The position numbers were made by a program, and so were the translations under genes. Source: Oscillospiraceae bacterium (GTDB taxonomy: Bacteria > Bacillota > Clostridia > Oscillospirales > SIG627). From it: 64,000 nt of DNA. The DNA is taken from contig SVTV01000016.1 in NCBI GenBank assembly GCA_015063605.1, positions 1 to 64,000 of the forward strand, in the 5' to 3' direction. Shown one piece after another: positions 1 through 64,000 of this stretch (within the stretch, counting starts at the first letter, position 1; every line of letters begins with the position of its first letter). The notes under the pieces are model-generated. The model was not told where the DNA came from, did not search any database, and worked only from the letters and a program-made list of their open reading frames with translations.

Positions 1-93
1 GACAGAGTTGTTGACGGTAAAATTGTCGAGCACGGCGGTTCAACTGAAACCTTTGAGACATTCTGGACAAACGGTTTGATTAAACCAGTATAA
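1..93 (+). CDS. 3' end of an unidentified protein (partial)
   Basis: The window opens inside a reading frame that ends at TAA 91-93 and gives 30 C-terminal residues starting DRVVDGKIVEHGG. The DGKIVEH pattern is reminiscent of the last strand of SnoaL-like/ester-cyclase proteins of the NTF2 fold, but 30 residues are too few to be sure. A hairpin at 129-157 follows. The start and most of the gene lie outside the window. Confidence 0.55.
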   Translation, partial: DRVVDGKIVEHGGSTETFETFWTNGLIKPV

Positions 94-128
94 TACCAAT
101 TCCAATTTACCGAATTGCAAAAAGTACA

Positions 129-157
129 CCCCGACAGATCGAGAAAATCTGTCGGGG
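129..157. terminator. 11-bp hairpin between convergent genes
   Basis: A perfect 11-bp stem CCCCGACAGAT/ATCTGTCGGGG surrounds a 7-nt loop. It lies between the gene ending at 93 (+) and the gene ending at 182 (-). The T-run is weak on both strands, so it may stop transcription in either direction only moderately. Confidence 0.6.
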
Positions 158-181
158 TTAACCATTGAGATACACTTAAAT

Positions 182-652
182 TTATTTCTTTTTGAAAATT
201 ATCAATTTGCTTAAAAAATAATTTGCAATGATTACAGCAATGTTGGCGATAAGCTTTGCAACAAGATCGTTGATGCCGATCACGGGGAGGATCATAACGT
301 ATATCATACCTACTTCCATCCCCAAAGAGAGAAGGCGTGCCGTTACGAAGGAAACTGCTTCCTTTGTGACGTTTTTTATACTGTTTGATGTACTTTTGAA
401 AACATAAAGCTTATTTGTCACGAAAGCAAATGCAACTGAGCACACCCAGGATATTATATCTGCCGGTATTATACCGATTTGAAAAATTCTCGTGGCAACG
501 GCGTAAGTAACATATGAAACGATCGTAGTTAAGGCGCCGAATACAAGATACATGAATCCTTCGCTTCTCAAGATAGTGAAATATTTTTCTTTATATTTTT
601 TCGGAATGAGATGCGAAAAAAGACCAATAAAAAAATCTATCAATTTCATCAT
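182..652 (-). CDS. GtrA-like polytopic membrane protein
   Basis: A 156-residue protein with about four hydrophobic segments (residues roughly 30-50, 57-77, 95-117, 125-147) and a Lys-rich end, which is the usual size and layout of the GtrA family (PF04138). Those proteins are thought to move lipid-linked sugars for wall or polysaccharide glycosylation. The reading frame stays open up to 826, but the extra N-terminus would run into the tRNA-Thr gene. I therefore take the ATG at 652 (a second ATG follows at 649), preceded by AAAGG. There is no glycosyltransferase partner beside it in the window, so the substrate cannot be guessed. Confidence 0.75.
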   Translation of the reverse strand: MMKLIDFFIGLFSHLIPKKYKEKYFTILRSEGFMYLVFGALTTIVSYVTYAVATRIFQIGIIPADIISWVCSVAFAFVTNKLYVFKSTSNSIKNVTKEAVSFVTARLLSLGMEVGMIYVMILPVIGINDLVAKLIANIAVIIANYFLSKLIIFKKK

Positions 653-750
653 ATTTATAATAATACCTTTCACAGCAACAGCTTGAAATTTTAAATAACT
701 TTTATTTGTAAATAAAATAATAAAATGGGGAAGAGAATATGAAGAAATAA

Positions 751-781
751 AAAATAAAAGCCCCGAAAAAAACTTCGGAGC
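751..781 (-). terminator. Terminator of the tRNA operon
   Basis: Read on the minus strand, GCTCCGAA pairs with TTCGGGGC (one mismatch) around an A/T-rich loop and is followed by TTTTATTTTTTATTTC. It starts right after the CCA end of tRNA-Thr. Confidence 0.65.
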
Positions 782-857
782 TGGAGCTGACAAGCCGATT
801 CGAACGGCCGACCTCATCCTTACCAAGGATGTGCTCTACCTACTGAGCTATGTCAGC
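782..857 (-). tRNA. tRNA-Thr (GGT)
   Basis: A 76-nt cloverleaf with acceptor GCTGACA/TGTCAGC, anticodon stem CATCC/GGATG and loop TTGGTAA, so the anticodon is GGT (reads ACC/ACU). The discriminator is U and CCA is encoded. It is last in the minus-strand tRNA operon. Confidence 0.95.
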
Positions 858-865
858 AAAAAAAA

Positions 866-942
866 TGGCGATCCGGATGGGACTCGAACCCACGACCTCT
901 AGCGTGACAGGCTAGCGTTCTAACCAACTGAACTACCGGACC
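866..942 (-). tRNA. tRNA-Asp (GTC)
   Basis: A 77-nt cloverleaf with acceptor GGTCCGG/CCGGATC (one G-U), anticodon stem CTAGC/GCTAG and loop CTGTCAC, giving anticodon GTC. The discriminator G is the known identity base for Asp, and CCA is encoded. Confidence 0.95.
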
Positions 943-967
943 AAAATGCCCGATAACCATCGGGCGG

Positions 968-1043
968 TGGTGGAAACAATAGGGCTCGAACCTATGACCC
1001 TCTGCTTGTAAGGCAGATGCTCTCCCAGCTGAGCTATGCTTCC
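968..1043 (-). tRNA. tRNA-Val (TAC)
   Basis: A 76-nt cloverleaf with acceptor GGAAGCA/TGTTTCC, anticodon stem TCTGC/GCAGA and loop CTTACAA, giving anticodon TAC. Discriminator A and encoded CCA. Confidence 0.95.
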
Positions 1044-1046
1044 AAA

Positions 1047-1122
1047 TGGAGCGGATTACGGGGCTCGAACCCGCCACCTCGACCTTGGCAAGGTCGCGCT
1101 CTACCAAATGAGCTAAATCCGC
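1047..1122 (-). tRNA. tRNA-Gly (GCC)
   Basis: A 76-nt cloverleaf with acceptor GCGGATT/AATCCGC, anticodon stem CGACC/GGTCG and loop TTGCCAA, giving anticodon GCC. Discriminator U and encoded CCA; only 3 nt separate it from tRNA-Val. Confidence 0.95.
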
Positions 1123-1166
1123 AGGATTGTAAAATTGTATATGCCTGGTTTCCAGTTTTACCGGAA

Positions 1167-1242
<76 letters not shown>

Positions 1243-1323
1243 AAATCTTTCAGCGGCTGTCGACCGCAGTCGTTTTGGTACTCGGTTTTGCTTTCGTTTG
1301 CCGTGTTCCTTGCGACGGGTGTT

Positions 1324-1352
1324 ATTATAGCACTATCGGATCGATTTGTCAA
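1324..1352 (-). promoter_or_regulatory. Sigma-A promoter of the tRNA operon
   Basis: On the minus strand a consensus TTGACA (1352-1347) and consensus TATAAT (1329-1324) are separated by exactly 17 bp. A GC-rich stretch follows the -10. This is a full-consensus promoter, as expected for stable RNA, and would give one transcript carrying Phe-Gly-Val-Asp-Thr. Confidence 0.88.
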
Positions 1353-1722
1353 CCCCTTTTTTTAAAATTTTTTCGATTTTTTTGAAAAAAATTTGATTGG
1401 TTTTAAAAAACGTTGATTTTCCAGTGAAAAACGCTATGGGAGAATTTTCGAATGTTTTTAGAAAAATACGTATTTTTACCGAGAAGCTAAAAAATGTGCC
1501 GAAAAAATTTTAAAAAATTTTTGGGATGCTTTTGATAACGTGAAAAAAGCGTGCCGGTATGCGGCTTTGTACGAGTGGGTAGATATGGAATGAGTCCGCA
1601 TTCGCGGAAGGAGGGCGCACATACGAAAAAAATGAAATATTGAGAAAAATCAAAATAACGAATATTTTCCTCTTGTTTGACAAAAAAAACTCAAAAAAAT
1701 GTAAAAAAACGCTTTTTGCCTC
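1353..1722. other. AT-rich intergenic region between tRNA operon and rpoB
   Basis: This stretch is full of A and T runs and holds no convincing open frame, RNA gene or repeat. The only local structure I see is a short TCCGC/GCGGA stem-loop near 1592-1607. The usual upstream partners rplK, rplA, rplJ and rplL are not here. Confidence 0.5.
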
Positions 1723-1751
1723 TTGACAAACAAAGAAACATGTGATATCAT
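1723..1751 (+). promoter_or_regulatory. Promoter of rpoBC (extended -10)
   Basis: TTGACA at 1723-1728 is followed after 17 bp by TATCAT at 1746-1751, preceded by TGA, so it carries an extended -10 (TGnTATCAT). The bases TATCATTATAAA here are identical to those at the rpsL promoter (9515-9526). The leader to the rpoB start is about 100 nt. A second TTGACA at 1677-1682 has no good partner. Confidence 0.8.
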
Positions 1752-1857
1752 TATAAACTGCACTATCATAGGTATACTGCCCAAATAGTGCGTTGGAATG
1801 TTTTAAATTAAATCGCTTATTATAGATATGAAATTTTGAATGGAGTGGTTGAAGAAA

Positions 1858-4800
1858 ATGATGAAGCCCTGCAAGCTTGGCACAACGACAAGAATGAGCT
1901 TTTCCAAAATCGATGAAAAGCTTGAAATGCCCAATCTGATCGAGGTGCAGAAGAAATCCTATCAGTGGTTCCTCAATGAAGGTCTGATGGAGGTACTAAA
2001 GGACGTATCCCCCATAGTTGACTATTCCGGTAATCTCTTTATCGAATTTGTTGACTACAAGATGGAGAGCGTTCCCAAGTACTCTATAGAAGAATGCAAG
2101 GAGCGTGATGTAAATTACGCCGTGCCTCTTCGTGTTAGAGTAAGACTTTCCAAAAAGTCTACAGACGAAATAAAGGAACAGGAGATCTTCATGGGAGATT
2201 TCCCGCTTATGACGGAGAACGGAACCTTCGTTATAAACGGCGCCGAGAGAGTTATAGTATCTCAGATCGTTCGTTCGCCCGGTATATATTACGAAAAAAC
2301 AACGGATAAGATGGGTAAAACCACTCTTGCCTCCACTGTTATTCCTTACAGAGGAGCATGGTTGGAATATGAGACAGATATCAACGATATCTTCTATGTA
2401 AGAATCGACAAGAACAGAAAGATCCCGATAACCGTGCTTATTCGTGCTCTCGGATATTCCGAGGATCATCAGATATACGAGATATTCGGTGATGACCCCA
2501 AGATCAAGAATACAATAGAAAAAGACGGAATGGCTGCGGCTGTTGAGCTTAACAAGACATCCCTTTACGAGGAAGCTCTGAAGGAAGTTTACAGAAAGCT
2601 CCGTCCCGGCGATCCTGCCCTCATGGAGAGTGCTCAGATACTTATCCACAATCTTTTCTTTGATTCAAAGCGTTACGATATATCCGCAGTAGGCAGATAC
2701 AAGTTCAACAAGAAGCTTTCTCTCACCAAGAGAATAGCGGGTTGCAGATTGTCAAGCCCCGTTGCATCTCCCGTTACAGGCGAATTGCTCTTTGATGCTG
2801 ATACTCTTCTCGACAGGGAGAAGGCTCAGGCTATCCAGGATGCCGGCGTAAGCGAGGTATTCGTATATACGGACAGCGAAAAGAGAGAGAATATATGCAA
2901 GGTATTCACCAACGGTATGGTGGATATGTCCAAGATAGTCGGTTTCGACGTTAAGGAAGCGACCGGCATCAAGGAAATGGGCGATCTCAAGACACTTCTT
3001 TCCATAATTGAAGAAGCTAACGGAGACAAGGAAGAGATCATCCGTCTCATCAATAAGCGCCGTGAGGAGCTTATTCCCAGACACATAACAAAGGCTGATA
3101 TATTCGCATCCATAAACTACATGCTTTGCCTCAGCTATAATATAGGTACTCCCGATGATATAGACCATCTCGGAAACAGAAGACTCCGTTCCGTAGGCGA
3201 GCTTCTTCAGAATCAGCTCAGAATAGGCTTCTCCAGAATGGATAAGATAGTTAAGGAACGTATGTCCATTCAGGATGATGAAAACCTTACGCCTCAGACA
3301 CTTATCAACATAAGACCCGTTGTAGCGGCTATCAAGGAATTCTTCGGTTCTTCTCCCTTGTCTCAGTTCATGGATCAGAACAATCCTCTTTCCGAGCTGA
3401 CGCATAAGAGACGTCTTTCCGCATTGGGTCCCGGCGGTCTTTCCAGAGACAGAGCATCCTTCGAGGTTCGAGACGTTCACTATACACAGTACGGAAGAAT
3501 GTGTCCCATCGAAACTCCCGAAGGTCCCAACATCGGACTTATATCCTATCTTTCCACATATGCACGTATCAGTGATTTCGGCTTTATCGAGGCTCCTTAC
3601 AGAAGAGTTGACAAAGAGACCGGAGTCGTAACCGACGAGATCGTTTACATGACAGCTGACGTCGAGGACGAATACGTTGTAGCACAGGCGAACGAGCCTT
3701 TGACAGAGGACAACAAGTTCGTGAACAAGAGAGTTACGGCGAGAGCACGTGAAGAGATACTTGAGGTCGATAAGGAAAGCATAGACTTTATGGATGTATC
3801 TCCTAAGATGGTGGTATCCGTTGCGACGGCTCTTATCCCCTTCCTTGAAAACGACGACAACTCCAGAGCCCTCATGGGATCCAACATGCAGAAGCAGGCG
3901 GTTCCCCTTATGGTAACGGAGGCTCCCGTAGTCGGAACGGGCATGGAATACAAGGCGGCTGTAGACTCCGGCGTCTGCGTTCTTGCAAGAAAGTCCGGTA
4001 TTGTCGAAAACGTCTGCGCAGATTCCATCGCTGTTAAGAACGATGACGGAACAAAAGAAACATACAAGCTTATCAAGTTCAAGAGAACGAACCAGGGTAC
4101 ATGTATAAATCAGAGACCCATCGTGAAGAAGGGTGACGAGATAGAGGCAGGTCAGGTAATTGCCGACGGTGCCGCAACCTCCAACGGAGAGCTTGCACTC
4201 GGTAAGAACGTCCTTATCGGATTTATGACATGGGAAGGCTACAATTACGAGGATGCCGTTCTTCTCAACGAAAGACTTGTAAGAGATGACGTATACACTT
4301 CTATCCATATTGAGGAATATTCTCACGAGGCAAGAGATACAAAGCTCGGTCCGGAAGAGATAACGAGAGATATTCCCAGTGTAGGCGACGATGCTCTTAA
4401 GGAGCTTACAGCCGACGGTGTTATCCGCAAGGGTGCCGAGGTACATGCAGGCGATATCCTTGTAGGTAAGGTCACACCCAAGGGTGAAACAGAGCTTACT
4501 CCCGAAGAAAGACTTCTCAGAGCCATCTTTGGCGAGAAGGCAAGAGAGGTAAGAGATACTTCTCTCCGCTTGCCCCACGGCGAAAGCGGAATAATCGTTG
4601 ATGTCAAGACATTATCGAGAGATGCGGGAGATACGGAGCTTCCTCCCGGAGTAAACAAAGTAGTTAAAGTTTATGTAGCTCAGAAGAGAAAAATATCCGT
4701 CGGTGATAAAATGGCGGGTCGTCACGGTAATAAGGGTGTCATTTCAAGAATACTTCCTTCCGAGGATATGCCCTTCCTTCCCAACGGTCAGCCCCTCGAT

Positions 4801-5613
4801 ATAGTCCTCAATCCTCTGGGCGTTCCTTCCCGAATGAACATAGGACAGGTGCTTGAGGTTCATCTCGGACGTGCCGCAAAGGAATTGGGTATCAAGGTCA
4901 TGACTCCTGTATTCGACGGCGCAAACGAAAGCGATATAGCAAATGCATTGGATCAGGCAGGACTTCCTTCCGACGGTAAGACCGTACTTTACGACGGCAG
5001 AACGGGTGAACCCTTTGACAGCCGCGTAACTGTAGGTTACATGTACTTCCTTAAGCTCCATCATCTTGTTGATGATAAGATCCACGCTCGTTCCACAGGT
5101 CCCTACTCTCTCATAACACAGCAGCCTTTGGGCGGTAAAGCTCAGTTCGGCGGCCAGCGTTTCGGAGAAATGGAAGTTTGGGCTCTCGAGGCATACGGCG
5201 CGGCATATACGCTTCAGGAAATATTGACAGTCAAGTCCGACGACGTTATAGGACGTGTAAAGACGTTCGAATCCATTGTCAAGGGACAGAATATTCCCAC
5301 TCCCGGTGTTCCCGAGTCATTTAAGGTCCTTATCAAAGAGCTTCAGTCTCTCGGTCTCAATATTCAGGTATTGAATAAGAACAACGAAGAGATAGCCCTC
5401 AAGGAAATATCCGAAGAGGAAGTACGTCCGAAGGCTCGTTTCGATAAGAGCCTCTTGGGTGAGGAAGTATACGACGGCGACAAGGATGCAACGCTCTATG
5501 ACGACCAGCTCGGTGCTGATGATGACGAGGATCCTTATATGGACAGCGATAACGATGAGGAGTATTACGGCAAAGAGCTTGATTTCGACGGTGAAGATAA
5601 TACAGATTATTGA
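1858..5613 (+). CDS. rpoB: DNA-directed RNA polymerase subunit beta
   Basis: A 1251-residue beta subunit, of normal length for Firmicutes. I chose ATG 1858 because GGAGTGG at 1842-1848 sits 9 nt upstream and [11 protein letters not shown] matches clostridial N-termini; the in-frame ATG at 1840 has no ribosome binding site. The rifampicin region is wild type: the stretch from [12 protein letters not shown] through [12 protein letters not shown] keeps the Gln, Asp, Asn, His, Arg and Ser positions commonly mutated in resistance. The C-terminus ends in a strongly acidic tail of about 35 residues. It heads the rpoB-rpoC operon (18-nt gap to rpoC) but lacks rplJ/rplL upstream, so it has its own promoter. 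Confidence 0.98.
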
Positions 5614-5631
5614 TAAAGTGAGGCAGCGTTA

Positions 5632-8600
5632 ATGGAACATATAGATTTCGATAAGATTAAAATAGGTCTTGCGTCTCCCGATATGATAAGAAAATGGTCA
5701 TACGGCGAGGTTAAGAAGCCTGAGACGATAAACTACAGAACGCTGAAGCCGGAACGCGACGGTCTTTTCTGCGAAAGGATCTTTGGACCGACAAAAGACT
5801 GGGAATGCTTTTGCGGTAAGTATAAGAAGGTCAGATTCGTAGGTAAGGTCTGCGAAAAGTGCGGTGTTGAAGTTACAACCAACAAAGTAAGAAGAGAAAG
5901 AATGGGTCATATCGAGCTTGCCGCTCCCGTATCCCATATATGGTATTTCAGAGCTATTCCCTCAAGAATGGGTCTCCTTCTTGATATATCTCCCAGAATA
6001 CTCGAAAGAGTTCTCTACTTTGCTCAGTATATAGTTATTGATCCCAGAGATACCAAGCTTGCTCCCAATCAGGCATTGACAGAGCAGGAGTACAGAACGG
6101 CATGCGAAAAGTATGACGGCGATTTTGAAGCGGGTATCGGCGCTGAGGCTGTTAAGAAGCTTTTGCAGAGACTCGATCTCGAAGAGCTTTCGAAGTCCTT
6201 GAAGCAGCAGCTCCCCGGAGCAAGCGGTCAGAAGAAGATGCGCATAGTCAAGAGACTTGAGGTCGTTGAATCCTTCAGACTTTCCGGAAATAAGCCGGAA
6301 TGGATGATACTCGATGTTGTTCCGGTAATTCCTCCGGATATCCGCCCCATGGTACAGCTTGACGGCGGCAGATTCGCAACAAGTGACCTTAACGATCTTT
6401 ACAGAAGAGTTATAAACAGAAACAACCGACTCAGAAAGCTCATGGAGCTTCATGCGCCGGAAATAATCATAAGAAACGAAAAAAGAATGCTTCAGGAAGC
6501 TGTCGATGCTCTCATCGATAACGGCAGAAGAGGCAGACCCGTAACCGGACCCAGCAGCCGTCCTTTGAAGTCTCTTTCCGAGATGCTCAGAGGTAAGCAG
6601 GGACGTTTCCGTCAGAACCTTCTCGGAAAACGTGTTGACTATTCCGGACGTTCGGTTATCGTTGTAGGACCCGACCTTAAGATATACCAGTGCGGTCTTC
6701 CCAAGGAAATGGCATTGGAACTCTTCAAGCCCTTCGTAATGAAGAGACTTGTTGAAACGGGTAAGGCTACGAACATCAAGGATGCAAAGAAGCGTGTGGA
6801 ACGCGTTAACGGCGAGGTCTGGGACGCATTGGAAATGGTCATCAAGGATCATCCCGTTCTTTTGAACCGTGCCCCTACACTTCACAGACTTTCTATTCAG
6901 GCATTCGAGCCGGTGCTTGTTGAAGGCAGAGCAATAAAGCTCCATCCTCTTGTATGTACTGCGTTCAACGCTGACTTCGACGGAGACCAGATGCCTGTAC
7001 ACGTTCCTCTTTCTCCCGAAGCTCAGGCTGAGGCACGTTTCCTCATGCTTTCCGTAAACAACCTGTTGAAGCCCGTTAACGGCCGTGCAGTTACCGTTCC
7101 TACACAGGACATGGTATTGGGAAGCTACTATCTCACATACGAAAGAGATTTCGTAAACGATACAGATGAAAAGCGCCGCCCCGACGAAGACGGTGCGGGT
7201 AAGATCTTCCGCAATATGGATGAGGCGATCATGGCTTACGAATGCCACGATCTCGGACTCCATGCAAGAATAAAGATCAGAGTATCCAAGGAAAGAGAAG
7301 ACGGCGAGGTCGTTACAGGTCTTGTCGAAACAACTCTCGGAAGAATGATCTTCAACTCCAAGATACCTCAGAATCTCGGATTCGTTGACAGAACAAAGCC
7401 CGAGAACTTCTTGAAGCCCGAAATAGACTTTATAGTAACCAAGGATGAATTGGGTAAGATTATCGACAGATGTATCAAGTACTGCGGTCCCGAGGTTACG
7501 GCAGAGGTGCTTGATGATATCAAGTCCATGGGCTTCCGTTACTCCACTAAGGGCGCTATCACCATATCCGTTTCCGATATGACGGTGCCTAAGGAAAAGC
7601 CTGTTATAATCGCCGCTGCGGAAGCAGAGATCGAAAAGATAACAAAGCTTTACAAGCTCGGTCTGTTCTCGGATGAGGAGCGTTATAAGAAGGTAATCAA
7701 GATTTGGGAAGATGCTACGAAGGATGTTACCTCGGCTCTTCAGAAGAACCTCAAGAAGGATAATCCTATCAACATGATGGCGGTATCCGGTGCGAGAGGT
7801 TCAATCAAGCAGATAAGACAGCTTGCCGGAATGCGTGGACTTATGGCGACTGCTACAGGTAAGACACTGGAGCTTCCCATCAAGGCTAACTTCCGTGAAG
7901 GCTTGAATATATTGGAATACTTTATCGCCGCAAGAGGTGCCCGTAAGGGTCTTGCCGATACGGCGCTGAGAACGGCTGACTCCGGTTATCTTACAAGACG
8001 ACTCGTTGACGTATCTCAGGAGGTCATTATTCGTGAGCATGACTGCGGCTCTGAAAAGGGTATATGGGTAACCGACATCCGTGAAGGAAATGAGCTTATC
8101 GAGTCTCTTGCAGACAGAATACTCGGACGTTTTACCGTTGAGCCTATTGTTGATCCTAACACAGGCGAGCTTATCATCGGAAAGAACGAAATGATTACCG
8201 AGGATGAGGTAAAGCGCATAACGGCAGCGGGAATAGAAAAGGTATGCGTAAGAAGTATTCTCGAATGTAAGGCTAAGTACGGAGTGTGCGCTCACTGCTA
8301 CGGTTCCGACCTTGCATCCGGTAAGACCGTTAACATCGGTGAAGCTGTCGGTATCATAGCCGCTCAGTCCATCGGTGAGCCCGGTACACAGCTTACCATG
8401 AGAACGTTCCATACAGGCGGTGTCGCAGGAAACGATATCACTCAGGGTCTTCCCAGAGTTGAAGAGCTCTTCGAAGCAAGAAGCCCCAAGAAGCCGGCTA
8501 TGGTTGCGGAATTCGACGGTATTGTTCGTATAGACGATACAAAGAAGCAGCGCCACCTTATCCTTACCGGAAACGGCGAAGGCGAAGAAAAATCCTACAC

Positions 8601-9396
8601 CATACCCTACGGTACACATCTTAAGGTTGCCGACGGCGATGCTGTCATCAAGGGTCAGCTCCTTACAGAGGGTGTAAAGAAGCCCACGGATATAGTAAGA
8701 GTAGACGGACTTGCCGCCGCTTACGAATATATCATCAAAGAAGTTCAGCGTGTTTACAGACTTCAGGCCGTTGAGATCAACGATAAGCACATTGAAGTTA
8801 TCGCACGCCAGATGACCAGAAAGGTCAGAGTAGAGAACCCCGGAAGCACAAATCTTCTTGCGGGCGCACTTTGCGACATAACCGAATTCAACGAAGAGAA
8901 CGAAGCTGTTCAGAAGCGTCTTGACGCAGGCGAAGCAGGTCTTGCACTTGCGGAATCCTCTCCCGTTCTTCTCGGTATCACAAAGGCATCTCTTTCCACT
9001 GAATCCTTCCTTTCCGCAGCATCCTTCCAGGAGACCACAAAGGTTCTTACTGAAGCTGCTATCAAGGGTAAGATCGATCCTCTGCTCGGACTTAAGGAAA
9101 ACGTCATAATCGGTAAGCTCATTCCCGCAGGTACGGGTATGAACTACTACAATGATGTTGAAGTAGAAGAGACCGAAAAGAACAAAGAGGATATGCCCGA
9201 AGGAAAGTATATGGATACACTTGACCTTGCCGAAGAAGTAAAGAGCTCCTACGAATACGATCCCATGGAGGATGAGGGCGAATTCGAAGAGAATGAGTTC
9301 GATGAAGCCGATGAGGAACTTTCCGATGAGGATGAAGAGCTCTATGATGACGATTTCGACGACGAGGACGAGGAGTTTCCCGAGGACGAAGAATAA
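5632..9396 (+). CDS. rpoC: DNA-directed RNA polymerase subunit beta'
   Basis: A 1254-residue beta' subunit. Visible hallmarks are the N-terminal zinc ribbon (CFCGKYKK...CEKCGVEV, residues about 63-81), the catalytic NADFDGDQM loop (about 446-454) holding the three Mg-binding Asp residues, and the second zinc site with CVRS, C, GVCAHC (about 875-895). The residue after the catalytic loop is Pro (DGDQMPVH) where most bacteria have Ala. The last roughly 50 residues are almost all Asp and Glu, an unusually long acidic tail. The start ATG 5632 is preceded by GTGAGG, 18 nt after rpoB. Confidence 0.98.
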
Positions 9397-9491
9397 CAAG
9401 AAACGATTTGTGCAATGTGCACTGATTGATTGAAAAAATCGGCAGTTGCATGGTCAAAACAGAGAAATGCATTGCAGGGCGGTAAAAACTA

Positions 9492-9520
9492 TTGACTTTT
9501 GCCGTCCTGTGTGTTATCAT
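9492..9520 (+). promoter_or_regulatory. Promoter of the rpsL-rpsG-fusA-tuf operon
   Basis: TTGACT (9492-9497), 17 bp, then TATCAT (9515-9520) with TGT just before it (extended -10). The -10 and flank TATCATTATAAA repeat the rpoB promoter exactly. The leader to rpsL is only about 25 nt. Confidence 0.78.
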
Positions 9521-9551
9521 TATAAATGATTTTGTAGTAAGGAGGTGCAAT

Positions 9552-9971
9552 ATGCCAACATTTAACCAACTGGTACGTTTCGGACGTCAGCAGCTTACCT
9601 ATAAGTCTAAGTCTCCCGCGTTGCAGACAGGAGTTAACACATTGAAGAAGACTTCTATCGATCTCGCTTCTCCTCAAAAGCGCGGTGTTTGCACTAAGGT
9701 AACAACCAAGACACCTAAGAAGCCGAACTCCGCTCTTCGTAAGATAGCAAGAGTACGTCTTTCCAACGGCGCCGAAGTAACAGCATACATTCCGGGAATC
9801 GGACACAACCTTCAGGAACACTCTGTCGTTATGATCAGAGGCGGAAGAGTTAAGGACCTCCCCGGTGTGCGTTACCACATCATCCGCGGTACACTCGATA
9901 CACAGGGTGTTAACGGAAGAAACCAGTCGCGCAGTAAGTACGGCGCGAAGAAAGCAAAGGCGAAGAAGTAA
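9552..9971 (+). CDS. rpsL: 30S ribosomal protein S12
   Basis: A 139-residue S12 that shapes the decoding centre of the small subunit. The start MPTFNQLVR is typical and AAGGAGGT lies 6 nt upstream, which rules out the longer frame from 9492. Both lysines linked to streptomycin response are wild type (in [11 protein letters not shown] and [13 protein letters not shown]), so no rpsL-type streptomycin resistance is predicted. It opens the str operon. A 167-nt gap to rpsG holds a small CGGAGT/ACTCCG stem-loop (10077-10095). Confidence 0.98.
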
Positions 9972-10138
9972 TCGCGTTTGTGTTAAGTGTGCTAATATTG
10001 ACATCATATAGATATATAACGATTTCAAATGTTTTGATATCGTATCATACTTTTGATGCGTCAAATTTAGCACTGACGGAGTTATAAACACTCCGAGTAC
10101 CGAAGATATCATAAAAATTAATGAAGGAGGGAAGTTAA

Positions 10139-10609
10139 GTGCCGAGAAGAGGACAAATTTCCAAGAGAGAAATACTTCCGGATCCGTTGTACAATTCCAA
10201 GCTTGTTTCCAAGCTTATAAACAATATAATGTATGACGGTAAGAAGGGTGTCGCACAGACAATAGTATACGACGCATTTGAAATCGTAAAGGCAAAGACA
10301 GGTAATGAGCCTCTTGAAAGCTTCCAGAAAGCTCTCGAGAACATTATGCCTGTACTTGAAGTAAAGGCACGCCGAGTAGGCGGTTCCACATATCAGGTTC
10401 CGATCGAAGTCAGAGCTGACAGACGTCAGACACTCGGTCTCAGATGGCTCATCGGTTATTCCAGAAACCGTGGTGAAAGAACTATGGCGGAGAGACTTGC
10501 AGGCGAGATAATGGATGCTTGCAACGGAATAGGCGGAGCTGTTAAGAAGCGTGAAGATACGCACAAGATGGCTGAGGCTAACAAGGCGTTCGCACATTTC
10601 AGATATTAA
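10139..10609 (+). CDS. rpsG: 30S ribosomal protein S7
   Basis: A 156-residue S7, the primary 16S rRNA binder that nucleates the head of the small subunit. The start is GTG 10139 with AAGGAGGG 8 nt upstream, and the N-terminus [11 protein letters not shown] is typical. Conserved blocks include the [11 protein letters not shown]-like stretch around residue 79 and the [11 protein letters not shown] helix. It lies between rpsL and fusA as in most bacteria. S7 autoregulates the str operon in E. coli; I see no clear copy of that RNA site here. Confidence 0.97.
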
Positions 10610-10681
10610 TTTCAAGTTTGAACACATGTTTGAACGAAGCCAAGCGGCGATGGCTTTATTTCGCCGGGAAAAGGAGCAAAA

Positions 10682-12760
10682 ATGCCGAGAGAATATCCAC
10701 TTGAATTAACAAGAAATATCGGTATTATGGCTCATATCGATGCCGGAAAAACCACAACTACCGAGCGTATTCTGTTTTATACCGGAAAATCTTACAAGCT
10801 TGGCGAGACCCATGAGGGAAGCGCTACAATGGACTGGATGGAGCAGGAAAAAGAGAGAGGTATAACCATTACCTCAGCTGCTACCACCTGTTATTGGAAG
10901 AATAACCGTATAAACATTATTGATACACCCGGCCACGTTGACTTTACGGTTGAGGTTGAAAGATCCCTTCGTGTTCTTGACGGTTCTGTAACCGTTTTCT
11001 GCGCGAAAGGCGGAGTTGAACCTCAGTCCGAAACGGTTTGGCGGCAGGCGGACAAATACGGTGTACCCCGTATCGCTTACATCAATAAGATGGATGTTAC
11101 GGGAGCCAATTTCTACCGTGTTGTAAGTCAGATCAAAGACAGACTTAAATCTAATCCCGTTCCCATTCAGCTGCCTATAGGCAGTGAGGGAGATTTTTCG
11201 GGAATAATTGATCTCATTAAGCGCAAGGCATACTATTATCTTGATGATAAGGGTATTGAGATCAAGGAAACTTCAATTCCCGACGATATGGCCATCAAAG
11301 CCGAAGAATACAGAACAGGTATCCTTGAAGCTCTTGCGGATGCTGATGATGCAATTTGCGAAAAGTATCTTGAGGGCGAAGAGATAACCGAGGAAGAAAT
11401 CAAAGCAGCTATGAGAACGGCTGTGTGCACCAATAAGATAGTTCCCGTTGTGTGCGGTACTTCTTACAGAAATAAAGGCGTACAGAAGCTTCTCGATGCG
11501 GTTGTTGATTACCTTCCGTCTCCTCTCGATATCCCGAATATCAAGGGTATTAACCCGGATACAGAGGAGCAGGATGAGCGTATAACAGGAGACGATCAGC
11601 CGTTCTCCGCGTTGGCGTTCAAAATAATGACTGACCCATTCGTCGGAAGACTCTGCTTTATCAGAGTGTATTCCGGTTCGTTGAAGACCGGTATGACAGT
11701 ATATAACTCCACCAAGAACGGTCGTGAGCGTCTCGGACGTATCGTTATGATGCACGCTAACCACCGTCAGGATGTTGATGAGATATACGCGGGTGACATT
11801 GCGGGAGTTGTAGGTGTTAAGAACACAGGTACGGGCGATACCCTCTGTGATGAAAAGGCACCTATCATACTCGAAAGCATGGAATTCCCGGAGCCTGTTA
11901 TCCGAGTTGCCATAGAGCCGAAGTCCAAGGCAAGCCAGGAAAAGATCGGTATTGCATTGGCAAAGCTTGCTGAAGAAGATCCGACGTTCAGAACCTACAC
12001 AGATGAAGAAACAGGTCAGACGATCATCGCCGGAATGGGCGAGCTTCACCTTGAGATAATCGTTGACCGTTTGCTTCGCGAATTCCGTGTCGAAGCAAAT
12101 GTCGGTAAGCCTCAGGTTGCTTATAAAGAAACTATCCGCAAGGAAGCTTATACAGATATGAAGTACTCCCGCCAGTCCGGTGGACGCGGTCAGTACGCTC
12201 ACGTTAAGATGACCATCGAGCCCAATGAACCCGGTAAGGGATTCGAGTTCGAAAGCAAGGTTGTCGGCGGCAATATTCCCAAGGAATATATTCCCGCTAT
12301 TGAAGATGGCGTCAAGGGTGCTATGCAGTCCGGTGTTGTAGCAGGCTACAATGTTGTTGACGTTAAGTGCACCGTAGTTGACGGTTCATATCATGAGGTT
12401 GACTCTTCCGAGCTTGCGTTCAAGATTGCAGGTTCAATGGCATTTAAGGATGCTATGAAGAGAGCGGATCCCGTACTTACGGAGCCTATGATGAAGGTAG
12501 TTGTAAGTGTGGGCGATGAATATCTCGGAGATGTAATCGGAGATCTTTCATCAAGAAGAGGTCAGATATCCGGAATCGAAGCGCTTCCGGGCGGCGGAGA
12601 ACAGCTTGTAAATGCTGTAGTACCTCTGGCGCAGATGTTCGGTTACGCAACAGACTTGCGTTCAAAGACGCAGGGACGCGGCGTATACACGATGCAACCC
12701 AGCCACTATGCTGAGGTACCTGCCTCTATTCAAGAAGGTATTGTGAAAATAAAGCAATAA
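10682..12760 (+). CDS. fusA: Elongation factor G
   Basis: A 692-residue translocase GTPase that moves tRNA and mRNA after peptide transfer and helps recycle ribosomes. Visible motifs are the P-loop [12 protein letters not shown] (residues about 17-28), the [10 protein letters not shown]3 motif (about 82-90) and NKMD G4 (about 136-139). Length and the C-terminal domain order match classical EF-G rather than the fusB/tetM-type relatives. AAAAGGAGC sits before ATG 10682. It is in the str operon with tuf 45 nt downstream. Confidence 0.98.
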
Positions 12761-12805
12761 AAAAACAAAAAATAAAACAAAACATTTTATCAGGAGGACA
12801 TATTA

Positions 12806-14011
12806 ATGGCAAAGGCAAAATTTGAAAGAAGTAAGCCCCACGTTAACATTGGTACAATAGGTCACGTTGACCATGGTAAGACAACTCTTACCGCTGCTAT
12901 AACAAAGACACTCTCTCTCGGAAACGGTGCTATCGAGTTCCTCGCATATGACCAGATAGACAACGCTCCCGAAGAAAAGGCAAGAGGTATCACAATCAAC
13001 ACTCGTCACGTAGAGTATGAAACAGCTCAGAGACACTATGCGCACGTTGACTGCCCCGGCCACGCTGACTACGTTAAGAACATGATCACAGGTGCTGCTC
13101 AGATGGACGGCGCTATCCTCGTTGTTTCCGCAGCAGACGGTCCCATGCAGCAGACTCGTGAACACATACTCCTCGCTCGTCAGGTTGGCGTTCCCTCTAT
13201 CGTTGTTTTCATGAACAAGTGCGATATGGTTGACGACGAAGAACTTCTCGAACTCGTTGAAATGGAAATCCGTGATCTTCTTTCCAGCTACGATTTCCCC
13301 GGCGATGATATTCCGATCATCCGCGGTTCTGCAAGAGATGCTCTTGAAAGCTCCACCATGGATGCTTCTGCTCCCGAATACGCTCCTATCCTTGAGCTCA
13401 TGGATGCAGTTGACTCCTACATTCCTACACCCGACAGAAAAGCTGACCTCACATTCCTTATGCCTGTAGAAGACGTATTCTCTATCACAGGTCGTGGAAC
13501 AGTTGCTACAGGTAGAGTTGAAAGAGGAACAGTTAAGCTCGGCGAAGAAGTTGAAATCGTTGGTCTTATGGACGAAAGCAGAAAGACAACCGTTACAGGT
13601 ATCGAAATGTTCAGAAAGCTCCTCGACTCCGCAGAAGCAGGCGACAACATCGGATGCCTCCTCCGTGGTATTCAGAAGAACCAGATCGAAAGAGGACAGG
13701 TTCTTGCTAAGCCCGGTTCCATCCATCCTCACACAAAGTTCGTAGGCCAGGTTTACGTTCTTACAGAAAAAGAAGGCGGACGTCATAAGCCCTTCTTCAA
13801 CAACTATCGTCCTCAGTTCTACTTCAGAACAACAGACGTTACAGGTATCATCAGCCTTCCTCAGGACGTTGAAATGTGCAACCCCGGTGATAACATCGAC
13901 ATGTCCGTAGAACTCATCACTCCTATCGCTATCGAAAAGAACCTCCGTTTTGCTATCCGTGAAGGCGGCAGAACAGTTGGATCCGGTGTCGTTATCGAGA
14001 TCAACGAGTAA
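12806..14011 (+). CDS. tuf: Elongation factor Tu
   Basis: A 401-residue GTPase that delivers aminoacyl-tRNA to the ribosome. It shows GHVDHGKTT (residues 18-26), DCPGHADY (G3) and NKCD (G4), then the beta-barrel domains 2 and 3. AGGAGG lies just before ATG 12806. It closes the str operon and is followed by a strong hairpin at 14088-14127. Only one tuf copy is in the window. Confidence 0.98.
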
Positions 14012-14087
14012 TCAATTAACAGGTAATTGAAAAGGTAATAAATACCGAATTTAATAACACGGTCTTTGACTGACTGTGTGTTGCGCG

Positions 14088-14127
14088 AGCTTCATCCGTG
14101 AAAACGGATGAAGCTTGTGTAGTTTTT
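14088..14127 (+). terminator. Rho-independent terminator of the str operon
   Basis: A perfect 11-bp stem AGCTTCATCCG/CGGATGAAGCT with a TGAAAA loop is followed by TGTGTAGTTTTT. It ends the rpsL-rpsG-fusA-tuf transcript. Confidence 0.85.
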
Positions 14128-14157
14128 GGGATATTGACATAAAAATATCAAATAACA

Positions 14158-14296
14158 GTTTTTCGGGGACAGGTGAAATTCCGTACCGGCAGTACAGTCT
14201 GCGAGCCTTATGGCTGAATGGGTGTGATTCCCATACCGACAGTTACGTGCATATCCTGTAATTGGGTGTTGCATTACAGTCTGGATGAGAGAAAAC
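14158..14296 (+). promoter_or_regulatory. FMN riboswitch (RFN element)
   Basis: The core bases of the RFN consensus are present in order: GGTGAAATTCC, ACCGGCAGT, CTGCGAGCC, GTGATTCCCATACCGACAGT, and the closing AGTCTGGATGAGAGAA. The ends can pair as P1 (GTTTT with AAAAC). A terminator at 14316-14347 lies between the aptamer and ribU, so FMN should cause early termination. Confidence 0.95.
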
Positions 14297-14315
14297 AAAA
14301 CACTTTTAACGTGCC

Positions 14316-14347
14316 CCGCCTTTGATACAGGCGGTTTTTGTTTTTTT
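14316..14347 (+). terminator. Riboswitch-controlled terminator
   Basis: CCGCCT/AGGCGG with a 7-nt loop, followed by TTTTTGTTTTTTT. It is the expression platform of the FMN riboswitch, 100 nt upstream of the ribU start. Confidence 0.88.
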
Positions 14348-14447
14348 CGGAAATATTGATGTTCCTCACACGCAATATTTATAGTTTTGAATGGTCAATG
14401 TGTTCAGAATGAGTGCATGACCTTCGAAAACACGAAAGGAATTAATT

Positions 14448-15167
14448 ATGTCTAAAACTACTTATCGTTCCACCAAGGTACGTACATTGGTTGCAGTTGG
14501 TGTTTTTTCCGCACTTGCATATGTTTGCTGTGTGCTTTTCCACTTCAAGGCGGGATTTCTTTCCTTTGACTTGAAGGATGCCGTCATGACCGTCGCAGCA
14601 ATGCTTTTCGGTCCTATGTACGGCTTTGCCATGTCGCTGATTGTTTCCGCTATCGAATCCTTGACTATCGGAACCACAGAGCTTTACGGCTTTGTTATGG
14701 ATGTGCTTTCAAGTGTATCCTTTATTTGTGTCGGAAGCTTTATATACAGCCGTATGCGTAATATGATGGGTGCTGTTCTCGGTATGGTATCGTCTATCAT
14801 CGTAATGACAGCGGTTATGATGGGTGCCAATATGATAATTACGCCCATATATATGAAAACTACAGCGGCAGAGGTTGCGGCGCTGATCCCCACGGTGCTC
14901 TTGCCCTTCAACCTTACAAAGGCTGTTTTTAACGCATCTCTTGTTTTCCTGCTTTATAAGCCCTTTTCAAAGGCGTTGCGCTACTCCGGATTTACCGCAT
15001 CGGTAAGCGGAAGAAATGCTTCGAGCAGTTCTATTCCGGATATTACGGGTGGCTCTAAGAATTCCGCACTCAGCTCCGTTATTATAACAGCTGTGTCGAT
15101 CCTTATAGGTGTACTTGCGTTGGTATACTTTTTTACCGTTCTCAAGGGCTCATTCTCCATCGTTTGA
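14448..15167 (+). CDS. ribU: ECF transporter S component, riboflavin-specific
   Basis: A 239-residue membrane protein with about six hydrophobic segments and the layout of ECF S components of the RibU type, which bind riboflavin and are energised by the shared EcfA/EcfA'/EcfT module (not in this window). The FMN riboswitch directly upstream is the main evidence for riboflavin specificity. AAAGGA precedes ATG 14448 by 8 nt. The C-terminus is longer than usual: a Ser/Gly-rich stretch (about 185-207) leads to one more membrane helix (about 210-232). It is transcribed alone and ends in a GC-rich hairpin. Confidence 0.9.
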   Translation: MSKTTYRSTKVRTLVAVGVFSALAYVCCVLFHFKAGFLSFDLKDAVMTVAAMLFGPMYGFAMSLIVSAIESLTIGTTELYGFVMDVLSSVSFICVGSFIYSRMRNMMGAVLGMVSSIIVMTAVMMGANMIITPIYMKTTAAEVAALIPTVLLPFNLTKAVFNASLVFLLYKPFSKALRYSGFTASVSGRNASSSSIPDITGGSKNSALSSVIITAVSILIGVLALVYFFTVLKGSFSIV

Positions 15168-15223
15168 AAATCTGATAATACATAAGGTGTATTAAGCTAT
15201 AAACATAAAAAATAGAAGATCCC

Positions 15224-15256
15224 GGGGCGCCCCTGAAAAAGAGGCGCCCTTATTTT
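15224..15256 (+). terminator. Terminator of ribU
   Basis: GGGCGCC/GGCGCCC closes an 11-nt loop and is followed by TTATTTTG. The bases GGGCGCCC-CTGAAAAA recur almost exactly at 15313-15328 (GGGCGCCCATGAAAAA), a short direct repeat of unknown meaning. Confidence 0.75.
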
Positions 15257-15372
15257 GTCGTAAAAGCACGGGAATGGTTAATACAGAGAAGAGAGAATGG
15301 GTGTTTTTTTACGGGCGCCCATGAAAAACAGATGAATTTTACAAAAATTAAAGATTATTAACAACTTGTATC

Positions 15373-15401
15373 TTGAAAAAAAGTCAATTTTGTGGTAATA
15401 T
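15373..15401 (+). promoter_or_regulatory. Promoter of the 15508-19142 gene pair
   Basis: TTGAAA (15373-15378), 17 bp, TAATAT (15396-15401) with TGG in front of the -10. The leader to the start codon is about 100 nt. Confidence 0.72.
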
Positions 15402-15507
15402 ATGTTGGATGAATTATAAGGGGAAAGTGTTTGCTTTTTTACTCGTAATTTTACATTGAAAATATATGCGGAAAATTAAATGCATATTTGGCGAAAGGAA
15501 GAACGAT

Positions 15508-16182
15508 ATGGCTAAAAATGATATAGGCAACAATAATCAGATGAACCAAGCTGACAAATCTTTACGAAATCATAGGACATTGCGCGGTGCGCTTAATAAT
15601 AATCAAAGTTATAATACGGCATCAGGTCTCAAAAGTAATGCCGGATACAGTAACAACTATATGGAGTATCTTGTTCCGAAGAAGAATACAGCAGGAACCA
15701 CAATGGCAAAAATAGGAATAATTGCCGCATTGGCTATCGTATTTTTCATAACATCGGCAATAATAGCAAAGTATGTTCCTTATATTATTGCGGTATATCT
15801 TACGCTTTATATTGTCTTGGGTTGGTATTTGCTTCGATTCTTCTCTGTGGAGTATGAATATGTTATAGCTGCCGGCGAAATGGAAATGGAAGTTATATAC
15901 GGAAGACGTCAGAGAAAGAAGCTTGCGAACTTCAAGCTCAAGGATGTTGAATTCTGCGCTCCCTACGAGGAAGCATACAAGAACAGAATAAGCAACCCCG
16001 AAATTAAAAAAGTCGTTAATGCTTGCAGTTCAATGAGCGCAAAGAATCTTTATTTTATAATTTACAAAAATGAAAAAGGCGAAAAAGAGCTTATGTACTT
16101 TGATGCGTTGAAGAAGACTGTTTCCATCTTGAAGTTTTATACAGGTTCTTCGACTGTTGATTCCGATAAGCTTGAATTCTGA
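15508..16182 (+). CDS. Small membrane protein, DUF6106-like
   Basis: A 224-residue protein with an Asn/Gln-rich hydrophilic N-terminus (residues 1-45), two closely spaced membrane helices (about 68-88 and 92-112) and a charged cytoplasmic C-terminal domain with YEYVIAAGEMEMEVIYGRRQRKK. This layout resembles clostridial DUF6106 proteins, whose function is unknown. The ATG at 15508 is chosen because AAAGGAAG lies upstream; the frame opens earlier at 15466 without a binding site. The next gene begins 2 nt after its stop, so the pair should be translated together. Confidence 0.65.
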   Translation: MAKNDIGNNNQMNQADKSLRNHRTLRGALNNNQSYNTASGLKSNAGYSNNYMEYLVPKKNTAGTTMAKIGIIAALAIVFFITSAIIAKYVPYIIAVYLTLYIVLGWYLLRFFSVEYEYVIAAGEMEMEVIYGRRQRKKLANFKLKDVEFCAPYEEAYKNRISNPEIKKVVNACSSMSAKNLYFIIYKNEKGEKELMYFDALKKTVSILKFYTGSSTVDSDKLEF

Positions 16183-16184
16183 AA

Positions 16185-19142
16185 ATGAAGAAAAACAATT
16201 TTTTTGGGTCATTCTTATATCTGTTGGCTTTTATCGTGCTTACGGTGTCTTTTACCCTTCAGGCAGGTGCTGACAGTGTTGAGCTTGACCTTTGTGACGG
16301 TGCTGTTACAATTGGCTCTCCCGAGGATCAGGACGGAGGACTTTTGATAACACACGGTGAAAACACATACAATCTTTCCTCGAATGGTGAGGTAATAATT
16401 ACCTCATCTGCTCCTACGAGAAATACCGTTTTCGTTAAAGATAATGTATCTGTGAATATCGTTCTGAGAAACGTTACAATAGAAGATCCTTATTTTTTGA
16501 AAAGCCCCGTTTGTCTCGACAATGGTGAGGAGGTCTATCTTTACATTGAAGGAGAAAACCGCCTTGTGTCAACAGATAATATGGCGGGTATCCAGATAGG
16601 ACGTTTCGCTGAGCTTAATATCAAGGGTGAGGGTACTCTTGAGGTCCATGGCGGAAAATACGCTGCGGGAATTGGCGGCGGTTGGAAAAGCGGTACAGAT
16701 GGTACTGAGTGCGGAACGATAATAATTGAGGACAGCGTTACTGTCAGAGCCTTCGGCGGTGAAGAAGCTGCGGGAATAGGCGGGGGAAGAGACGGAAGTC
16801 CTAATAAAATAGTAATCAGAGATTCCGCAAAGGTCTATGCCTCCGGCGGTAAGAACGGTGCGGGAATTGGCGGCGGAAGCGATAATTTTGATTCCATAAC
16901 AGAAAGTTTTACTGTAGAGCTTTGTGAGGATGTTTATGTAGAAGCTCTCGGCGGTGATCTGTCTGCGGCAATAGGCGGCGGGAAAAACGGCGATGTAAGA
17001 GCTGTGTACATAACGGATAACACTGTTGTACGTGCCTTGGGCGGAAAGGAAGCACCGGCAATCGGCTCGGGAAGCGGAAAGAAGATCGGAGAGATCTGTA
17101 TTTCGGGTAATGCTTCCGTGAGAGCTAAGGGCGGTTCAAGTGCTTCAGCCATAGGTTCTTCGTATTACGGTAAGGCCGATAAGATAGAGATCAAGGGCAA
17201 GGCAAATGTGTACGCAATAGGCGATGCGAGTGCCGCGGCGATAGGTACGGGGCTTCGCGGTAATTGCAAGGAAATAATTATATCCGAAAACGCTTCGCTT
17301 GACGCCTTCGGCGGCAGAAACGGTGCGGGAATCGGTGCAGGCCAGATGGGTACTGTAACATCCGTAACGGTGTCCGGTAAATCTGTTGTACGATCTGTAG
17401 GCGGGATCAACGGTGCCGGTATAGGCTTCGGAAGCAGCGGCGAGCTTAAGAATATCACGATTGATACAGAGGCAGAAGTAATTGCCATCGGCGGTAAGAA
17501 CGGTGCGGGAATAGGAAGCGGCGCCGACAGCACCTATATGCCCAGGATCGTGATAAAGGACAAGGCATCCGTTATCGCCCAGGGCGGTAATTACGGTGCC
17601 GGTATAGGATACGGCGGTAAGTTTATCGAAGACGTATTTATTTCCGAGGGTTATGTTGATATCACCGATAATGCAGTCGTTAAAGCTTCGGGCGGTATGT
17701 ATGCAGCGGGAATAGGCGGAGGAAAATATTCCGCAGGCGTTACTCTCAGTGTTTCCGGAAATGCGGTGGTAACGGCAAAGGCGAATGTCAAGATAGAAAT
17801 AGAAGCTACACCCATAACCACCACAGGTACAGAAAGCGGTGTTGTGGGACCGGTGTTGAATGTGGAATACAAATACAAGCATTCCAATTACGCATTCAAG
17901 AGTTATCTTTTGCAGCCTTATGACAATACCACGGAAAAGCCCAATGAGGAAAGCCTTGTAGAGCCTTTGAATTATATCTACGAGTACGCCGACATCAATT
18001 TCAATCAGACCGATGTAATTGATGAAAATGCAATGAAGCGTGATGCGGCAAAGGATGTAGGTGCAGGCGGAGGATGTCTCTTCCAGGGGTCTCTTATAAT
18101 CAAGGGCAATGCAAAAGTCAATGATATGATAGGCGAGGTCAGCGTGACTCTGGTATACGGAATAGGCGGCTTCGAAGATCAGATAACATCCTTGAAAAAA
18201 GGTGACAGGTTTACATTCCCCGTTCCCGAAAAAGAAGGTTACATCTTTGAAGGCTGGTATGATTCGAAGGACGGCGGCACAAAGTTCAACGGATCGATAA
18301 AAATCGATAAGGACTCCGTTTACTTTGCCAAATGGAAGATAATAGGTGTCGCCATTACATCTGAGCAGCCCGAGGATGCTTTCGTCGGTGAGGAGTATTC
18401 TCAGACGGTATTCTCGGCTTCCGGCGGTGCAAGACCTTATACCTATAAGCTTTCGGACGGCAAGCTTCCGAAAGGATTGGTTCTCGGAACAGAGGACGGA
18501 AGCATATCCGGAAAGCCCGAAGAATCGGGAGTTTTTGAGTTTACCGTTACGGTAGTGGATGGGAACGGCTCTGCAAATTCAAGCTATGCATCCATAAAGG
18601 TGTACGGTAACAATACCTTCCGTTTTGTTATAAAGACATCTGCCGATGAAGCAGCGGGAACGAACGGAAAGGTAACTATGAAATTCGATTATATCGATAA
18701 TTTCACGGGCGAAAAGAAAACAAGCGAGCTTCTTGATATTACGTCTGTCCTCGGTTTGAAGTATGAAGAGCCGCTTTCCATAGGAAGTGAACAGCAGATA
18801 GATGTTGTTTTCCCTCCCAATGTGGGATGCCCGGAGAAGATATATCTTGAAAGCACATCCGAGGACGGATGGAAGTGTGAAAGCGTATCTGCTTTGTTCA
18901 CGGGAACAAAGCTTATGGAAGCGTTTTCTCACAGCTTTGAATTCAATACATGGTTTGGTACAAGGGATGACGGCGGTATGTCCTTCGGCGATATAGCCCT
19001 TCTTGTGCTGATAATTATAGGCGTGGCTGTTCTTCTTGCCGTAATAATAATCGTTATTACAAGGTTGGACAGAATGAACAGAGGTGCGCGCAGAAAAAAG
19101 AGCGGCCGCTCTGTCGGAAAGAATACAGATAAGAAAAGCTGA
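16185..19142 (+). CDS. Large surface protein with Gly-rich beta-helix repeats, InlB B-repeat and Ig-like domain
   Basis: A 985-residue exported protein. In order: signal peptide (1-28); about a dozen repeats ending in AAGIGGG, GAGIGGG or AAIGSG (about 158-510), spaced 23-35 residues, like the beta-helical carbohydrate-binding proteins of the Cthe_2159 type (PF14262); a linker; an InlB B-repeat (about 655-718, with GYIFEGWYDSKDGG); a putative Ig/cadherin-like domain (about 720-808, with LPKGLVLGTEDGSISG); and one membrane helix near 936-958 followed by a basic tail. The protein is therefore likely anchored in the membrane and reaches into the wall. Its start lies 2 nt after the upstream gene without its own strong ribosome binding site. 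The ligand is unknown; plant or mucin polysaccharide is a guess. Confidence 0.8.
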   Translation: MKKNNFFGSFLYLLAFIVLTVSFTLQAGADSVELDLCDGAVTIGSPEDQDGGLLITHGENTYNLSSNGEVIITSSAPTRNTVFVKDNVSVNIVLRNVTIEDPYFLKSPVCLDNGEEVYLYIEGENRLVSTDNMAGIQIGRFAELNIKGEGTLEVHGGKYAAGIGGGWKSGTDGTECGTIIIEDSVTVRAFGGEEAAGIGGGRDGSPNKIVIRDSAKVYASGGKNGAGIGGGSDNFDSITESFTVELCEDVYVEALGGDLSAAIGGGKNGDVRAVYITDNTVVRALGGKEAPAIGSGSGKKIGEICISGNASVRAKGGSSASAIGSSYYGKADKIEIKGKANVYAIGDASAAAIGTGLRGNCKEIIISENASLDAFGGRNGAGIGAGQMGTVTSVTVSGKSVVRSVGGINGAGIGFGSSGELKNITIDTEAEVIAIGGKNGAGIGSGADSTYMPRIVIKDKASVIAQGGNYGAGIGYGGKFIEDVFISEGYVDITDNAVVKASGGMYAAGIGGGKYSAGVTLSVSGNAVVTAKANVKIEIEATPITTTGTESGVVGPVLNVEYKYKHSNYAFKSYLLQPYDNTTEKPNEESLVEPLNYIYEYADINFNQTDVIDENAMKRDAAKDVGAGGGCLFQGSLIIKGNAKVNDMIGEVSVTLVYGIGGFEDQITSLKKGDRFTFPVPEKEGYIFEGWYDSKDGGTKFNGSIKIDKDSVYFAKWKIIGVAITSEQPEDAFVGEEYSQTVFSASGGARPYTYKLSDGKLPKGLVLGTEDGSISGKPEESGVFEFTVTVVDGNGSANSSYASIKVYGNNTFRFVIKTSADEAAGTNGKVTMKFDYIDNFTGEKKTSELLDITSVLGLKYEEPLSIGSEQQIDVVFPPNVGCPEKIYLESTSEDGWKCESVSALFTGTKLMEAFSHSFEFNTWFGTRDDGGMSFGDIALLVLIIIGVAVLLAVIIIVITRLDRMNRGARRKKSGRSVGKNTDKKS

Positions 19143-19171
19143 CCGCATTTTATTCAGAAACAGGTGGTAAC

Positions 19172-20089
19172 ATGGATCTCAAAACACTTCAATCCGAGAT
19201 AATCAGATTAAAGGAGGAAAAGGATTTTTGCATATTGGCTCACAGCTACGTGTCTGAGGCAATAAAGGAAATAGCCGATTTTACGGGTGATTCCTATGTC
19301 CTCAGTGTTAAAGCCAAAGGAACCGATAAGAAGAACATACTCATGTGCGGTGTTCGGTTTATGGCAGAGACGGCAAAGCTTCTCTCTCCCGATAAAAGAG
19401 TCTTTCTTTCGAGAAAGGAAGCAGGGTGCCCTATGGCTGAGCAGATGAAGAAAGCCGAAGTGGAAGCGTTCAGACGCGAAAATCCCGATTATACTGTTGT
19501 GGCTTATATAAATACCACGGCAGAGCTTAAAACAGTATGCGATGTCTGTGTTACCAGCTCCTCTGCAGTAAAGATCGTAAATAAAATCGAGAATAAGAAT
19601 ATTTACTTTATTCCCGACCCAAATCTCGGAAGCTATGTGGCAAAATGCTGTCCCGATAAAAACATAAAGCTTTTTAACGGAGGATGTCCCATACACGGAA
19701 AGATAAGAGTGGAGGAGGCAAGGGAAGCAAAAAGGAACCATCCCGACGCACTTCTTCTTGTGCATCCCGAATGTATAAAGGAGATAACGGAGATGGCGGA
19801 CTATGTCGGCTCTACCGCGGGAATAATCGATTACGCAAAGAAGAGCGATGCAAAGGAGTTTATTATCGGTACTGAAAATTCGATAGCTGAGGAGCTGAAA
19901 TACGCCTGCCCCGAAAAGCACTTTTACGAGTTGTCAAAGGAGCTTATCTGCCCCGATATGAAGCTCACTACTCTTCCCGATGTATATAACTGCATTACGG
20001 GACAGGGCGGAGAGGAGATTCTCTTCGATGGTGATACATCGGAGAAGGCACGTAAGTGTATAGATGAAATGATTCGACTTGGCGGTTGA
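19172..20089 (+). CDS. nadA: Quinolinate synthase A
   Basis: A 305-residue NadA, which condenses iminoaspartate with dihydroxyacetone phosphate to quinolinate for NAD synthesis. The three cluster cysteines of the family are visible: Cys126 (VCVTSSSA), Cys201 (VHPEC) and Cys260 (CPDMKLTTL), and the N-terminal AHSYVSEAI and GDSYVLS motifs are typical. AGGTGG precedes ATG 19172. Unusually, the partners nadB and nadC are not next to it; it sits between two surface-protein genes. It probably shares the transcript of the preceding gene (29-nt gap). Confidence 0.93.
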   Translation: MDLKTLQSEIIRLKEEKDFCILAHSYVSEAIKEIADFTGDSYVLSVKAKGTDKKNILMCGVRFMAETAKLLSPDKRVFLSRKEAGCPMAEQMKKAEVEAFRRENPDYTVVAYINTTAELKTVCDVCVTSSSAVKIVNKIENKNIYFIPDPNLGSYVAKCCPDKNIKLFNGGCPIHGKIRVEEAREAKRNHPDALLLVHPECIKEITEMADYVGSTAGIIDYAKKSDAKEFIIGTENSIAEELKYACPEKHFYELSKELICPDMKLTTLPDVYNCITGQGGEEILFDGDTSEKARKCIDEMIRLGG

Positions 20090-20142
20090 TCGTTTCGCTT
20101 TGTAATATTCGAATTTCGTTCAGGCAAAAAAGGAATGGTATA

Positions 20143-22350
20143 ATGATGAAAAAGAACATAACTCCAAGAATTGTTTTAACTTTAATTGCTATAATATATA
20201 CAATATCCATCTTTTCGCTCAGCGCATCTGCGGCAGATGTTATGATAAGAACATCAAGTGCTGAAGCGAAAAACGGCGAAACGGTTTATATTCAGTTAGA
20301 TATGATGCAAAATCCGGGATTTTCTCTTCTTAAAATTAATCTTGGATTTGATTCTGAAGTATTGAGTCTTGCGAATATTACGGCATCTGAATATGTTACC
20401 TTTTCTCTTCATGGAACGGGTTCAGAGGGCGACCCCTTTGCTTTGGATATTTCTGCTTCTGATCCTAACGGATTTACAGCATCACGTTTCCTTACTTTGG
20501 AAATGAGGGTGGCGGATAAAGCTGCCGCAGGTATGCACTATGTAACTCCTACTGTTACGGGTGTGTATCTTTCCGATGGTACCGAGATAACAGGCGAAGC
20601 GACGGGAGGTGCAATCGTTGTATCTTGTCCCCATGCCGAAACTGTTTGGGTTGATGACTTGGAAGCGAATTGTAAAACCTTTGGTCTTCGTCACAGAGAA
20701 TGTACGGTATGCGGAGAAAAGTTTGATATAAATACTGTAGTTACCGATGGTTCACATCAATATGATGATGCAACTATCATACGAGAAGCAAGCTGTACAT
20801 CCGAGGGCGAAAAAAATGCTATCTGTACTGTTTGCGGTGAAAGTGTAAACGAGGTTATTCCCAAGAAAGATCATGATCTCAGCGGCTGGACTATCGTAAG
20901 AAATGCTTCTTGCAATTCAGAGGGCGAGGAAGTCAGAGCTTGTCTCAACTGTTTTGAAACAGTTGAAAAACGCAGTATACCTCTTTCCGACCATAGCTTC
21001 GGTGCTTGGAATATTACTAAGGAATCCACATATACGGAAACAGGCATGAGAGATAGAACATGTGAGGTGTGCGGCTTTAGAGAAGAGGAAGAAATGCCCG
21101 CTTTGAGCAGTGAGCATAATCATTCCTTCGATGGAACAACGGAAGTATTGAAGGAAGCGACATGCAATACAGACGGAACTCAAAGAGTATATTGCTCATT
21201 CCCCATCTGCTCCGAGTTTACCGAGCAGACAATACCCGCAAAGGGACATACTCCCGGTGAAGAAACCGTTACCGTTGAGGTAACATGCAAGGCACCCGGC
21301 GAGAGCGTAATAAAATGTACGGTTTGCGGAGAAGAGCTTGAAAAGAAGACTCTTACAAAGCTTAACCATACATATGAAAGATGGGTTCTTACTAAGGAAC
21401 CTACCTGTAAGGAAAAAGGACAGTCTTCCTGTACTTGTAAAGTATGCGGATACACCATTACAAGGACTGAACCCGTCTCGGGTCATACCGAAGGTGAGTG
21501 GCATGTTACTAAGGAGCCTTCTTGTCTTGAAGAAGGCAAAAAGGAAGTAAAATGTACAGTATGCGATAAAGTACTGAAGGAAGAAACTGTTCCCGCAACA
21601 GGTCATAAAGCTGCTGTATGGGAAGTTATAAAAGAAGCTACCTGTACGGAAACGGGCTCGAAAAAAGGTGTTTGCCCCGATTGCAATGCGCAGCTTGATG
21701 AAGAAATATCTACGGCTTTCGGACATAAGTACGGAGAGTGGAAATACATTTCTCCGGAAGGCGATGTTCCCGGCAAAAAAACCAGAGAATGTTCTGCTTG
21801 CGGTAATGTTGATTCTGTTGAAGTTAATAATATTGTTCTGAAAAACGATGACACCTCTGTAACGATAGAGCTTGTAGCCGAAAGCAGGGATGCTGTTAAC
21901 TTTGTGAGTGAAAGTGTTCTTGAAAAAACCGATAATGCTTTTATTGATGCTTTGAAAGCTAAAGTCGAAAAAGCGTATAAAAAAGCAGAAGTTGTAAAGC
22001 TTTATGAGTTTAACCTTGAAGGCGAATATGTAGGTGATATCAGAGTGAGGATACCTCTTTCTGAAATTCCCGAGGGGTTCGTTAATTTGAAGGTGTATCG
22101 CCTTGATGAAACGGATGAACTTTTGGAGATATCCAACGAGATAATCGGCCAAGAGCTTACTTTCCTAACAGATCATTTCAGCAAGTACGTTGTATGTGGC
22201 GTTGATCTTCACATGCAGAATTCCGATCCCGGTGAACAAATTGACGAAAAATCGGATATGTTCGTTGTTGCTCTTGTGATATTTGGAGTTCTTCTTATTG
22301 CTGAGCTTATAATAGGCTTCATACTTATAAAGAAGCGCCGTATGTTTTAA
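20143..22350 (+). CDS. Cohesin-like surface protein with about ten Cys-x2-Cys repeats
   Basis: A 735-residue exported protein. It has a signal peptide (1-29), then a cohesin-like domain (about 30-165, with the NPGFSLLKINLGFD pattern of cohesins). About ten tandem units of 38-42 residues follow (about 170-560), each with the pattern H-x4-W-x6-C-x4-G-x6-C-x2-C, resembling repeats found in many clostridial surface proteins. A beta-rich domain and a C-terminal membrane helix with KKRRMF come last. I chose ATG 20143 (ATG ATG) with AAAAAGGAATGG upstream. Paired cysteines could bind metal or form disulphides. Cohesins bind dockerins in cellulosomes; no dockerin is in the window, so the partner is unknown. 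Confidence 0.75.
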   Translation: MMKKNITPRIVLTLIAIIYTISIFSLSASAADVMIRTSSAEAKNGETVYIQLDMMQNPGFSLLKINLGFDSEVLSLANITASEYVTFSLHGTGSEGDPFALDISASDPNGFTASRFLTLEMRVADKAAAGMHYVTPTVTGVYLSDGTEITGEATGGAIVVSCPHAETVWVDDLEANCKTFGLRHRECTVCGEKFDINTVVTDGSHQYDDATIIREASCTSEGEKNAICTVCGESVNEVIPKKDHDLSGWTIVRNASCNSEGEEVRACLNCFETVEKRSIPLSDHSFGAWNITKESTYTETGMRDRTCEVCGFREEEEMPALSSEHNHSFDGTTEVLKEATCNTDGTQRVYCSFPICSEFTEQTIPAKGHTPGEETVTVEVTCKAPGESVIKCTVCGEELEKKTLTKLNHTYERWVLTKEPTCKEKGQSSCTCKVCGYTITRTEPVSGHTEGEWHVTKEPSCLEEGKKEVKCTVCDKVLKEETVPATGHKAAVWEVIKEATCTETGSKKGVCPDCNAQLDEEISTAFGHKYGEWKYISPEGDVPGKKTRECSACGNVDSVEVNNIVLKNDDTSVTIELVAESRDAVNFVSESVLEKTDNAFIDALKAKVEKAYKKAEVVKLYEFNLEGEYVGDIRVRIPLSEIPEGFVNLKVYRLDETDELLEISNEIIGQELTFLTDHFSKYVVCGVDLHMQNSDPGEQIDEKSDMFVVALVIFGVLLIAELIIGFILIKKRRMF

Positions 22351-22383
22351 AAGCGCACATTTAAATGTAATATTGAAAGGGAT

Positions 22384-22406
22384 GGGCAGAAAATCATTTT
22401 TTGCCC
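22384..22406 (+). terminator. Hairpin after the cohesin-like gene
   Basis: GGGCA/TGCCC with an inner A4/T4 pairing makes a 10-bp stem with one G-T wobble, followed by TCCTTTT. A weak terminator is plausible. Confidence 0.5.
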
Positions 22407-22461
22407 TCCTTTTGACCATATAAAGAATTATTATCAAAAAATGTAAAGGTATGGTGAAAAA

Positions 22462-23073
22462 ATGCATATACCTTCTTGCGAATCCGTAAATATAAATATA
22501 CTGACCTTCGAGGAGGCACGGAAAAAAAGAGCTGAAAGTGCCGAATACGACAGGGAAAAATGGATATACATCCCGGATTTTTATTCGGAATACCGTTATA
22601 TATTGGGAACTGCGGGTAAACGTTCGCTGATAACCATTGGGATAAACCCTTCCACCGCAGAGCCCGATAACCTTGACAATACATTGAAATCGGTAAGCCG
22701 TATTGCATCAGGGAATGGCTTTGACTCCTTTATAATGTTTAATGTTTACGCCCAGAGAGCCACAAACCCCGACCACATGGATGTGAATTTTAATGAGGCT
22801 CTTCACAGAGAAAACATGCTTGCCTTCCGTTGGGTGCTTGAGCACGGCGGAGAAGCTCCCGCCGTTTGGGCGGCTTGGGGAACTATCGTTGAAAAACGTG
22901 ATTATCTGAAACGCTGTCTTTATGATATGGTAGCGGAGGGAAACAAGTACGGCGCGAAGTGGTTCATGGCGGGAAAGCCTTCGGCGAAGGGACATCCTCA
23001 CCATCCATTGTATTTGAAAAAGGATTCGAAAATCGAAAGCTTCGATATTGAAGCTTATCTGAAAAACTTTTAG
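22462..23073 (+). CDS. DUF1643 family protein
   Basis: A 203-residue protein with the DUF1643 (PF07799) signature: ITIGINPSTA near residue 53, followed by DNT, then FMFNVYAQRATNP near 93 and VWAAWG near 135. The biochemical role of the family is not established. GGTG lies 7 nt upstream of ATG 22462. The YgjV-like gene follows after 13 nt, so they probably share a transcript. No signal peptide; likely cytoplasmic. Confidence 0.8.
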   Translation: MHIPSCESVNINILTFEEARKKRAESAEYDREKWIYIPDFYSEYRYILGTAGKRSLITIGINPSTAEPDNLDNTLKSVSRIASGNGFDSFIMFNVYAQRATNPDHMDVNFNEALHRENMLAFRWVLEHGGEAPAVWAAWGTIVEKRDYLKRCLYDMVAEGNKYGAKWFMAGKPSAKGHPHHPLYLKKDSKIESFDIEAYLKNF

Positions 23074-23086
23074 GCGGTAATGAAAT

Positions 23087-23602
23087 ATGATAGACGTTAT
23101 AGGACAAATATTAGGATTGGGAGGAGCCGCATTGGCGATCCTGTCCTTCCAGATGAAAAACAACAAGCACTTGTATATTGCACAAGGCTTTTCGGGATTA
23201 CTCTTTGCGGCAAATTATCTGATCCTCGGAGCATATACCGCCGCTCTCATGAACCTTATAAATCTCTTCCGCGGCTTCTTTATGGCGGGGGGAGAGAGAT
23301 TCAGGGGAAAGCTGTTTATGATAATAGTGGAGGTCATGTATTTCTCGGCACTTCTCTTTACATTTGACGGCGTGCTTTCCGTTCTTATAACATTGGTGCA
23401 GATGTTTGCCACCGTGATCTTTTGGATGAACAACGGAAAGCTCATAAGACTTTCTCAGCTTTGCATATCTTCACCCATATGGCTTGTCAATAATATTGCG
23501 GCAGGTACTATCGGCGGTATCGTGACAGAAGTAGTGAATATCATATCCATTCTTATATCCTTCATAAGATACGGCTTTGACGGATTCGAGAAGGCGAAAT
23601 AA
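23087..23602 (+). CDS. YgjV-family inner membrane protein
   Basis: A 171-residue protein with about six hydrophobic segments filling most of its length, and the N-terminal pattern GLGGAALAILSFQMKNNKHL typical of the YgjV family (PF10688). Function is unknown. It follows the DUF1643 gene by 13 nt and is closed by a strong terminator. Confidence 0.78.
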   Translation: MIDVIGQILGLGGAALAILSFQMKNNKHLYIAQGFSGLLFAANYLILGAYTAALMNLINLFRGFFMAGGERFRGKLFMIIVEVMYFSALLFTFDGVLSVLITLVQMFATVIFWMNNGKLIRLSQLCISSPIWLVNNIAAGTIGGIVTEVVNIISILISFIRYGFDGFEKAK

Positions 23603-23612
23603 AAAAGAAACA

Positions 23613-23662
23613 CTCATTTGCACTATGAAGTAAAAAGCATAGAAGCAAATGAGCGATTTTTT
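23613..23662. terminator. Terminator between convergent genes
   Basis: CTCATTTGC/GCAAATGAG encloses a second stem CTATG/CATAG and is followed on the plus strand by CGATTTTTTT. It separates the YgjV gene (+) from the TIM-barrel gene (-), whose stop is at 23665. Confidence 0.85.
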
Positions 23663-23664
23663 TA

Positions 23665-24531
23665 TTATATTTGACCGTTTGCCAATTTTTTCATATTTTC
23701 CGCAAGATCGCAGAAGGGAACTTGTTCACGTCCCTTGGGCACCTTTATTACCTCGTACATCAACGGACCTTCATATCCGTTTTCCTCAAGAGCTGCAAAT
23801 ATGGTTTTCCAATCGTTTATGCCGTCTCCCGGGAGGCGGTGCTTTTCGTCTGTAAAATCATAATCGGAGATATGAAGACTGACTATTCTCAAGGCTGCTT
23901 TTGTAAGATTTCTTATGAACACCTCGTTTGTTTCGATAAGAGAGTGATTGGTATCGAAAATTACGCCGACGCCCGTTCCGTTGAGGAGCTCGATCATTTC
24001 GCCTGAGGTGTTGCAAAGGCAAGTTCTGGGAAGGTTCTCGACGGCAAGAGTAATGCCTGCTTCATCTGCGACCTTTTTTAAATATACTATGGCTTCACGG
24101 CTGAGTCGCTTTCTTTCTTCGCGTTCGGAATCTTCTATAGGCTCGCTCGAGGGATGAAGGACTGCAACCTTGATTCCTATTCCGGCTGCGGCTTTGATAA
24201 TAGCCTCGTTTGCTGATATTATGGTGTTTCTTTGTTCTTCGGATGTAACCGAAATATCATGCATTTGCGAGAAGGGGAGATGTATCGAAAATAAGGTTAT
24301 TCCCGCTTCCTTGGCATATTCTGCGTACTTTTCCGCATTATTCGGAAAATCCATGAAATTTATATATCTGTCGTAATTGAAGGACAGCTCGATACAATCT
24401 ATCCCCGCTTCCTTTAATTCCTTAAAAACTTCAACCTCCGAGGTCTTTCCGTTAAGATCCACGAGAAATTCTTTTTCCGCTGATCTGAAAAAGCACGTGG
24501 AGGTGCCTTTCATCAAGTTTTGTGTAAACAT
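23665..24531 (-). CDS. Sugar phosphate isomerase/epimerase, TIM barrel
   Basis: A 288-residue protein of the AP-endonuclease-2-like TIM-barrel superfamily (PF01261), which includes xylose isomerase-like and inosose/tagatose epimerase enzymes. Visible are CIELSFNYD near the N-terminus, VAVLHPSSEP mid-barrel, LAVENLPRT, GVIFDTNH and the LHISDYDF / RLPGDGINDW metal-site strands. No signal peptide. AAGGAG lies about 8 nt upstream of the start at 24531. It follows the MBL-fold gene by 29 nt, so both are probably on one minus-strand transcript. The substrate is not clear; the divergent cyclitol-type operon begins only about 1.1 kb away. Confidence 0.82.
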   Translation of the reverse strand: MFTQNLMKGTSTCFFRSAEKEFLVDLNGKTSEVEVFKELKEAGIDCIELSFNYDRYINFMDFPNNAEKYAEYAKEAGITLFSIHLPFSQMHDISVTSEEQRNTIISANEAIIKAAAGIGIKVAVLHPSSEPIEDSEREERKRLSREAIVYLKKVADEAGITLAVENLPRTCLCNTSGEMIELLNGTGVGVIFDTNHSLIETNEVFIRNLTKAALRIVSLHISDYDFTDEKHRLPGDGINDWKTIFAALEENGYEGPLMYEVIKVPKGREQVPFCDLAENMKKLANGQI

Positions 24532-24560
24532 TAGCTTTCTCCTTTTATGTATTGTTTGTA

Positions 24561-25427
24561 TTATGCCAATTCTTTTTCAATCAGGTCGATCATTATGCTT
24601 GTATTCAGCTCCATGGCATCGATGGGATAGATCGTTTTGACGTATCCGTGATAAAATCTGTTTTTGAAATATTCCAGAGCATCTTGCTTTGAGCCTTTAT
24701 TTTTAAGTATTGCCGAAATATCAGCGGCTGTGGATACCGCACTTTCCCTGCCCAAGTTAAGATACCGCAATGCCATATCCTTTTCAAGAATACCGTAGTG
24801 GGGAAGAAGTATGCTTTCTATATCAAGACTCATTGCCTTATCTATTGAAGATATGGCGGTGCTGTAGCCTATAAGATACGATGGTACTACCGTATCGTTT
24901 CCGTCATATACACCCAATGTCTCGGATGAGAGCAGAAGCTTGTTTTCGTTTAAATAAAATCCCACGGAGCATTTTGTGTGACCGGGTAAAGCTATTACCG
25001 TAAACGTCATATCACCGGCTTGAATAATATCTCCGTCCGAGACCGTGATATCGGCTTTCAATTCATCTATAAAATCCTCGTATTCATAAATTCCGTTTTT
25101 GGCGGCGAATTTTCTGTCAAGAGAACGCATGACCTCACGTGCCGTGGGCTTGGAAAATATTTTTGCCGCATATTCTCCCGCAACGATCTTTACATCAGGG
25201 TAGACCTTTTTTATGTAGACGCTTCCCAATGCATGGTCGTAGTGGGAATGAGTCAAGAAAATATAGTCCGGGGCTCTGTCCCGTAATTCTTCTTTTATCT
25301 TTTCGGCTACCTTGTATCCCGTGAAAGCAAATCCCGTGTCGTATAAAACAGAGGTCTTACCGTTATCAATAAGGAATGCGCTGTCACCGGGAAGTGCACG
25401 TACGTCGGTTATCTTTAAGTTTTGCAT
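24561..25427 (-). CDS. MBL-fold metallo-hydrolase
   Basis: A 288-residue metallo-beta-lactamase-fold protein. The metal motif HSHYDH is at residues 60-65, with a further His in LPGHTKCSVG near 144 and LPHYG near 215, as in the glyoxalase II-like branch. No signal peptide. The frame is open to 25508, but the ATG at 25427 starts the recognisable fold and AAAGGAG is upstream (13 nt, a little long). Substrate unknown. First gene of a two-gene minus-strand operon with the TIM-barrel isomerase. Confidence 0.82.
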   Translation of the reverse strand: MQNLKITDVRALPGDSAFLIDNGKTSVLYDTGFAFTGYKVAEKIKEELRDRAPDYIFLTHSHYDHALGSVYIKKVYPDVKIVAGEYAAKIFSKPTAREVMRSLDRKFAAKNGIYEYEDFIDELKADITVSDGDIIQAGDMTFTVIALPGHTKCSVGFYLNENKLLLSSETLGVYDGNDTVVPSYLIGYSTAISSIDKAMSLDIESILLPHYGILEKDMALRYLNLGRESAVSTAADISAILKNKGSKQDALEYFKNRFYHGYVKTIYPIDAMELNTSIMIDLIEKELA

Positions 25428-25454
25428 TTGATTTTCAAGCTCCTTTACGGAAAT

Positions 25455-25483
25455 ATTATGCCATTTTAAAAGGGTTTTGTCAA
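25455..25483 (-). promoter_or_regulatory. Promoter of the MBL/TIM-barrel operon
   Basis: On the minus strand: TTGACA (25483-25478), 17 bp, CATAAT (25460-25455). It is divergent from the cyclitol operon promoter about 70 bp away. The start codon at 25427 would leave a leader of only about 20 nt. Confidence 0.7.
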
Positions 25484-25532
25484 TAGAAAATGAAATAATA
25501 CATGCCAAAAATATGTTGAGTGTATAAAAGTG

Positions 25533-25561
25533 TTGATTTGCCGTATAAATTGTGTTAAAAT
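25533..25561 (+). promoter_or_regulatory. Promoter of the HAD-SDR-NACHT-cyclase-ROK-SDR operon
   Basis: TTGATT (25533-25538), 17 bp, TAAAAT (25556-25561) with TGT before the -10. It is the only good promoter I see for the six genes 25661-34327, which have small gaps or overlaps. The leader is about 95 nt and A/T-rich. Confidence 0.65.
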
Positions 25562-25660
25562 ATTATATATTGCTTTTACTGTGCGAAAAAATAGAAATAA
25601 TAAAGTTTAATATTATAAACAATATGCTGTCAGACGGTAAAAAGGAAAGAACGGTGCAAA

Positions 25661-26647
25661 ATGAATTTTAATGATAACAGGTTAGTCTTCAATAACGATA
25701 TAAGACTTGTCATCTCTGATGTGGATGATACATTGGCATATCCCTATATGAGTGCATCAGAAAAAATAATAAAAGGCTTGAATGAGATATTAATAAGAGG
25801 TACATCCTTGTTTTTTGTGAGCGGTCAGAGCATTTCGAATATGAGATGGCGGATAATAGACAGATTGGAGCCGAAATACAGACACCGTATTCTTGCGGGT
25901 ACATGCAGCGGTGCCGAGGTATGGGGATTTGATACTGCAGGTGAGCTGATAGATAAACCCTTTTACAGTAAATATGAAGAGCTTTTCGATGACAGTATGA
26001 AGAAAAAGTGGCGTGAAGCGGTAAATGAAGTAATCAAAAGATTTGAGTTTAAAAAATACGAAACAATGCCGAAGCCGAAATTCAGAGAGGTATCTTTATG
26101 CGATTTCAAATCGATAATGTATGAGGACAGAAGCTCGCAGATAACCTTTGAGGTGGTCAATTCATGCTCCCTTAATGATGAGCAATGCGCCCATTACGAA
26201 TCGATCCTCGGATCGCCTCTCAAAAGCAGAGATCTGAGGGTATCTGTGGTGGAGTATGCCAATGAGCTTTTCGAAAGATACTCGCTTCCCGTTACCGCAA
26301 GGTTGGCAGGTAATTTTGCCATCGATCTGGCTGTAAAGGATGTAACCAAGACAACGGCGGTGCAGTATGCACTTTATTCGGGAAATTGCATGACTGCATT
26401 GGAAATGACTCCCAAGGAATTGGAGGATCCTTCGGTCCTTGAGATATGGGGCGATAAGTTTTCCGTTGTGAACGGCGGAACGGACCGCCATATATGTAAA
26501 GCCGTTCCCCCTTCGGTCAGAGCGATAGATTTCAGACATGAGCCCGAATCGGAAATACCGAAGGAATACAATATAAATATATGGGACGGCGAGAGATCTC
26601 TCTGCGAGGCTGTGGAGGATTACATGGAAAGAAGCGGTTTGATATGA
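25661..26647 (+). CDS. HAD-superfamily hydrolase
   Basis: A 328-residue protein with the HAD nucleophile motif DVDDTLA (residues 20-26), motif II FFVSGQS (about 50-56), a Lys motif near KDVTKTTAV (about 225-233) and an acidic motif around GDKFSVVNGG. The large middle insert suggests a type-II cap as in Cof-like or phosphomannomutase-like sugar phosphatases. AAGGAAAG precedes ATG 25661. First gene of the operon; its stop overlaps the next start by 4 nt (ATGA). In this setting it could dephosphorylate a sugar or cyclitol phosphate; that is inference. Confidence 0.75.
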   Translation: MNFNDNRLVFNNDIRLVISDVDDTLAYPYMSASEKIIKGLNEILIRGTSLFFVSGQSISNMRWRIIDRLEPKYRHRILAGTCSGAEVWGFDTAGELIDKPFYSKYEELFDDSMKKKWREAVNEVIKRFEFKKYETMPKPKFREVSLCDFKSIMYEDRSSQITFEVVNSCSLNDEQCAHYESILGSPLKSRDLRVSVVEYANELFERYSLPVTARLAGNFAIDLAVKDVTKTTAVQYALYSGNCMTALEMTPKELEDPSVLEIWGDKFSVVNGGTDRHICKAVPPSVRAIDFRHEPESEIPKEYNINIWDGERSLCEAVEDYMERSGLI

Positions 26648-27402
26648 GCATTATAAATAAAAATATAATAGTGACAGGCGCAACGGGAGGAATAGGCAGA
26701 GAGGTTGTAAAATCCCTTGCGGCTGCTAAAGCCAATGTCGCTTTTTGCTCGAGAAACGAGGAAAATGTAAATGCACTTTTTCTTGAGCTGAAGGAAGAAT
26801 TCCCGGAGGCTGTGTTTTACTGCTGCTCCTGCGATATTTCCTCCGAAAGCGATGTAAAGAAGTTTATCGGTAATGTATATTCCGAATTCGGAAAGATCGA
26901 CGGAGTAGTGAATAATGCGGGTGTAGGTTATTTTGATTCTTTCCTTGATCTTACCGAGGAAAAGTGGAACGAGATAATAAATACGAATGTTCACGGTACG
27001 GTGAATATGTGCCGTGAGGTAATACCGTATATACTGAAAAACGACAAAGAAAACGGAAAAAGAGGGATAATCATCAATGTGGGAAGCTCTTCTCCGCAAA
27101 AATACGTTGCGGGTAATATTGCTTACGCTTCTTCAAAGGCGGCATTGAAGACATTTTCGGAATATCTTTTCAATGAGTACAGAAAAAGCGGAATAAGTGT
27201 TACTCACGTTTCCGTGGGAAGCGTTAACACTGGATTTTCAAAGAGAAACAAGGATACCATCGGTTGGAAGATCAAGCCTTGGGAAACGGGATATATCATA
27301 AAGACTCTTGCTGAGATGGCTTTTGTTACTGAAAATGCCTGCTTGCCCAATATTGATGTGCGTACCATGAATCCCATAGAGTGTAATGGCGATAAAGAAT
27401 GA
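26644..27402 (+). CDS. SDR-family oxidoreductase (first of two)
   Basis: A 252-residue classical short-chain dehydrogenase. It has TGATGGIG (11-18) for NAD(P) binding, NNAG near residue 90, a catalytic Ser in NVGSSS and the YASSK active-site pair (about 162-166). Start ATG 26644 overlaps the HAD stop as ATGA, giving translational coupling. The NACHT-WD40 gene follows after 18 nt. The alcohol or ketone it acts on is unknown; within the operon a cyclitol or sugar is the natural guess. Confidence 0.88.
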   Translation: MSIINKNIIVTGATGGIGREVVKSLAAAKANVAFCSRNEENVNALFLELKEEFPEAVFYCCSCDISSESDVKKFIGNVYSEFGKIDGVVNNAGVGYFDSFLDLTEEKWNEIINTNVHGTVNMCREVIPYILKNDKENGKRGIIINVGSSSPQKYVAGNIAYASSKAALKTFSEYLFNEYRKSGISVTHVSVGSVNTGFSKRNKDTIGWKIKPWETGYIIKTLAEMAFVTENACLPNIDVRTMNPIECNGDKE

Positions 27403-27420
27403 CAGTCGAGGTGTGATCGG

Positions 27421-30400
27421 ATGATAAAGAGGATAATCAGAATTTTTCTTTTGCTTGTGGGAGCGGTAATAAAGTTTGTAACATTGGATCTGAAGGACGG
27501 CTTTGAGCTGTTTTGCGAATTCGGTATAACGCTTTGCGAGCTCTTTGTGGGCGAAGGACTTCTCGAAAGCAGAATGAACAGGAAAAAGCTTCTCAAAGGA
27601 TCGGAAAGGTATTATGAGCAGCTGATAAGATCGGCAAAATTCGGCAGTATCACGATATCGGATAAAATAATGTGCGGCTTTTCGGATGATGACAGCGATC
27701 TTTACTCCTATATGAAAAGCGAATGGGAAAAGGGCGCAAGCTCAAATGTTCTTCTCACGGGTGAGGGAGGAATGGGAAAAACGGTATCCATGCTCCATAT
27801 GTGGGGAAGCCTTTTGAATAATGACGAAAAGGACAAAGAAGACAAAAAGGATAAAAAGGATAATAAGGATAAATCCGATAAGAAAGCCGAAGCGAAGAAG
27901 AAAAGCAAGGACAAAACAAAGGACGAAAAAAAGAAGACAAAGCTTCAGACCGTTCCCGTATACATTCAGCTTAATGAATACAACGCATATTCCAAGGAGA
28001 ACAGCGGCAGAAGCTTTATTTGCGACAGAATAAACGATAAGTACCTTTTTGATGATTCCGAAGAGGATAAGCATTTGACAAAGGCTGAAATGTACCGTTT
28101 TCTCAACAGAAAAACGAAAAAGAATCAGAAGGAGCCTTCTGTGATCCTCCTTCTTGACGGCTTCAATGAGGTGACTGCAGAGGATAAGATACCTCTTATA
28201 GATGAAATAAAAGATATCATACACAATTACGGCAATATCCGTCTCATCATTTCCTCAAGATATGATATGAGAAGCAATCACGGATGGATGGAGGATTTCT
28301 CCCATTACGACCTTGCTCCATTGACGCGTCTTCAGGTACAGCAGTACTTATCGGAATACGATGTGGAAATGCCGACAGATCCCAAAACAGTCGATCTGAT
28401 ATCGAATCCCATGATGCTTACGCTTTATGCGAAAACGGGAGGAGTATCGGATACAAATTCCCGTATTGAGACATGTGGAGAGCTTATCAGAGCCTATATT
28501 GAAAGCCAGATAAGGAATGAACGAATGAATTCGGAAAGCGATGTTGCCGAGCAAAAGGTCTTTCTCATCAAATATGTTTTGCCGTACATCGCATACAGAA
28601 TGGAGCTTTCGGGAGCGTATTTTCTAAAGTACGATGAGCTTTTGAATGTGGTGAATGAAGCGTATAACAGCGAATTTAACCATATGCGCTATGCAAATAT
28701 TCTTTCTGCCGATTTCGGAAGCGGTTATAAGGCTCTTCTGTCTTTGGGAAATAAGGAAAAGGATCTTGCTGAGCATCGTATAAACACTCTAGAAAATGAG
28801 ATAAGCATGCTTTCAAAAAGCGAAAACGGCTTTACGGGAACTTATTCATTCCAACATCAGAATTACAGAGACTATTTTTCATCAAGATACATTGTCAATG
28901 ATATGCGTGCCGCATCCGATGATAAAAATGACATTGCACTTTCAATGGAGATAAGGGTGCTTCCCCGCTTTATTGTTAAAATGCTCGGTGAAGCGGAGGG
29001 AGAGCATCATTTCATAAGGAGTATATCTGACGGTACATACGTATTTAAGAAGGATGAAAGCATCTTCGCTCTTTATATCGAGAAGTTCAGAGGCAGATTC
29101 GATAAGGAAAAGGAGCTTGCCGTAAGAAATCTTATAGAGATATGGAAGACCTCAAGAGGAGAGCTTTCGGGAATAGACTTTTCCTACCTCAATCTTTCCG
29201 ATTGCATTTTCAATAACGTAATATGCGGAAGAGGAAGAAAAATGGGAGCCGATTTTATCGGTGCAAAGATCGATTTTTCTTCATTCCTCCCCCAGGGACA
29301 CGTTCAGTGGGTATACAATGTATCTTATTTTAACGACGATAAGATGTGTATCTCCGCTTCCCGTGACGGATATATAAAGGAATGGAATCTCGATTCGGGA
29401 GCCTGTGTTTATTCCTTCAAGATCGATGCTGAGGTGATCTGGGCGTTCCATATGAATGATGACCGCCATATTATAGCCGTGACCTCAGATGACAAAGCTA
29501 TATATATCGATAAGAACGGCGGTTCTGTCATAAAGACCGAAAAGCTCTCCTCAAAGCCCGTTGAGGTGAAGTTCTTCCCATTGAAGGAAAAGATGTATAT
29601 TGCTCTTTCTGAGGGAAGGGCAATATCCTGCTATACAAAGAGCTTTCTTTTTGAAGATGTATGTTCGTTTGGCGAAGCAATATGCTCAATGGACATCACA
29701 AGATCTGTAAGCAGAATGATAGTCGGTAGCAAAAGCGGCAAGATATTCGGTGCGGATCTTACCGACGGTGAAGCATATCTTATCGGAAAAGCATCCGACC
29801 GCGCCGTAACTAAGATAGCCTTCGGTAAAAAGGATATTGCGGCAATTGTTACCGACGATTATGTTATCAGGGAGATCGATACCGACGATATGACCGAAAC
29901 AGGTCGATATGAAGGTCATACCTCTGTTATAAACAGCATTTGCTATAACAAGGACTATACGTGTCTTCTTAGTACTTCGGATGATGATATCATAAAGGAA
30001 TGGTCATGCAGCGATCATATAAGCAATAACTTCAATCTGCATTACGACAGTGTGTTCTGCGCGGTCTATAATTCCGACTGTAAAAAAATACTGTCATCAT
30101 CGAGAGATTTTTCCATACGTCAATGGGATGTATCCTCGGGAGAAATGACTCTTTCCATTGTCGGATTGTCATATTTTACACGTTCCACACGCTTTTCCGA
30201 TGACGGAAATAAGATACTCGTTTCTTCGTGCGACGGAACGGTAAGGGAATTTGATTCCGCTACGGGAAAATGCATCAATACTTATCTCGGACATACGGAC
30301 AGAGTATACCGTGCGGTATACAATTCCGATAATACAAGGATATTGTCGGCTTCTCTTGACAAGGGCGTATACGAATGGGAGGTCGGTAAGTGCGACTCCT

Positions 30401-31191
30401 TTGACGTTTGCAGCAGTCATGAAAAATGTGCGGATTGCGCCGTTTACCTTGATGACGGCAGAGTGATCTCTATATCTGCCGACGGAGTTATCAGACATTC
30501 GGAAAAAATAAGCGGGGCATGGAAAAGCAAGCTTCATCCTGCAACGCAGATGTATATTCCGAAGGAGCAAAACGGCGTTACGGAAACTGTCGGAACGAAT
30601 GCGATCTGCTGTGAAGATGGTGTAAGCTATTTTGTTTCTTATTGGGACGGTACCATTGCACGGTATAATAAGAACACGAATGAGCTTATGAGATCATTCA
30701 GAAAGCATACCAATTGGGTATACTGCTGTGTTCTTGCCTCCGACGGAGCAACTATGTATTCCGTATCCAAGGACGGTACCGTGGCAAAATGGAAAGCGGA
30801 AAGCGGTGAAGCTCTTTGTGAGTCGGTAAATGTCGGGAAAGGCAGTATTTACTCGGCTGAGCTTGATGAGCAAAAAAGAGAGATACTCATTTCCACAACA
30901 AAGAATGTTGCCGTGATCCTTGATATGGATTCCCTTGCGGAAAAGTATGTTCTTGAAGGCCACGGCGGAAGAGTTTTCAGCGCATCCTACAGCCGTGATA
31001 AAAAAAGAATTGTTACCATGTCCGAGGACGGCACCATACGGATATGGGAATTCAAGGATACATGGCAGGAAGCCTTTATTTTCAATAATATAATGGGAAT
31101 TATTATAAACGGATGTGATTTTACCGATGTGCAGGATAAGCTTACTCCTGCGGAAAAAGGAATCATAAGACAATATGGAGGAACGGTCTGA
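27421..31191 (+). CDS. NACHT-WD40 STAND NTPase
   Basis: A 1256-residue protein. In order: a hydrophobic N-terminal segment (about 5-20, possible membrane helix); a linker; a NACHT NTPase with Walker A GEGGMGKT (114-121) and Walker B LLLDGFNE (243-250); a helical region; a short pentapeptide-repeat-like stretch (about 580-612, FSYLNLSDCIFNN); and about 14 WD40-type repeats (about 623-1215), enough for two seven-bladed propellers; then a short C-terminal tail with CDFTD and YGG. A Lys/Asp-rich insert at 137-175 splits the NACHT core between Walker A and B. No nuclease or other effector domain is visible. STAND proteins with this layout include eukaryotic NLR-like sensors and bacterial phage-defence ATPases. 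Position in the middle of a metabolic operon is odd. Confidence 0.88.
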   Translation: MIKRIIRIFLLLVGAVIKFVTLDLKDGFELFCEFGITLCELFVGEGLLESRMNRKKLLKGSERYYEQLIRSAKFGSITISDKIMCGFSDDDSDLYSYMKSEWEKGASSNVLLTGEGGMGKTVSMLHMWGSLLNNDEKDKEDKKDKKDNKDKSDKKAEAKKKSKDKTKDEKKKTKLQTVPVYIQLNEYNAYSKENSGRSFICDRINDKYLFDDSEEDKHLTKAEMYRFLNRKTKKNQKEPSVILLLDGFNEVTAEDKIPLIDEIKDIIHNYGNIRLIISSRYDMRSNHGWMEDFSHYDLAPLTRLQVQQYLSEYDVEMPTDPKTVDLISNPMMLTLYAKTGGVSDTNSRIETCGELIRAYIESQIRNERMNSESDVAEQKVFLIKYVLPYIAYRMELSGAYFLKYDELLNVVNEAYNSEFNHMRYANILSADFGSGYKALLSLGNKEKDLAEHRINTLENEISMLSKSENGFTGTYSFQHQNYRDYFSSRYIVNDMRAASDDKNDIALSMEIRVLPRFIVKMLGEAEGEHHFIRSISDGTYVFKKDESIFALYIEKFRGRFDKEKELAVRNLIEIWKTSRGELSGIDFSYLNLSDCIFNNVICGRGRKMGADFIGAKIDFSSFLPQGHVQWVYNVSYFNDDKMCISASRDGYIKEWNLDSGACVYSFKIDAEVIWAFHMNDDRHIIAVTSDDKAIYIDKNGGSVIKTEKLSSKPVEVKFFPLKEKMYIALSEGRAISCYTKSFLFEDVCSFGEAICSMDITRSVSRMIVGSKSGKIFGADLTDGEAYLIGKASDRAVTKIAFGKKDIAAIVTDDYVIREIDTDDMTETGRYEGHTSVINSICYNKDYTCLLSTSDDDIIKEWSCSDHISNNFNLHYDSVFCAVYNSDCKKILSSSRDFSIRQWDVSSGEMTLSIVGLSYFTRSTRFSDDGNKILVSSCDGTVREFDSATGKCINTYLGHTDRVYRAVYNSDNTRILSASLDKGVYEWEVGKCDSFDVCSSHEKCADCAVYLDDGRVISISADGVIRHSEKISGAWKSKLHPATQMYIPKEQNGVTETVGTNAICCEDGVSYFVSYWDGTIARYNKNTNELMRSFRKHTNWVYCCVLASDGATMYSVSKDGTVAKWKAESGEALCESVNVGKGSIYSAELDEQKREILISTTKNVAVILDMDSLAEKYVLEGHGGRVFSASYSRDKKRIVTMSEDGTIRIWEFKDTWQEAFIFNNIMGIIINGCDFTDVQDKLTPAEKGIIRQYGGTV

Positions 31192-31248
31192 TCCTTCGGG
31201 CGTCTTACGGTGTTTTCATCCGTATATACAAAAGGAACGGTCATTGAT

Positions 31249-32469
31249 ATGGCAGAGAAGCCTTACGAAGTAAAAGAAAAAACAGAATACTTCTTTCCTA
31301 TTTACAAATGCGATACCGTCAGGGAAACCATGGAGCTTTTAAAGAAGAAACTTGGAGACCGTAAAGCATTGTTCGTTCTCGACAGAGAGTATGACGAGCT
31401 TATAAATAACAGGCTTTCCGATACGGTGAAAGAGTTTTTCGATGAAGAAAGTAACGGCATAATATCTCTCTATCCGAGAAAAAACGGCTGTGAAAACAAG
31501 GATCACGAAAGCTTGTTTATGATACTTGACAAGCTTATAGATATGGATCTTCCCCGTGACGGCGTTATAGTCGGGATAGGAGGCGGTGTCATCACCGATA
31601 TTGCGGGATTTGCCGCCCGTCAATTCAGACGGATGGTGGATTTTGTCAGAGTCCCCACAACGCTTCTCGGTCAGATCGATGCATCCGTGGGAATAAAGGT
31701 CGGTATCAATTACAACGGGAATAAAAATATTCTCGGAGCATTTTACGCACCCTTGTTTGTCATAAACTGCCGTGAATTCCTTTACGATCTCGACGATATC
31801 AATTTCAACAGCGGCATTTCAGAGATGCTTAAGGCGGGAATAGTCGAATCTTCGGTGATAATTGACGGTCTTCGCGAGCGTAGATACAATGCACCTCTTT
31901 TAAGAAACGATGCTTTCGCAATGGAAAGCTTTGACATCATTACCGATGAGTCCGTTGATGTGATGAAGCGCATTATCATGGATGACCCCGAGGAAAAAAG
32001 CTTCGGTGTAAGAAGCATGGATCTTGGACACACCTTCAGCCTTTCCTATGAGGCAATAAGCGGATACAAAATGCCCCACGGATATGCGGTTGCCGCAGAG
32101 GTGGTAATCTGTGCATATATTTCACGTGCCTTGGGACTTCTGTCATTGGAAGAAATGAGGGTGTATGAAAAAATATTCCTAAAATACGATCTTTTGAAAT
32201 ACTATGACATGATCTATCCCGAGATCAAAGAAATCTTCGATAAGACCGTTGATAAGATAGTGTCCCATAGAGCGGGAAATTTGAATCTCGTTTTGCCCGA
32301 AAGCGGATGCAAAGCATCATTTTGTAATCTTTTTGGAACAAAAGATGAAAACAGAGCGGGATGCAGAGTCCTTCTGACAAAGGATGAGCTGCGCAGTCTT
32401 TATTGCGGCGGTGCCGATATGGCAAATGAGCTTGCCAAGGGAAAATATCGGAATAAGGCTTTACGCTAA
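31249..32469 (+). CDS. Sugar phosphate cyclase, 2-epi-5-epi-valiolone synthase-like
   Basis: A 406-residue member of the dehydroquinate-synthase/sugar-phosphate-cyclase superfamily. NAD-binding GIGGGVITDIAG is near 107-118, and the metal ligands appear to be Glu192, His261 and His277. Features that favour an EEVS-like enzyme over dehydroquinate synthase: RVPTTLLGQIDASVGIK continuing to VGIN (dehydroquinate synthases have SVGGKTAVN), RR before it, GNKN-x-LG, and DLGHTFS at 258-264, with Asp where DHQ synthases have Asn and no second His four residues after the metal-binding His. EEVS cyclises sedoheptulose 7-phosphate to a C7 cyclitol. I start at ATG 31249 (AAAAGGAACGG upstream) rather than GTG 31210. 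A ROK kinase follows 21 nt downstream. Confidence 0.78.
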   Translation: MAEKPYEVKEKTEYFFPIYKCDTVRETMELLKKKLGDRKALFVLDREYDELINNRLSDTVKEFFDEESNGIISLYPRKNGCENKDHESLFMILDKLIDMDLPRDGVIVGIGGGVITDIAGFAARQFRRMVDFVRVPTTLLGQIDASVGIKVGINYNGNKNILGAFYAPLFVINCREFLYDLDDINFNSGISEMLKAGIVESSVIIDGLRERRYNAPLLRNDAFAMESFDIITDESVDVMKRIIMDDPEEKSFGVRSMDLGHTFSLSYEAISGYKMPHGYAVAAEVVICAYISRALGLLSLEEMRVYEKIFLKYDLLKYYDMIYPEIKEIFDKTVDKIVSHRAGNLNLVLPESGCKASFCNLFGTKDENRAGCRVLLTKDELRSLYCGGADMANELAKGKYRNKALR

Positions 32470-32490
32470 AAGAAAGGAATCTACATAAAT

Positions 32491-33489
32491 ATGAAAATAT
32501 GTGTATGTGATATTGGCGGTACGAATTTCAGAATGGCAGTTTTTGAGAATGGAAAGATAAGCAATATAATAAAACGTCCTACGCCCAATTTTTATAAATA
32601 TTCCGTAAATGAAATATTCGAAAGACTTGTATCGGGGATCGCCGAGGATTTCAGATATCTTTGCGGTGTTGCGGGTGAGATGAACTGTCTTTCTCTTTGC
32701 TTTCCCGGACCCACCGATAAAAACGGAAATGCTCTCGGAAGCAGTGTCATTTTCGGTGATGAGCTGGAGTCGCCCCTTCCGCTGAAAAAGCTCTTAGAGG
32801 AGCGTCTTCACGGGGTGACTGTTTCCGTGACAAATGATATTACTGCGGCTTCCTACAGATATATGGAAAAATACGACAGCTTTTGTCTTATCACCGTAAG
32901 CTCGGGAATCGGAAATAAGGTATGTATAGACCGCCGTGTAATAATTGACGACAGAGGAAGAACAGGGGAGATAGGTCATATCGAATATCCAATAAATGGT
33001 TTTGAAATAGAGTGCACCTGCGGTACGGGTATAAATCACGTCGGCATGATATCAAGCGGCAGAGGCGTGGAGGATATGGCGAGAAGACTTGCTGTAAAAG
33101 AAAAGTTTGGCGTTCTTTATGAAAAAAGCGTTCTCAAGGAAATATTCAACGGAAGCTATGCGGATATAACCGCAGAGGAGGTTGCGAAAGCCGCCGACAG
33201 CGGTGATGAGTATGCAAGAGCCGTGATAGATTTTTGTACGGTCCCGCTGGCTGATGTGATATGCACCTTGGGTATTGCCATGGATATTCCGCATTTTGTC
33301 ATCATAGGCGGATTTGCATTGAACTGCGGTTATTATATAGAGTCATTGCGCAGGAATGCCGTGGAAAAGGGAATATATAATTTCTCCCCCGAGGATATAG
33401 AAGGCATGATAGTATTGGGAGAAAAGGATGATGACCACGGTCTTATCGGAAGCGGCATTATGATGGAAGAATATTTCCGCAATGCGTAA
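32491..33489 (+). CDS. ROK-family sugar/cyclitol kinase
   Basis: A 332-residue ROK kinase with the phosphate loop DIGGTNFR (7-14), TNDITAAS near 113-120, the GEIGH motif (His163), CTCG (Cys175, Cys177) and SSGRGVE near 189-195. The zinc motif of ROK proteins is CxCGxxGC; here the third Cys is replaced (Asn182, followed by His183). No DNA-binding domain, so it is an enzyme and not a repressor. In the acarbose pathway the ROK-type kinase AcbM phosphorylates 2-epi-5-epi-valiolone next to the EEVS AcbC; the same gene order here suggests the same pairing, though glucokinase activity cannot be excluded. AAAGGAAT precedes ATG 32491. Confidence 0.8.
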   Translation: MKICVCDIGGTNFRMAVFENGKISNIIKRPTPNFYKYSVNEIFERLVSGIAEDFRYLCGVAGEMNCLSLCFPGPTDKNGNALGSSVIFGDELESPLPLKKLLEERLHGVTVSVTNDITAASYRYMEKYDSFCLITVSSGIGNKVCIDRRVIIDDRGRTGEIGHIEYPINGFEIECTCGTGINHVGMISSGRGVEDMARRLAVKEKFGVLYEKSVLKEIFNGSYADITAEEVAKAADSGDEYARAVIDFCTVPLADVICTLGIAMDIPHFVIIGGFALNCGYYIESLRRNAVEKGIYNFSPEDIEGMIVLGEKDDDHGLIGSGIMMEEYFRNA

Positions 33490-33562
33490 GCTTTCAGACC
33501 TATAAGAAACCGAAGGTTTAAGATATCAAATACAAGAAGAAAAACATTGGAGGAAGAACATA

Positions 33563-34327
33563 ATGGAATTTCAGAACAAAACAGCAATATCAACGGGAGC
33601 GGCATCGGGAATGGGGCTTCTGTTTGCGGAAAACTTTGCCGATCTCGGCGGAAACGTTGTCATGTGTGACGTGAATGAAGAAGTCCTTACGGAAAAGGTA
33701 AACGCCATCAACGCAAGGGGAAAAGGAAAAGCGGTAGGCGTTTACTGCGATGTTCGTGATTATGCACAGGTATGTGCGGCACGTGACAGAGCGGTAGCTG
33801 AATTCGGAAGCATAGATATTATGGCGAATTTCGCCGGAGGATCGTCTGTCAGAATTCAGAAGGTGGACAGACAAAAATATCCGGAATTCCCCGACGTGCC
33901 CATTGATGTGTTTGATTGGGGAATAGACGTGAATCTCAAGGGTCCATTTTACTTTGCCCATGCGGTTCTTAAGCAGATGAGAGAACAGCACAGCGGTCTT
34001 ATAATAAATATCGGTTCGATCTCCGGTGCGGAGGGACACCATTATGATATGGATTATCCCACATCGAAAGCCGGACTTATGCACGGTCTTACCAAATGCA
34101 TAGCGCAATACGGTGCGGGAAAGGGAATACGTTGTGTCTGTGTTTCTCCCGGACCTGTCCTTACACGTGCTGCTATGGCAAATATGGCAACCCCTCTCGG
34201 AAGAGCGGCTGAACCTCAGGAGATCATAGACCTGATACTTTTCATTGCTTCCGATAAGGGGCAGTTCATTAACGGTGAAAATATTATGATCGACGGCGGA
34301 AGAAACGCCATGGGAAGAAAGGTGTAA
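33563..34327 (+). CDS. SDR-family oxidoreductase (second of two)
   Basis: A 254-residue classical SDR with TGAASGMG (11-18), NFAG near residue 89 (usual NNAG), Ser in NIGSISG and the YPTSK active-site pair (about 171-175), ending ENIMIDGG as is common in the family. GGAGG lies 9 nt upstream of ATG 33563. Last gene of the operon (73-nt gap after the ROK kinase) and closed by a terminator. It is only distantly like the first SDR, so the two probably do different steps. Its HHYDMDYPTSK loop is typical of polyol or cyclitol dehydrogenases, but this is a weak hint. Confidence 0.87.
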   Translation: MEFQNKTAISTGAASGMGLLFAENFADLGGNVVMCDVNEEVLTEKVNAINARGKGKAVGVYCDVRDYAQVCAARDRAVAEFGSIDIMANFAGGSSVRIQKVDRQKYPEFPDVPIDVFDWGIDVNLKGPFYFAHAVLKQMREQHSGLIINIGSISGAEGHHYDMDYPTSKAGLMHGLTKCIAQYGAGKGIRCVCVSPGPVLTRAAMANMATPLGRAAEPQEIIDLILFIASDKGQFINGENIMIDGGRNAMGRKV

Positions 34328-34348
34328 CGGCAGATATATAATAAGCAA

Positions 34349-34387
34349 GGGTGGTGCATATCGGTGCAGCACCCCGATTTGATTTTT
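34349..34387 (+). terminator. Terminator of the cyclitol-type operon
   Basis: GGGTGGTGCA/TGCAGCACCC (one mismatch) with a 6-nt loop is followed by CGATTTGATTTTTTT. It ends the six-gene operon that began near 25568. Confidence 0.82.
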
Positions 34388-34419
34388 TTAAAAATTTTCA
34401 AAAAAATTCTGCCTTCATG

Positions 34420-34447
34420 TGCAATGAAACGCGCTCCTTTGCGACTA
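34420..34447 (+). promoter_or_regulatory. Possible ECF-sigma-type promoter
   Basis: TGCAAT (34420-34425), 16 bp, CGACTA (34442-34447), overlapping TGAAAC at 34425-34430. This does not fit sigma-A but resembles ECF promoters (AAC-type -35, CGnCTA-type -10). It lies upstream of the ECF sigma gene, so autoregulation is possible. Confidence 0.4.
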
Positions 34448-34492
34448 TACAGATGAAGAGCTCTCAAATAATTGTCCGAAGGAGGTGTCGAT

Positions 34493-35068
34493 GTGGCAAA
34501 AGCGGAGCATATATCAGATGAACGTATTATAGAGCTGTATTGGCTGAGAAGTGAAGCGGCAATCACCGAAACATCGAAGAAGTACGGCGGATACTGCCGA
34601 AGCATTGCGTATAATATCCTACATGATACAGAGGATGCAAAGGAATGCGAAAACGATACGTATCTTGACGCTTGGAATAATATGCCGCCTCATAAGCCGT
34701 CGATCTTATCTGCGTTTCTCGGTAAGATCACAAGACGTATTTCTATTGACCGCTGGAGAAGAAAGCACGCTGAAAAGCGCGGAGGCGGTGAGATGGAGCT
34801 TGTCCTTGAAGAGCTGGAGGATTGCATATCCGACAAAACGGATGTGGAAGAGGTTATCGAACAGAGTGAAATGATGCGTATCATAGGCGAATATCTTGAT
34901 AATCTTCCCGTAACGGAAAGGCGGATATTTTTACGAAGATATTGGTATATGGAATCTATCGGTGAAATTGCCTCGGATTTCGGTTTTTCCCAAAGCAAGA
35001 CTGTTGCCATGCTTCATCGGACTCGGAAGAAATTGCGAAAAATATTGGAAAGCGAAGGGTATATCTGA
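34493..35068 (+). CDS. ECF-type RNA polymerase sigma factor
   Basis: A 191-residue sigma-70-family protein with only regions 2 and 4. Region 2 (about 27-95) contains YCRSIAYNILHDTEDAKECENDTYLDAW and the RISIDRWRR helix; region 4 (about 132-188) has a helix-turn-helix with SIGEIASDFGFSQSKTVAMLHR. The start is GTG 34493 with AAGGAGGT 7 nt upstream; an ATG two bases earlier is out of frame. The serpin gene follows after 44 nt. The serpin's N-terminus looks like an anti-sigma factor, so the two probably form a signalling pair. Confidence 0.88.
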   Translation: MAKAEHISDERIIELYWLRSEAAITETSKKYGGYCRSIAYNILHDTEDAKECENDTYLDAWNNMPPHKPSILSAFLGKITRRISIDRWRRKHAEKRGGGEMELVLEELEDCISDKTDVEEVIEQSEMMRIIGEYLDNLPVTERRIFLRRYWYMESIGEIASDFGFSQSKTVAMLHRTRKKLRKILESEGYI

Positions 35069-35112
35069 AAGATATATTCGGATGTATCTGTGTGAAGGGA
35101 GATATCGAATAC

Positions 35113-36537
35113 ATGAAAAAGGAACAGATAGTTGATATGATCGGCGAAGCGCCCGATAAATATGTGAAGGATGCGAAGGAGCATAAGGGGAAACGCCGTA
35201 TTTCATCAAAGCTCAAGTGGATAGGCGGTATTGCGGCTGTTCTTGCGGTGTTGATACTCATAAATAATATGCCGGGAATTCCCATGATGATATTCGCCAA
35301 AGCCGTGAGCGAAGCATCCGAGGCGAGAAAAACTGACAGACCGCAGCACGGTACCGATGAGTATTACGAGTGGCTTGAAAGCGTGAAGGAAAGAGACGAA
35401 ATGACAATCACCGCAATCCCTCATATATCGGATTTTGCGGGAAATGTTTCAAAGGAGCTGCTTTGCGGTGTTGATGATAAAAACCGCATCTGGTCTCCCG
35501 TCAATGCTTATATAGCTCTTGCCATGACTGCGGAGCTTGCCGACGGCGATGCCCGATCGGAATTGCTCGAATTGCTCGGAGCAGAGTCTTCGGAAAGCTT
35601 AAGGGCAATGACGAGCGCAGTATGGGAGAGCGTTTATGCCAATGACGGTAACGAAATAAGCGTCCTTGCCAATTCCTTGTGGCTTGATGATGATCTTGAA
35701 TATGCTCAGGATAAGATGGATATTCTTGCGTATGATTACTATGCCTCGGTGTATCAAGGAGATCTCGGAAGCGAACGCACCGATAAAGACATTACTAATT
35801 GGATAAGAAATCAAACGGGCGGGATGCTTTCCGAACGTAAGGAAAATATGAAGCTTGCCCCCGAGGACAAATTGCTGACGATGGTATCAACGATATATTA
35901 TCAGGCGAAGTGGAAAGACGAATTCGATAAGTCAAAGAATACGGAAAGTGTTTTTCACGCTTCAAACGGTGATGTAAAATGCACCTTCATGAATAAAAGC
36001 AGATATAATATGGATTACTTCTGGGCTGAGGATTACGGTGCTGTACAGATGTTCCTCAAAAACGGATCGTCCATGTGGTTTATTCTGCCCGATGAGGATA
36101 AGACAGTTGATGATGTTCTGGAAAAAGGTGATTATATGAATATGCTTGTCGGAAAGTTCCCTGCGGAAAACAGTAAGTGGATGAAGGTCAATCTTTCCGT
36201 TCCGCAATTTGATGTTTCATCAAGTATTGATGTGAAGGAGGGACTTATGAATATGGGCATTACAAAGGTGTTCGATTGGACGGGAAGTCCTTTCTCTTCA
36301 TCGCTTAACAGTAAGACAAGCGGTTATCCCGTTTATCTTAACAGTATCAATCAAGAGACACGTGTTAAAATCGATGAAAAGGGTGTTGAGGCGGCAAGCT
36401 ATATAGAGCTTGATTTCGGTGCGGGTGCAGCGGCGCCTCCCGATGAGGTGATCGATTTCATCCTTGACAGACCGTTCGTTTTCGCAATTACAAAAAGCGG
36501 AGTGCCGCTTTTTGTGGGAACGGTGAACAAGCCGTAA
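35113..36537 (+). CDS. Membrane-anchored serpin with anti-sigma-like N-terminus
   Basis: A 474-residue protein. Residues 1-34 are cytoplasmic and charged (MKKEQIVDMIGEAPDKYVKD), a pattern seen in clostridial anti-sigma proteins beside ECF sigma genes; 35-55 form one membrane helix (IGGIAAVLAVLILIN); residues about 90-474 are an outside serpin (protease-trapping) domain. Serpin marks include the shutter-type NSLWL region, WKDEFDK and the reactive-loop hinge EKGVEAAS (422-429), consistent with an inhibitory serpin; the loop is rich in Gly/Ala, hinting at an elastase- or subtilisin-like target. I start at ATG 35113 (AGGGAG upstream) not GTG 35092. Fusing a serpin to an anti-sigma-like tail suggests protease sensing. 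Confidence 0.85.
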   Translation: MKKEQIVDMIGEAPDKYVKDAKEHKGKRRISSKLKWIGGIAAVLAVLILINNMPGIPMMIFAKAVSEASEARKTDRPQHGTDEYYEWLESVKERDEMTITAIPHISDFAGNVSKELLCGVDDKNRIWSPVNAYIALAMTAELADGDARSELLELLGAESSESLRAMTSAVWESVYANDGNEISVLANSLWLDDDLEYAQDKMDILAYDYYASVYQGDLGSERTDKDITNWIRNQTGGMLSERKENMKLAPEDKLLTMVSTIYYQAKWKDEFDKSKNTESVFHASNGDVKCTFMNKSRYNMDYFWAEDYGAVQMFLKNGSSMWFILPDEDKTVDDVLEKGDYMNMLVGKFPAENSKWMKVNLSVPQFDVSSSIDVKEGLMNMGITKVFDWTGSPFSSSLNSKTSGYPVYLNSINQETRVKIDEKGVEAASYIELDFGAGAAAPPDEVIDFILDRPFVFAITKSGVPLFVGTVNKP

Positions 36538-36555
36538 AATAATTTGAAATCAAAC

Positions 36556-36583
36556 GGGGCTGGCGCAAAAAAGCGTCAGCCCC
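36556..36583 (+). terminator. Hairpin after the serpin gene
   Basis: An 11-bp stem GGGGCTGGCGC/GCGTCAGCCCC (one G-T) with an A6 loop lies 18 nt after the stop. The T-run is short, but the stem is strong. Confidence 0.75.
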
Positions 36584-36683
36584 TTGAAAATTTGAACGTT
36601 TTTGGCGCCTTTTCAGCTAAAGTCTCATGCAGCTTCAGTGCCAAAACGATGAATTGTATTCATCGAGTTCTATTTAAGGATTG

Positions 36684-36701
36684 CTCTCATATCAGTGAGA
36701 G
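36684..36701 (-). terminator. Hairpin after the glycoside-hydrolase-like gene
   Basis: CTCTCA/TGAGAG with a 6-nt loop just past the minus-strand stop at 36709. No good T-run. Confidence 0.4.
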
Positions 36702-36708
36702 AAGTGCC

Positions 36709-38712
36709 TTATTCTATTACCGCATAGACCTTTATATCGGTAAGGTCTATCTTTACGTTGTATTTGCCGTTTCCGAGATTTGTTACGATAACGGGGCGGC
36801 TTTCTGCATATAATTCGGGACTCTTAAGGGAGAGCTTATCCATATTCGTGATTCCGAGACCGTTTATATCTATTTCAAATTCGATCTTGGGATCGGTAAT
36901 ATTGGAAACGAGCTCCTTTAAGATATTCTTGTTTCCGTGGAGCCAATCATCCTGATGAGCGACACCCTCCATAGCACCGTTAAGGAAGTGAAGAACGAGA
37001 GAAGAATCGTTCTGGACCTTAAGCCTGCTGTAGAATCTCTTGTCGCCGGAAATATACTTGATACGTGGAGTGAAATATCCTTTGGCAAGAACTTCGTTGA
37101 AGCCCGCATTGCCGTGATTATCGAGAATGTAAAGCCCGGGATAGTTTTTGGATAAAAGCTTGTCCGAAAGAGGCTTTTCTCTCTCGTATCCGTTTTCGTC
37201 GCAAACGCCGAAGGGAAGTGTTACAAATGCCTTACCGCCATTTTCAAGATATTCGCATACCGCCTTGAACTGTTCGTCGGAGATACATCCGCAGTTATCA
37301 AGCACAAGGGGAGAGGTTTCCGAAAGAAGTCTGCCGCTGTCCGCAAGCTCCTCGAATCTTACGAAACGGTAGGATACATTGTTGGCAATGAGAGCGGATA
37401 TCCAGCTCTTGTTGTAATCCCATGCTTCCTTACCCGCTTCATCATTCCAATGATTCTCACGGTTGAAAATATTGTTGACTATGCGTATCTCATCAATGTT
37501 CTTACATTCGTACATACGTACCTTGCTGTGCTCGATTCCCCAATTGTTGAATCGTCCGATAAGTGCGGGTACGTCTTTTGCTTCCTTGGGCTGCTTTGCC
37601 AATCTGCCGTGAAGGGTGCTCATCCAGTTACATACGCCCCAATATCTTCCGAGAGCCCATGCAAGATATGCGCCGTCATCGTATATGGTATAGCTGAGTG
37701 CTATTGCAGGAGCGTTTCCGAGGTTCCTTCCTACATCGAGCTGAAGCATAGCTTCCGCATCATTACCCATCCAATTAGCGCTTCTTACCGTGATACCGCA
37801 GTTTTCGAGAAGTGCAAGGTCAATATAAGGAGACATTCTTTCTATATTGAGGGAAAGTGCGTTAAGGAGTGCGGGACCGGAGGAGGAGCAGCATGTGAAG
37901 AGGGGAATATCACCGATGGTTTCTTTGACCATCTTAACGTGGTTTACGACGGACTGTGTGCGGAATTTTACCCAGTCACGGAATACGGGATTTTTGTAAT
38001 TACCCCAATAATAGTCGCCCTTTGTTGTATCTCCCCAGAATTCCTTGTCTTCAAAGGGAGGAAGCTCGTGTCCGAACTGCTCCTTGAATTTTCTCTTGCA
38101 ATGCTCACAGGTGCATGCACGGAAGCCCGCATAGTGGCACATATCATCCACCATCATACCGTCAACGGGTACTTCGCTTATGAGCCTTTCAAGATAAAGC
38201 TTGTGCATCTTTAAAAAGTCGGGGTTGTTGTGGCAGAAAAGCTCTGTCATGTAAGCATAGGAATATCCTCTTGTTCCGTCACGGGCATCCACCTCGCATA
38301 TATCTCTGTAACGGATACCTTCATACTGAGCGTATTCGGCAGCCTTCTCGTCGTGGTGGAGGAGAACGTGATGTCTGTGATATTTATGGAGCTTATAATA
38401 TTCGTCATCTCCGCGGGGACGTTCAATAAGATTGCATGAATAATGGTCTACGAATTTGATACCTCTCTTATGAAGCTCTTCGGCTACATTGCGAAGATAT
38501 CCGTGGAGAGATTGGAAGTGATTGGCAAAGTCGAATCTCATGTGGAATCCGAAGTTTACACACACCTCGATCTTTGCATCTGCCATGGCATCGGCACGTT
38601 TGATTATGCTGTCGATAACATCTTGCTGAGGCCACATAAGGTCTGTGATGGTGCACCACCAGCTTGCAGCGCGTTCCGGTTTGAAATATTTGTAAGGAGT
38701 TTTATTTTCCAT
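36709..38712 (-). CDS. Glycoside-hydrolase-like protein (GHL6/GH42-type TIM barrel)
   Basis: A 667-residue cytoplasmic protein (no signal peptide). The N-terminal two-thirds reads as a TIM-barrel hydrolase: FGFHMRFDF, GIKFVDHYS, then GMMVDDMCHYAG near 187-198 and CEHCKRKFKEQFGHELP, a cysteine-containing block common to hypothetical glycosyl hydrolase family 6 and GH42 proteins. The C-terminal part (about 450-667) looks like the trimerisation/beta-sandwich region. The Asp pair in VDDM may be catalytic, but I cannot assign it. AAAAGGAAAA precedes the start at 38712. Single-gene transcript from a divergent promoter. Substrate unknown. Confidence 0.68.
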   Translation of the reverse strand: MENKTPYKYFKPERAASWWCTITDLMWPQQDVIDSIIKRADAMADAKIEVCVNFGFHMRFDFANHFQSLHGYLRNVAEELHKRGIKFVDHYSCNLIERPRGDDEYYKLHKYHRHHVLLHHDEKAAEYAQYEGIRYRDICEVDARDGTRGYSYAYMTELFCHNNPDFLKMHKLYLERLISEVPVDGMMVDDMCHYAGFRACTCEHCKRKFKEQFGHELPPFEDKEFWGDTTKGDYYWGNYKNPVFRDWVKFRTQSVVNHVKMVKETIGDIPLFTCCSSSGPALLNALSLNIERMSPYIDLALLENCGITVRSANWMGNDAEAMLQLDVGRNLGNAPAIALSYTIYDDGAYLAWALGRYWGVCNWMSTLHGRLAKQPKEAKDVPALIGRFNNWGIEHSKVRMYECKNIDEIRIVNNIFNRENHWNDEAGKEAWDYNKSWISALIANNVSYRFVRFEELADSGRLLSETSPLVLDNCGCISDEQFKAVCEYLENGGKAFVTLPFGVCDENGYEREKPLSDKLLSKNYPGLYILDNHGNAGFNEVLAKGYFTPRIKYISGDKRFYSRLKVQNDSSLVLHFLNGAMEGVAHQDDWLHGNKNILKELVSNITDPKIEFEIDINGLGITNMDKLSLKSPELYAESRPVIVTNLGNGKYNVKIDLTDIKVYAVIE

Positions 38713-38766
38713 GATTTATTTTCCTTTTCTTATGAATATAAAGACTCTGCGTCAAGTCATGTATTT

Positions 38767-38795
38767 ATTATATCAAAGGTAAAGACGTATTGCAA
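38767..38795 (-). promoter_or_regulatory. Promoter of the glycoside-hydrolase-like gene
   Basis: On the minus strand: TTGCAA (38795-38790), 17 bp, TATAAT (38772-38767) preceded by TGA. It points away from the cysK-side promoter at 38840-38868, whose -10 has the same TTTGATATAAT context. Confidence 0.72.
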
Positions 38796-38839
38796 CAATA
38801 TTTTGAAAAATCAAGGGAATTTTGAAATAAATAAAAAAG

Positions 38840-38868
38840 TTGACAAAAAAATTCACTTTTGATATAAT
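38840..38868 (+). promoter_or_regulatory. Consensus sigma-A promoter entering the first 92-bp array
   Basis: TTGACA (38840-38845), 17 bp, TATAAT (38863-38868) with TGA in front: full consensus plus extended -10. Transcription would start near 38875 and run through the whole repeat array toward cysK. Confidence 0.88.
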
Positions 38869-39138
38869 AAGCGCAAATAAGTACAGTTCGAACAAAAACG
38901 TGCGCTTAACAAAATTGTGCGTCTGCACGCACAATTTTCCTGCTGCAGCCATGCTATAATAAATAAGTACAGTTCGAACAAAAACATGCGCTTAACAAAA
39001 TTGTGCGCTCTTGCGCACAATTTGCCTACTGCAGTTATGATATAATAAGCGCAAACAACTGCTGTACGAACAAAAACATGCGCTTAACAAAATTGTGCGT
39101 CTGCACGCACAATTTTCCAACTGCTATTATGATATAAT
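38863..39138 (+). repeat. 92-bp tandem repeat array A (three units plus a final -10)
   Basis: Units begin at 38863, 38955 and 39041, with a last TATAAT at 39133-39138; periods are 92, 86 and 92 bp (the second unit lacks GCGCAA after TATAATAA). Each full unit holds TATAAT, then TAAGCGCA and 25 bp later its inverse TGCGCTTA, then a hairpin AAAATTGTGCG/CGCACAATTTT with a loop that varies (TCTGCA; the second unit has a longer stem and TCTT loop). All four TATAAT boxes are preceded by TGA or TGC (extended -10). The array ends 38 nt before the cysK start. The same unit forms array B at 57089-57368. Confidence 0.93.
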
Positions 39139-39176
39139 AACAGTAAATGATAACAAATGACGGAGGGAAGAGATAT

Positions 39177-40100
39177 ATGGCGAAAATAGTATGTTCCGCA
39201 GATGAATTGATAGGAAGGACTCCGCTTCTGGAGCTTCGGAATATAGAGAAAAAGTACGGACTTGAAAGCAAGATAATAGCAAAGCTTGAATTTTTTAATC
39301 CCGCAGGCTCGGTAAAAGACCGTGTTGCAAAGAAAATGATAGACGATGCCGAGAAAAGCGGAAGGCTTAAAAGCGGCTCCGTGATAATTGAGCCTACCTC
39401 GGGCAATACGGGAATAGGTCTTGCCTCTGTTGCGGCGGCGAGAGGCTATAAAACGATCATTGTTATGCCCGATACCATGTCGATGGAAAGGCGTAAGCTT
39501 ATGAAGGCATACGGCGCACAGCTCGTTTTAAGTGACGGAAAGCTCGGTATGAAGGGAGCTATCGCAAAGGCGGAGGAGCTTGCGGCGGAAATACCCGACA
39601 GTATTATTGCGGGACAATTTGTCAATCCTTCGAATCCCAAAGCGCACAGAGAGACCACGGGCCCCGAAATATATGAGGATACCGACGGCAATGTGGATAT
39701 ATTCGTTGCGGGCGTCGGTACGGGAGGTACCGTTACGGGTACGGGTGAGTATCTGAAATCGAAGAACGAAAATATAAAGGTGGTTGCGGTCGAACCCGAA
39801 TCATCTCCCTTCCTTTCAAAGGGCGTTGGAGGTGCTCATGCTATTCAGGGTATCGGTGCAGGCTTTGTTCCCGATGTGCTGAACACAGAGGTATATGACG
39901 AAATAATAACAGTGAAAAACGAAGAAGCATATGAATGGGCAAGGGAGGTCGGAAAAACCGAGGGTATCCTTATAGGAATTTCCTCGGGAGCGGCTCTTTG
40001 CGCCGCCGTAAAGCTTGCAAAGGAGAATAAAGGTAAGAATATAGTTGTGATCTTCCCCGATTCCGGTGACAGATATCTTTCCACAGATCTTTACGAATAA
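39177..40100 (+). CDS. cysK: Cysteine synthase (O-acetylserine sulfhydrylase)
   Basis: A 307-residue PLP enzyme that makes cysteine from O-acetylserine and sulfide. The PLP lysine is Lys47 in NPAGSVKDR; TSGNTG (about 74-79) binds substrate and GTGGT (about 178-182) the PLP phosphate. Length is normal for CysK and there is no C-terminal CBS domain as in cystathionine beta-synthase. GGAGG lies 10 nt upstream of ATG 39177, so the in-frame ATG 39147 is not used. The gene sits directly behind the 92-bp array and the last TATAAT is 38 nt before the start. No cysE is nearby. Confidence 0.95.
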   Translation: MAKIVCSADELIGRTPLLELRNIEKKYGLESKIIAKLEFFNPAGSVKDRVAKKMIDDAEKSGRLKSGSVIIEPTSGNTGIGLASVAAARGYKTIIVMPDTMSMERRKLMKAYGAQLVLSDGKLGMKGAIAKAEELAAEIPDSIIAGQFVNPSNPKAHRETTGPEIYEDTDGNVDIFVAGVGTGGTVTGTGEYLKSKNENIKVVAVEPESSPFLSKGVGGAHAIQGIGAGFVPDVLNTEVYDEIITVKNEEAYEWAREVGKTEGILIGISSGAALCAAVKLAKENKGKNIVVIFPDSGDRYLSTDLYE

Positions 40101-40105
40101 AAAAT

Positions 40106-40150
40106 TCCCATAGGAATCCGTTTTTTTAGATTCCTATGGGATATCTTTTT
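40106..40150. terminator. Bidirectional terminator between cysK and the NhaC-family gene
   Basis: A perfect 13-bp stem TCCCATAGGAATC/GATTCCTATGGGA with a 10-nt loop, followed on the plus strand by TATCTTTTT; A-runs on the other side give T-runs for the minus strand. Confidence 0.9.
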
Positions 40151-40170
40151 ATATTACCGTTGTGTTACGA

Positions 40171-41838
40171 TCAGTCTATCTGAGGGAGCTTGCGGTTCTT
40201 GGTGAGCATCTTAAGAACAACAGCAGTACCTATTGTAACGAGGATTCCGAGAGGCAGACAGATGAATACGTTCTGTACGAATCCGGAAATGAGGAACATT
40301 ACAAAGGATATACCCGCAACCGTAAGAGCATAGGGGATCTGTGTTGAAACGTGTGCCAAGTGGTCACACTGCGCACCTGCAGAGGACATGATGGTCGTAT
40401 CGGAAATGGGGGAGCAGTGGTCGCCGCAAACTGCGCCTGCGAGACATGCGGACATTCCGATGGTGAGAAGCTCGCTTCCTTCGGGGAATATACCGACAAC
40501 GATGGGTATAAGGATACCGAAGGTTCCCCAGGATGTACCGGTGGAGAATGCGAGGAAGCATGCAACGAGGAATATGATAGCGGGAAGGAAGTTTGCAAGA
40601 CCTGCAGCAGAGTTGCTCATAAGGTCGTACACAAAATACTTTGTTCCGAGAAGAGAGGTCATATTCTTAAGAGCTGTTGCGAATGTAAGGATAAGTATTG
40701 CGGGAACCATTGCGCAGAAGCCGTCGGGAAGAGCGGCGAGGCTCTTTTCGAAGGAAAGCACCTTGCGTGCGGCAAGATAAATAATGGAAACCACAAGAGC
40801 GATAAGACCGCCCATAGGAAGACCTACTGTTGCGTCTGTATCAGCGAACGCGTCGATAAAGCTTGCTCCGTCCAATATACCGCCTACATATACGAGGCAG
40901 AATACGCTGGCAACGATAAGAACGATAACGGGGAAGAGAAGATCGAATACTATTCCCTTGTCATTTGTTTCGGGAAGCTTGGAGGATTCTGAGGTTTCGA
41001 TAGCATCGGGCTTGCCTGTGGACTGAACCTTGAATTCGTAAGCCGCCATCTTACCGTAGTCGAAGCCGATGAAGGTGATAACAACTATGAATACCAATGT
41101 GAGGAGTGCGTAGAAGTTATAGGGGATAGCGGAGATGAAAAGCTCAAGACCCTTTCCTTCTTCTGCGTAAGAGGAAACTGCCGCAGCCCAGGAGGAGATG
41201 GGGGCTATCATACAAACGGGAGCCGCTGTGGAGTCGATTATGTAAGAAAGCTTTGCACGGGATATCTTGTGCGTATCGGTAACGGGCATCATGACTGAGC
41301 CGACTGTAAGACAGTTGAAATAGTCATCGATGAATATGAGTATACCGAGAGCGAATGTGGCGAGAATAGCGCCTACTCTCGTCTTGATGTGGGTAGCTGC
41401 CCAGCGTCCGAAAGCGGCGGAACCGCCTGCACGGTTAACGAGAGCAACGAGCATACCAAGCTCAACGAGGAATATGAATATACCTGCGTTTCCTGCAACC
41501 GCTTCGATGAAGCCGCCGTTTATAGCGGAATCAAGAGTGCCTGTGAAGCTGAAATTGCTGTAAAGCAATGCGCCGGATACGACACCGATGAAGAGGGAGC
41601 TGTAAACTTCTTTTGTAATGAGCGCCAATCCGATGGCGATAACGGGAGGAAGCAGAGCCCAGATCGTACCGCGTACAGCACCTTCGCCGCCGCAGGTCTC
41701 ACAAGCTTCCATTGTCTCGGCTGTACAGTCGGGGCAAGCGACAGTACCCGAGGAGCCGTCCGTAATGCACGCTACAACGAGCAATATTATTATTGCGACG
41801 GAAGCGAGAAGGAGGGCAAGCTTTTTGTTCTTAGACAT
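40171..41838 (-). CDS. NhaC-family transporter, probable lysine importer
   Basis: A 555-residue membrane protein with about 12 hydrophobic segments and motifs of the NhaC Na+/H+ antiporter family (IFIDDYFNCLTVG, STGTSWGTFGI, GDHCSPISDTTIMSSAG). A lysine riboswitch and terminator sit directly upstream, so lysine uptake, as predicted for L-box-controlled NhaC relatives (LysW), is more likely than plain Na+/H+ exchange. Odd feature: the first loop carries two CxxC pairs (Cys35/38 and Cys46/49) between the first and second membrane helices, like a small zinc ribbon facing outside. AAGGAG precedes the start at 41838. Confidence 0.85.
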   Translation of the reverse strand: MSKNKKLALLLASVAIIILLVVACITDGSSGTVACPDCTAETMEACETCGGEGAVRGTIWALLPPVIAIGLALITKEVYSSLFIGVVSGALLYSNFSFTGTLDSAINGGFIEAVAGNAGIFIFLVELGMLVALVNRAGGSAAFGRWAATHIKTRVGAILATFALGILIFIDDYFNCLTVGSVMMPVTDTHKISRAKLSYIIDSTAAPVCMIAPISSWAAAVSSYAEEGKGLELFISAIPYNFYALLTLVFIVVITFIGFDYGKMAAYEFKVQSTGKPDAIETSESSKLPETNDKGIVFDLLFPVIVLIVASVFCLVYVGGILDGASFIDAFADTDATVGLPMGGLIALVVSIIYLAARKVLSFEKSLAALPDGFCAMVPAILILTFATALKNMTSLLGTKYFVYDLMSNSAAGLANFLPAIIFLVACFLAFSTGTSWGTFGILIPIVVGIFPEGSELLTIGMSACLAGAVCGDHCSPISDTTIMSSAGAQCDHLAHVSTQIPYALTVAGISFVMFLISGFVQNVFICLPLGILVTIGTAVVLKMLTKNRKLPQID

Positions 41839-41865
41839 GGTAAGTCTCCTTATAATATGTGTTTA

Positions 41866-41894
41866 CAAAAGAAAAGCCGCGGACAAGCCGCGGT
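41866..41894 (-). terminator. Riboswitch-controlled terminator
   Basis: On the minus strand CCGCGG pairs with CCGCGG around a 5-nt loop and is followed by CTTTTCTTTTG. It lies between the lysine aptamer and the transporter start. Confidence 0.85.
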
Positions 41895-41917
41895 CAATAA
41901 ATGAGGACATTTCAACC

Positions 41918-42070
41918 GATAGCTCTCCACAAAAAGTGACAGAATGCAAAATATTCTCCTGCATTCCGACGTGAGGAACGCTCGCCGTTCCCGACATCTC
42001 GGCGAAAAGCCCTTTCTCCGTCCCTGCGAGAGGTTGTTACACGGATACTGATGCGTTTCGCGCCTCTATC
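41918..42070 (-). promoter_or_regulatory. Lysine riboswitch (L box)
   Basis: Read on the minus strand the conserved parts come in order: GATAGAGGCGCG, ATCAGTA, GGAGAAAGG, GCCGAGAT, CTGTCA and GTGGAGAGCTATC. The ends pair as P1 (GATAG/CTATC). With the terminator at 41866-41894 this predicts shut-off by lysine. Confidence 0.93.
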
Positions 42071-42088
42071 TTTTGTATTAATACCATG

Positions 42089-42117
42089 AGTATACACTAA
42101 TTATTAAGGTATGTCAA
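42089..42117 (-). promoter_or_regulatory. Promoter of the lysine-riboswitch transcript
   Basis: On the minus strand: TTGACA (42117-42112), 17 bp, TATACT (42094-42089). The start point falls just upstream of the aptamer. Confidence 0.83.
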
Positions 42118-42186
42118 GGGGTTTGTCGAATTTTTGTGAAATTTTTTAATAAATTATGAATTTGTTAAAAATAAATCAAAGTTTAC

Positions 42187-42233
42187 CCATAAAGAAAAGC
42201 ATTTACAACATGCTTTCGCCCATTGTAAATGCT
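42187..42233 (-). terminator. Terminator of the CHAP-SLH gene
   Basis: An 11-bp stem AGCATTTACAA/TTGTAAATGCT with a 14-nt loop is followed on the minus strand by TTTTCTTTATGGG. Confidence 0.83.
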
Positions 42234-42276
42234 CTCTTTTTATCTTTTTCGGTTTTCGGAATGTAGCAGTCCCGCC

Positions 42277-43836
42277 TTAAAACGGGAAGCGATCGGCGCT
42301 TTCAAGAGCCTTTACCGTACCCGCAAGCATCTGTGCCGCTTCACCTCGTGTGGAGGCGGACTTCATGGAATAAATATCGTTTTCGGATATTATGTCACGC
42401 TCCAGCATCCACTCGACGGCTTCTTTTGCGTAATCGGAAATGAGTCCCTCTTCGACATATTCTGTTACGTCATAAACCTTGTCGGTGCGTGTCTTATCAC
42501 CTTTAGACATAACCCATCTGTAGAGAAGTACGGCTGTCTGTTCACGTGTGACCTCGGAGTGGGGTGCAAATTCTTTTTCGCTGATACCCTTGATTATTCC
42601 GTTTTTACTGCCCCATTCAACTGCGGCTTCATAGTAGCTTCCGCGCTCTACATCCTTGAATTTTCTACTGTACGATACGGAGGGCTCATTTTCCATTCTG
42701 TGGAGAACGGTTACGAACATTGCTCTTGTCATTGTTATGTCGGGAGCAAATTCGGTTTCGCTCACACCCTTCATGTATCCTTTTTCATATACGAAGTCCA
42801 CTGCCTCTTCGGCGGGATGGTTTACCCTGTGAACATCGGTAAATATTTTTTTGCCGCTTGTTTTTTCAACTTGATCGTTGATCGTGTTATTTTCTTTGGA
42901 AGCAGATGTGTAACCCTGAGAAGCAGCATAGGAAACGTAATCGGGACGGGCAATGGCGCAGATGGTGTCATTGGAAAAGGCTATTTTCCATTTTGATACC
43001 GCCGTGTTTCCGTCTTTGCCTGCGAGAAGATAAGCATATCCCGTGTAGTTGCCCTGATTCTGACCGTTTCCGTCTATATAGTAAACGTATCCGTCCTTGT
43101 AATCATATACAAGACCCACATGTCCCCATCTATCCGTGGAGCTTTTTGGTCTGAAGAATATAAGGTCGCCCTTTTCTGGTGTGCATATGTATCTGTCGCC
43201 CTCGGAGGGGATGCCGTTATCGTTTTTACCCGTTGCGTTATGTGCCATTCCGGGCTTTGTTACCCAGCTCAGATCTTTTTTGACTTCTGTCTGAGCGTAT
43301 CTTAAGTTTCCGTTATCGGTGAAAAAGTACCACACTTCAAAGGTGTTGTCCTTTAATACGGAATAAGGCTTTGCATAAGTTCCCCAACCTGTGAAGAGCT
43401 TTCCTTCTCCCGCAAGTCCCGCTTCCGATGCACACCATGAGATAAAGGGAGCGCACCAGGAATTTCCGTCGGAGCCCGTGAACTTACCGTATTTGGTCTT
43501 GTTTACGCCCGTTTCCATGTAACCGACTTCGTTTTCGGCTATGGTAATAAGAGCGTCAATGATCTTTTCCGCAGAAGCGTCATCAGAAGCTTCTGCCTCT
43601 TCCGAGGCTTCCGCTTCATCTTCGGAAAATACGTCCTCATCGGTCTCCTCTTCATTTTCTTCGGTCGTCACCTCATCATCGGGTGTGGGATCGAGAAGAG
43701 TGAGGGGAGGTCTTTTATTTTCCGATACAACACGTGAGTGGCTCGGTGTATTTCCGGCGGCGCCTACTGTTACAGCCGCTGTTATTGTCTGCATAATAAA
43801 AAGTAAGGTTAAAATAAATGATAATGCTTTTTTCAT
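42277..43836 (-). CDS. Secreted CHAP/NlpC-P60-like peptidase with three SLH domains
   Basis: A 519-residue exported protein. It has a signal peptide (1-27), an acidic Glu/Asp-rich linker (about 50-90), then a CHAP-type cysteine peptidase/amidase domain (about 92-305; Cys128 in SWCAPFISWC and His in DRWGHVGLVYDY, about 237), and three SLH repeats (about 330-515) that attach proteins to secondary wall polymer. It probably cuts or remodels peptidoglycan at the cell surface. AGGAG lies upstream of the start at 43836. Single-gene transcript ending at a good terminator. Confidence 0.88.
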   Translation of the reverse strand: MKKALSFILTLLFIMQTITAAVTVGAAGNTPSHSRVVSENKRPPLTLLDPTPDDEVTTEENEEETDEDVFSEDEAEASEEAEASDDASAEKIIDALITIAENEVGYMETGVNKTKYGKFTGSDGNSWCAPFISWCASEAGLAGEGKLFTGWGTYAKPYSVLKDNTFEVWYFFTDNGNLRYAQTEVKKDLSWVTKPGMAHNATGKNDNGIPSEGDRYICTPEKGDLIFFRPKSSTDRWGHVGLVYDYKDGYVYYIDGNGQNQGNYTGYAYLLAGKDGNTAVSKWKIAFSNDTICAIARPDYVSYAASQGYTSASKENNTINDQVEKTSGKKIFTDVHRVNHPAEEAVDFVYEKGYMKGVSETEFAPDITMTRAMFVTVLHRMENEPSVSYSRKFKDVERGSYYEAAVEWGSKNGIIKGISEKEFAPHSEVTREQTAVLLYRWVMSKGDKTRTDKVYDVTEYVEEGLISDYAKEAVEWMLERDIISENDIYSMKSASTRGEAAQMLAGTVKALESADRFPF

Positions 43837-43948
43837 GATTTTTTCTCCTGTAATAATTATTATTGATTTGATTATTCGATTATTTGATTAAACGTTTTTT
43901 CGATACCGATAGTTTTCGCAGATCTCACCTCAACACACTGCGCGCAGA

Positions 43949-43987
43949 AAATAAAAAAGACCGACAAGAGCCTACCGCAGCTTGTCG
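43949..43987 (-). terminator. Minus-strand terminator downstream of the GTGAAAT array
   Basis: CGACAAG/CTTGTCG with a 12-nt loop, followed on the minus strand by GTCTTTTTTATTTTC. It would end transcription coming from tRNA-Pro through the palindrome array. Confidence 0.75.
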
Positions 43988-44065
43988 ATCGTGTATATTG
44001 GCTATCACCCATACAAAAAACGAATGGGGTATCGTAACGGTGTTGAACCGTAAAATTGTAAGAGA

Positions 44066-44240
44066 GTGAAATCGTTCGCTTACGCTCACGGTGAAATAAT
44101 TTCCTTACGGAAATTGTGAAATATCTCACTACGTTCGATGTGAAATGAAATTTGCTGCATTCACGTCAGCGAACATTTCACATTTGCGAAGCAAATATTT
44201 CACAGCAAAGCTGTTTCACTTGCCCGAAGGGCAAATTTCG
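44066..44240. repeat. GTGAAAT palindromic repeat array
   Basis: GTGAAAT occurs at 44066-44072, 44091-44097, 44116-44122 and 44140-44146, and its inverse ATTTCAC at 44175-44181 and 44197-44203 with a variant GTTTCAC at 44213-44219. Between the copies lie short stem-loops, several with GAA or TTAC loops: AATTTCC-TTAC-GGAAATT, ATTTGC-GAA-GCAAAT, TTGCCC-GAA-GGGCAA. The first copies are about 25 bp apart. It is non-coding and sits just downstream of tRNA-Pro. Confidence 0.8.
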
Positions 44241-44274
44241 TTGAAAAGCCTCGTCGAAAGACAAGGTTTTTTTC

Positions 44275-44351
44275 TGGTCGGAGTGAGAGGATTTGAACCT
44301 CCGGCCTCTTGGTCCCGAACCAAGCACTCTACCAAACTGAGCCACACCCCG
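44275..44351 (-). tRNA. tRNA-Pro (CGG)
   Basis: A 77-nt cloverleaf with acceptor CGGGGTG/CACTCCG (one G-U), anticodon stem CTTGG/CCAAG and loop TTCGGGA, giving anticodon CGG. Discriminator A and encoded CCA. It stands alone, followed by a CCTTGTC/GACGAGG stem and the GTGAAAT array. Confidence 0.95.
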
Positions 44352-44453
44352 TGATTTCATAACGGTTATACAGTATAACATACAATTTTGAAAATACAGG
44401 GTACGTTGAGTGAATAAAAAGAGAACAGTGTTGCTTTTCAATAAAGAACGCTT

Positions 44454-45176
44454 TTACAATATCGTTACATACTTCTTCATCTCGGCGATCTCAAGGCTTG
44501 TGATGATATCTATGCCGAACACGTTGGGATGAAGGCCGTCCATGAAGTAAAGGCCGTTGTTGTTTACCATATCGGTGGGTGCGGTCCACTCGGGTTCGAA
44601 GGACATATCGAAGTTACAGAGAGTGTAAAGATCGAGGAGAGCGACATTGTTTTTCACGGCACACTCTCTGATTGCACGGTTCTTCCTTTCGTGGTTTTCC
44701 TTCAGACTCCATGTATCGTCTCCACCGAAGCGCTTTTGAGGAAGATCGGTGCAGAATATCATTTTCGGCTTGCTTTCCCACGTAAGCTTCCGCCAATCGT
44801 AAAAGAGATCCTTATATTTTCTCATTATATGATCTATTGCCTGAATGAATAGTGTACCGGAATAATTTTCGTTTATATCGGTTTCGACTGCTTTTGGCTC
44901 TCCGTATATTCTACTGTTTTCCTCGGAAAATGTTCCCACGGTGCCTTTGCCGCCTATATCGTTTCCTCCCACGAGCCACAACGAAAAGTCATGTGGTGAT
45001 GATGTCAATCTTTCAAAATATATATCGGAAGCGTTTTTTAAAACATTCCAACCGCTTTCCCCGCCGACGATCACCTCAGCACCTGTCTTTTTCTCAAGCG
45101 TTTCCTTATAGAATGTATAATCATTGCTTGAACGGCTGTCGCCCGCCAAGAATATTTTTTTGCCCTTTAATGTCAT
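44454..45176 (-). CDS. SGNH/GDSL-type esterase
   Basis: A 240-residue SGNH hydrolase. Block I is AGDSRSS near residues 11-17 (Ser14 nucleophile), the Gly in GGESGW and Asn in VGGNDIGG form the oxyanion site, and the catalytic pair is DGLHPN near the C-terminus. No signal peptide, so it is likely cytoplasmic, perhaps removing acetyl groups from imported glycans. AGAGG lies about 9 nt before the start at 45176. It is transcribed alone, next to tRNA-Pro. Confidence 0.83.
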   Translation of the reverse strand: MTLKGKKIFLAGDSRSSNDYTFYKETLEKKTGAEVIVGGESGWNVLKNASDIYFERLTSSPHDFSLWLVGGNDIGGKGTVGTFSEENSRIYGEPKAVETDINENYSGTLFIQAIDHIMRKYKDLFYDWRKLTWESKPKMIFCTDLPQKRFGGDDTWSLKENHERKNRAIRECAVKNNVALLDLYTLCNFDMSFEPEWTAPTDMVNNNGLYFMDGLHPNVFGIDIITSLEIAEMKKYVTIL

Positions 45177-45333
45177 TGTGTAAAGCCTCTTGCGTGTTTA
45201 TTTGTTATTGATAATGTTATCATCGCAATGAATAGAAAAACAAATCTTATCCTTAAGCCTTTGTGAAATAAGTGTGAATTGAAGGAAAGCGTGTACAGAG
45301 TGAATATTTCGATGGTAATTTTTTTTGAAACTA

Positions 45334-45362
45334 TTGACACAGATATAAAGTTATGCTAAACT
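45334..45362 (+). promoter_or_regulatory. Promoter of the sugar-binding lipoprotein gene
   Basis: TTGACA (45334-45339), 17 bp, TAAACT (45357-45362) preceded by TGC (extended -10). Leader of about 30 nt. Confidence 0.8.
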
Positions 45363-45398
45363 GTTTGTAAACAAAATATGAAAGGAAAATTAAATGGG

Positions 45399-46937
45399 AT
45401 GAAAAAGAGAATAAGTATTACATTGGTTTTGTTGATGCTTTTGTCGCTGCTCGTTTCCTGCGGAGACGGTAATGTCAAAACAACGGAGCCTTTGACAAAT
45501 GAACAGACCGCAACCGAAACCGTACCTGCTTCCACAGTCGAAGAGACCGATTCGGGTGAGCGTAAGTTTATTAAGGACGGCCTTTCCGACGATATCGACT
45601 ATGAGGGTGCGCCCATCAATATCTGGATAAGACAGTCCTTTGCAACCGATATAATGGTTGAAAACAATGAGACCGAAGACATTATCAATGATGCTATTTA
45701 TGACAGACAGCACCGTGTTCAGGAGCGCCTCGGTCTTGAAATGAAGGTCAACGGTGTCGGAACGAATAAGCCTACCACTTATCAGGCTATAGAGACCGCG
45801 ATCAAGGCAAATACCGGTGATATGGACGTTATCTGTATGAACTATTTCCAGGGCGGTATCAATCTCGGCGTTCAGGGATACCTTCTCAACCTTCAGGAGT
45901 CGGAATATCTTGATTTTTCCAAGCCCTGGTGGTCGGATAATTTTATATCCAACTCCACTCCCGATTCCGATATAACGTATTTTGCCGCAGGTCATATTTC
46001 TCAGAACTATGTAACATTCAGTAACGGTCTTGCGCTGAACACTACCGCATATGAAAGAAAGATTGGCGACCGTCAGGAGCTTTATGACCTTATCATTGAC
46101 AGAAAGTGGACAATGGAAGAGTATAAGAAGATGCTCAAGGGTACATATGAGGACCTTAACGGCGACGGTACACAGGATGCCAATGACTTTTACGGTCAGT
46201 ACGCCACAAAGTATGCTTTGGCACTCAATGCATTCACTATAGGTGCAGGTGTAAAGTATACAACACGTGACGGCAGCGGAAAGCCCGTATTGAGCCTGAA
46301 CAATTCAAAGACCGCAGCGGCTTGCGAAGCTGTTTCCGATCTTTTCTACAATGCAGAGGGCGTTTACTTTATCGAAGATACATCTCATACCGTTTTCACA
46401 ACGAGATTCGATAAATTCCGTGAAGGAAAAGCTATGACTATATACGCTTATATATCCGATATGGTAAACTTCCGTGATCTCGAAGACGATTACACTCTCA
46501 TTCCTTTCCCCATGCTTGATGAGGATCAGGGTGAGTATATGACATACCTTTCTCCCGATATAACCGCATGGGCTATTCCCACGATCACATCCGATGCTGA
46601 TAAAGCGGCTATATTCATGGAGGCTATGGCATCCGACGCTTACAACTACGTAACACCTCAGATATATGAGCAGGCATTCCAGGCGGCATATGCACGTGAC
46701 CCCATGACAGCGAGAATGCTCGATATAATCGTTGATACTGCTTATATTGATTTCGGTCTTATCCACTCCGATCTTATAGGAAACCTTTACAACTTCCTTA
46801 CATCTGATGTATACAACACAGCTACGGGAACATTTGCTTCCGCATATGACAAGAATTCCAAATCCTGGGAAAGCGGTCTTGAAGAAATTATAGATTCTTA
46901 TCTTTCCAACTGGAGTGCGGTATCTCCCGCCAAATAG
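45399..46937 (+). CDS. ABC-type extracellular solute-binding lipoprotein (orphan)
   Basis: A 512-residue lipoprotein of the sugar-type substrate-binding family 1. The signal peptide ends in a lipobox LVSC (Cys near residue 20), then a Thr/Glu-rich linker and a two-lobe binding domain, with WTMEEYKKM and DLNGDGTQDANDFYG mid-way (DxNxDG is Ca-binding-like). The ATG at 45399 is preferred over ATG 45378 because GGAAAA lies between them and the hydrophobic core then starts properly. No permease or ATPase gene is nearby and strong terminators flank it, so its transporter must be encoded elsewhere. Confidence 0.87.
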   Translation: MKKRISITLVLLMLLSLLVSCGDGNVKTTEPLTNEQTATETVPASTVEETDSGERKFIKDGLSDDIDYEGAPINIWIRQSFATDIMVENNETEDIINDAIYDRQHRVQERLGLEMKVNGVGTNKPTTYQAIETAIKANTGDMDVICMNYFQGGINLGVQGYLLNLQESEYLDFSKPWWSDNFISNSTPDSDITYFAAGHISQNYVTFSNGLALNTTAYERKIGDRQELYDLIIDRKWTMEEYKKMLKGTYEDLNGDGTQDANDFYGQYATKYALALNAFTIGAGVKYTTRDGSGKPVLSLNNSKTAAACEAVSDLFYNAEGVYFIEDTSHTVFTTRFDKFREGKAMTIYAYISDMVNFRDLEDDYTLIPFPMLDEDQGEYMTYLSPDITAWAIPTITSDADKAAIFMEAMASDAYNYVTPQIYEQAFQAAYARDPMTARMLDIIVDTAYIDFGLIHSDLIGNLYNFLTSDVYNTATGTFASAYDKNSKSWESGLEEIIDSYLSNWSAVSPAK

Positions 46938-46971
46938 ATCTTTTTTATACAAATAAAAACCGTAAAACAAG

Positions 46972-46995
46972 GCTCCGATTTTTTCGGAGCTTTTG
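46972..46995 (+). terminator. Terminator of the solute-binding gene
   Basis: GCTCCGA/TCGGAGC with a T5 loop, followed by TTTTG. Confidence 0.8.
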
Positions 46996-47024
46996 TTATA
47001 TACGCCGGTCTTTCCGCATATAAT
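46995..47024 (+). promoter_or_regulatory. Candidate sigma-E promoter of spoIVA
   Basis: CATATAAT (47017-47024) resembles the sigma-E -10 (CATACAAT), and GTTATATA (46995-47002) lies 14 bp upstream where the -35 is expected. In Bacillus subtilis spoIVA is controlled by sigma-E. The start is about 22 nt after the likely start point. Confidence 0.5.
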
Positions 47025-47053
47025 CGTAAAAAACATAATTAACGGGGGTTTAT

Positions 47054-48541
47054 ATGAGTGCGACCGTAGATATTTACGAGGATATTGCAAAAAGGACGCA
47101 GGGTGACATTTATATCGGTGTTGTCGGCCCTGTAAGGACGGGTAAGTCAACATTTATAAAGAGATTTATGGAGAAATTGGTTCTTCCGGGTATAGATAAC
47201 AGCGAGATACGCACAAGGGCGAACGATGAGCTTCCCCAAAGTGCATCGGGAAAGACGGTCATGACCACCGAGCCGAAATTTATTCCCGAGGAAGCCTGCG
47301 AAATAATGCTCAAGGGGAAGACAAGATGCAGAGTGAAGCTTATAGATTGTGTGGGATATCTTGTTCCCGGTGCGACGGGACATGAAGAAAACGACAGCCC
47401 GAGAATGGTTTCCACTCCTTGGTCGGAGGAAGCAATGCCCTTCGAAAAGGCGGCTGAGATCGGCACAAGAAAGGTCATAGCCGAGCATTCAACCATAGCG
47501 GTTGCCGTCACCACCGACGGAACGGTATGCGATATTCCGAGGGAGAGCTATATCGAAGCAGAAAAAAGAGTGATAAATGAATTAAAGGAGAAGAATAAGC
47601 CCTTTGTTCTGGTTCTGAATTCCGCTTCTCCGGAAAAGGAAGAAACAAGACTTCTTGCAGATACTCTTTCCGAAGAATACGGTTGTCCCGTATGCCCCAT
47701 GAATTGCTTTGATATGAATGAAAATGAGATAAAGGATGTGTTGGAGGCGATACTTACACAGTTTTCTCCCAAGGAGATATCTGTGGCACTTCCCGGATGG
47801 CTGTTGAAGGCGGGCGAGGATAACAAGCTCAGAAAGGGCATATATGAAGCTTTTTCGTCGGCGGCTGAAAGAATAGTCAAAAACGGAGATATCGAAAGAG
47901 AGATGAATGAGGTGAAAAACTCTCTTTCCGAGGCAATAGAGGAGCTGACCGTCATAAATTCCGATGCGGGAAGCGGAATAACGGAATACAGAGCCGTCAT
48001 TGCCGAGGAGCTTTTCTATAAGACATTGGGTGAAAGCTGCGGAATGGATATAAAGGACGATGAAGAGTTATTCACCGTGATGAAAGAGCTTTCCGATGCA
48101 AAAAGTGCTTACGATAAGATCGAGACGGCGCTTCGAGAGGTGGAAAGAACGGGATACGGTATCGTGACTCCGTCTATCGAGGATATGAAGCTTGAAAAGC
48201 CCGAGATAATCAAGCATTCGGGCGGTTACGGCATAAAGCTCCGTGCACTTGCACCTTCGGTACATATGATACGTGCCAATATTGAGACCGAGGTATCTCC
48301 CATTGTGGGAAGCGAAAAGCAATCGGAGGATATGGTTAATTTCCTTGTGAAGGAATACGAGGAAAGACCCGACAAGATCTGGGACACGAATATATTCGGC
48401 AAGACTCTGCAGGAGCTTGTGGGAGAGGGGCTTAACGTAAAGCTTTCCCACGTTTCCGCAGAGGCGAGAACAAAGCTTTGCGATACGATGTCGAGGATAA
48501 TAAACGAGGGAAGCGGCGGTCTTATCTGCATAATCCTCTGA
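47054..48541 (+). CDS. spoIVA: Stage IV sporulation protein A
   Basis: A 495-residue SpoIVA, the ATPase that polymerises on the forespore to form the base of the spore coat. It has the N-terminal pattern IYEDIAKRTQGDIYIGVVG, Walker A GPVRTGKS (25-32), the DCVGYLVPGA switch region (about 97-106) and the conserved hydrophobic end GLICIIL that binds membrane-bound SpoVM. Length is normal. A GGGGG stretch precedes ATG 47054. It is transcribed alone. It is the clearest evidence that this organism forms spores. Confidence 0.97.
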   Translation: MSATVDIYEDIAKRTQGDIYIGVVGPVRTGKSTFIKRFMEKLVLPGIDNSEIRTRANDELPQSASGKTVMTTEPKFIPEEACEIMLKGKTRCRVKLIDCVGYLVPGATGHEENDSPRMVSTPWSEEAMPFEKAAEIGTRKVIAEHSTIAVAVTTDGTVCDIPRESYIEAEKRVINELKEKNKPFVLVLNSASPEKEETRLLADTLSEEYGCPVCPMNCFDMNENEIKDVLEAILTQFSPKEISVALPGWLLKAGEDNKLRKGIYEAFSSAAERIVKNGDIEREMNEVKNSLSEAIEELTVINSDAGSGITEYRAVIAEELFYKTLGESCGMDIKDDEELFTVMKELSDAKSAYDKIETALREVERTGYGIVTPSIEDMKLEKPEIIKHSGGYGIKLRALAPSVHMIRANIETEVSPIVGSEKQSEDMVNFLVKEYEERPDKIWDTNIFGKTLQELVGEGLNVKLSHVSAEARTKLCDTMSRIINEGSGGLICIIL

Positions 48542-48554
48542 ATTACCAATAACG

Positions 48555-48588
48555 GGGCTGTCTCACTAACGTGAGCCAAGCCCTTTTT
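48555..48588 (+). terminator. Terminator of spoIVA
   Basis: Nested stems GGGCT/AGCCC and CTCAC/GTGAG, followed by CTTTTTG. Confidence 0.8.
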
Positions 48589-48648
48589 GCGTTTTGCCGT
48601 AGATTTACACAACTGTGTCCGTTATGAAGCAAATTTGTAAAAAGTGAC

Positions 48649-48677
48649 TTGATTTTTGTGCAGTTATATAGTAAAAT
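48649..48677 (+). promoter_or_regulatory. Promoter of the repeat lipoprotein gene
   Basis: TTGATT (48649-48654), 17 bp, TAAAAT (48672-48677): the same -35 and -10 hexamers as the cyclitol-type operon promoter. The leader to ATG 48740 is about 55 nt; this also argues against the in-frame start at 48656, which would lie before the start point. Confidence 0.68.
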
Positions 48678-48739
48678 ATATAAAAATAACCTTTGATAAG
48701 AGCCAAAGCCATCTTATCGGGAGAAAGTGTGGAAATAAT

Positions 48740-50911
48740 ATGGCAACAAACTATAAGAAAAATAAAGCTTTGATCTTACTTCTTGCGGTTTCGATGATAT
48801 TTACGCTTTTCGGATGCGGTGTCGTTGGGGAAAATGGAGAAGAGATACAGAATGCCGAGCAGGATCCCGATGTATATGAGGGTGTTGTAAGAAGAACTGT
48901 CGATCCTTCCCTTGAGACGGTGGATATTGGCGAATTGGCGATAGGTATGTCGGGCTATAAAAGGGGCTTGACGCTTCTCGATTATTTTCATTACGGTTAC
49001 GGCGATTTTACAGATTACCAGATAATACATAAGAATCCCATAAAAGCTTCCAATGCTGTTATGAGCGTTGAAGCCGAGGCAGCAAAAATTCAGTCCTCGG
49101 GTAAGGGCGTTTATGAGTTTGCCGAGATTATGGCTATGACAAAAGGCTTCCGCTTGAAGGAAACGGATGTTGAATATGAAAATAGCGAGGATCTCAATAA
49201 AGCGATAGAAAAAGTTTTTGCCGTGTATAACACAACGGAGGGACTTAAAGAAGCGAAAAATGCACTTTCAAGATTAAATAAAGAGGTTAAGAGTGCTTTG
49301 ACAGCATATCTTTCGGCATCTGCGGCGGCTCTTAAACAGAATCTTATGCAGAATGAAAATATAACAGATAGCGAGTACAAGAACGTGAGTTCGTTTACGT
49401 ATTGCGCTCCCGCCACATCAAACTTTTCTTCTATGCAAAGGGCATATGAGACTCACCTCAAAATAGATGAAAATGAAATGGTGAAAACGGGACTGCTGAT
49501 GATAAAGGCATCTTCTGAGTTGATTGAAGCATTGAGAAATGTGAAGACATATACATCGGATGATACCGTTCTTACCGTTGATACACCTGCGGGTAAGATA
49601 ATACTCGGTTCTTCGGGCGATGATACATATAGTGATGCTGAAGCTTTTCTTATTGCCGATCCCGACGGAAATGACGCTTACGGCGGAAAAGCGGCTTCGA
49701 ACGCTTCTAAGACTCAACCGATATCTGTTCTGATAGACTTTAACGGTAATGACAAATATTCCGCTAAAAATTCCGACGGAGCTTCTCAGGGGTCCGGTAT
49801 TTTCGGTGTAGGTCTTCTTTACGATATGAACGGAGACGATGAATATAAAGCCGTAAGAATATCTCAGGGCTTTTCGTTCTTCGGAACGGGTATGCTCTTC
49901 GACGGAAAGGGAAATGATGAATATGTATCCGAGCTTAATTCCCAGGCGGCGGGATATTACGGTCTTTCCATGCATATAGACACCTTCGGTGACGACAGCT
50001 TCAAGTCATACGGCTATTCCCAGGCATCCGCGGGAAACAGAAATATGTCATTTCTTGTGAATCTTAGAGGAAATGATACTTACTATGTTACACCGTATCC
50101 CGATTATAAGCATGGGGAGCTTGCGTACAGCCAGTTTCCGGCAATAAACGGAAATTGGTCTCAGGGCTGCGGTGTCGGTCAGAGAAATGTTACCGTACCC
50201 GGGGAACGTGCATTGGCAGGAGGCTTTGCGGCAATAGTTGATATAGGCGGCGACGATGTATATACCGGCGGTATATGGACACAGGGCGTAGGATATTGGG
50301 CAGGTGTCGGTATACTCTGCGATGTTGGCGGAAACGATAAGTATTATTCCCACTATTACTCACAGGCAAGTGTTGCTCATTCCGGTGCGGGAATACTTAC
50401 CGATATAGGCGGTGACGATATTCACAAGGTATCGCACGACACATATGGCAGAGATGTTGCGGGCGACGGTGCCAGCATCGGATTTGTCTGGGACAGAGGG
50501 GTTGCTCTCTTTGTAAACGACGGAGGCGATGATGAATATTATGCAAAGCAAACAAGCGGAGGACGGGCATGGTCGGCTTATGATGAAAAAGGTCCTTTGA
50601 AGCAAGATCATACATACGCATTTTTCATTGAAACTGAAGGTAATGATTATTATTCCCCCGGCGATACCTATGTTTTTAATTCGTACGGTAGAGGAGGTTA
50701 TTTTATAGACTGCGGCGGCGAGGATACATATACTCGAGATCCTCTGGCAAATGGGAATACACTGAGAGATGAGGCGTGTACAAAGGGAGGAGTTTTCTAT
50801 GACTTTATTCAGAGTGAAAACGATCCCGTCAATGCTGTAGTCGGCTTTTGGGAGAATGCTTTGAGTCTTGCCTTCGGAGGCGGAGAATCTGACGGAAATG
50901 AATTGTCATAA
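48740..50911 (+). CDS. Lipoprotein with Gly-Asp-Asp-x-Tyr repeats
   Basis: A 723-residue lipoprotein of unknown function. Signal peptide with lipobox LFGC (Cys near residue 27), a helical part (about 60-290), then about a dozen repeats (about 290-680) of roughly 28-35 residues, each with a D-x-x-G-(N/D)-D-x-Y core and usually SQG or SQA some 8 residues later, for example DMNGDDEY and DIGGDDVY. The regular spacing and acidic turns suggest a beta-solenoid, possibly Ca-binding like RTX repeats, but I do not recognise the family. It ends with an unusual hydrophobic helix-like stretch. The start ATG 48740 has only a weak binding site. Confidence 0.72.
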   Translation: MATNYKKNKALILLLAVSMIFTLFGCGVVGENGEEIQNAEQDPDVYEGVVRRTVDPSLETVDIGELAIGMSGYKRGLTLLDYFHYGYGDFTDYQIIHKNPIKASNAVMSVEAEAAKIQSSGKGVYEFAEIMAMTKGFRLKETDVEYENSEDLNKAIEKVFAVYNTTEGLKEAKNALSRLNKEVKSALTAYLSASAAALKQNLMQNENITDSEYKNVSSFTYCAPATSNFSSMQRAYETHLKIDENEMVKTGLLMIKASSELIEALRNVKTYTSDDTVLTVDTPAGKIILGSSGDDTYSDAEAFLIADPDGNDAYGGKAASNASKTQPISVLIDFNGNDKYSAKNSDGASQGSGIFGVGLLYDMNGDDEYKAVRISQGFSFFGTGMLFDGKGNDEYVSELNSQAAGYYGLSMHIDTFGDDSFKSYGYSQASAGNRNMSFLVNLRGNDTYYVTPYPDYKHGELAYSQFPAINGNWSQGCGVGQRNVTVPGERALAGGFAAIVDIGGDDVYTGGIWTQGVGYWAGVGILCDVGGNDKYYSHYYSQASVAHSGAGILTDIGGDDIHKVSHDTYGRDVAGDGASIGFVWDRGVALFVNDGGDDEYYAKQTSGGRAWSAYDEKGPLKQDHTYAFFIETEGNDYYSPGDTYVFNSYGRGGYFIDCGGEDTYTRDPLANGNTLRDEACTKGGVFYDFIQSENDPVNAVVGFWENALSLAFGGGESDGNELS

Positions 50912-50955
50912 ATGACATTCATAAATCATTATTACAGTGAATAAGAGAGGATAAA

Positions 50956-52203
50956 ATGAATAAAACACCCGTTATAGCATCGGACGAGGTATTGAATGAG
51001 CTGATAACATCATTTGAGAGTGGGAACAACGAGCGCTGTGTTGTGGATATCTGTGAGCGGCTTATCTTTCTTGCTTACCAAAAGAATGCCAGCGACATAC
51101 ATATAGAGCCATTTGAAAATGTTTCGAAGATACGTATGAGAATCGACGGTATGCTTATTCGTTTTTGTGAGATATCGGGTGATCTTCATACAAAGCTTAC
51201 TTCAAGTATAAAGTTCAGAGCTTCTCTTGACATTACGGAAAAGAGACTTCCTCAGGATGGACATTTCATTATACCCATTGATTCAAAGAATATAAATGTG
51301 CGTGTTTCCTCAATGGCTGTCATTTACGGTGAAAAGATAGTGATGAGGCTTTTGTACGACAACACTCGTATAGATAACCCGATGTATTTCGGAATGTCAC
51401 GGGTAAATTACGATAGATTCTTATCTCTGCTGGATCGATCGGGCTCGATAATATATTTGTCGGGACCTACGGGAAGCGGAAAAAGCACTACACTTTATAT
51501 GGTGCTGGAGGCGTTGTCTTCAAAGGAGTTGAATATCTGCGCCATCGAAGATCCCGTGGAGAAAAGTGTATTCGGCATAAATCAGATACAGGTGAACAAC
51601 ACCGCAGGTCTTACCTTCGAAAGCGGTCTGAGAGCAGTTTTGAGACAGGATCCCGATGTCATAATGGTGGGAGAAACACGTGATATACAGACAGCGGAAA
51701 TATCTGCAAGGGCGGCTGTTACGGGACATCTTGTACTGTCTACGCTTCACACAAAAAGTGCTTCCGAATCATTTCTGAGATTGAAGGATATGGGAGTGGC
51801 GCCATACATGGTATCTGCATCAGTGGCGGGATGTGTATCTCAAAGATTGTTGCGTAAGGTATGTCCCCATTGCAAAAAGGCTGTGCCCGTGACATCGGAG
51901 GATGAGCTTCTTTCATCTCTCGAGATTAACGAAACGTGGATCGGTGAAGGATGTGAGAGGTGCCATTATACGGGATACAGCGGAAGAATAGCCGTTCACG
52001 AGGTTTTGATAAAGGACGAAAAAATATCTCAAATGATATATGAGGATGCATCGGCGTACGAAATAGAAAGGTATGCTGTTGAAACCGGTATGATAACTAT
52101 GAGGGAATCTGCATCAAAGCTTTTGAAGGGCGGTATAATAAGCGAAGGTGAATATCTCAAGACCTCATACGGTTCATTTGGTATGATAGGCAAGGTAAAA
52201 TAA
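50956..52203 (+). CDS. Short GspE/PilB-type secretion ATPase
   Basis: A 415-residue ATPase of the type II secretion/type IV pilus family. It has Asp-box region residues near DPVEK, Walker A GPTGSGKS (170-177), Walker B region DPDVIMVGETRD (about 235-246), His box LSTLHTKSA and a tetracysteine zinc site (CPHC near 310 and CERCHY near 335). It lacks the N-terminal N1/MshEN domain of about 150 residues found in full GspE/PilB. AGAGG precedes ATG 50956. No pilin, prepilin peptidase or inner-membrane gene is near; the next gene overlaps by one base. Confidence 0.9.
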   Translation: MNKTPVIASDEVLNELITSFESGNNERCVVDICERLIFLAYQKNASDIHIEPFENVSKIRMRIDGMLIRFCEISGDLHTKLTSSIKFRASLDITEKRLPQDGHFIIPIDSKNINVRVSSMAVIYGEKIVMRLLYDNTRIDNPMYFGMSRVNYDRFLSLLDRSGSIIYLSGPTGSGKSTTLYMVLEALSSKELNICAIEDPVEKSVFGINQIQVNNTAGLTFESGLRAVLRQDPDVIMVGETRDIQTAEISARAAVTGHLVLSTLHTKSASESFLRLKDMGVAPYMVSASVAGCVSQRLLRKVCPHCKKAVPVTSEDELLSSLEINETWIGEGCERCHYTGYSGRIAVHEVLIKDEKISQMIYEDASAYEIERYAVETGMITMRESASKLLKGGIISEGEYLKTSYGSFGMIGKVK

Positions 52204-52685
52204 TGATAAAGATTATGTTTGTCTGCCACGGCAACATATGCAGAAGTCCGATGGCGGAATTTATATTCAAAAAGCTTGTGAAGGAGAAGGGAATGGAAAA
52301 GCGTTTCCTTATATCTTCTTCTGCCACAAGCAGTGAGGAAATATACGGCAGTGTTGGAAATCCCGTTTATCCTCCCGCACAAAGAGAGCTTTCTTTTCAC
52401 GGTATCTCCTGTAACGGTAAGCGTGCCGTACAGCTTCGGAAAAGCGATTATGATGATTATGATCTCTTTATCGGTATGGATAGCTTTAATATACGGAATA
52501 TGACAAGGATCTTCGGATCTGATCCGAAAAACAAGATACGTAAGCTTATGGAGCTTACTCCCCGTGGAGGAGATGTTGCCGACCCTTGGTACAGCGGCAG
52601 ATTTGATATTGCTTACAAAGATATTTACGAAGGCTGTGAAGCTTTGCTGGATGCTCTGATTTACGGAGGCATTGAATCGATTTGA
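52203..52685 (+). CDS. Low molecular weight protein-tyrosine phosphatase
   Basis: A 160-residue LMW-PTP with the catalytic P-loop C8-HGNIC-R14 followed by SPMAEF, and the general-acid motif DPWY (Asp near 127). It hydrolyses phosphotyrosine; related enzymes act on capsule or arginine-phosphate substrates. Its ATG shares an A with the stop of the ATPase gene (TAATG), so the two are translationally coupled. gpsA follows after 16 nt. Confidence 0.92.
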   Translation: MIKIMFVCHGNICRSPMAEFIFKKLVKEKGMEKRFLISSSATSSEEIYGSVGNPVYPPAQRELSFHGISCNGKRAVQLRKSDYDDYDLFIGMDSFNIRNMTRIFGSDPKNKIRKLMELTPRGGDVADPWYSGRFDIAYKDIYEGCEALLDALIYGGIESI

Positions 52686-52701
52686 ATAAGAGGTAAACAA
52701 G

Positions 52702-53703
52702 ATGAATATAGGAATTCTCGGTGCAGGTACATGGGGAATAGCCCTTTCAAAAATGCTTTTTGAATGCGGATACGATATAACCGTGTGGTCTGCCGTGTCA
52801 AAGGAAATAGACGAGCTTAATAACAGCCGTATATATAAAAGGCTTGACGATCTTCGGATACCTTGCGGTATCAAGCTTACAAAATGTTTGGAGGAAGCCT
52901 GCGAAGGAATGGATATTATCCTTTTTGCCGTTCCCTCTGTGTATGTCCGCTCAACTGCATCATCCGCCAAAGGTTATATAACAGACGATCAGATCATCGT
53001 AAATCTTTCAAAGGGGATCGAAAGCGGAAGCCTTAAGACGATGACGGAGGTCATAGCCGATGAGATGTCCCTGACGGAAGATGCACGTAAAAGGATCGTG
53101 GCACTTTCGGGTCCGACCCATGCCGAGGAGGTGGCAAGGTCTCTTCCAACTACAATAGTTGCGGCTTGCTCCGATATTGATACGGGAAAGAAAATTCAGA
53201 ACGCCTTCTCAAACGAATTTTTCAGAGTTTATACGAATACCGATGTTTTGGGCGTTGAAATATGCGGTGCGGTTAAAAATGTCATAGCTCTTGCGGCGGG
53301 AATATCCGAGGGCTTAGGATATGGCGACAATGCCAAGGCGGCATTGATAACAAGAGGGATGTCTGAAATATCGCGTCTTGGAAAAGCTTTAGGATGCGAT
53401 GAAAGAACATTTTACGGTCTTGCGGGAGTGGGTGACCTTATAGTTACCGCCACAAGCCGTCACAGCAGAAACAATAAAGCCGGCTTTTTGATAGGAAGCG
53501 GTCTTTCGGCTGCCGAAGCGGTTGAAGAAGTGGGAATGGTCGTTGAAGGAATAAATGCACTTCCCGCCGTGATCGCACTTGCTTCAAAGTACGGTGTGGA
53601 GATGCCCATATCGTTTGCGGCAGATAAAATAATAAATCACGGCGCAGATCCGGCTTCTTCCGTAAAGGAATTGATGAACCGCAAAACCACATATGATGTA
53701 TAA
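52702..53703 (+). CDS. gpsA: Glycerol-3-phosphate dehydrogenase [NAD(P)+]
   Basis: A 333-residue enzyme that reduces dihydroxyacetone phosphate to sn-glycerol 3-phosphate for phospholipid synthesis. It has the Rossmann motif GAGTWG (7-12), NLSKGIE near 98, SGPTHAEEV and the catalytic Lys in GAVKNVIALAAGI (about 193). AGAGGT precedes ATG 52702. It is the third gene of the ATPase-phosphatase-gpsA set. The length is standard. Confidence 0.96.
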   Translation: MNIGILGAGTWGIALSKMLFECGYDITVWSAVSKEIDELNNSRIYKRLDDLRIPCGIKLTKCLEEACEGMDIILFAVPSVYVRSTASSAKGYITDDQIIVNLSKGIESGSLKTMTEVIADEMSLTEDARKRIVALSGPTHAEEVARSLPTTIVAACSDIDTGKKIQNAFSNEFFRVYTNTDVLGVEICGAVKNVIALAAGISEGLGYGDNAKAALITRGMSEISRLGKALGCDERTFYGLAGVGDLIVTATSRHSRNNKAGFLIGSGLSAAEAVEEVGMVVEGINALPAVIALASKYGVEMPISFAADKIINHGADPASSVKELMNRKTTYDV

Positions 53704-53769
53704 AACTTTTTAAGACTTTAGCTGCCGGCATTCTTTTTACATGAAGTTGCTGTTTGTTTAAAATGTATA

Positions 53770-53798
53770 TTGACAAAAGCGTAATAATTTGGTATACT
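53770..53798 (+). promoter_or_regulatory. Promoter of the DegT-type aminotransferase gene
   Basis: TTGACA (53770-53775), 17 bp, TATACT (53793-53798). The leader to ATG 53877 is about 70 nt. Confidence 0.85.
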
Positions 53799-53876
53799 TG
53801 TTGTGTTGCAAAAGTGTGAAACAGACTTGCAAGACTTGCATATAATATAAACATTTTCAGACATGGAGGAATTATT

Positions 53877-55217
53877 ATGTCAGAACTCGCTTTATTCGGC
53901 GGAAACAAAGCCGTAACAAAATCTTATCCCGAGCTTTTCAAGTGGCCGATAATCACCAAGGAAGATGAAGACGCTGTTCTTAACGTTCTCAGAGCAGGTG
54001 CAATGTCGGGAACATCCGTAACAATGGAATTTGAAAAGAAGTTTGCCGAATGGAACGGCACGAAGTATGCTTTGGGCTTCAATAACGGTACAGCGTCCCT
54101 TCAGGCGGCTATGTACGGCTGCGGTGTACGCAAGGGCGATGAGGTTATTTGTCCTACAGTTACATACTGGGCTTCCGGTGCTCCCGCTTTATCTTTAGGG
54201 GCTACAGTTGTATTTGCCAATATCGAAAGAGATACTCTTTGCATAGACCCCGATGATATTGAGCGCTGCATCTCTCCCAGAACAAAGGCTATCATTTGTG
54301 TGCACTATGTAGGATATCCCTGCGATATGGACAGAATTATGGCGATAGCAAAGAAGCATAATATCAAAGTCATTGAAGACGTAAGCCATGCACAGGGCGG
54401 TTACTACAAGGGAAGAAAGCTCGGCAGCATCGGTGATGCTGCCGGCATGTCTCTCATGAGCGGTAAATCCTTTGCTGTAGGCGAAGCAGGTATGCTTCTT
54501 ACGAACGATAAGGAAATATACGATCATGCCATTTCTCTCGGACATTATGAAAGAATGGAAAAGGAATATATCACTTCTCCCGACCTTATTCCTTACCTCG
54601 GACTTCCCGCAGGCGGATATAAGTACAGAATGCATCAGCTCAGCTCCGCTGTAGGTCTTGTTCAGCTTAAGTACTACGATGAAAGATGTGCTGAAATAAG
54701 AAAAGCAATGAACTACTTCTGGGATCTTCTCGAAGGCGTTCCCGGAATCCGTGCACACAGAGTTGACGAATCCACAGGCTCCAACATGGCAGGCTGGTAT
54801 GCGGCAACAGGTCTTTACAGAAAAGAAGAATTGGGCGGTCTTTCCGTTACAAGATTCTGCGAGGCTGTACGTGCAGAGGGTGCTTCCACATCTCCCGGAT
54901 GCAACAGACCTCTCCATACACACGGTCTTTTCAATACATTCGATGTTTACGGCGCAGGCGCTCCCACAAGAGTAGCAAATGCCGACAGAGATGTCAGAGA
55001 GCTTGATAAGGAGCTTGGCAGATCCGAAGAATACGAAGCTGCAACATACAGCATTCCGTGGTTCAAGCATTACGATAAGGAAGTTATAGAGCAGTACGCA
55101 AATGCGTTCAAGAAGGTAGCTCTCAACTATAAAGAGCTTCTCGCAGACGATCCCGGCGATTCCGGAGATGTAGGCGGCTGGCACTTCTTCGCTCACACGG
55201 CAAAAAAGAAAAGCTGA
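53877..55217 (+). CDS. DegT/DnrJ/EryC1/StrS-family aminotransferase
   Basis: A 446-residue PLP-dependent aminotransferase of the sugar/cyclitol type. Signature stretches include GTASLQAAMYGCGV near 68-81, EDVSHAQGG near 162-170 (the Asp binds PLP) and the probable Schiff-base Lys in MSGKSFAVGEAG near 200. This family adds amino groups to keto sugars or keto cyclitols. It stands alone between gpsA and a small hypothetical gene. A link to the C7-cyclitol-like operon 20 kb away is possible but not supported by position. Confidence 0.85.
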   Translation: MSELALFGGNKAVTKSYPELFKWPIITKEDEDAVLNVLRAGAMSGTSVTMEFEKKFAEWNGTKYALGFNNGTASLQAAMYGCGVRKGDEVICPTVTYWASGAPALSLGATVVFANIERDTLCIDPDDIERCISPRTKAIICVHYVGYPCDMDRIMAIAKKHNIKVIEDVSHAQGGYYKGRKLGSIGDAAGMSLMSGKSFAVGEAGMLLTNDKEIYDHAISLGHYERMEKEYITSPDLIPYLGLPAGGYKYRMHQLSSAVGLVQLKYYDERCAEIRKAMNYFWDLLEGVPGIRAHRVDESTGSNMAGWYAATGLYRKEELGGLSVTRFCEAVRAEGASTSPGCNRPLHTHGLFNTFDVYGAGAPTRVANADRDVRELDKELGRSEEYEAATYSIPWFKHYDKEVIEQYANAFKKVALNYKELLADDPGDSGDVGGWHFFAHTAKKKS

Positions 55218-55243
55218 ATAAAATGATCCTGTAAGGAAGATCG

Positions 55244-55272
55244 AAGCGCAGAGCCGTCAGGCTCTGCGCTTT
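55244..55272 (+). terminator. Terminator after the aminotransferase gene
   Basis: A 12-bp stem AAGCGCAGAGCC/GGCTCTGCGCTT with a GTCA loop. The T-run is short. Confidence 0.7.
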
Positions 55273-55298
55273 GGAATCTGAAAGCGAGGGTGATACAA

Positions 55299-55634
55299 AT
55301 GTTACAATATGAAATTGCAAAGAAGCTTTACGAAGAAATAAAAGAAAAAGCGGCAAAGACTTCTATCGAGGGGTTCGATATACTTTACGCAAGCTTTCTG
55401 GACGATGCCGTCGATTATGCGGCGATACGTACTAAATGGTCATTTATGAGTAGAATTGAGCGTATGGAAAATGACAGCGGACGCACGGCAAAGCACGATT
55501 CTGTTATATCTATGCTTAACGCCGTATGCAGAAATCTCGGCATTGAGGGAATCGACGAAATAATGCCCGACAGAAAAACAAAAGGAGACTTTGCCTGCTA
55601 CGTTGCGTTGTTCTTAGGGTTGGAGCAGAGATAG
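55299..55634 (+). CDS. Small hypothetical protein, DUF3232-like
   Basis: A 111-residue, mostly helical, charged cytoplasmic protein. The region RTKWSFMSRIERMENDSGRTAKHDSV followed by a DR... FA pattern near residues 93-102 resembles DUF3232 proteins (PF11554), which are uncharacterised; the match is by eye only. GAGGGTG lies 8 nt upstream of ATG 55299; the frame also contains a GTG at 55290. It lies between two hairpins, so it may be a separate transcript. Confidence 0.6.
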   Translation: MLQYEIAKKLYEEIKEKAAKTSIEGFDILYASFLDDAVDYAAIRTKWSFMSRIERMENDSGRTAKHDSVISMLNAVCRNLGIEGIDEIMPDRKTKGDFACYVALFLGLEQR

Positions 55635-55641
55635 AATAATT

Positions 55642-55686
55642 AAAAAAACTGTTCTCCTCTCGATATGGGAAGAAAACAGTTTTTTT
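55642..55686. terminator. Bidirectional terminator
   Basis: An A7-CTGTT/AACAG-T7 stem around a long imperfect loop. It separates the small + gene (ends 55634) from the M28 peptidase (- strand, ends 55710). Confidence 0.78.
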
Positions 55687-55709
55687 GATTCTATTTCAAT
55701 TTTTTTGGC

Positions 55710-56948
55710 TCAGTCCTTAGGCTCCATGTAATTCTTTATCTTTTCGACCATAGCGGGGGAGATAGCGCGCTCGAAGGGAAGAGTAACGCTTCTGTCTATG
55801 CGCTCTGCGAATTTAATGGCGAAGGAGCTTATTTCGGCAAGGCGTTCTGCGGAAATGGGGAAGAGTTTGTCATAGCGTGTATGATAGCTTGAATATCCGC
55901 CTCTGGTGAAGCCTACTGCGGGAACACCCTTGTGAGCAAAGGGAGCGGAGTCTGAGGAATGGACATATTCGGAAAGAGTTGTGTTGAGTCCTTCCTCACG
56001 GGCAACGAATTTGGTGTAATACTTCAATTCGTCGGTTCCTTCTATCACGAGATTGTAATTGCCCATAACGGTTCCCGTCATATCGAAATTCAGGCAAACG
56101 AGTATCTTATCTATTTCATCGGGATGTGTTGCCACATATTCCTTGGAACCCAGAAGTCCCTGCTCTTCGGCACCGCACCAGATGAATCTCATGCTTTTAC
56201 GGGGAGGATTTTTCAGGAAATGGCGGTAAATATCCATTATGTTGACGCTTCCGGAGGCATTGTCCCAAACGCCTTCTCCGAATCTAACGGAATCGTAATG
56301 GGCTGTGAAAAGGATCTCCTTTTCGGGCTTTTCCGTGCCTTCGATAAAGGAAACAACGTTTCTTGAGGTGTGCTCCTCGTCGTTGCACATCATTTCCAGA
56401 CGTACCTTTGTAGCTCCGTCCTTCAGCATGGATATGCCGTCAACCACTCTCATGCATACACCGGGAAGCTTTCCGCATTTGTTGAGGAATCTGTCGCGGA
56501 GGTATTTTTGATCCAAGTCTGTTTTTTCCTCATCGTCGAAGTAATTACCCGATACTGTAATAAATGCCAACGCACCCGATTTGCAAATGCGCTCGTATAT
56601 CGCAAGGTTAAGGCTGTTTACGAGTACTATCTTACCTTCGGCGCCGATAAAGCTGTCGGGCTCGCCGCCTTCTGCATAGTGAAGCTCAGCCTCAATGGGA
56701 CCTTCGGTGGAACCGGTGCGTCCTATTCCCGTTACGGTTATTTCTCTTTCAAAGGGAGCCGTGACCTTAAGGGATGTCTTCTCTATCTTATAGCCGGGTA
56801 TCTTGAATTCCTGTATCTCACCCTTGCCGCCAAGCTCTGTGATCTGCTGTAATATTATCTCGGCTGCTCTTTTTTCATCGTCTGTGCCGCCGTATCTGTT
56901 GAATGCTAATTTATTAAGTAAGTTCATCTGAAAATCTGCGCTGTTCAT
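55710..56948 (-). CDS. M28-family metallopeptidase (aminopeptidase-like)
   Basis: A 412-residue zinc exopeptidase of family M28. Metal ligands and catalytic residues are visible as AHYDSV near 217-222, GVWDNASG near 228-235, GAEEQGLLGS near 263-272, the Asp in NFDMTG and the last His in YHTRYDK. A PA-like insert occupies residues about 95-165. No signal peptide, so it probably acts inside the cell on peptides. GGAAG precedes the start at 56948. It has a consensus promoter of its own. Confidence 0.88.
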   Translation of the reverse strand: MNSADFQMNLLNKLAFNRYGGTDDEKRAAEIILQQITELGGKGEIQEFKIPGYKIEKTSLKVTAPFEREITVTGIGRTGSTEGPIEAELHYAEGGEPDSFIGAEGKIVLVNSLNLAIYERICKSGALAFITVSGNYFDDEEKTDLDQKYLRDRFLNKCGKLPGVCMRVVDGISMLKDGATKVRLEMMCNDEEHTSRNVVSFIEGTEKPEKEILFTAHYDSVRFGEGVWDNASGSVNIMDIYRHFLKNPPRKSMRFIWCGAEEQGLLGSKEYVATHPDEIDKILVCLNFDMTGTVMGNYNLVIEGTDELKYYTKFVAREEGLNTTLSEYVHSSDSAPFAHKGVPAVGFTRGGYSSYHTRYDKLFPISAERLAEISSFAIKFAERIDRSVTLPFERAISPAMVEKIKNYMEPKD

Positions 56949-56979
56949 GTTTTTCTTCCTTTCTTCATCGGTTTACTTA

Positions 56980-57008
56980 ATTATACTATATGTTTTTTCG
57001 TAAGTCAA
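56980..57008 (-). promoter_or_regulatory. Promoter of the M28 peptidase gene
   Basis: On the minus strand: TTGACT (57008-57003), 17 bp, TATAAT (56985-56980). Divergent from array B. Confidence 0.83.
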
Positions 57009-57065
57009 TGGGTTTTGGAAAATGTGATAATTCCTTTTTATCGTTATGAAAATCCCAAGAGGTCA

Positions 57066-57094
57066 TTGATAATCTGTCTACTCTATGATATAAT
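57066..57094 (+). promoter_or_regulatory. Sigma-A promoter entering array B
   Basis: TTGATA (57066-57071), 17 bp, TATAAT (57089-57094) preceded by TGA. The position relative to the repeat is the same as at array A. Confidence 0.83.
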
Positions 57095-57368
57095 AAGCGC
57101 AAACAAGTACGGTGCGAACAAAACTATGCGCTTAACAAAATTGTGCGCAGAGACGCACAATTTTCCGGCTGCAGCTAAGATATAATAAGCGCAAATGACT
57201 ACTGTGCGAACATAACCATGCGCTTAGCAAAATTGTGCGCAGAGACGCACAATTTTCCGGCTGCAGCTAAGATATAATAAGCGCAAATGACTACTGTGCG
57301 AACAAAACCATGCGCTTAACAAAATTGTGCGCTGAACCGCACAATTCCCGAATCCGGAAAAGTATAAT
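57089..57368 (+). repeat. 92-bp tandem repeat array B (three units plus a final -10)
   Basis: Units begin at 57089, 57181 and 57273, with a last TATAAT at 57363-57368; periods are 92, 92 and 90. Each has TAAGCGCA, then TGCGCTTA (TGCGCTTA-G in the second unit), then the hairpin AAAATTGTGCG/CGCACAATTTT with loops CAGAGA, CAGAGA and CTGAAC. Units 1 and 2 share an identical end CCGGCTGCAGCTAAGA. Only the first -10 here has TGA in front. The array ends 27 nt before the DUF2809 gene start. Confidence 0.93.
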
Positions 57369-57395
57369 AATAGCAAACAAATAAGGAGGAGAGAT

Positions 57396-57818
57396 ATGAA
57401 AAACAAGTTTTCACATGAAAACAAAATGCGTCTTATTTTTGGCGGGATATTTATTTTCCTCGTGTTGGTTGAAGTGTATATTGCTCTTTTTGTCCGTGAC
57501 GATTTTATAAGGCCGTATTTCGGTGATGTCATCGTTGTTTGGGTGATATATGCTTTTGTCAGAATGTTTTTGAAGGCAAAGCCGTATATTGCTTTGCCCG
57601 TGTTTATTTTTATATTCTCGGTGCTTGTTGAAACAGGGCAGTATTTCAAAATGGTGGATGTGATAGGTCTCGGACATATAGAGTTTTTCAGAATATTGAT
57701 GGGCACCTCCTTTTCTTGGATAGATATTATTTGCTACGGTGCGGGATGTGCTCTTTTGCTCGGTGGAGAAATATTTTGGCGTTGCAAAACGGAGAATGAA
57801 AAACAGAGTAGAAAGTAA
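57396..57818 (+). CDS. DUF2809 membrane protein
   Basis: A 140-residue protein with four hydrophobic segments and motifs of DUF2809 (PF10990): VRDDFIRPYFGDVIVVW near 28-44, FVRMFLKAKPYIALP and ETGQYFKMVD near 80-89, then LGTSFSW-like MGTSFSWIDIICYGAGC. Function of the family is unknown. AAGGAGG lies just upstream of ATG 57396 and directly after the 92-bp array, whose last TATAAT is only 28 nt before the start. The CapA-like gene starts 16 nt after its stop. Confidence 0.85.
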   Translation: MKNKFSHENKMRLIFGGIFIFLVLVEVYIALFVRDDFIRPYFGDVIVVWVIYAFVRMFLKAKPYIALPVFIFIFSVLVETGQYFKMVDVIGLGHIEFFRILMGTSFSWIDIICYGAGCALLLGGEIFWRCKTENEKQSRK

Positions 57819-57834
57819 TTTTTTGGTTTTAATA

Positions 57835-58983
57835 ATGAAAAATAAAGTTTACATATTATTTTTGGCATCGGTAATACTTTTGGCATCGGTTCTTTATTCG
57901 GTATGCTTTGCCGAAGGTACATCAGAAGAAAGTGAGCTTGTTGCGTTCATTCCCGATGAAGAACCCATATGTCCGCTGTTTTCCGATGCCGCACATTTCG
58001 ATCCGCCCTCTTCTCCCGTAACCGAAAGTGACTATGCCGAGCTTACTTTTTCCTTTGCGGGGGATTGCACTCTCGGCTTTGATAAGGATTTTGATCCCCG
58101 TTACAGATTCGATACCATGGTGGAAAAGAAAAACAGAGATTTCTCATATTTTCTCGGTGGTGTTAAGCATGTTTTTAACAATGATGATATGACCCTTGTG
58201 AATCTTGAGGGAGTATTTACCGATAGAACCGAAGAGGTCAAAAAAGCTTATAATTTTAAAGGCAGCCTCGATTACGTGAAGATACTTACTTCTTCCTCTG
58301 TTGAAGCGGTAAGCCTTGGTAATAATCATTCACGCGATTTCGGTGAAGAGGGGCTTGACGATACTAAAAAAGTATTAGCCGAAAACGACATTGCGTATTC
58401 CGTTGACAGCTTAGCGGGAATATATGAGGTAAGAGGCTTTAAGATCGGCTTTATATCTGTCAATATTCATTATGATGGGACAAAGGTTGAAGGATTTATA
58501 ATAAAAGCGATGAAAAGCCTTGAAAGCGAGAATGTCGATGTGCTGATAGTATCCTGCCATTGGGGTGTTGAGAAGTCTTCAAGGCTTAATGATTATCAAA
58601 AGTATCTCGGGCATAAGATCATAGATTGGGGCGCTGATATAGTGGTGGGAACTCATCCACACGTTTTGCAGGGAATCGAAATGTACAAGGGGAAATATAT
58701 TTATTACAGCCTTGCGAATTTCTGCTTTGGCGGTAACATGAATCCTTCCGATAAGGACACAATGATAGTTTCGCAAAGTGTCCGCCTTGAAAAGGGAAAA
58801 TATAAAGATTCAAAGGTACAAATAATTCCTTGCTCCGTTTCATCGAAAAGTTATATAAACGATTACAGACCGACAGAAGCGAAAGGGAATGAAAAAAGCC
58901 GCATAATCGGAAGAATGAACGCGTTGTGTGACGAGTTCAGTCTTTGTATCGATGATAACGGCTTTATGAATATTGATTTGTAA
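57835..58983 (+). CDS. CapA-family exported protein (poly-gamma-glutamate synthesis-like)
   Basis: A 382-residue exported metallophosphatase-like protein of the CapA/PgsA family (PF09587). It has a signal peptide or anchor (1-26), FSFAGDCTLGFDKDFD near 62-77, LVNLEGVFT near 120, SLGNNHSRDFGEEGL near 160-174, SCHWGVE near 240 and GTHPHVLQG near 268-276; these His, Asp and Asn residues match the metal sites of the family. CapA proteins act in capsule/poly-gamma-glutamate synthesis, but some are of unknown role; no capB or capC is here. I start at ATG 57835 with a clean signal peptide; ATG 57796 overlaps the DUF2809 gene. It converges on the GH39 gene, with 2 nt between the stops. Confidence 0.82.
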   Translation: MKNKVYILFLASVILLASVLYSVCFAEGTSEESELVAFIPDEEPICPLFSDAAHFDPPSSPVTESDYAELTFSFAGDCTLGFDKDFDPRYRFDTMVEKKNRDFSYFLGGVKHVFNNDDMTLVNLEGVFTDRTEEVKKAYNFKGSLDYVKILTSSSVEAVSLGNNHSRDFGEEGLDDTKKVLAENDIAYSVDSLAGIYEVRGFKIGFISVNIHYDGTKVEGFIIKAMKSLESENVDVLIVSCHWGVEKSSRLNDYQKYLGHKIIDWGADIVVGTHPHVLQGIEMYKGKYIYYSLANFCFGGNMNPSDKDTMIVSQSVRLEKGKYKDSKVQIIPCSVSSKSYINDYRPTEAKGNEKSRIIGRMNALCDEFSLCIDDNGFMNIDL

Positions 58984-58985
58984 GA

Positions 58986-60329
58986 TTATTCTTCTTCTAT
59001 AATCCTCAAAAGATAAGTTGCATATACGGGAAGATCGATCACCACGGAGAAATCTGAGGAAGAGAAGCTTTCGGTTTTGATAAGCTCCGCATCGTGATCT
59101 TCATCAAGGCAGTAATACTCAAGAGTTACTCTCTTTTCGGGACAGACATTCTTGAAAACAAGCTCTGTTTTCTTTGAGCTTTCGGAGAAATTGTTGATAT
59201 AATAAGTGAACATAAGGAGCTTTTCATCTCCTTTGGCAGCGGCGGCATATATGTCGCCGCCTTCTATATTCACCTTGACCGCCGTATTTTGCATATAAAG
59301 CTTATTGAACATATAAAGAGAGAAGTATCCCTTTAATCTTTCCCAAACGTAATCCGTGGCAAAAAGACCGTTCATTTCGCAGGGACGGGCATCGTAATAC
59401 ATGAGCATATCAACGGGCTCATATTGGCAAGAGGTCATGACCGCAGTATTGAAGGAGGAGCCTTTAAGGGATTTCTCCGTTTTCAAGGATGTTATCCAAT
59501 CATCGAGCCACCAGCCGTCAACGTAGTTCCATTCATCAAGAATACTTTCCACATCCTCAAGACCGTATTTTTTCAGCCAATCCTGTGCCAGATGCACAAG
59601 CTCGATTATTGGAGCTACATCGGGAGAATAGGTGTGCCATGAGAAAAAGTCCGGCTTTGCCTTCAGGCTTTTGAAGAAGCCGTCAAGCCATGTGCCCTTG
59701 AGACTGCACATTGAAGGCCCGCCTATTTTCAAATCGGGAAAGCATTCTTTGAGATGGCAAAGAGTTATATTGAAAAGATCGTAGAATTGCTCGGGTGTAC
59801 CGCCCCAGCATGGGCTGTTTTTGCCGTCCTCGCCTCCGAGATCGGGTTCGTTCCATATCTCCCAATATTCGATATTTCTGTGATGACCGTTTGCCCATCC
59901 TTCGTTGCAATGGCGTATAATGTGCTCGCATATTACCGCCCATTTTTTGAAATCCTTCGGAGGAAGGGTATTGTATTTTTTGACCCAATGCTCTATTTTT
60001 GAGCCAAGGCGGTAAAAGGGCTTTACTCCGCCCGCTTCCATCATATCGAGATACTCATCCGTCAAAACAAAATCGTAAGAATCGGGATCATACGGATCTT
60101 TGTCAAAATCGGTAAATATCATATTTATATCGATTATGTGGCTTCCGCCGTAATCGGTGTAATAGGATGAATCGTGGGTTCTTGCGTATGGAAAACCCGC
60201 TTCACGGAATGCGGGAGCATTTGAAATGCGGTTCTCCGAAGAGAATTTATGTACAGGACCGTTATTTACGCAATGCATGGGTTTTACTTTTCCGCAAGTT
60301 TCATTGAAATCCACTGTTATTCTGTTCAT
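58986..60329 (-). CDS. GH39-like glycoside hydrolase
   Basis: A 447-residue cytoplasmic clan GH-A hydrolase. The acid/base Glu161 sits in WEIWNEPD and the nucleophile Glu266 in ILDEWN, the usual pair for GH39 (beta-xylosidase/alpha-L-iduronidase type). The C-terminal 120 residues form a beta-sandwich. AAGGAG lies 10 nt upstream of the start at 60329; an open frame continues to 60422. No transporter is adjacent. It is transcribed from its own promoter and would act on imported oligosaccharides. Confidence 0.85.
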   Translation of the reverse strand: MNRITVDFNETCGKVKPMHCVNNGPVHKFSSENRISNAPAFREAGFPYARTHDSSYYTDYGGSHIIDINMIFTDFDKDPYDPDSYDFVLTDEYLDMMEAGGVKPFYRLGSKIEHWVKKYNTLPPKDFKKWAVICEHIIRHCNEGWANGHHRNIEYWEIWNEPDLGGEDGKNSPCWGGTPEQFYDLFNITLCHLKECFPDLKIGGPSMCSLKGTWLDGFFKSLKAKPDFFSWHTYSPDVAPIIELVHLAQDWLKKYGLEDVESILDEWNYVDGWWLDDWITSLKTEKSLKGSSFNTAVMTSCQYEPVDMLMYYDARPCEMNGLFATDYVWERLKGYFSLYMFNKLYMQNTAVKVNIEGGDIYAAAAKGDEKLLMFTYYINNFSESSKKTELVFKNVCPEKRVTLEYYCLDEDHDAELIKTESFSSSDFSVVIDLPVYATYLLRIIEEE

Positions 60330-60362
60330 TGATAGAGTCTCCTTGTCCTTATATGTATTTTT

Positions 60363-60391
60363 ATTATATAGTCCGAACCGGGATATGTCAA
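60363..60391 (-). promoter_or_regulatory. Promoter of the GH39 gene
   Basis: On the minus strand: TTGACA (60391-60386), 17 bp, TATAAT (60368-60363). Confidence 0.85.
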
Positions 60392-60517
60392 CCCCTTTAT
60401 TCCTTTTTTGACAGAAAGGCATGATCGCAAAAAGAGAAAGAGCCGGTCAAAAACAAAGCAATGTTAATGACAGACTCTTTGCGTTTTACATTTTTCAAAT
60501 ATTGAATAAAAGAAGCT

Positions 60518-61321
60518 TTATTCTTTTCCCGGAATAAATACTGTTTCGGCGCAGAGGTAACCGTTGTAATTGTATACTTCGGTATATTTGGATATTTCTT
60601 CTTTGTCGCCGTTTATGAGCTTTATGTCTTCATCTGTTATTTCCTGCATTGCTCGTAATTGAATAAGGTCATACTTATTCATTTTTTCTATATGTTCGGG
60701 TTTATAAGTCGAAAGATATACCATACTCATAAAGGTCTGATGGATCTCCCGATATCCCAAATCACCGTTGACAAGATACGCTTCAACTTTGTACTCTTTG
60801 GTTTTGCCGTCTGATGTCTTTTTTTGATAATCTTCCTTTTCTTCAAAGCATTTTGTCCATACTACTCTGTCAAAAGTCAATGTTTTCTTATCGGTGATCA
60901 TCTCACCGTCTAAATACAAACCTTCTTCGGGCATAGCGAATACGGTTTTAGTAAAAATGCTGCCGTCGAAAATATACTCCGTATAATATAAGAGCTTATT
61001 ATCAAGGTAGTAAAGATCTTTGTAGGAAGATGGCTTTCTGTCTGTAACATCAGCCCAGAATTTGTTTTTTGCGGCGTATTCCGTCAATGATTCAGCTTTA
61101 GAATCTACGCAGGAAATAACATCATACCCCGCTTTGATGGCTTCATCCATCGGGAAATCAGAGGAAAGAACTTGGTTTTCAGAGATTTGTTCTATTGTTT
61201 CTTTTTGCGTTCCGTTCGATCTGCCCGGAATTGCAGAGTCGTTTTCATCTGTTGATTGTGCGCAAGAGACAAGCAGCAAAAGAGTAGCAATAACAGCAAT
61301 CAAATATTTCATTGTTTTCAT
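60518..61321 (-). CDS. Lipoprotein, paralog 1 of a tandem pair
   Basis: A 267-residue lipoprotein with lipobox LLVSC (Cys20) and a Ser/Asp-rich linker. Its last about 40 residues (DIKLINGDKEEISKYT...AETVFIPGKE) match the upstream paralog at 61490-62281 almost residue for residue, while the middle is only moderately similar. The family is not recognised. AGAGGTGG precedes the start at 61321. Its promoter carries a 10-bp palindrome. Confidence 0.72.
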   Translation of the reverse strand: MKTMKYLIAVIATLLLLVSCAQSTDENDSAIPGRSNGTQKETIEQISENQVLSSDFPMDEAIKAGYDVISCVDSKAESLTEYAAKNKFWADVTDRKPSSYKDLYYLDNKLLYYTEYIFDGSIFTKTVFAMPEEGLYLDGEMITDKKTLTFDRVVWTKCFEEKEDYQKKTSDGKTKEYKVEAYLVNGDLGYREIHQTFMSMVYLSTYKPEHIEKMNKYDLIQLRAMQEITDEDIKLINGDKEEISKYTEVYNYNGYLCAETVFIPGKE

Positions 61322-61344
61322 AAAAAACCACCTCTCTAATGTTT

Positions 61345-61374
61345 AATATTGGATGTTAATCCAATATTATTATA
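61345..61374 (-). promoter_or_regulatory. -10 box and palindromic operator of lipoprotein gene 1
   Basis: A perfect 10-bp inverted repeat AATATTGGAT-GTTA-ATCCAATATT (61345-61368) lies directly downstream of the -10 (TATAAT, minus strand, 61374-61369) and covers the likely start point near 61362. Its -35, TTGACA, is at 61397-61392 with 17 bp spacing; TGA precedes the -10. Confidence 0.75.
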
Positions 61375-61489
61375 TCATAGGAGTTTGTAATTGTCAATGT
61401 ATTTTTTTGTTTTAAATGATTTATTTTTGTACTTTTGACGAATTTTTTTGAATATATAATAAAACTAACAGATTGATTCTATAGAAGCT

Positions 61490-62281
61490 TTATTCTTTTC
61501 CCGGAATAAATACTGTTTCGGCACAGAGATATCCGTTGTAACTATATACATCGGTATATTTGGATATTTCTTCTTTGTCGCCGTTTATGAGCTTTATATC
61601 TTCGTCTGTTACCTCTTTTCGTGTATAGCTGTGGACGTCATATAAATTTTTGTTTGCCTTGTTATTGCCAACAGATGAAAAAGCCGACTGATAATATAAC
61701 GCATTAAGCTCTTTCCATCTTATATCTCCGTTGACAAGATATACCTCAACGATACAATCGTTATTCTTGCCTTCCGCTGTTTGTTTATTATAATCGGTTT
61801 TTTCATTAAACCGTTTTACGGCAACTACTCTGTCATAAGTTACTGTTTTTTTATCTTTGACGAGCTCGCCGTCAATCATATAACCGTTTTCGGAGAGAAC
61901 GTACATGTTTTTAGTGAAAATACCGTCTGCGAAAATGAGCTCAAAATAATATGTCAGAATTCCTTTTTCGTAGTAAAGCTTTTTATAAGAAGACGGATTG
62001 TTTTGTTTCACTTCGTTCCAAAAATTATTAACATATGAGTTGTCAGTTACATTTATCAGATCGGAAACGATTTCATACCCCGCTTTGATGGCTTCATCCA
62101 TCGTGAAATTTTCGGAAAGGATTTTATTTTCAACGATCGGTTCTATTGTTTCTTTTTGCGTTCCTATGCCGTTTGCCGGAATAATGTTGTTGCTTTCACC
62201 GCTTTCGGGTGTGGCGGGCGTGCAAGAAACGAGAAGCAAAACAAGAGAACAGAGTATGTATAAGTGTTTCATCCTTTTCAT
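61490..62281 (-). CDS. Lipoprotein, paralog 2 of a tandem pair
   Basis: A 263-residue lipoprotein with lipobox LLVSC (Cys near 20). Same layout as paralog 1: an N-terminal linker, the shared stretch MDEAIKAGYE near 60, YLVNGD near 185 and the nearly identical C-terminus ending AETVFIPGKE. The DNA of both 3' ends is also nearly identical. GGAGGAG lies upstream of the start at 62281. Function unknown; likely a membrane-tethered surface protein. Confidence 0.72.
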   Translation of the reverse strand: MKRMKHLYILCSLVLLLVSCTPATPESGESNNIIPANGIGTQKETIEPIVENKILSENFTMDEAIKAGYEIVSDLINVTDNSYVNNFWNEVKQNNPSSYKKLYYEKGILTYYFELIFADGIFTKNMYVLSENGYMIDGELVKDKKTVTYDRVVAVKRFNEKTDYNKQTAEGKNNDCIVEVYLVNGDIRWKELNALYYQSAFSSVGNNKANKNLYDVHSYTRKEVTDEDIKLINGDKEEISKYTDVYSYNGYLCAETVFIPGKE

Positions 62282-62323
62282 ATAAAGCTCCTCCCGATTT
62301 ATTTTGGAAACATTCCTGCTTCT

Positions 62324-62352
62324 ATTTTATCATTATGTGTTTCTGCTGTCAA
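62324..62352 (-). promoter_or_regulatory. Promoter of lipoprotein gene 2
   Basis: On the minus strand: TTGACA (62352-62347), 17 bp, TAAAAT (62329-62324) with TGA before it. It lacks the palindrome found at gene 1. Confidence 0.8.
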
Positions 62353-62411
62353 TATATTTTGATATATTTTTATATATAATAAATTATTTTTAAAACAGTT
62401 ACTTTGAATAC

Positions 62412-62440
62412 TTGAATTTTTTGGTGAAATAATGTATAAT
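62412..62440 (+). promoter_or_regulatory. Promoter of the zinc-type ABC importer operon
   Basis: TTGAAT (62412-62417), 17 bp, TATAAT (62435-62440). Confidence 0.78.
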
Positions 62441-62443
62441 ATG

Positions 62444-62466
62444 AATTTGATAGCAGTTATCAAATT
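62444..62466 (+). promoter_or_regulatory. Palindromic operator at the znuA start point
   Basis: A perfect 9-bp inverted repeat AATTTGATA-N5-TATCAAATT sits 3 bp after the -10 and covers the expected start point. It looks like a site for a metal-responsive repressor (Fur, Zur or MntR type), but the exact regulator cannot be told from the sequence. Confidence 0.65.
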
Positions 62467-62495
62467 TGAATGTTTATTGTGTCCGTAGAGAATAT

Positions 62496-63440
62496 ATGAA
62501 AAAGATCCTTTTACTGTTGTTTTTCGCAGTGCTTATGTTGACGGGATGTACCGCGGAAAGCGAAAAGAATGATGCAAAAATAAAGATAATGTCATCGGTC
62601 TTTCCTTATTACGATTTTGCAAGGAATGTTTCCGATGGTGCCGACGTCAGCGTTTCCATGCTTTTGCCGCCGGGTGCGGAAAGCCATTCCTTTGAGCCTA
62701 CTCCGAAAGATATAATAGATATGCAGAATTGCGATCTTTTTATATATACGGGCGGTGAATCGGATGTTTGGATAGAGAAAATACTTGAATCCATGAGTGA
62801 GCCTCCCCGAACCTTGAAAATAATGGAACACGCAGATCTTCTCTGCGAGGAGTTTTCCGAAGGGATGGAAGACGGTCACCACGATCATGAGCATGATGAA
62901 CACGGACATGAGTGCGAAGAATATGATGAGCATTTATGGACATCGCCTTTGAACGCCGTAAAGGCGGCGGAAGCGATATGTGCAGCACTCAGCGAAGCTG
63001 ACACGGAAAACGAAGAACTGTATAAGGCAAATACAAAGAGATATACAGATGAGCTTTTGTCACTTCATGACAGCTTTGAAAAATTGACGAAGGGGAAGAA
63101 TATCACCATGATATTCGGTGACAGATTTCCTTTCCTTTACTTTGCCAAGGAGTACGGGATAAATTATTATGCCGCTTTTCCCGGTTGCAGCTCCCATACC
63201 GAGGCAAATGCCTCGACTATAGCTTTCCTTATCGATAAAGCAAGAGAGACGAAGGCGGAATGTATATTTTACATGGAGCTTTCCAATCATCTTACAGCAA
63301 ATGTTATTGCGGAAGAAGCCGGTTGCGATATATGTCTTTTCCATTCATGCCACAATCTTACCCGTGTTGAGCTTGAAAGCGGCGAAACTTATATTTCACT
63401 TATGAATAAAAATCTTGAAATGCTTAAAAATGCATTTTGA
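62496..63440 (+). CDS. znuA: Zinc-type ABC transporter substrate-binding lipoprotein
   Basis: A 314-residue cluster A-I metal-binding protein. Lipobox LTGC (Cys18), metal ligand His64 in AESHSFEPTP, a His/Asp/Glu-rich loop at 128-146 (HHDHEHDEHGHE), which is typical of zinc rather than manganese binding members, and further His and Glu near 200-240. It would capture zinc outside the membrane for the ATPase gene that follows after 15 nt. The ATG at 62496 follows AGAGA. The permease gene presumably lies beyond the window. Manganese cannot be excluded. Confidence 0.87.
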   Translation: MKKILLLLFFAVLMLTGCTAESEKNDAKIKIMSSVFPYYDFARNVSDGADVSVSMLLPPGAESHSFEPTPKDIIDMQNCDLFIYTGGESDVWIEKILESMSEPPRTLKIMEHADLLCEEFSEGMEDGHHDHEHDEHGHECEEYDEHLWTSPLNAVKAAEAICAALSEADTENEELYKANTKRYTDELLSLHDSFEKLTKGKNITMIFGDRFPFLYFAKEYGINYYAAFPGCSSHTEANASTIAFLIDKARETKAECIFYMELSNHLTANVIAEEAGCDICLFHSCHNLTRVELESGETYISLMNKNLEMLKNAF

Positions 63441-63455
63441 AAATAAAGGATCATT

Positions 63456-64000
63456 ATGTCTTTGATAAAATGTGTTAATTTATCTTTATCCTATGAAAAT
63501 AATACGGTTATAAAGGACCTGTCCTTTTCCGTCAATATGGGTGACCATATTTGTATAGTTGGAGAAAACGGCTCGGGTAAAAGTACCCTTATAAAAGCTC
63601 TTTTAGGTCTGAAAGCACCTTCGTCGGGGAAAATACTCTTCGGTGAAGGTCTTCACAGTACTGATATAGGCTATCTTCCACAGCAGACGGGAGCACAGAA
63701 GGATTTTCCCGCAAGCGTTTATGAGGTAGTTTTATCGGGATGCCTCAATTCAAAGGGAATGCGTCCGTTTTTCTCAAAGGAAGATAAAAATAGAGCCGAA
63801 GAGGCTATGAAAAGGTTGAATATATCGGAGCTAAAAAAGCGTTCATACCGTGAATTGTCCGGAGGTCAGCAGCAAAGAGTTCTTCTTGCAAGGGCACTTT
63901 GCGCTACACAGAAGCTTCTTTTACTTGACGAACCAGTAACGGGACTTGATCCTCATGCGGCGCATGAGCTGTATGAGATAATAAAGGAGCTTAATGAAAG
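63456..64000 (+). CDS. znuC: ABC transporter ATPase, zinc/metal type (partial)
   Basis: The first 181 residues of an ABC ATPase: Walker A GENGSGKS (near residues 37-44), Q-loop at YLPQQTG (about 75), signature LSGGQQQR (about 134-141) and Walker B LLLLDEP (about 154-160). It runs off the window end. AAAGGA lies 7 nt before ATG 63456 and 15 nt after the binding-protein gene, so they share an operon. ZnuC/MntB-type by context. Confidence 0.9.
   Translation, partial: MSLIKCVNLSLSYENNTVIKDLSFSVNMGDHICIVGENGSGKSTLIKALLGLKAPSSGKILFGEGLHSTDIGYLPQQTGAQKDFPASVYEVVLSGCLNSKGMRPFFSKEDKNRAEEAMKRLNISELKKRSYRELSGGQQQRVLLARALCATQKLLLLDEPVTGLDPHAAHELYEIIKELNE

Follow-up and report, generated by a model that had tools for sequence, protein, structure and literature searches.

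Six genes of an Oscillospiraceae bacterium, contained in a 64,000-nucleotide stretch of one contig (GCA_015063605.1, SVTV01000016.1:1-64000; hereafter the window), probably specify the biosynthesis of a C7 cyclitol, or pseudosugar, as judged from the sequences of the encoded enzymes; this assessment is for the cyclitol pathway and excludes any role of the NACHT-WD40 protein encoded among them. The pathway is well supported because the ROK-family kinase belongs to a fully supported clade of ROK proteins that accompany sedoheptulose-7-phosphate cyclases (SH7PCs), because it carries the CxCG...H signature of that clade, and because the cyclase displays the active-site states of the SH7PCs. The locus is thus supported, in its enzymatic half, as a divergent variant of the C7-cyclitol pathway type, and its STAND-NTPase partner is intriguing and unproven.

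Organization of the operon

The six genes are co-directional on the plus strand from 25661 to 34327 and follow the order HAD, SDR, NACHT-WD40, cyclase, ROK, SDR, a content and order that, together with the family labels, confirm the first-pass annotation of this DNA. They respectively encode a putative phosphatase of the HAD superfamily with a type IIB-like affinity (25661-26647; 328 aa), a short-chain dehydrogenase/reductase (SDR1, 26644-27402), a NACHT-type STAND NTPase (27421-31191; 1256 aa), a sugar-phosphate cyclase predicted to be of the SH7PC kind (31249-32469; 406 aa), a ROK-family kinase of the SH7PC-associated (cyclitol kinase) clade (32491-33489; 332 aa), and a classical FabG-like short-chain dehydrogenase (SDR2, 33563-34327). 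The HAD and SDR1 genes overlap by 4 nt, and the subsequent gaps measure 18, 57, 21 and 73 nt. The start of the cyclase was taken to be the ATG at 31249, which has AAAGGA upstream, in preference to a GTG at 31210 that is without a ribosome-binding site, and SDR2 is preceded by a strong GGAGG site. All of the catalytic motifs inspected across the operon are intact.

It had also been claimed that one promoter and one terminator bracket these genes. The terminator-like element is present on the plus strand at 34349-34389, where a hairpin (34349-34374; -17.3 kcal/mol, z -2.06), itself unlisted by the consensus scan, is followed by a run of seven T residues starting eight bases past it. The candidate promoter (25533-25561, plus strand; TTGATT and TAAAAT with a spacing of 17 and a TG before the -10 element) is a 9/12 match and no better than chance; it has to be considered weak since the region contains 30 promoter-like sites as against 22 +/- 5 in shuffled sequences, a count without clear excess over the latter. 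A single transcript across the six genes is nevertheless plausible, given the hairpin and T run behind the last gene. The TIM-barrel and MBL genes on the opposite strand (23665-25508) were rejected as members of the pathway, as they show no similarity at a threshold of 1e-4 to TIM proteins from clusters with an SH7PC.

The ROK kinase and its affinities

The ROK protein (PF00480, 4.6e-27) provides stronger evidence than the cyclase, and appears to be a kinase of the cyclitol-kinase type. Its best matches among the loci collected in our analysis are ROK proteins encoded adjacent to SH7PCs, with 34-38% identity over 327-334 aa to those of Cohnella, Bacillus enclensis and Lysinibacillus, and 30% to that of Paenibacillus; these SH7PC-adjacent versions score 135-170 bits, whereas no other ROK of the host genome exceeds 48 bits. 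In a phylogenetic tree, one side of a branch with 100/100 support is occupied by the window protein and 13 SH7PC-adjacent ROKs, and the other side by 14 further ROKs from the same genomes, AcbM and ValC being absent from this tree; none of the other ROKs of the host genome that were placed in it falls inside the SH7PC-associated clade. The protein is therefore separated from glucokinase-type ROKs, with which a grouping had been named in advance as an argument against the cyclitol pathway. The clade is also unified by a CxCG...H-[LIV] motif shared by the window protein, in place of which other ROKs with a recognizable motif have CxCGxxGC, and by NDxTAA and SSGI motifs that take the form NDxTAA and SSGIG in the window protein. 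Among the 80 cyclase loci in the matches listed, a ROK of this clade accompanies 14 of the 57 SH7PC-like cyclases and none of the 23 DHQS-like ones (DHQS, dehydroquinate synthase).

Active site, phylogeny and fold of the cyclase

An alignment of the cyclase was made with DHQSs from its order and class and with some 80 relatives drawn from 84,980 species genomes. In it the protein has GIK where DHQSs have GGK, RxxDxGHTFS where they have RxxxNxGHTxGH and, near the C terminus, IVSHRAGNLN, which corresponds to IVLHRGNKLN in Bacillota SH7PCs and to DKK... in DHQSs. The characteristic SH7PC states, namely G-[IVA]-K, RxxDxGH and an HRxG close to the C terminus, are hence all present, and in the N-x-G-H-x-x-x-H signature of DHQS the Asn is replaced by Asp and the second His by Leu. 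Glu192, His261 and His277 (numbering by alignment), which we take to be the three metal ligands of DHQS, are conserved. After GHTF the protein has S-L, a state also seen in the Zooshikella cyclase (locus L119), where characterized 2-epi-5-epi-valiolone synthases (EEVSs) have S-P. Its identity to any SH7PC compared is 31-36%. The protein is not the shikimate enzyme, and taken together the active-site states suggest an enzyme of the SH7PC kind. The earlier designation of this protein as EEVS-like accordingly holds if taken to refer to the SH7PC group, for which both active site and fold speak, and the specific EEVS label is not established: the product may be EEVS, EVS, DDGS or another.

Phylogenetic analysis places the cyclase apart from the DHQSs with a support of 98, and in a second tree the split of SH7PCs plus the window protein from DHQSs receives 100/98, so that the protein, when placed in a sugar-phosphate-cyclase tree, lies outside the DHQS clade, a grouping with DHQSs having been put forward as potential counter-evidence. 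The second tree also supports (99/91) the split of DHQSs plus the window protein from SH7PCs; as both splits are supported, the cyclase hangs on a long branch (length 2.6) at the internode between the two groups, and it may represent a third lineage between them. An AlphaFold2 model of the protein (pLDDT 90.1, with 28 sequences in the input alignment) finds its best fold match in the PDB in ValA (4p53; TM 0.81 and 0.90), followed by DDGS at 0.79, and the DHQS entries listed reach 0.61-0.72. We treat this match as supporting evidence, since the input alignment is rich in SH7PCs and may pull the model towards ValA.

Two other interpretations of the enzymes have to be weighed against the C7-cyclitol pathway. 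The most conventional would have the cyclase as a second DHQS and the ROK protein as a glucokinase, both serving ordinary primary metabolism. Profile searches lend themselves to such a view, in that Pfam and NCBIfam call the protein DHQ_synthase (PF01761, 3.4e-32) and aroB, and its best matches in a phmmer search of the PDB are DHQSs, but the score of 199.9 bits against the NCBIfam aroB equivalog lies beneath the cut-off of 305. The replacement of the Asn and second His of the DHQS signature, the placement of the kinase apart from glucokinase-type ROKs in the tree, and a fold nearer to ValA than to the DHQS entries listed all argue in the opposite direction, as does the second of the two DHQS-family genes of the host genome, which lies on contig C5 and has canonical DHQS motifs. 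This interpretation is rejected by the trees, motifs, fold and separate DHQS, and we regard it as very improbable. A less drastic departure would have the cyclase as a member of a third, uncharacterized lineage with a different substrate or product, and the ROK protein acting on a correspondingly different cyclitol, so that the pathway would still yield a cyclitol, though not by an EEVS-type route. The long branch at the SH7PC/DHQS internode with support for both splits, the S-L in place of S-P, and an identity to SH7PCs that does not exceed 36% are in its favor. Its kinase partner, however, is firmly within the clade accompanying SH7PCs, a grouping of the cyclase with Bacillota SH7PCs is not rejected (p-AU 0.31), and its motif IVSHRAGNLNLVLP is almost the same as IVLHRGGNINLVLP of Eubacterium plexicaudatum; on balance we consider a third lineage of this type unlikely, and retain the C7-cyclitol pathway as the preferred reading.

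Accessory enzymes and the NACHT-WD40 protein

SDR1 (PF00106, 2.9e-51) has intact TGxxxGIG, NNAG and YxxSK motifs, and SDR2 (PF13561, 4e-45) intact TGxxxGxG and YxxSK motifs. The HAD protein matches TIGR01484 (HAD-IIB) with an e-value of 7.9e-5 and 22.8 bits, against a cut-off of 41.8, and contains the motifs DVDDT, FFVSG, DVTK and GGTD; its single-sequence structure model has a pLDDT of 37, too low for use.

The NACHT-WD40 protein is recognized by the WD40 profile (PF00400, 1.7e-35), by NPHP3_N (1.8e-4), and by the NACHT HMM at 2.3e-4 and 21.5 bits, beneath the curated cut-off of 26.7. It possesses a Walker A motif (GEGGMGKT, aa 114), a Walker B motif with a small residue after the Asp (LLLDGFNE, aa 243), and C-terminal WD40 propellers beginning at about residue 630, which are the defining features of NACHT-clade STAND NTPases. 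Its N terminus is hydrophobic (residues 5-23, mean hydropathy 2.1), and a low-complexity insert rich in lysine and aspartate interrupts the NACHT domain just past Walker A (window positions 27825-27945). PADLOC gave a weak match in the WD40 region only. A 1617-aa WD40 protein of the same order (L158:6305-11158, minus strand), encoded near an adenine deaminase, matches the stretch just after the NACHT region of the window protein with 34% identity.

That this gene belongs to the six-gene string, as previously proposed, stands; an association with the enzymes in relatives does not, both it and the HAD protein being found at none of the 80 related SH7PC and DHQS loci among the matches listed, and hence its link to the pathway is drawn from its position in the operon. 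There is about an even chance that it is an unrelated defense or conflict gene lodged inside a metabolic operon, an explanation compatible with the cyclitol reading of the enzymes. Its absence from those loci points in this direction, as do the genomic settings of its relatives: the nearest full-length one found, on a Haliscomenobacter plasmid (28% identity), lies beside a second NACHT gene and a gene for a caspase-family protein, and the WD40-bearing relative within the order has the deaminase in its vicinity. Against it stand the location on the same strand with flanking gaps of 18 and 57 nt and the GC, GC3 and codon usage, which resemble those of the neighbors; reading through the sequence also uncovered no transposase or repeat element between the operon genes. 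A horizontal insertion judged from composition was rejected, there being no shift in GC or GC3. The further proposal, that the NACHT-WD40 protein is a built-in sensor that controls, gates or is fed by pseudosugar synthesis, or that the cyclitol is itself a conflict or immunity signal or effector molecule, with the cyclase constituting a new lineage, appears decidedly doubtful to us.

Phyletic patterns and gene-neighborhood conservation

Close orthologs of the cyclase were sought without success in 22 genomes of the family, 394 of the order and 391 of the class, as were those of the ROK protein in 399 genomes of the phylum and those of the HAD protein and of the N terminus of the NACHT protein in 295 genomes of the order. 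Homologues of the HAD protein were absent from these 295 genomes, from plasmids and from the viral-contig scan, and the viral contigs had no relatives of the cyclase either. A scan of genome contigs from about 85,000 species genomes with two short patterns returned, among the matches listed, a best cyclase match of about 33% identity, and neither these matches nor the sampled genomes of the family, order, class and phylum contained an ortholog of the whole operon. The expected conservation of gene order in relatives was therefore not observed, with the cyclase-ROK pair alone recurring, in Bacillota, Actinomycetota and Rhizobiaceae. A literature search found no relevant report on valiolone in gut Clostridia.

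Comparison with known systems

In the acarbose and validamycin pathways, cyclitol 7-kinase activity resides in two ROK proteins, AcbM and ValC; AcbN is an SDR that depends on NADPH, and the 7-phosphate is stripped by phosphatases of the AcbJ type (PMC7081202, PMC9200736). The window resembles these systems (AcbC-AcbM-AcbN-AcbJ; ValA-ValC) in combining an SH7P-cyclase-like enzyme with a ROK kinase, an SDR reductase and a phosphatase. However, of the gene set of an acarbose/validamycin-type cluster it has the cyclase, kinase, SDRs and HAD only: an AcbO-type epimerase, an aminotransferase, a nucleotidyltransferase and a glycosyltransferase are all missing from the six operon genes, as is the Zn-dependent AcbL. 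It further differs in its distantly related cyclase, the NACHT-WD40 gene inside the operon, and a host that is not an actinomycete.

The closest ROK proteins, and some of the closest cyclases, come from a gene cluster of Bacillota, namely Cohnella (L050), Paenibacillus (L052), B. enclensis (L053), Lysinibacillus (L057) and Eubacterium plexicaudatum (L118), with which the window shares the HRxxxLN motif in the cyclase and the CxCG...H motif in the kinase. Unlike the window operon, this cluster includes a class III aminotransferase, which is joined in several cases by a cupin, TIM barrel, Zn-dehydrogenase, NUDIX or hexapeptide protein, and none of its loci has a NACHT-WD40 protein or a HAD protein of the window type. 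The combination of SH7PC, ROK and class III aminotransferase recurs in the first four of these loci, is apparently uncharacterized, and resembles an aminocyclitol pathway. In the version of the cluster carried by Eubacterium plexicaudatum ASF492 (L118:9541-15501), what look like frameshifts, or else errors of assembly, disrupt the genes for the cyclase and the ROK kinase. A plasmid-borne cluster of Agrobacterium vitis (L036; SH7PC-ROK-MDR-SDR-TIM-MFS) also has a cyclase with a ROK directly behind it, along with an SDR, and, like the window, no aminotransferase among the annotated adjoining genes; it departs from the window in having an S-P cyclase of EEVS type, an MDR, a TIM barrel and a transporter, and in lacking a NACHT gene.

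The ebo operon encodes a divergent sugar phosphate cyclase, EboD, that is annotated as DHQS by default (PMC5133447); its accompanying genes are of the UbiA-type, amidohydrolase and phosphodiesterase families, without the ROK and SDR genes seen in the window. With the NACHT-WD40 STAND NTPases of conflict systems (PMC7159879) the window protein shares the NACHT-like NTPase and C-terminal WD40 propellers, but it is situated in a metabolic operon with no adjoining gene for a caspase, nuclease, TIR or other effector.

Proposed pathway and its implications

From the families represented we infer the following substrate, order of steps and product. Sedoheptulose 7-phosphate, which would be supplied by transketolase, a gene for which is present in the genome, would be closed by the cyclase into a valiolone-like C7 cyclitol ketone. 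Phosphorylation of this ketone would fall to the ROK kinase, in the manner of AcbM and ValC; the two SDRs might then reduce or oxidize positions of the ring, a role that AcbN has in acarbose synthesis, and in the last step the phosphate could be stripped by the HAD enzyme. The product would most likely be a small cyclitol without nitrogen, or a phosphate of one, since the operon is devoid of aminotransferase, nucleotidyltransferase and glycosyltransferase genes. The role that we consider most likely for the NACHT-WD40 protein is that of a sensor or scaffold switched by ATP, possibly anchored in the membrane, that would be co-produced with the enzymes.

C7 cyclitols mimic sugars and inhibit glycosidases, acarbose and validamycin being examples. 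If the pathway is as proposed, a bacterium of the gut could produce a mimic of this type within the intestine, the very site of carbohydrate digestion. The divergent cyclase helps to chart the zone between the shikimate and pseudosugar enzymes, and the NACHT-WD40 protein, should its link to the pathway be real, would tie an NTPase of the innate-immune type to small-molecule synthesis.

Host and other features of the window

The host is probably a member of the gut Clostridia, given that, in the tree, the DHQSs from its order cluster with Oscillospiraceae ones and that the window contains a Gut-1 RNA (RF01706, 44170-44243; 64.2 bits) beside a tRNA-Pro, in agreement with a gut origin. Beyond the operon, a bacterial serpin (35092-36537; PF00079, 1.1e-59) is encoded directly behind a sigma-factor-like gene at 34472; among the other genomes of the family, a single one has a relative of it at 1e-30. 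An FMN riboswitch (14155-14300) precedes the gene for a riboflavin-type ECF transporter (14448), and a lysine riboswitch (41912-42076) precedes a gene of the Na+/H+ antiporter family (40171-41838, minus strand).

Follow-up and report, generated by a model that had tools for sequence, protein, structure and literature searches.

A dispersed 92-bp promoter-hairpin unit, probably mobile, at extended -10 promoter cores of an Oscillospiraceae bacterium

The tandem array located upstream of a cysK-like gene in an Oscillospiraceae bacterium is probably composed of copies of a small, non-autonomous mobile sequence of 92 bp that inserts at TATGATATAAT, the core of strong extended -10 promoters. The dispersal of this unit, one empty site, the target sequence, an enrichment of -35 hexamers and the covariation of the hairpin were all observed in the genome. 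The array had previously been described in a sequence-only reading; that the unit is dispersed and probably mobile, and is not a device of cysK, lay beyond the view of that reading.

Results

Structure of the array upstream of cysK

In the window, which is the whole analysed stretch of 64,000 nucleotides, the array fills positions 38869-39138, with no gap after the promoter that precedes it, and is bounded by a divergent gene for a protein of 667 aa upstream and by cysK downstream (Table 1). The promoter is a locus-unique sequence whose downstream edge is the insertion point; this perfect match to the consensus lay within the interval considered in the sequence-only reading and went unmentioned there. 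The promoter-hairpin repeat array itself, which that reading described as tandem 92-bp units, is confirmed as three head-to-tail units, with corrections: the length holds for units 1 and 3 and not for unit 2, and a repeat search of the array gave three copies with spacings of 86 and 92. An extended -10 closes each of the three units, and the boxes expected from the earlier description, including a fourth TATAAT near cysK, were all located (38863-38868, 38955-38960, 39041-39046 and 39133-39138), each with TGn on its 5' side. The inverted pair TAAGCGCA/TGCGCTTA, with its halves 25 bp apart, exists in units 1 and 3 only, as unit 2 has lost the left half. The stems of the array measure 11-12 bp, and the proposed pattern of conserved stems and varying loops is weak within the array, where units 1 and 3 have the same hairpin and that of unit 2 differs slightly, and strong genome-wide. 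The term "promoter cassettes" proved apt in that every 92-bp unit has an extended -10. The full-unit consensus is AAGCGCAAAYAACTGCWGTGCGAACAAAAACATGCGCTTAACAAAATTGTGCGNNNNNNCGCACAATTTTCCAACTGCTRTTATGATATAAT.

Table 1. Coordinates of the array upstream of cysK and of other features of the window
Feature	Position	Strand	Description
Native promoter before the array	38840..38868	+	TTGACA-17-TATAAT, TG preceding the -10; sigma-A-type, 12/12 consensus
Unit 1	38869..38960	+	92 bp; right end TGCTATAAT
Unit 2	38961..39046	+	86 bp; without AAGCGC (left dyad half deleted); right end TATGATATAAT
Unit 3	39047..39138	+	92 bp; youngest; right end TATGATATAAT
Dyad left half, unit 1	38869..38875	+	AAGCGCA, of the 33-bp-spaced dyad
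Dyad right half, unit 1	38901..38907	+	TGCGCTT
Hairpin, unit 1	38911..38938	+	12-bp stem
Hairpin, unit 2	38997..39023	+	
Hairpin, unit 3	39089..39116	+	12-bp stem
Last -10 box	39133..39138	+	38 bp 5' of the cysK start codon
cysK-like gene	39177..40100	+	PLP enzyme (PALP domain), downstream of the array
Second array of the 92-bp-unit family	57086..57373	+	Three units before a DUF2809 gene; TTGATA-17-TATAAT at the left edge
FMN riboswitch	14155-14300	+	
Lysine riboswitch	41912-42076	-	Upstream of an antiporter-like gene
Gut-1 RNA	44170-44243	-	Adjoining a tRNA

Dispersal within the genome and absence from other genomes

The copy census was obtained by sequence and covariance-model searches of one MAG of 2.67 Mb. 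Approximately 22 loci were detected by blastn and approximately 27 by the covariance model, with approximately 48 units, and a search with the 301-bp array gave 52 matches within its own genome (best non-self E = 6e-84). The loci, designated below by contig, contain from one to five full units, with local duplication in C56, C32b, C17 and C23. Diverged subfamilies were found in C23, C40/C10 (two contig ends), C45 and C61:50851, the last of which has lost the hairpin; the hairpin is also absent in C39, and the right -10 has decayed in C42, C55 and C61. The array of contig C23 (4173-4660; L079/L160), which comprises five units plus a partial sixth with the hairpin GAAATATTGTC/GACAATATTTC and precedes a cysteine desulfurase-like gene, is an older subfamily that shares its architecture with the main family. 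On contig C32 (111940-112311; L025), an array whose inner units have lost TATAAT and acquired an extra inverted repeat, CGAAG...CTTCG, precedes an ECF sigma factor-like gene. On C5, C10, C40, C30 and C48, the distance from a copy to a contig end is at most about 1.4 kb, and in four of these five cases it is no more than 360 bases. Assembly is therefore likely to be interrupted at the arrays, and the census may underestimate the number of copies.

The genes located 3' of the arrays have unrelated functions: cysK, DUF2809, NUDIX, formate/nitrite transporter, MFS, GH38 mannosidase, AAA_14/DUF4143, rhamnosidase, histidine phosphatase, ECF sigma, SSF symporter, desulfurase, response regulator and lipoproteins. 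By our reading, the units are oriented along the strand of the next gene at 21 of the 23 assignable loci and against it at two.

The search of the genome and its relatives for the unit, which the earlier reading had proposed, found a family in its own genome and nothing credible in 21 other genomes of the family, 393 of the order and 390 of the class. The unit was also absent from the plasmids and phages searched, and the exact core from species-genome (GTDB) contigs and viral contigs. We therefore call the unit species-confined in the sense that it was not found outside this genome among the genomes searched, which include no member of the same genus. Two weak model matches in relatives are ordinary terminators and not units, the box pattern gave single chance matches in 4 of the 393 order genomes, and isolated TGCGAACAAA motifs belong to coding DNA or other repeats. 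The cysK upstream regions of other bacteria, with proteins up to 75% identical, have ordinary promoters and no array. Regulation specific to cysK was rejected, as no such array stands upstream of the cysK genes of relatives.

Probable insertion at the core of extended -10 promoters

All 24 loci whose left edge is of the promoter type have an intact left TATAAT. A -35-like hexamer (at least 4/6) occurs at exactly 17 bp in 13 of these loci, with mostly 0-3 at neighbouring spacings; over spacings of 16-18 bp, 14 such hexamers were counted versus 3.7 expected, and hexamers with at least 5/6 were found in 9 of the 24 loci versus 0.44 in shuffles. Since a -35 at 17 bp often accompanies the intact left -10, in DNA that is locus-unique 5' of the box, the units at these loci immediately follow true -10 boxes. 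A left-edge -10 is missing from three old loci (C9b, C40/C10 and C45), which counts against insertion at this core. The genome contains 59 copies of TATGATATAAT versus 3 of a reversed control, approximately 40 of them outside the arrays, and most of the inspected unoccupied sites are provided with a -35 and followed by a leader; promoters of this genome thus frequently have TATGATATAAT as their core.

The locus C5 consists of exactly one 92-bp unit placed at TATGATATAAT inside another dispersed repeat. Its joined flanks align unbroken to intact copies of that repeat, one of which belongs to this genome (C26:456-585, 86%) and several others to different genera (among them G031, 90%, and G044, 91%). 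With few exceptions, these empty-site copies have one TATGATATAAT at the junction, and C5 has two, flanking the unit, with a net gain of 92 bp; a 4-bp TATA target duplication and a shared recombination core fit this junction equally. By comparison of the aligned copies, the clean empty site shows mobility at this one locus. As no obvious gene promoter forms the target in C5, recognition seems to depend on the sequence and not on promoter function. The target repeat (contig C5, 157-382, L014/L163; L220, L221 and L232) has hairpins between TGATATA boxes, ...TATGATATAATATCCGKTCC..., and is present in 13 of the 58 genomes searched across the order; a further repeat of the same genome, CTCCTTTACACAAAGGAGGCATGGGTTTGTGCG-like, is located on contig C37 near 15639 (L156).

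The 75-bp core of cysK unit 3 is identical to that of C35 unit 2, and the cores of C5 and C7 differ from it by one and two bases, respectively; the flanks of these young copies are unrelated. Judged from sequence, near-identical cores in unrelated flanks point to recent movement. From the core shared by cysK unit 3 and C35 unit 2, the cysK units 1 and 2 diverge by no less than 11%. The young copies C5 and C7 have no -35 and do not clearly precede a gene, which speaks against promoter cores as the target. A paralogue adjoining C35 was considered as a further empty site and rejected, its promoter being similar and its leader not alignable.

Variation in the left cores falls mainly on positions 1, 2 and 5 of TATGATATAAT, and in young right cores on positions 10-11 (C7, TATGATATATT; C32a, TATGATATAAA), which places the exchange point most likely within TATA; the left -10 would always be perfect because its last two bases arrive with the unit. 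Duplication of the full TATGATATAAT as the sole explanation was rejected, as the right cores keep the TTATG of the element even where the left core is TGTGA. Neither a transposase or recombinase with matching ends, in an assembly that is an incomplete MAG, nor a longer element with the ends of the unit, among the matches in the assembly, was found. As to candidate movers, the single Y1 transposase of the genome, of the IS200 type, has different end hairpins; regarding an integron attC site, GCGCTTAAC resembles an R'' core, but it lacks a GTTRRRY partner to match, and C23/C40 do not conserve AAC.

A hairpin maintained as structure

Pairing in the hairpin and in the AAGCGC/GCGCTT dyad reaches 96% across 26 units. 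When the diverged subfamilies are included, two-sided changes amount to 36 cells versus 9.9 in shuffles, compensatory changes affect 6 of the 11 hairpin pairs, and the covariation score is 0.295 versus at most 0.123 with the partners slid. When arms were swapped between loci, the observed pairing was never reached in 20,000 permutations. The covariation and arm-swap results therefore indicate that the hairpin is kept as structure. Testing the hairpin for covariation had been suggested in the sequence-only reading, whose view that the conserved stems point to structure is upheld by the strong covariation between loci.

Discussion

Proposed mode of spread

Insertion at TGnTATA would place AAGCGC...hairpin...TTATGATATAAT directly behind the -10 of the target, and the right end of the unit, TTATGATATAAT, would rebuild the target. 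Since the unit ends in the target core and recreates TATGATATAAT, copies would stack head to tail, with a -10 remaining beside the leader of the gene, and since the targets are mostly promoter cores, the arrays would run toward the downstream gene. Arrays could grow both by new insertions, as for cysK unit 3, and by the local duplication noted above; upstream of cysK, insertion would have occurred at least twice, with units 1 and 2 being old and unit 3 recent. Transcription from the native promoter would start at the array edge, the extra extended -10s would add starts inside the array, and the cysK mRNA would gain up to three stable hairpins.

Conservation of a hairpin that can fold suggests that movement includes a single-stranded DNA step or depends on a recombinase that reads structure. 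That the hairpin persists while its sequence changes hints that single-stranded DNA is recognised in folded form, possibly as in HUH or integron-type reactions. A more specific version, which we hold tentatively and somewhat short of probable, is a promoter-homing unit, for which a dedicated recombinase would read the folded hairpin and join it to the TATA of TGnTATAAT, so that each insertion yields both a new promoter and a new target.

Alternative explanations

The dyad might instead mark a resident regulon, in which the unit combines a promoter with an operator over the start site for one regulator, and copies have spread and been kept by selection. The dyad centres are 33 bp apart, about three helical turns; one pair covaries from A-T to G-C in several loci, the right half is nearly invariant, and nearly all first units keep the left half, all of which speaks for an operator. 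The left half is at -6 to -1 relative to its -10 and would act as DNA: with a canonical start about 7 nt past TATAAT, it would not be in the RNA of that promoter. Against a regulon, several inner units have lost the left half and retained GCGCTT, the downstream genes have no common function, the young copies stand away from genes, and the cysK genes of relatives have ordinary promoters without the unit. We consider a regulon unlikely.

The sequence-only reading had proposed duplicated small-RNA genes or attenuators. For a multi-copy small-RNA family, in which the extended -10 would drive an RNA of about 70 nt ended by the hairpin, promoter and hairpin are well placed, the covariation is strong, each unit RNA (66-74 nt) is more stably folded than almost every one of 200 dinucleotide shuffles (z -3.2 to -3.7), and the unpaired core GUGCGAACAAA is conserved. 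However, the terminator scan found no terminator-like site on the + strand: the main-family stem is followed by TTTTCC only, in place of the U-tract that a GC stem would need for intrinsic termination, and the T-run is gone in the C23 and C40 subfamilies, which keep the stem. A U-tract that does not persist makes a terminator or small-RNA gene unlikely; moreover, two loci have no hairpin, and the Rfam covariance models gave no riboswitch or other RNA family at the gathering score. Small RNAs are in our judgement quite improbable, and the claim of duplicated small-RNA genes is not sustained. An attenuator for each gene, with a hairpin that stops RNA polymerase or lets it through on a signal, would suit the position between promoter and gene, as would the decayed right -10 of C42, C55 and C61, where the gene would depend on read-through. 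The weak U-tract (four Ts and then CC), the unrelated downstream genes and the lack of a conserved alternative pairing, the antiterminator candidate GUGCG with the stem CGCAC failing in C32b and C23, argue against it; an attenuator is very improbable, and this part of the earlier proposal likewise lacks support.

Implications

If the mobile-unit reading is true, a 92-bp sequence lands on the promoters of one gut-type bacterium and restores its own target in doing so, which would be a simple route to multiplied start sites and leader hairpins before genes. The repeated changes in the start regions of unrelated genes would then constitute a natural experiment on promoter rewiring, and array length would be expected to differ between strains, altering the expression of cysK, cysteine desulfurase, transporters and others. 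Should the promoter-homing version be true, the sigma-A -10 box itself would be the target of a class of mobile elements.

Comparison with known elements

To our knowledge, no small element has the -10 core as its target. REP/REPIN sequences and IS200/IS605-type ends are short and non-autonomous, contain a conserved hairpin that can fold, and are inserted next to a fixed sequence of a few bases. The 92-bp unit resembles them in its foldable hairpin and its insertion beside a fixed sequence without clear target duplication, but differs in that no RAYT-like partner or matching ends were found; the one Y1_Tnp gene, IS200-like with other hairpins, is not a repeat-flanked transposase of the REP/REPIN-RAYT kind.

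Compared with MITEs in general, the unit is likewise small, non-coding, dispersed over approximately 27 loci and inserted, as the empty site for C5 indicates. Its ends, AAGCGC... and ...TATGATATAAT, are not inverted, the right half of the dyad being internal, and match no host transposase element within the assembly. BrickBuilt of Porphyromonas gingivalis is a MITE containing minisatellite and sigma70-like promoter sequences (PMC4596501, PMC10969869). It shares with the 92-bp unit family the character of a small mobile repeat with tandem repeats and sigma70-like promoter sequences; in BrickBuilt the minisatellite lies inside the MITE, whereas here the whole unit is both the tandem module and the insertion unit.

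The BOX elements of Streptococcus pneumoniae have distinct A, B and C modules and IS-like terminal inverted repeats (PMC3049150). Like the 92-bp unit, they are small interspersed intergenic repeats with variable tandem modules, whose length changes by module gain or loss (PMC3049150), and the number of full units here varies from 1 to 5 between loci. The transcribed hairpins of BOX and its effects on neighbouring genes (PMC3049150) would also have counterparts in the 92-bp unit. Unlike BOX, the arrays do not follow a boxA-(boxB)n-boxC order; they start and end at a TATAAT core, consist of one unit type with its own extended -10 and no terminal inverted repeats, and sit at promoter cores.

The Correia element of Neisseria is a MITE that exceeds the 92-bp unit in size and has terminal inverted repeats; one copy lies directly downstream of the mtrCDE promoter (PMC10969869). 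Both elements are small and mobile, and have sigma70-type promoters immediately upstream of genes (PMC10969869); the extended -10 of the main-family units and their mostly co-directional orientation (21/23) agree with this. Unlike Correia, the unit has no terminal inverted repeats, has TATGATATAAT as its target and stacks in tandem. On the best reading, the unit is a new small mobile element similar to BOX and Correia, with the extended -10 core as the site to which it homes.
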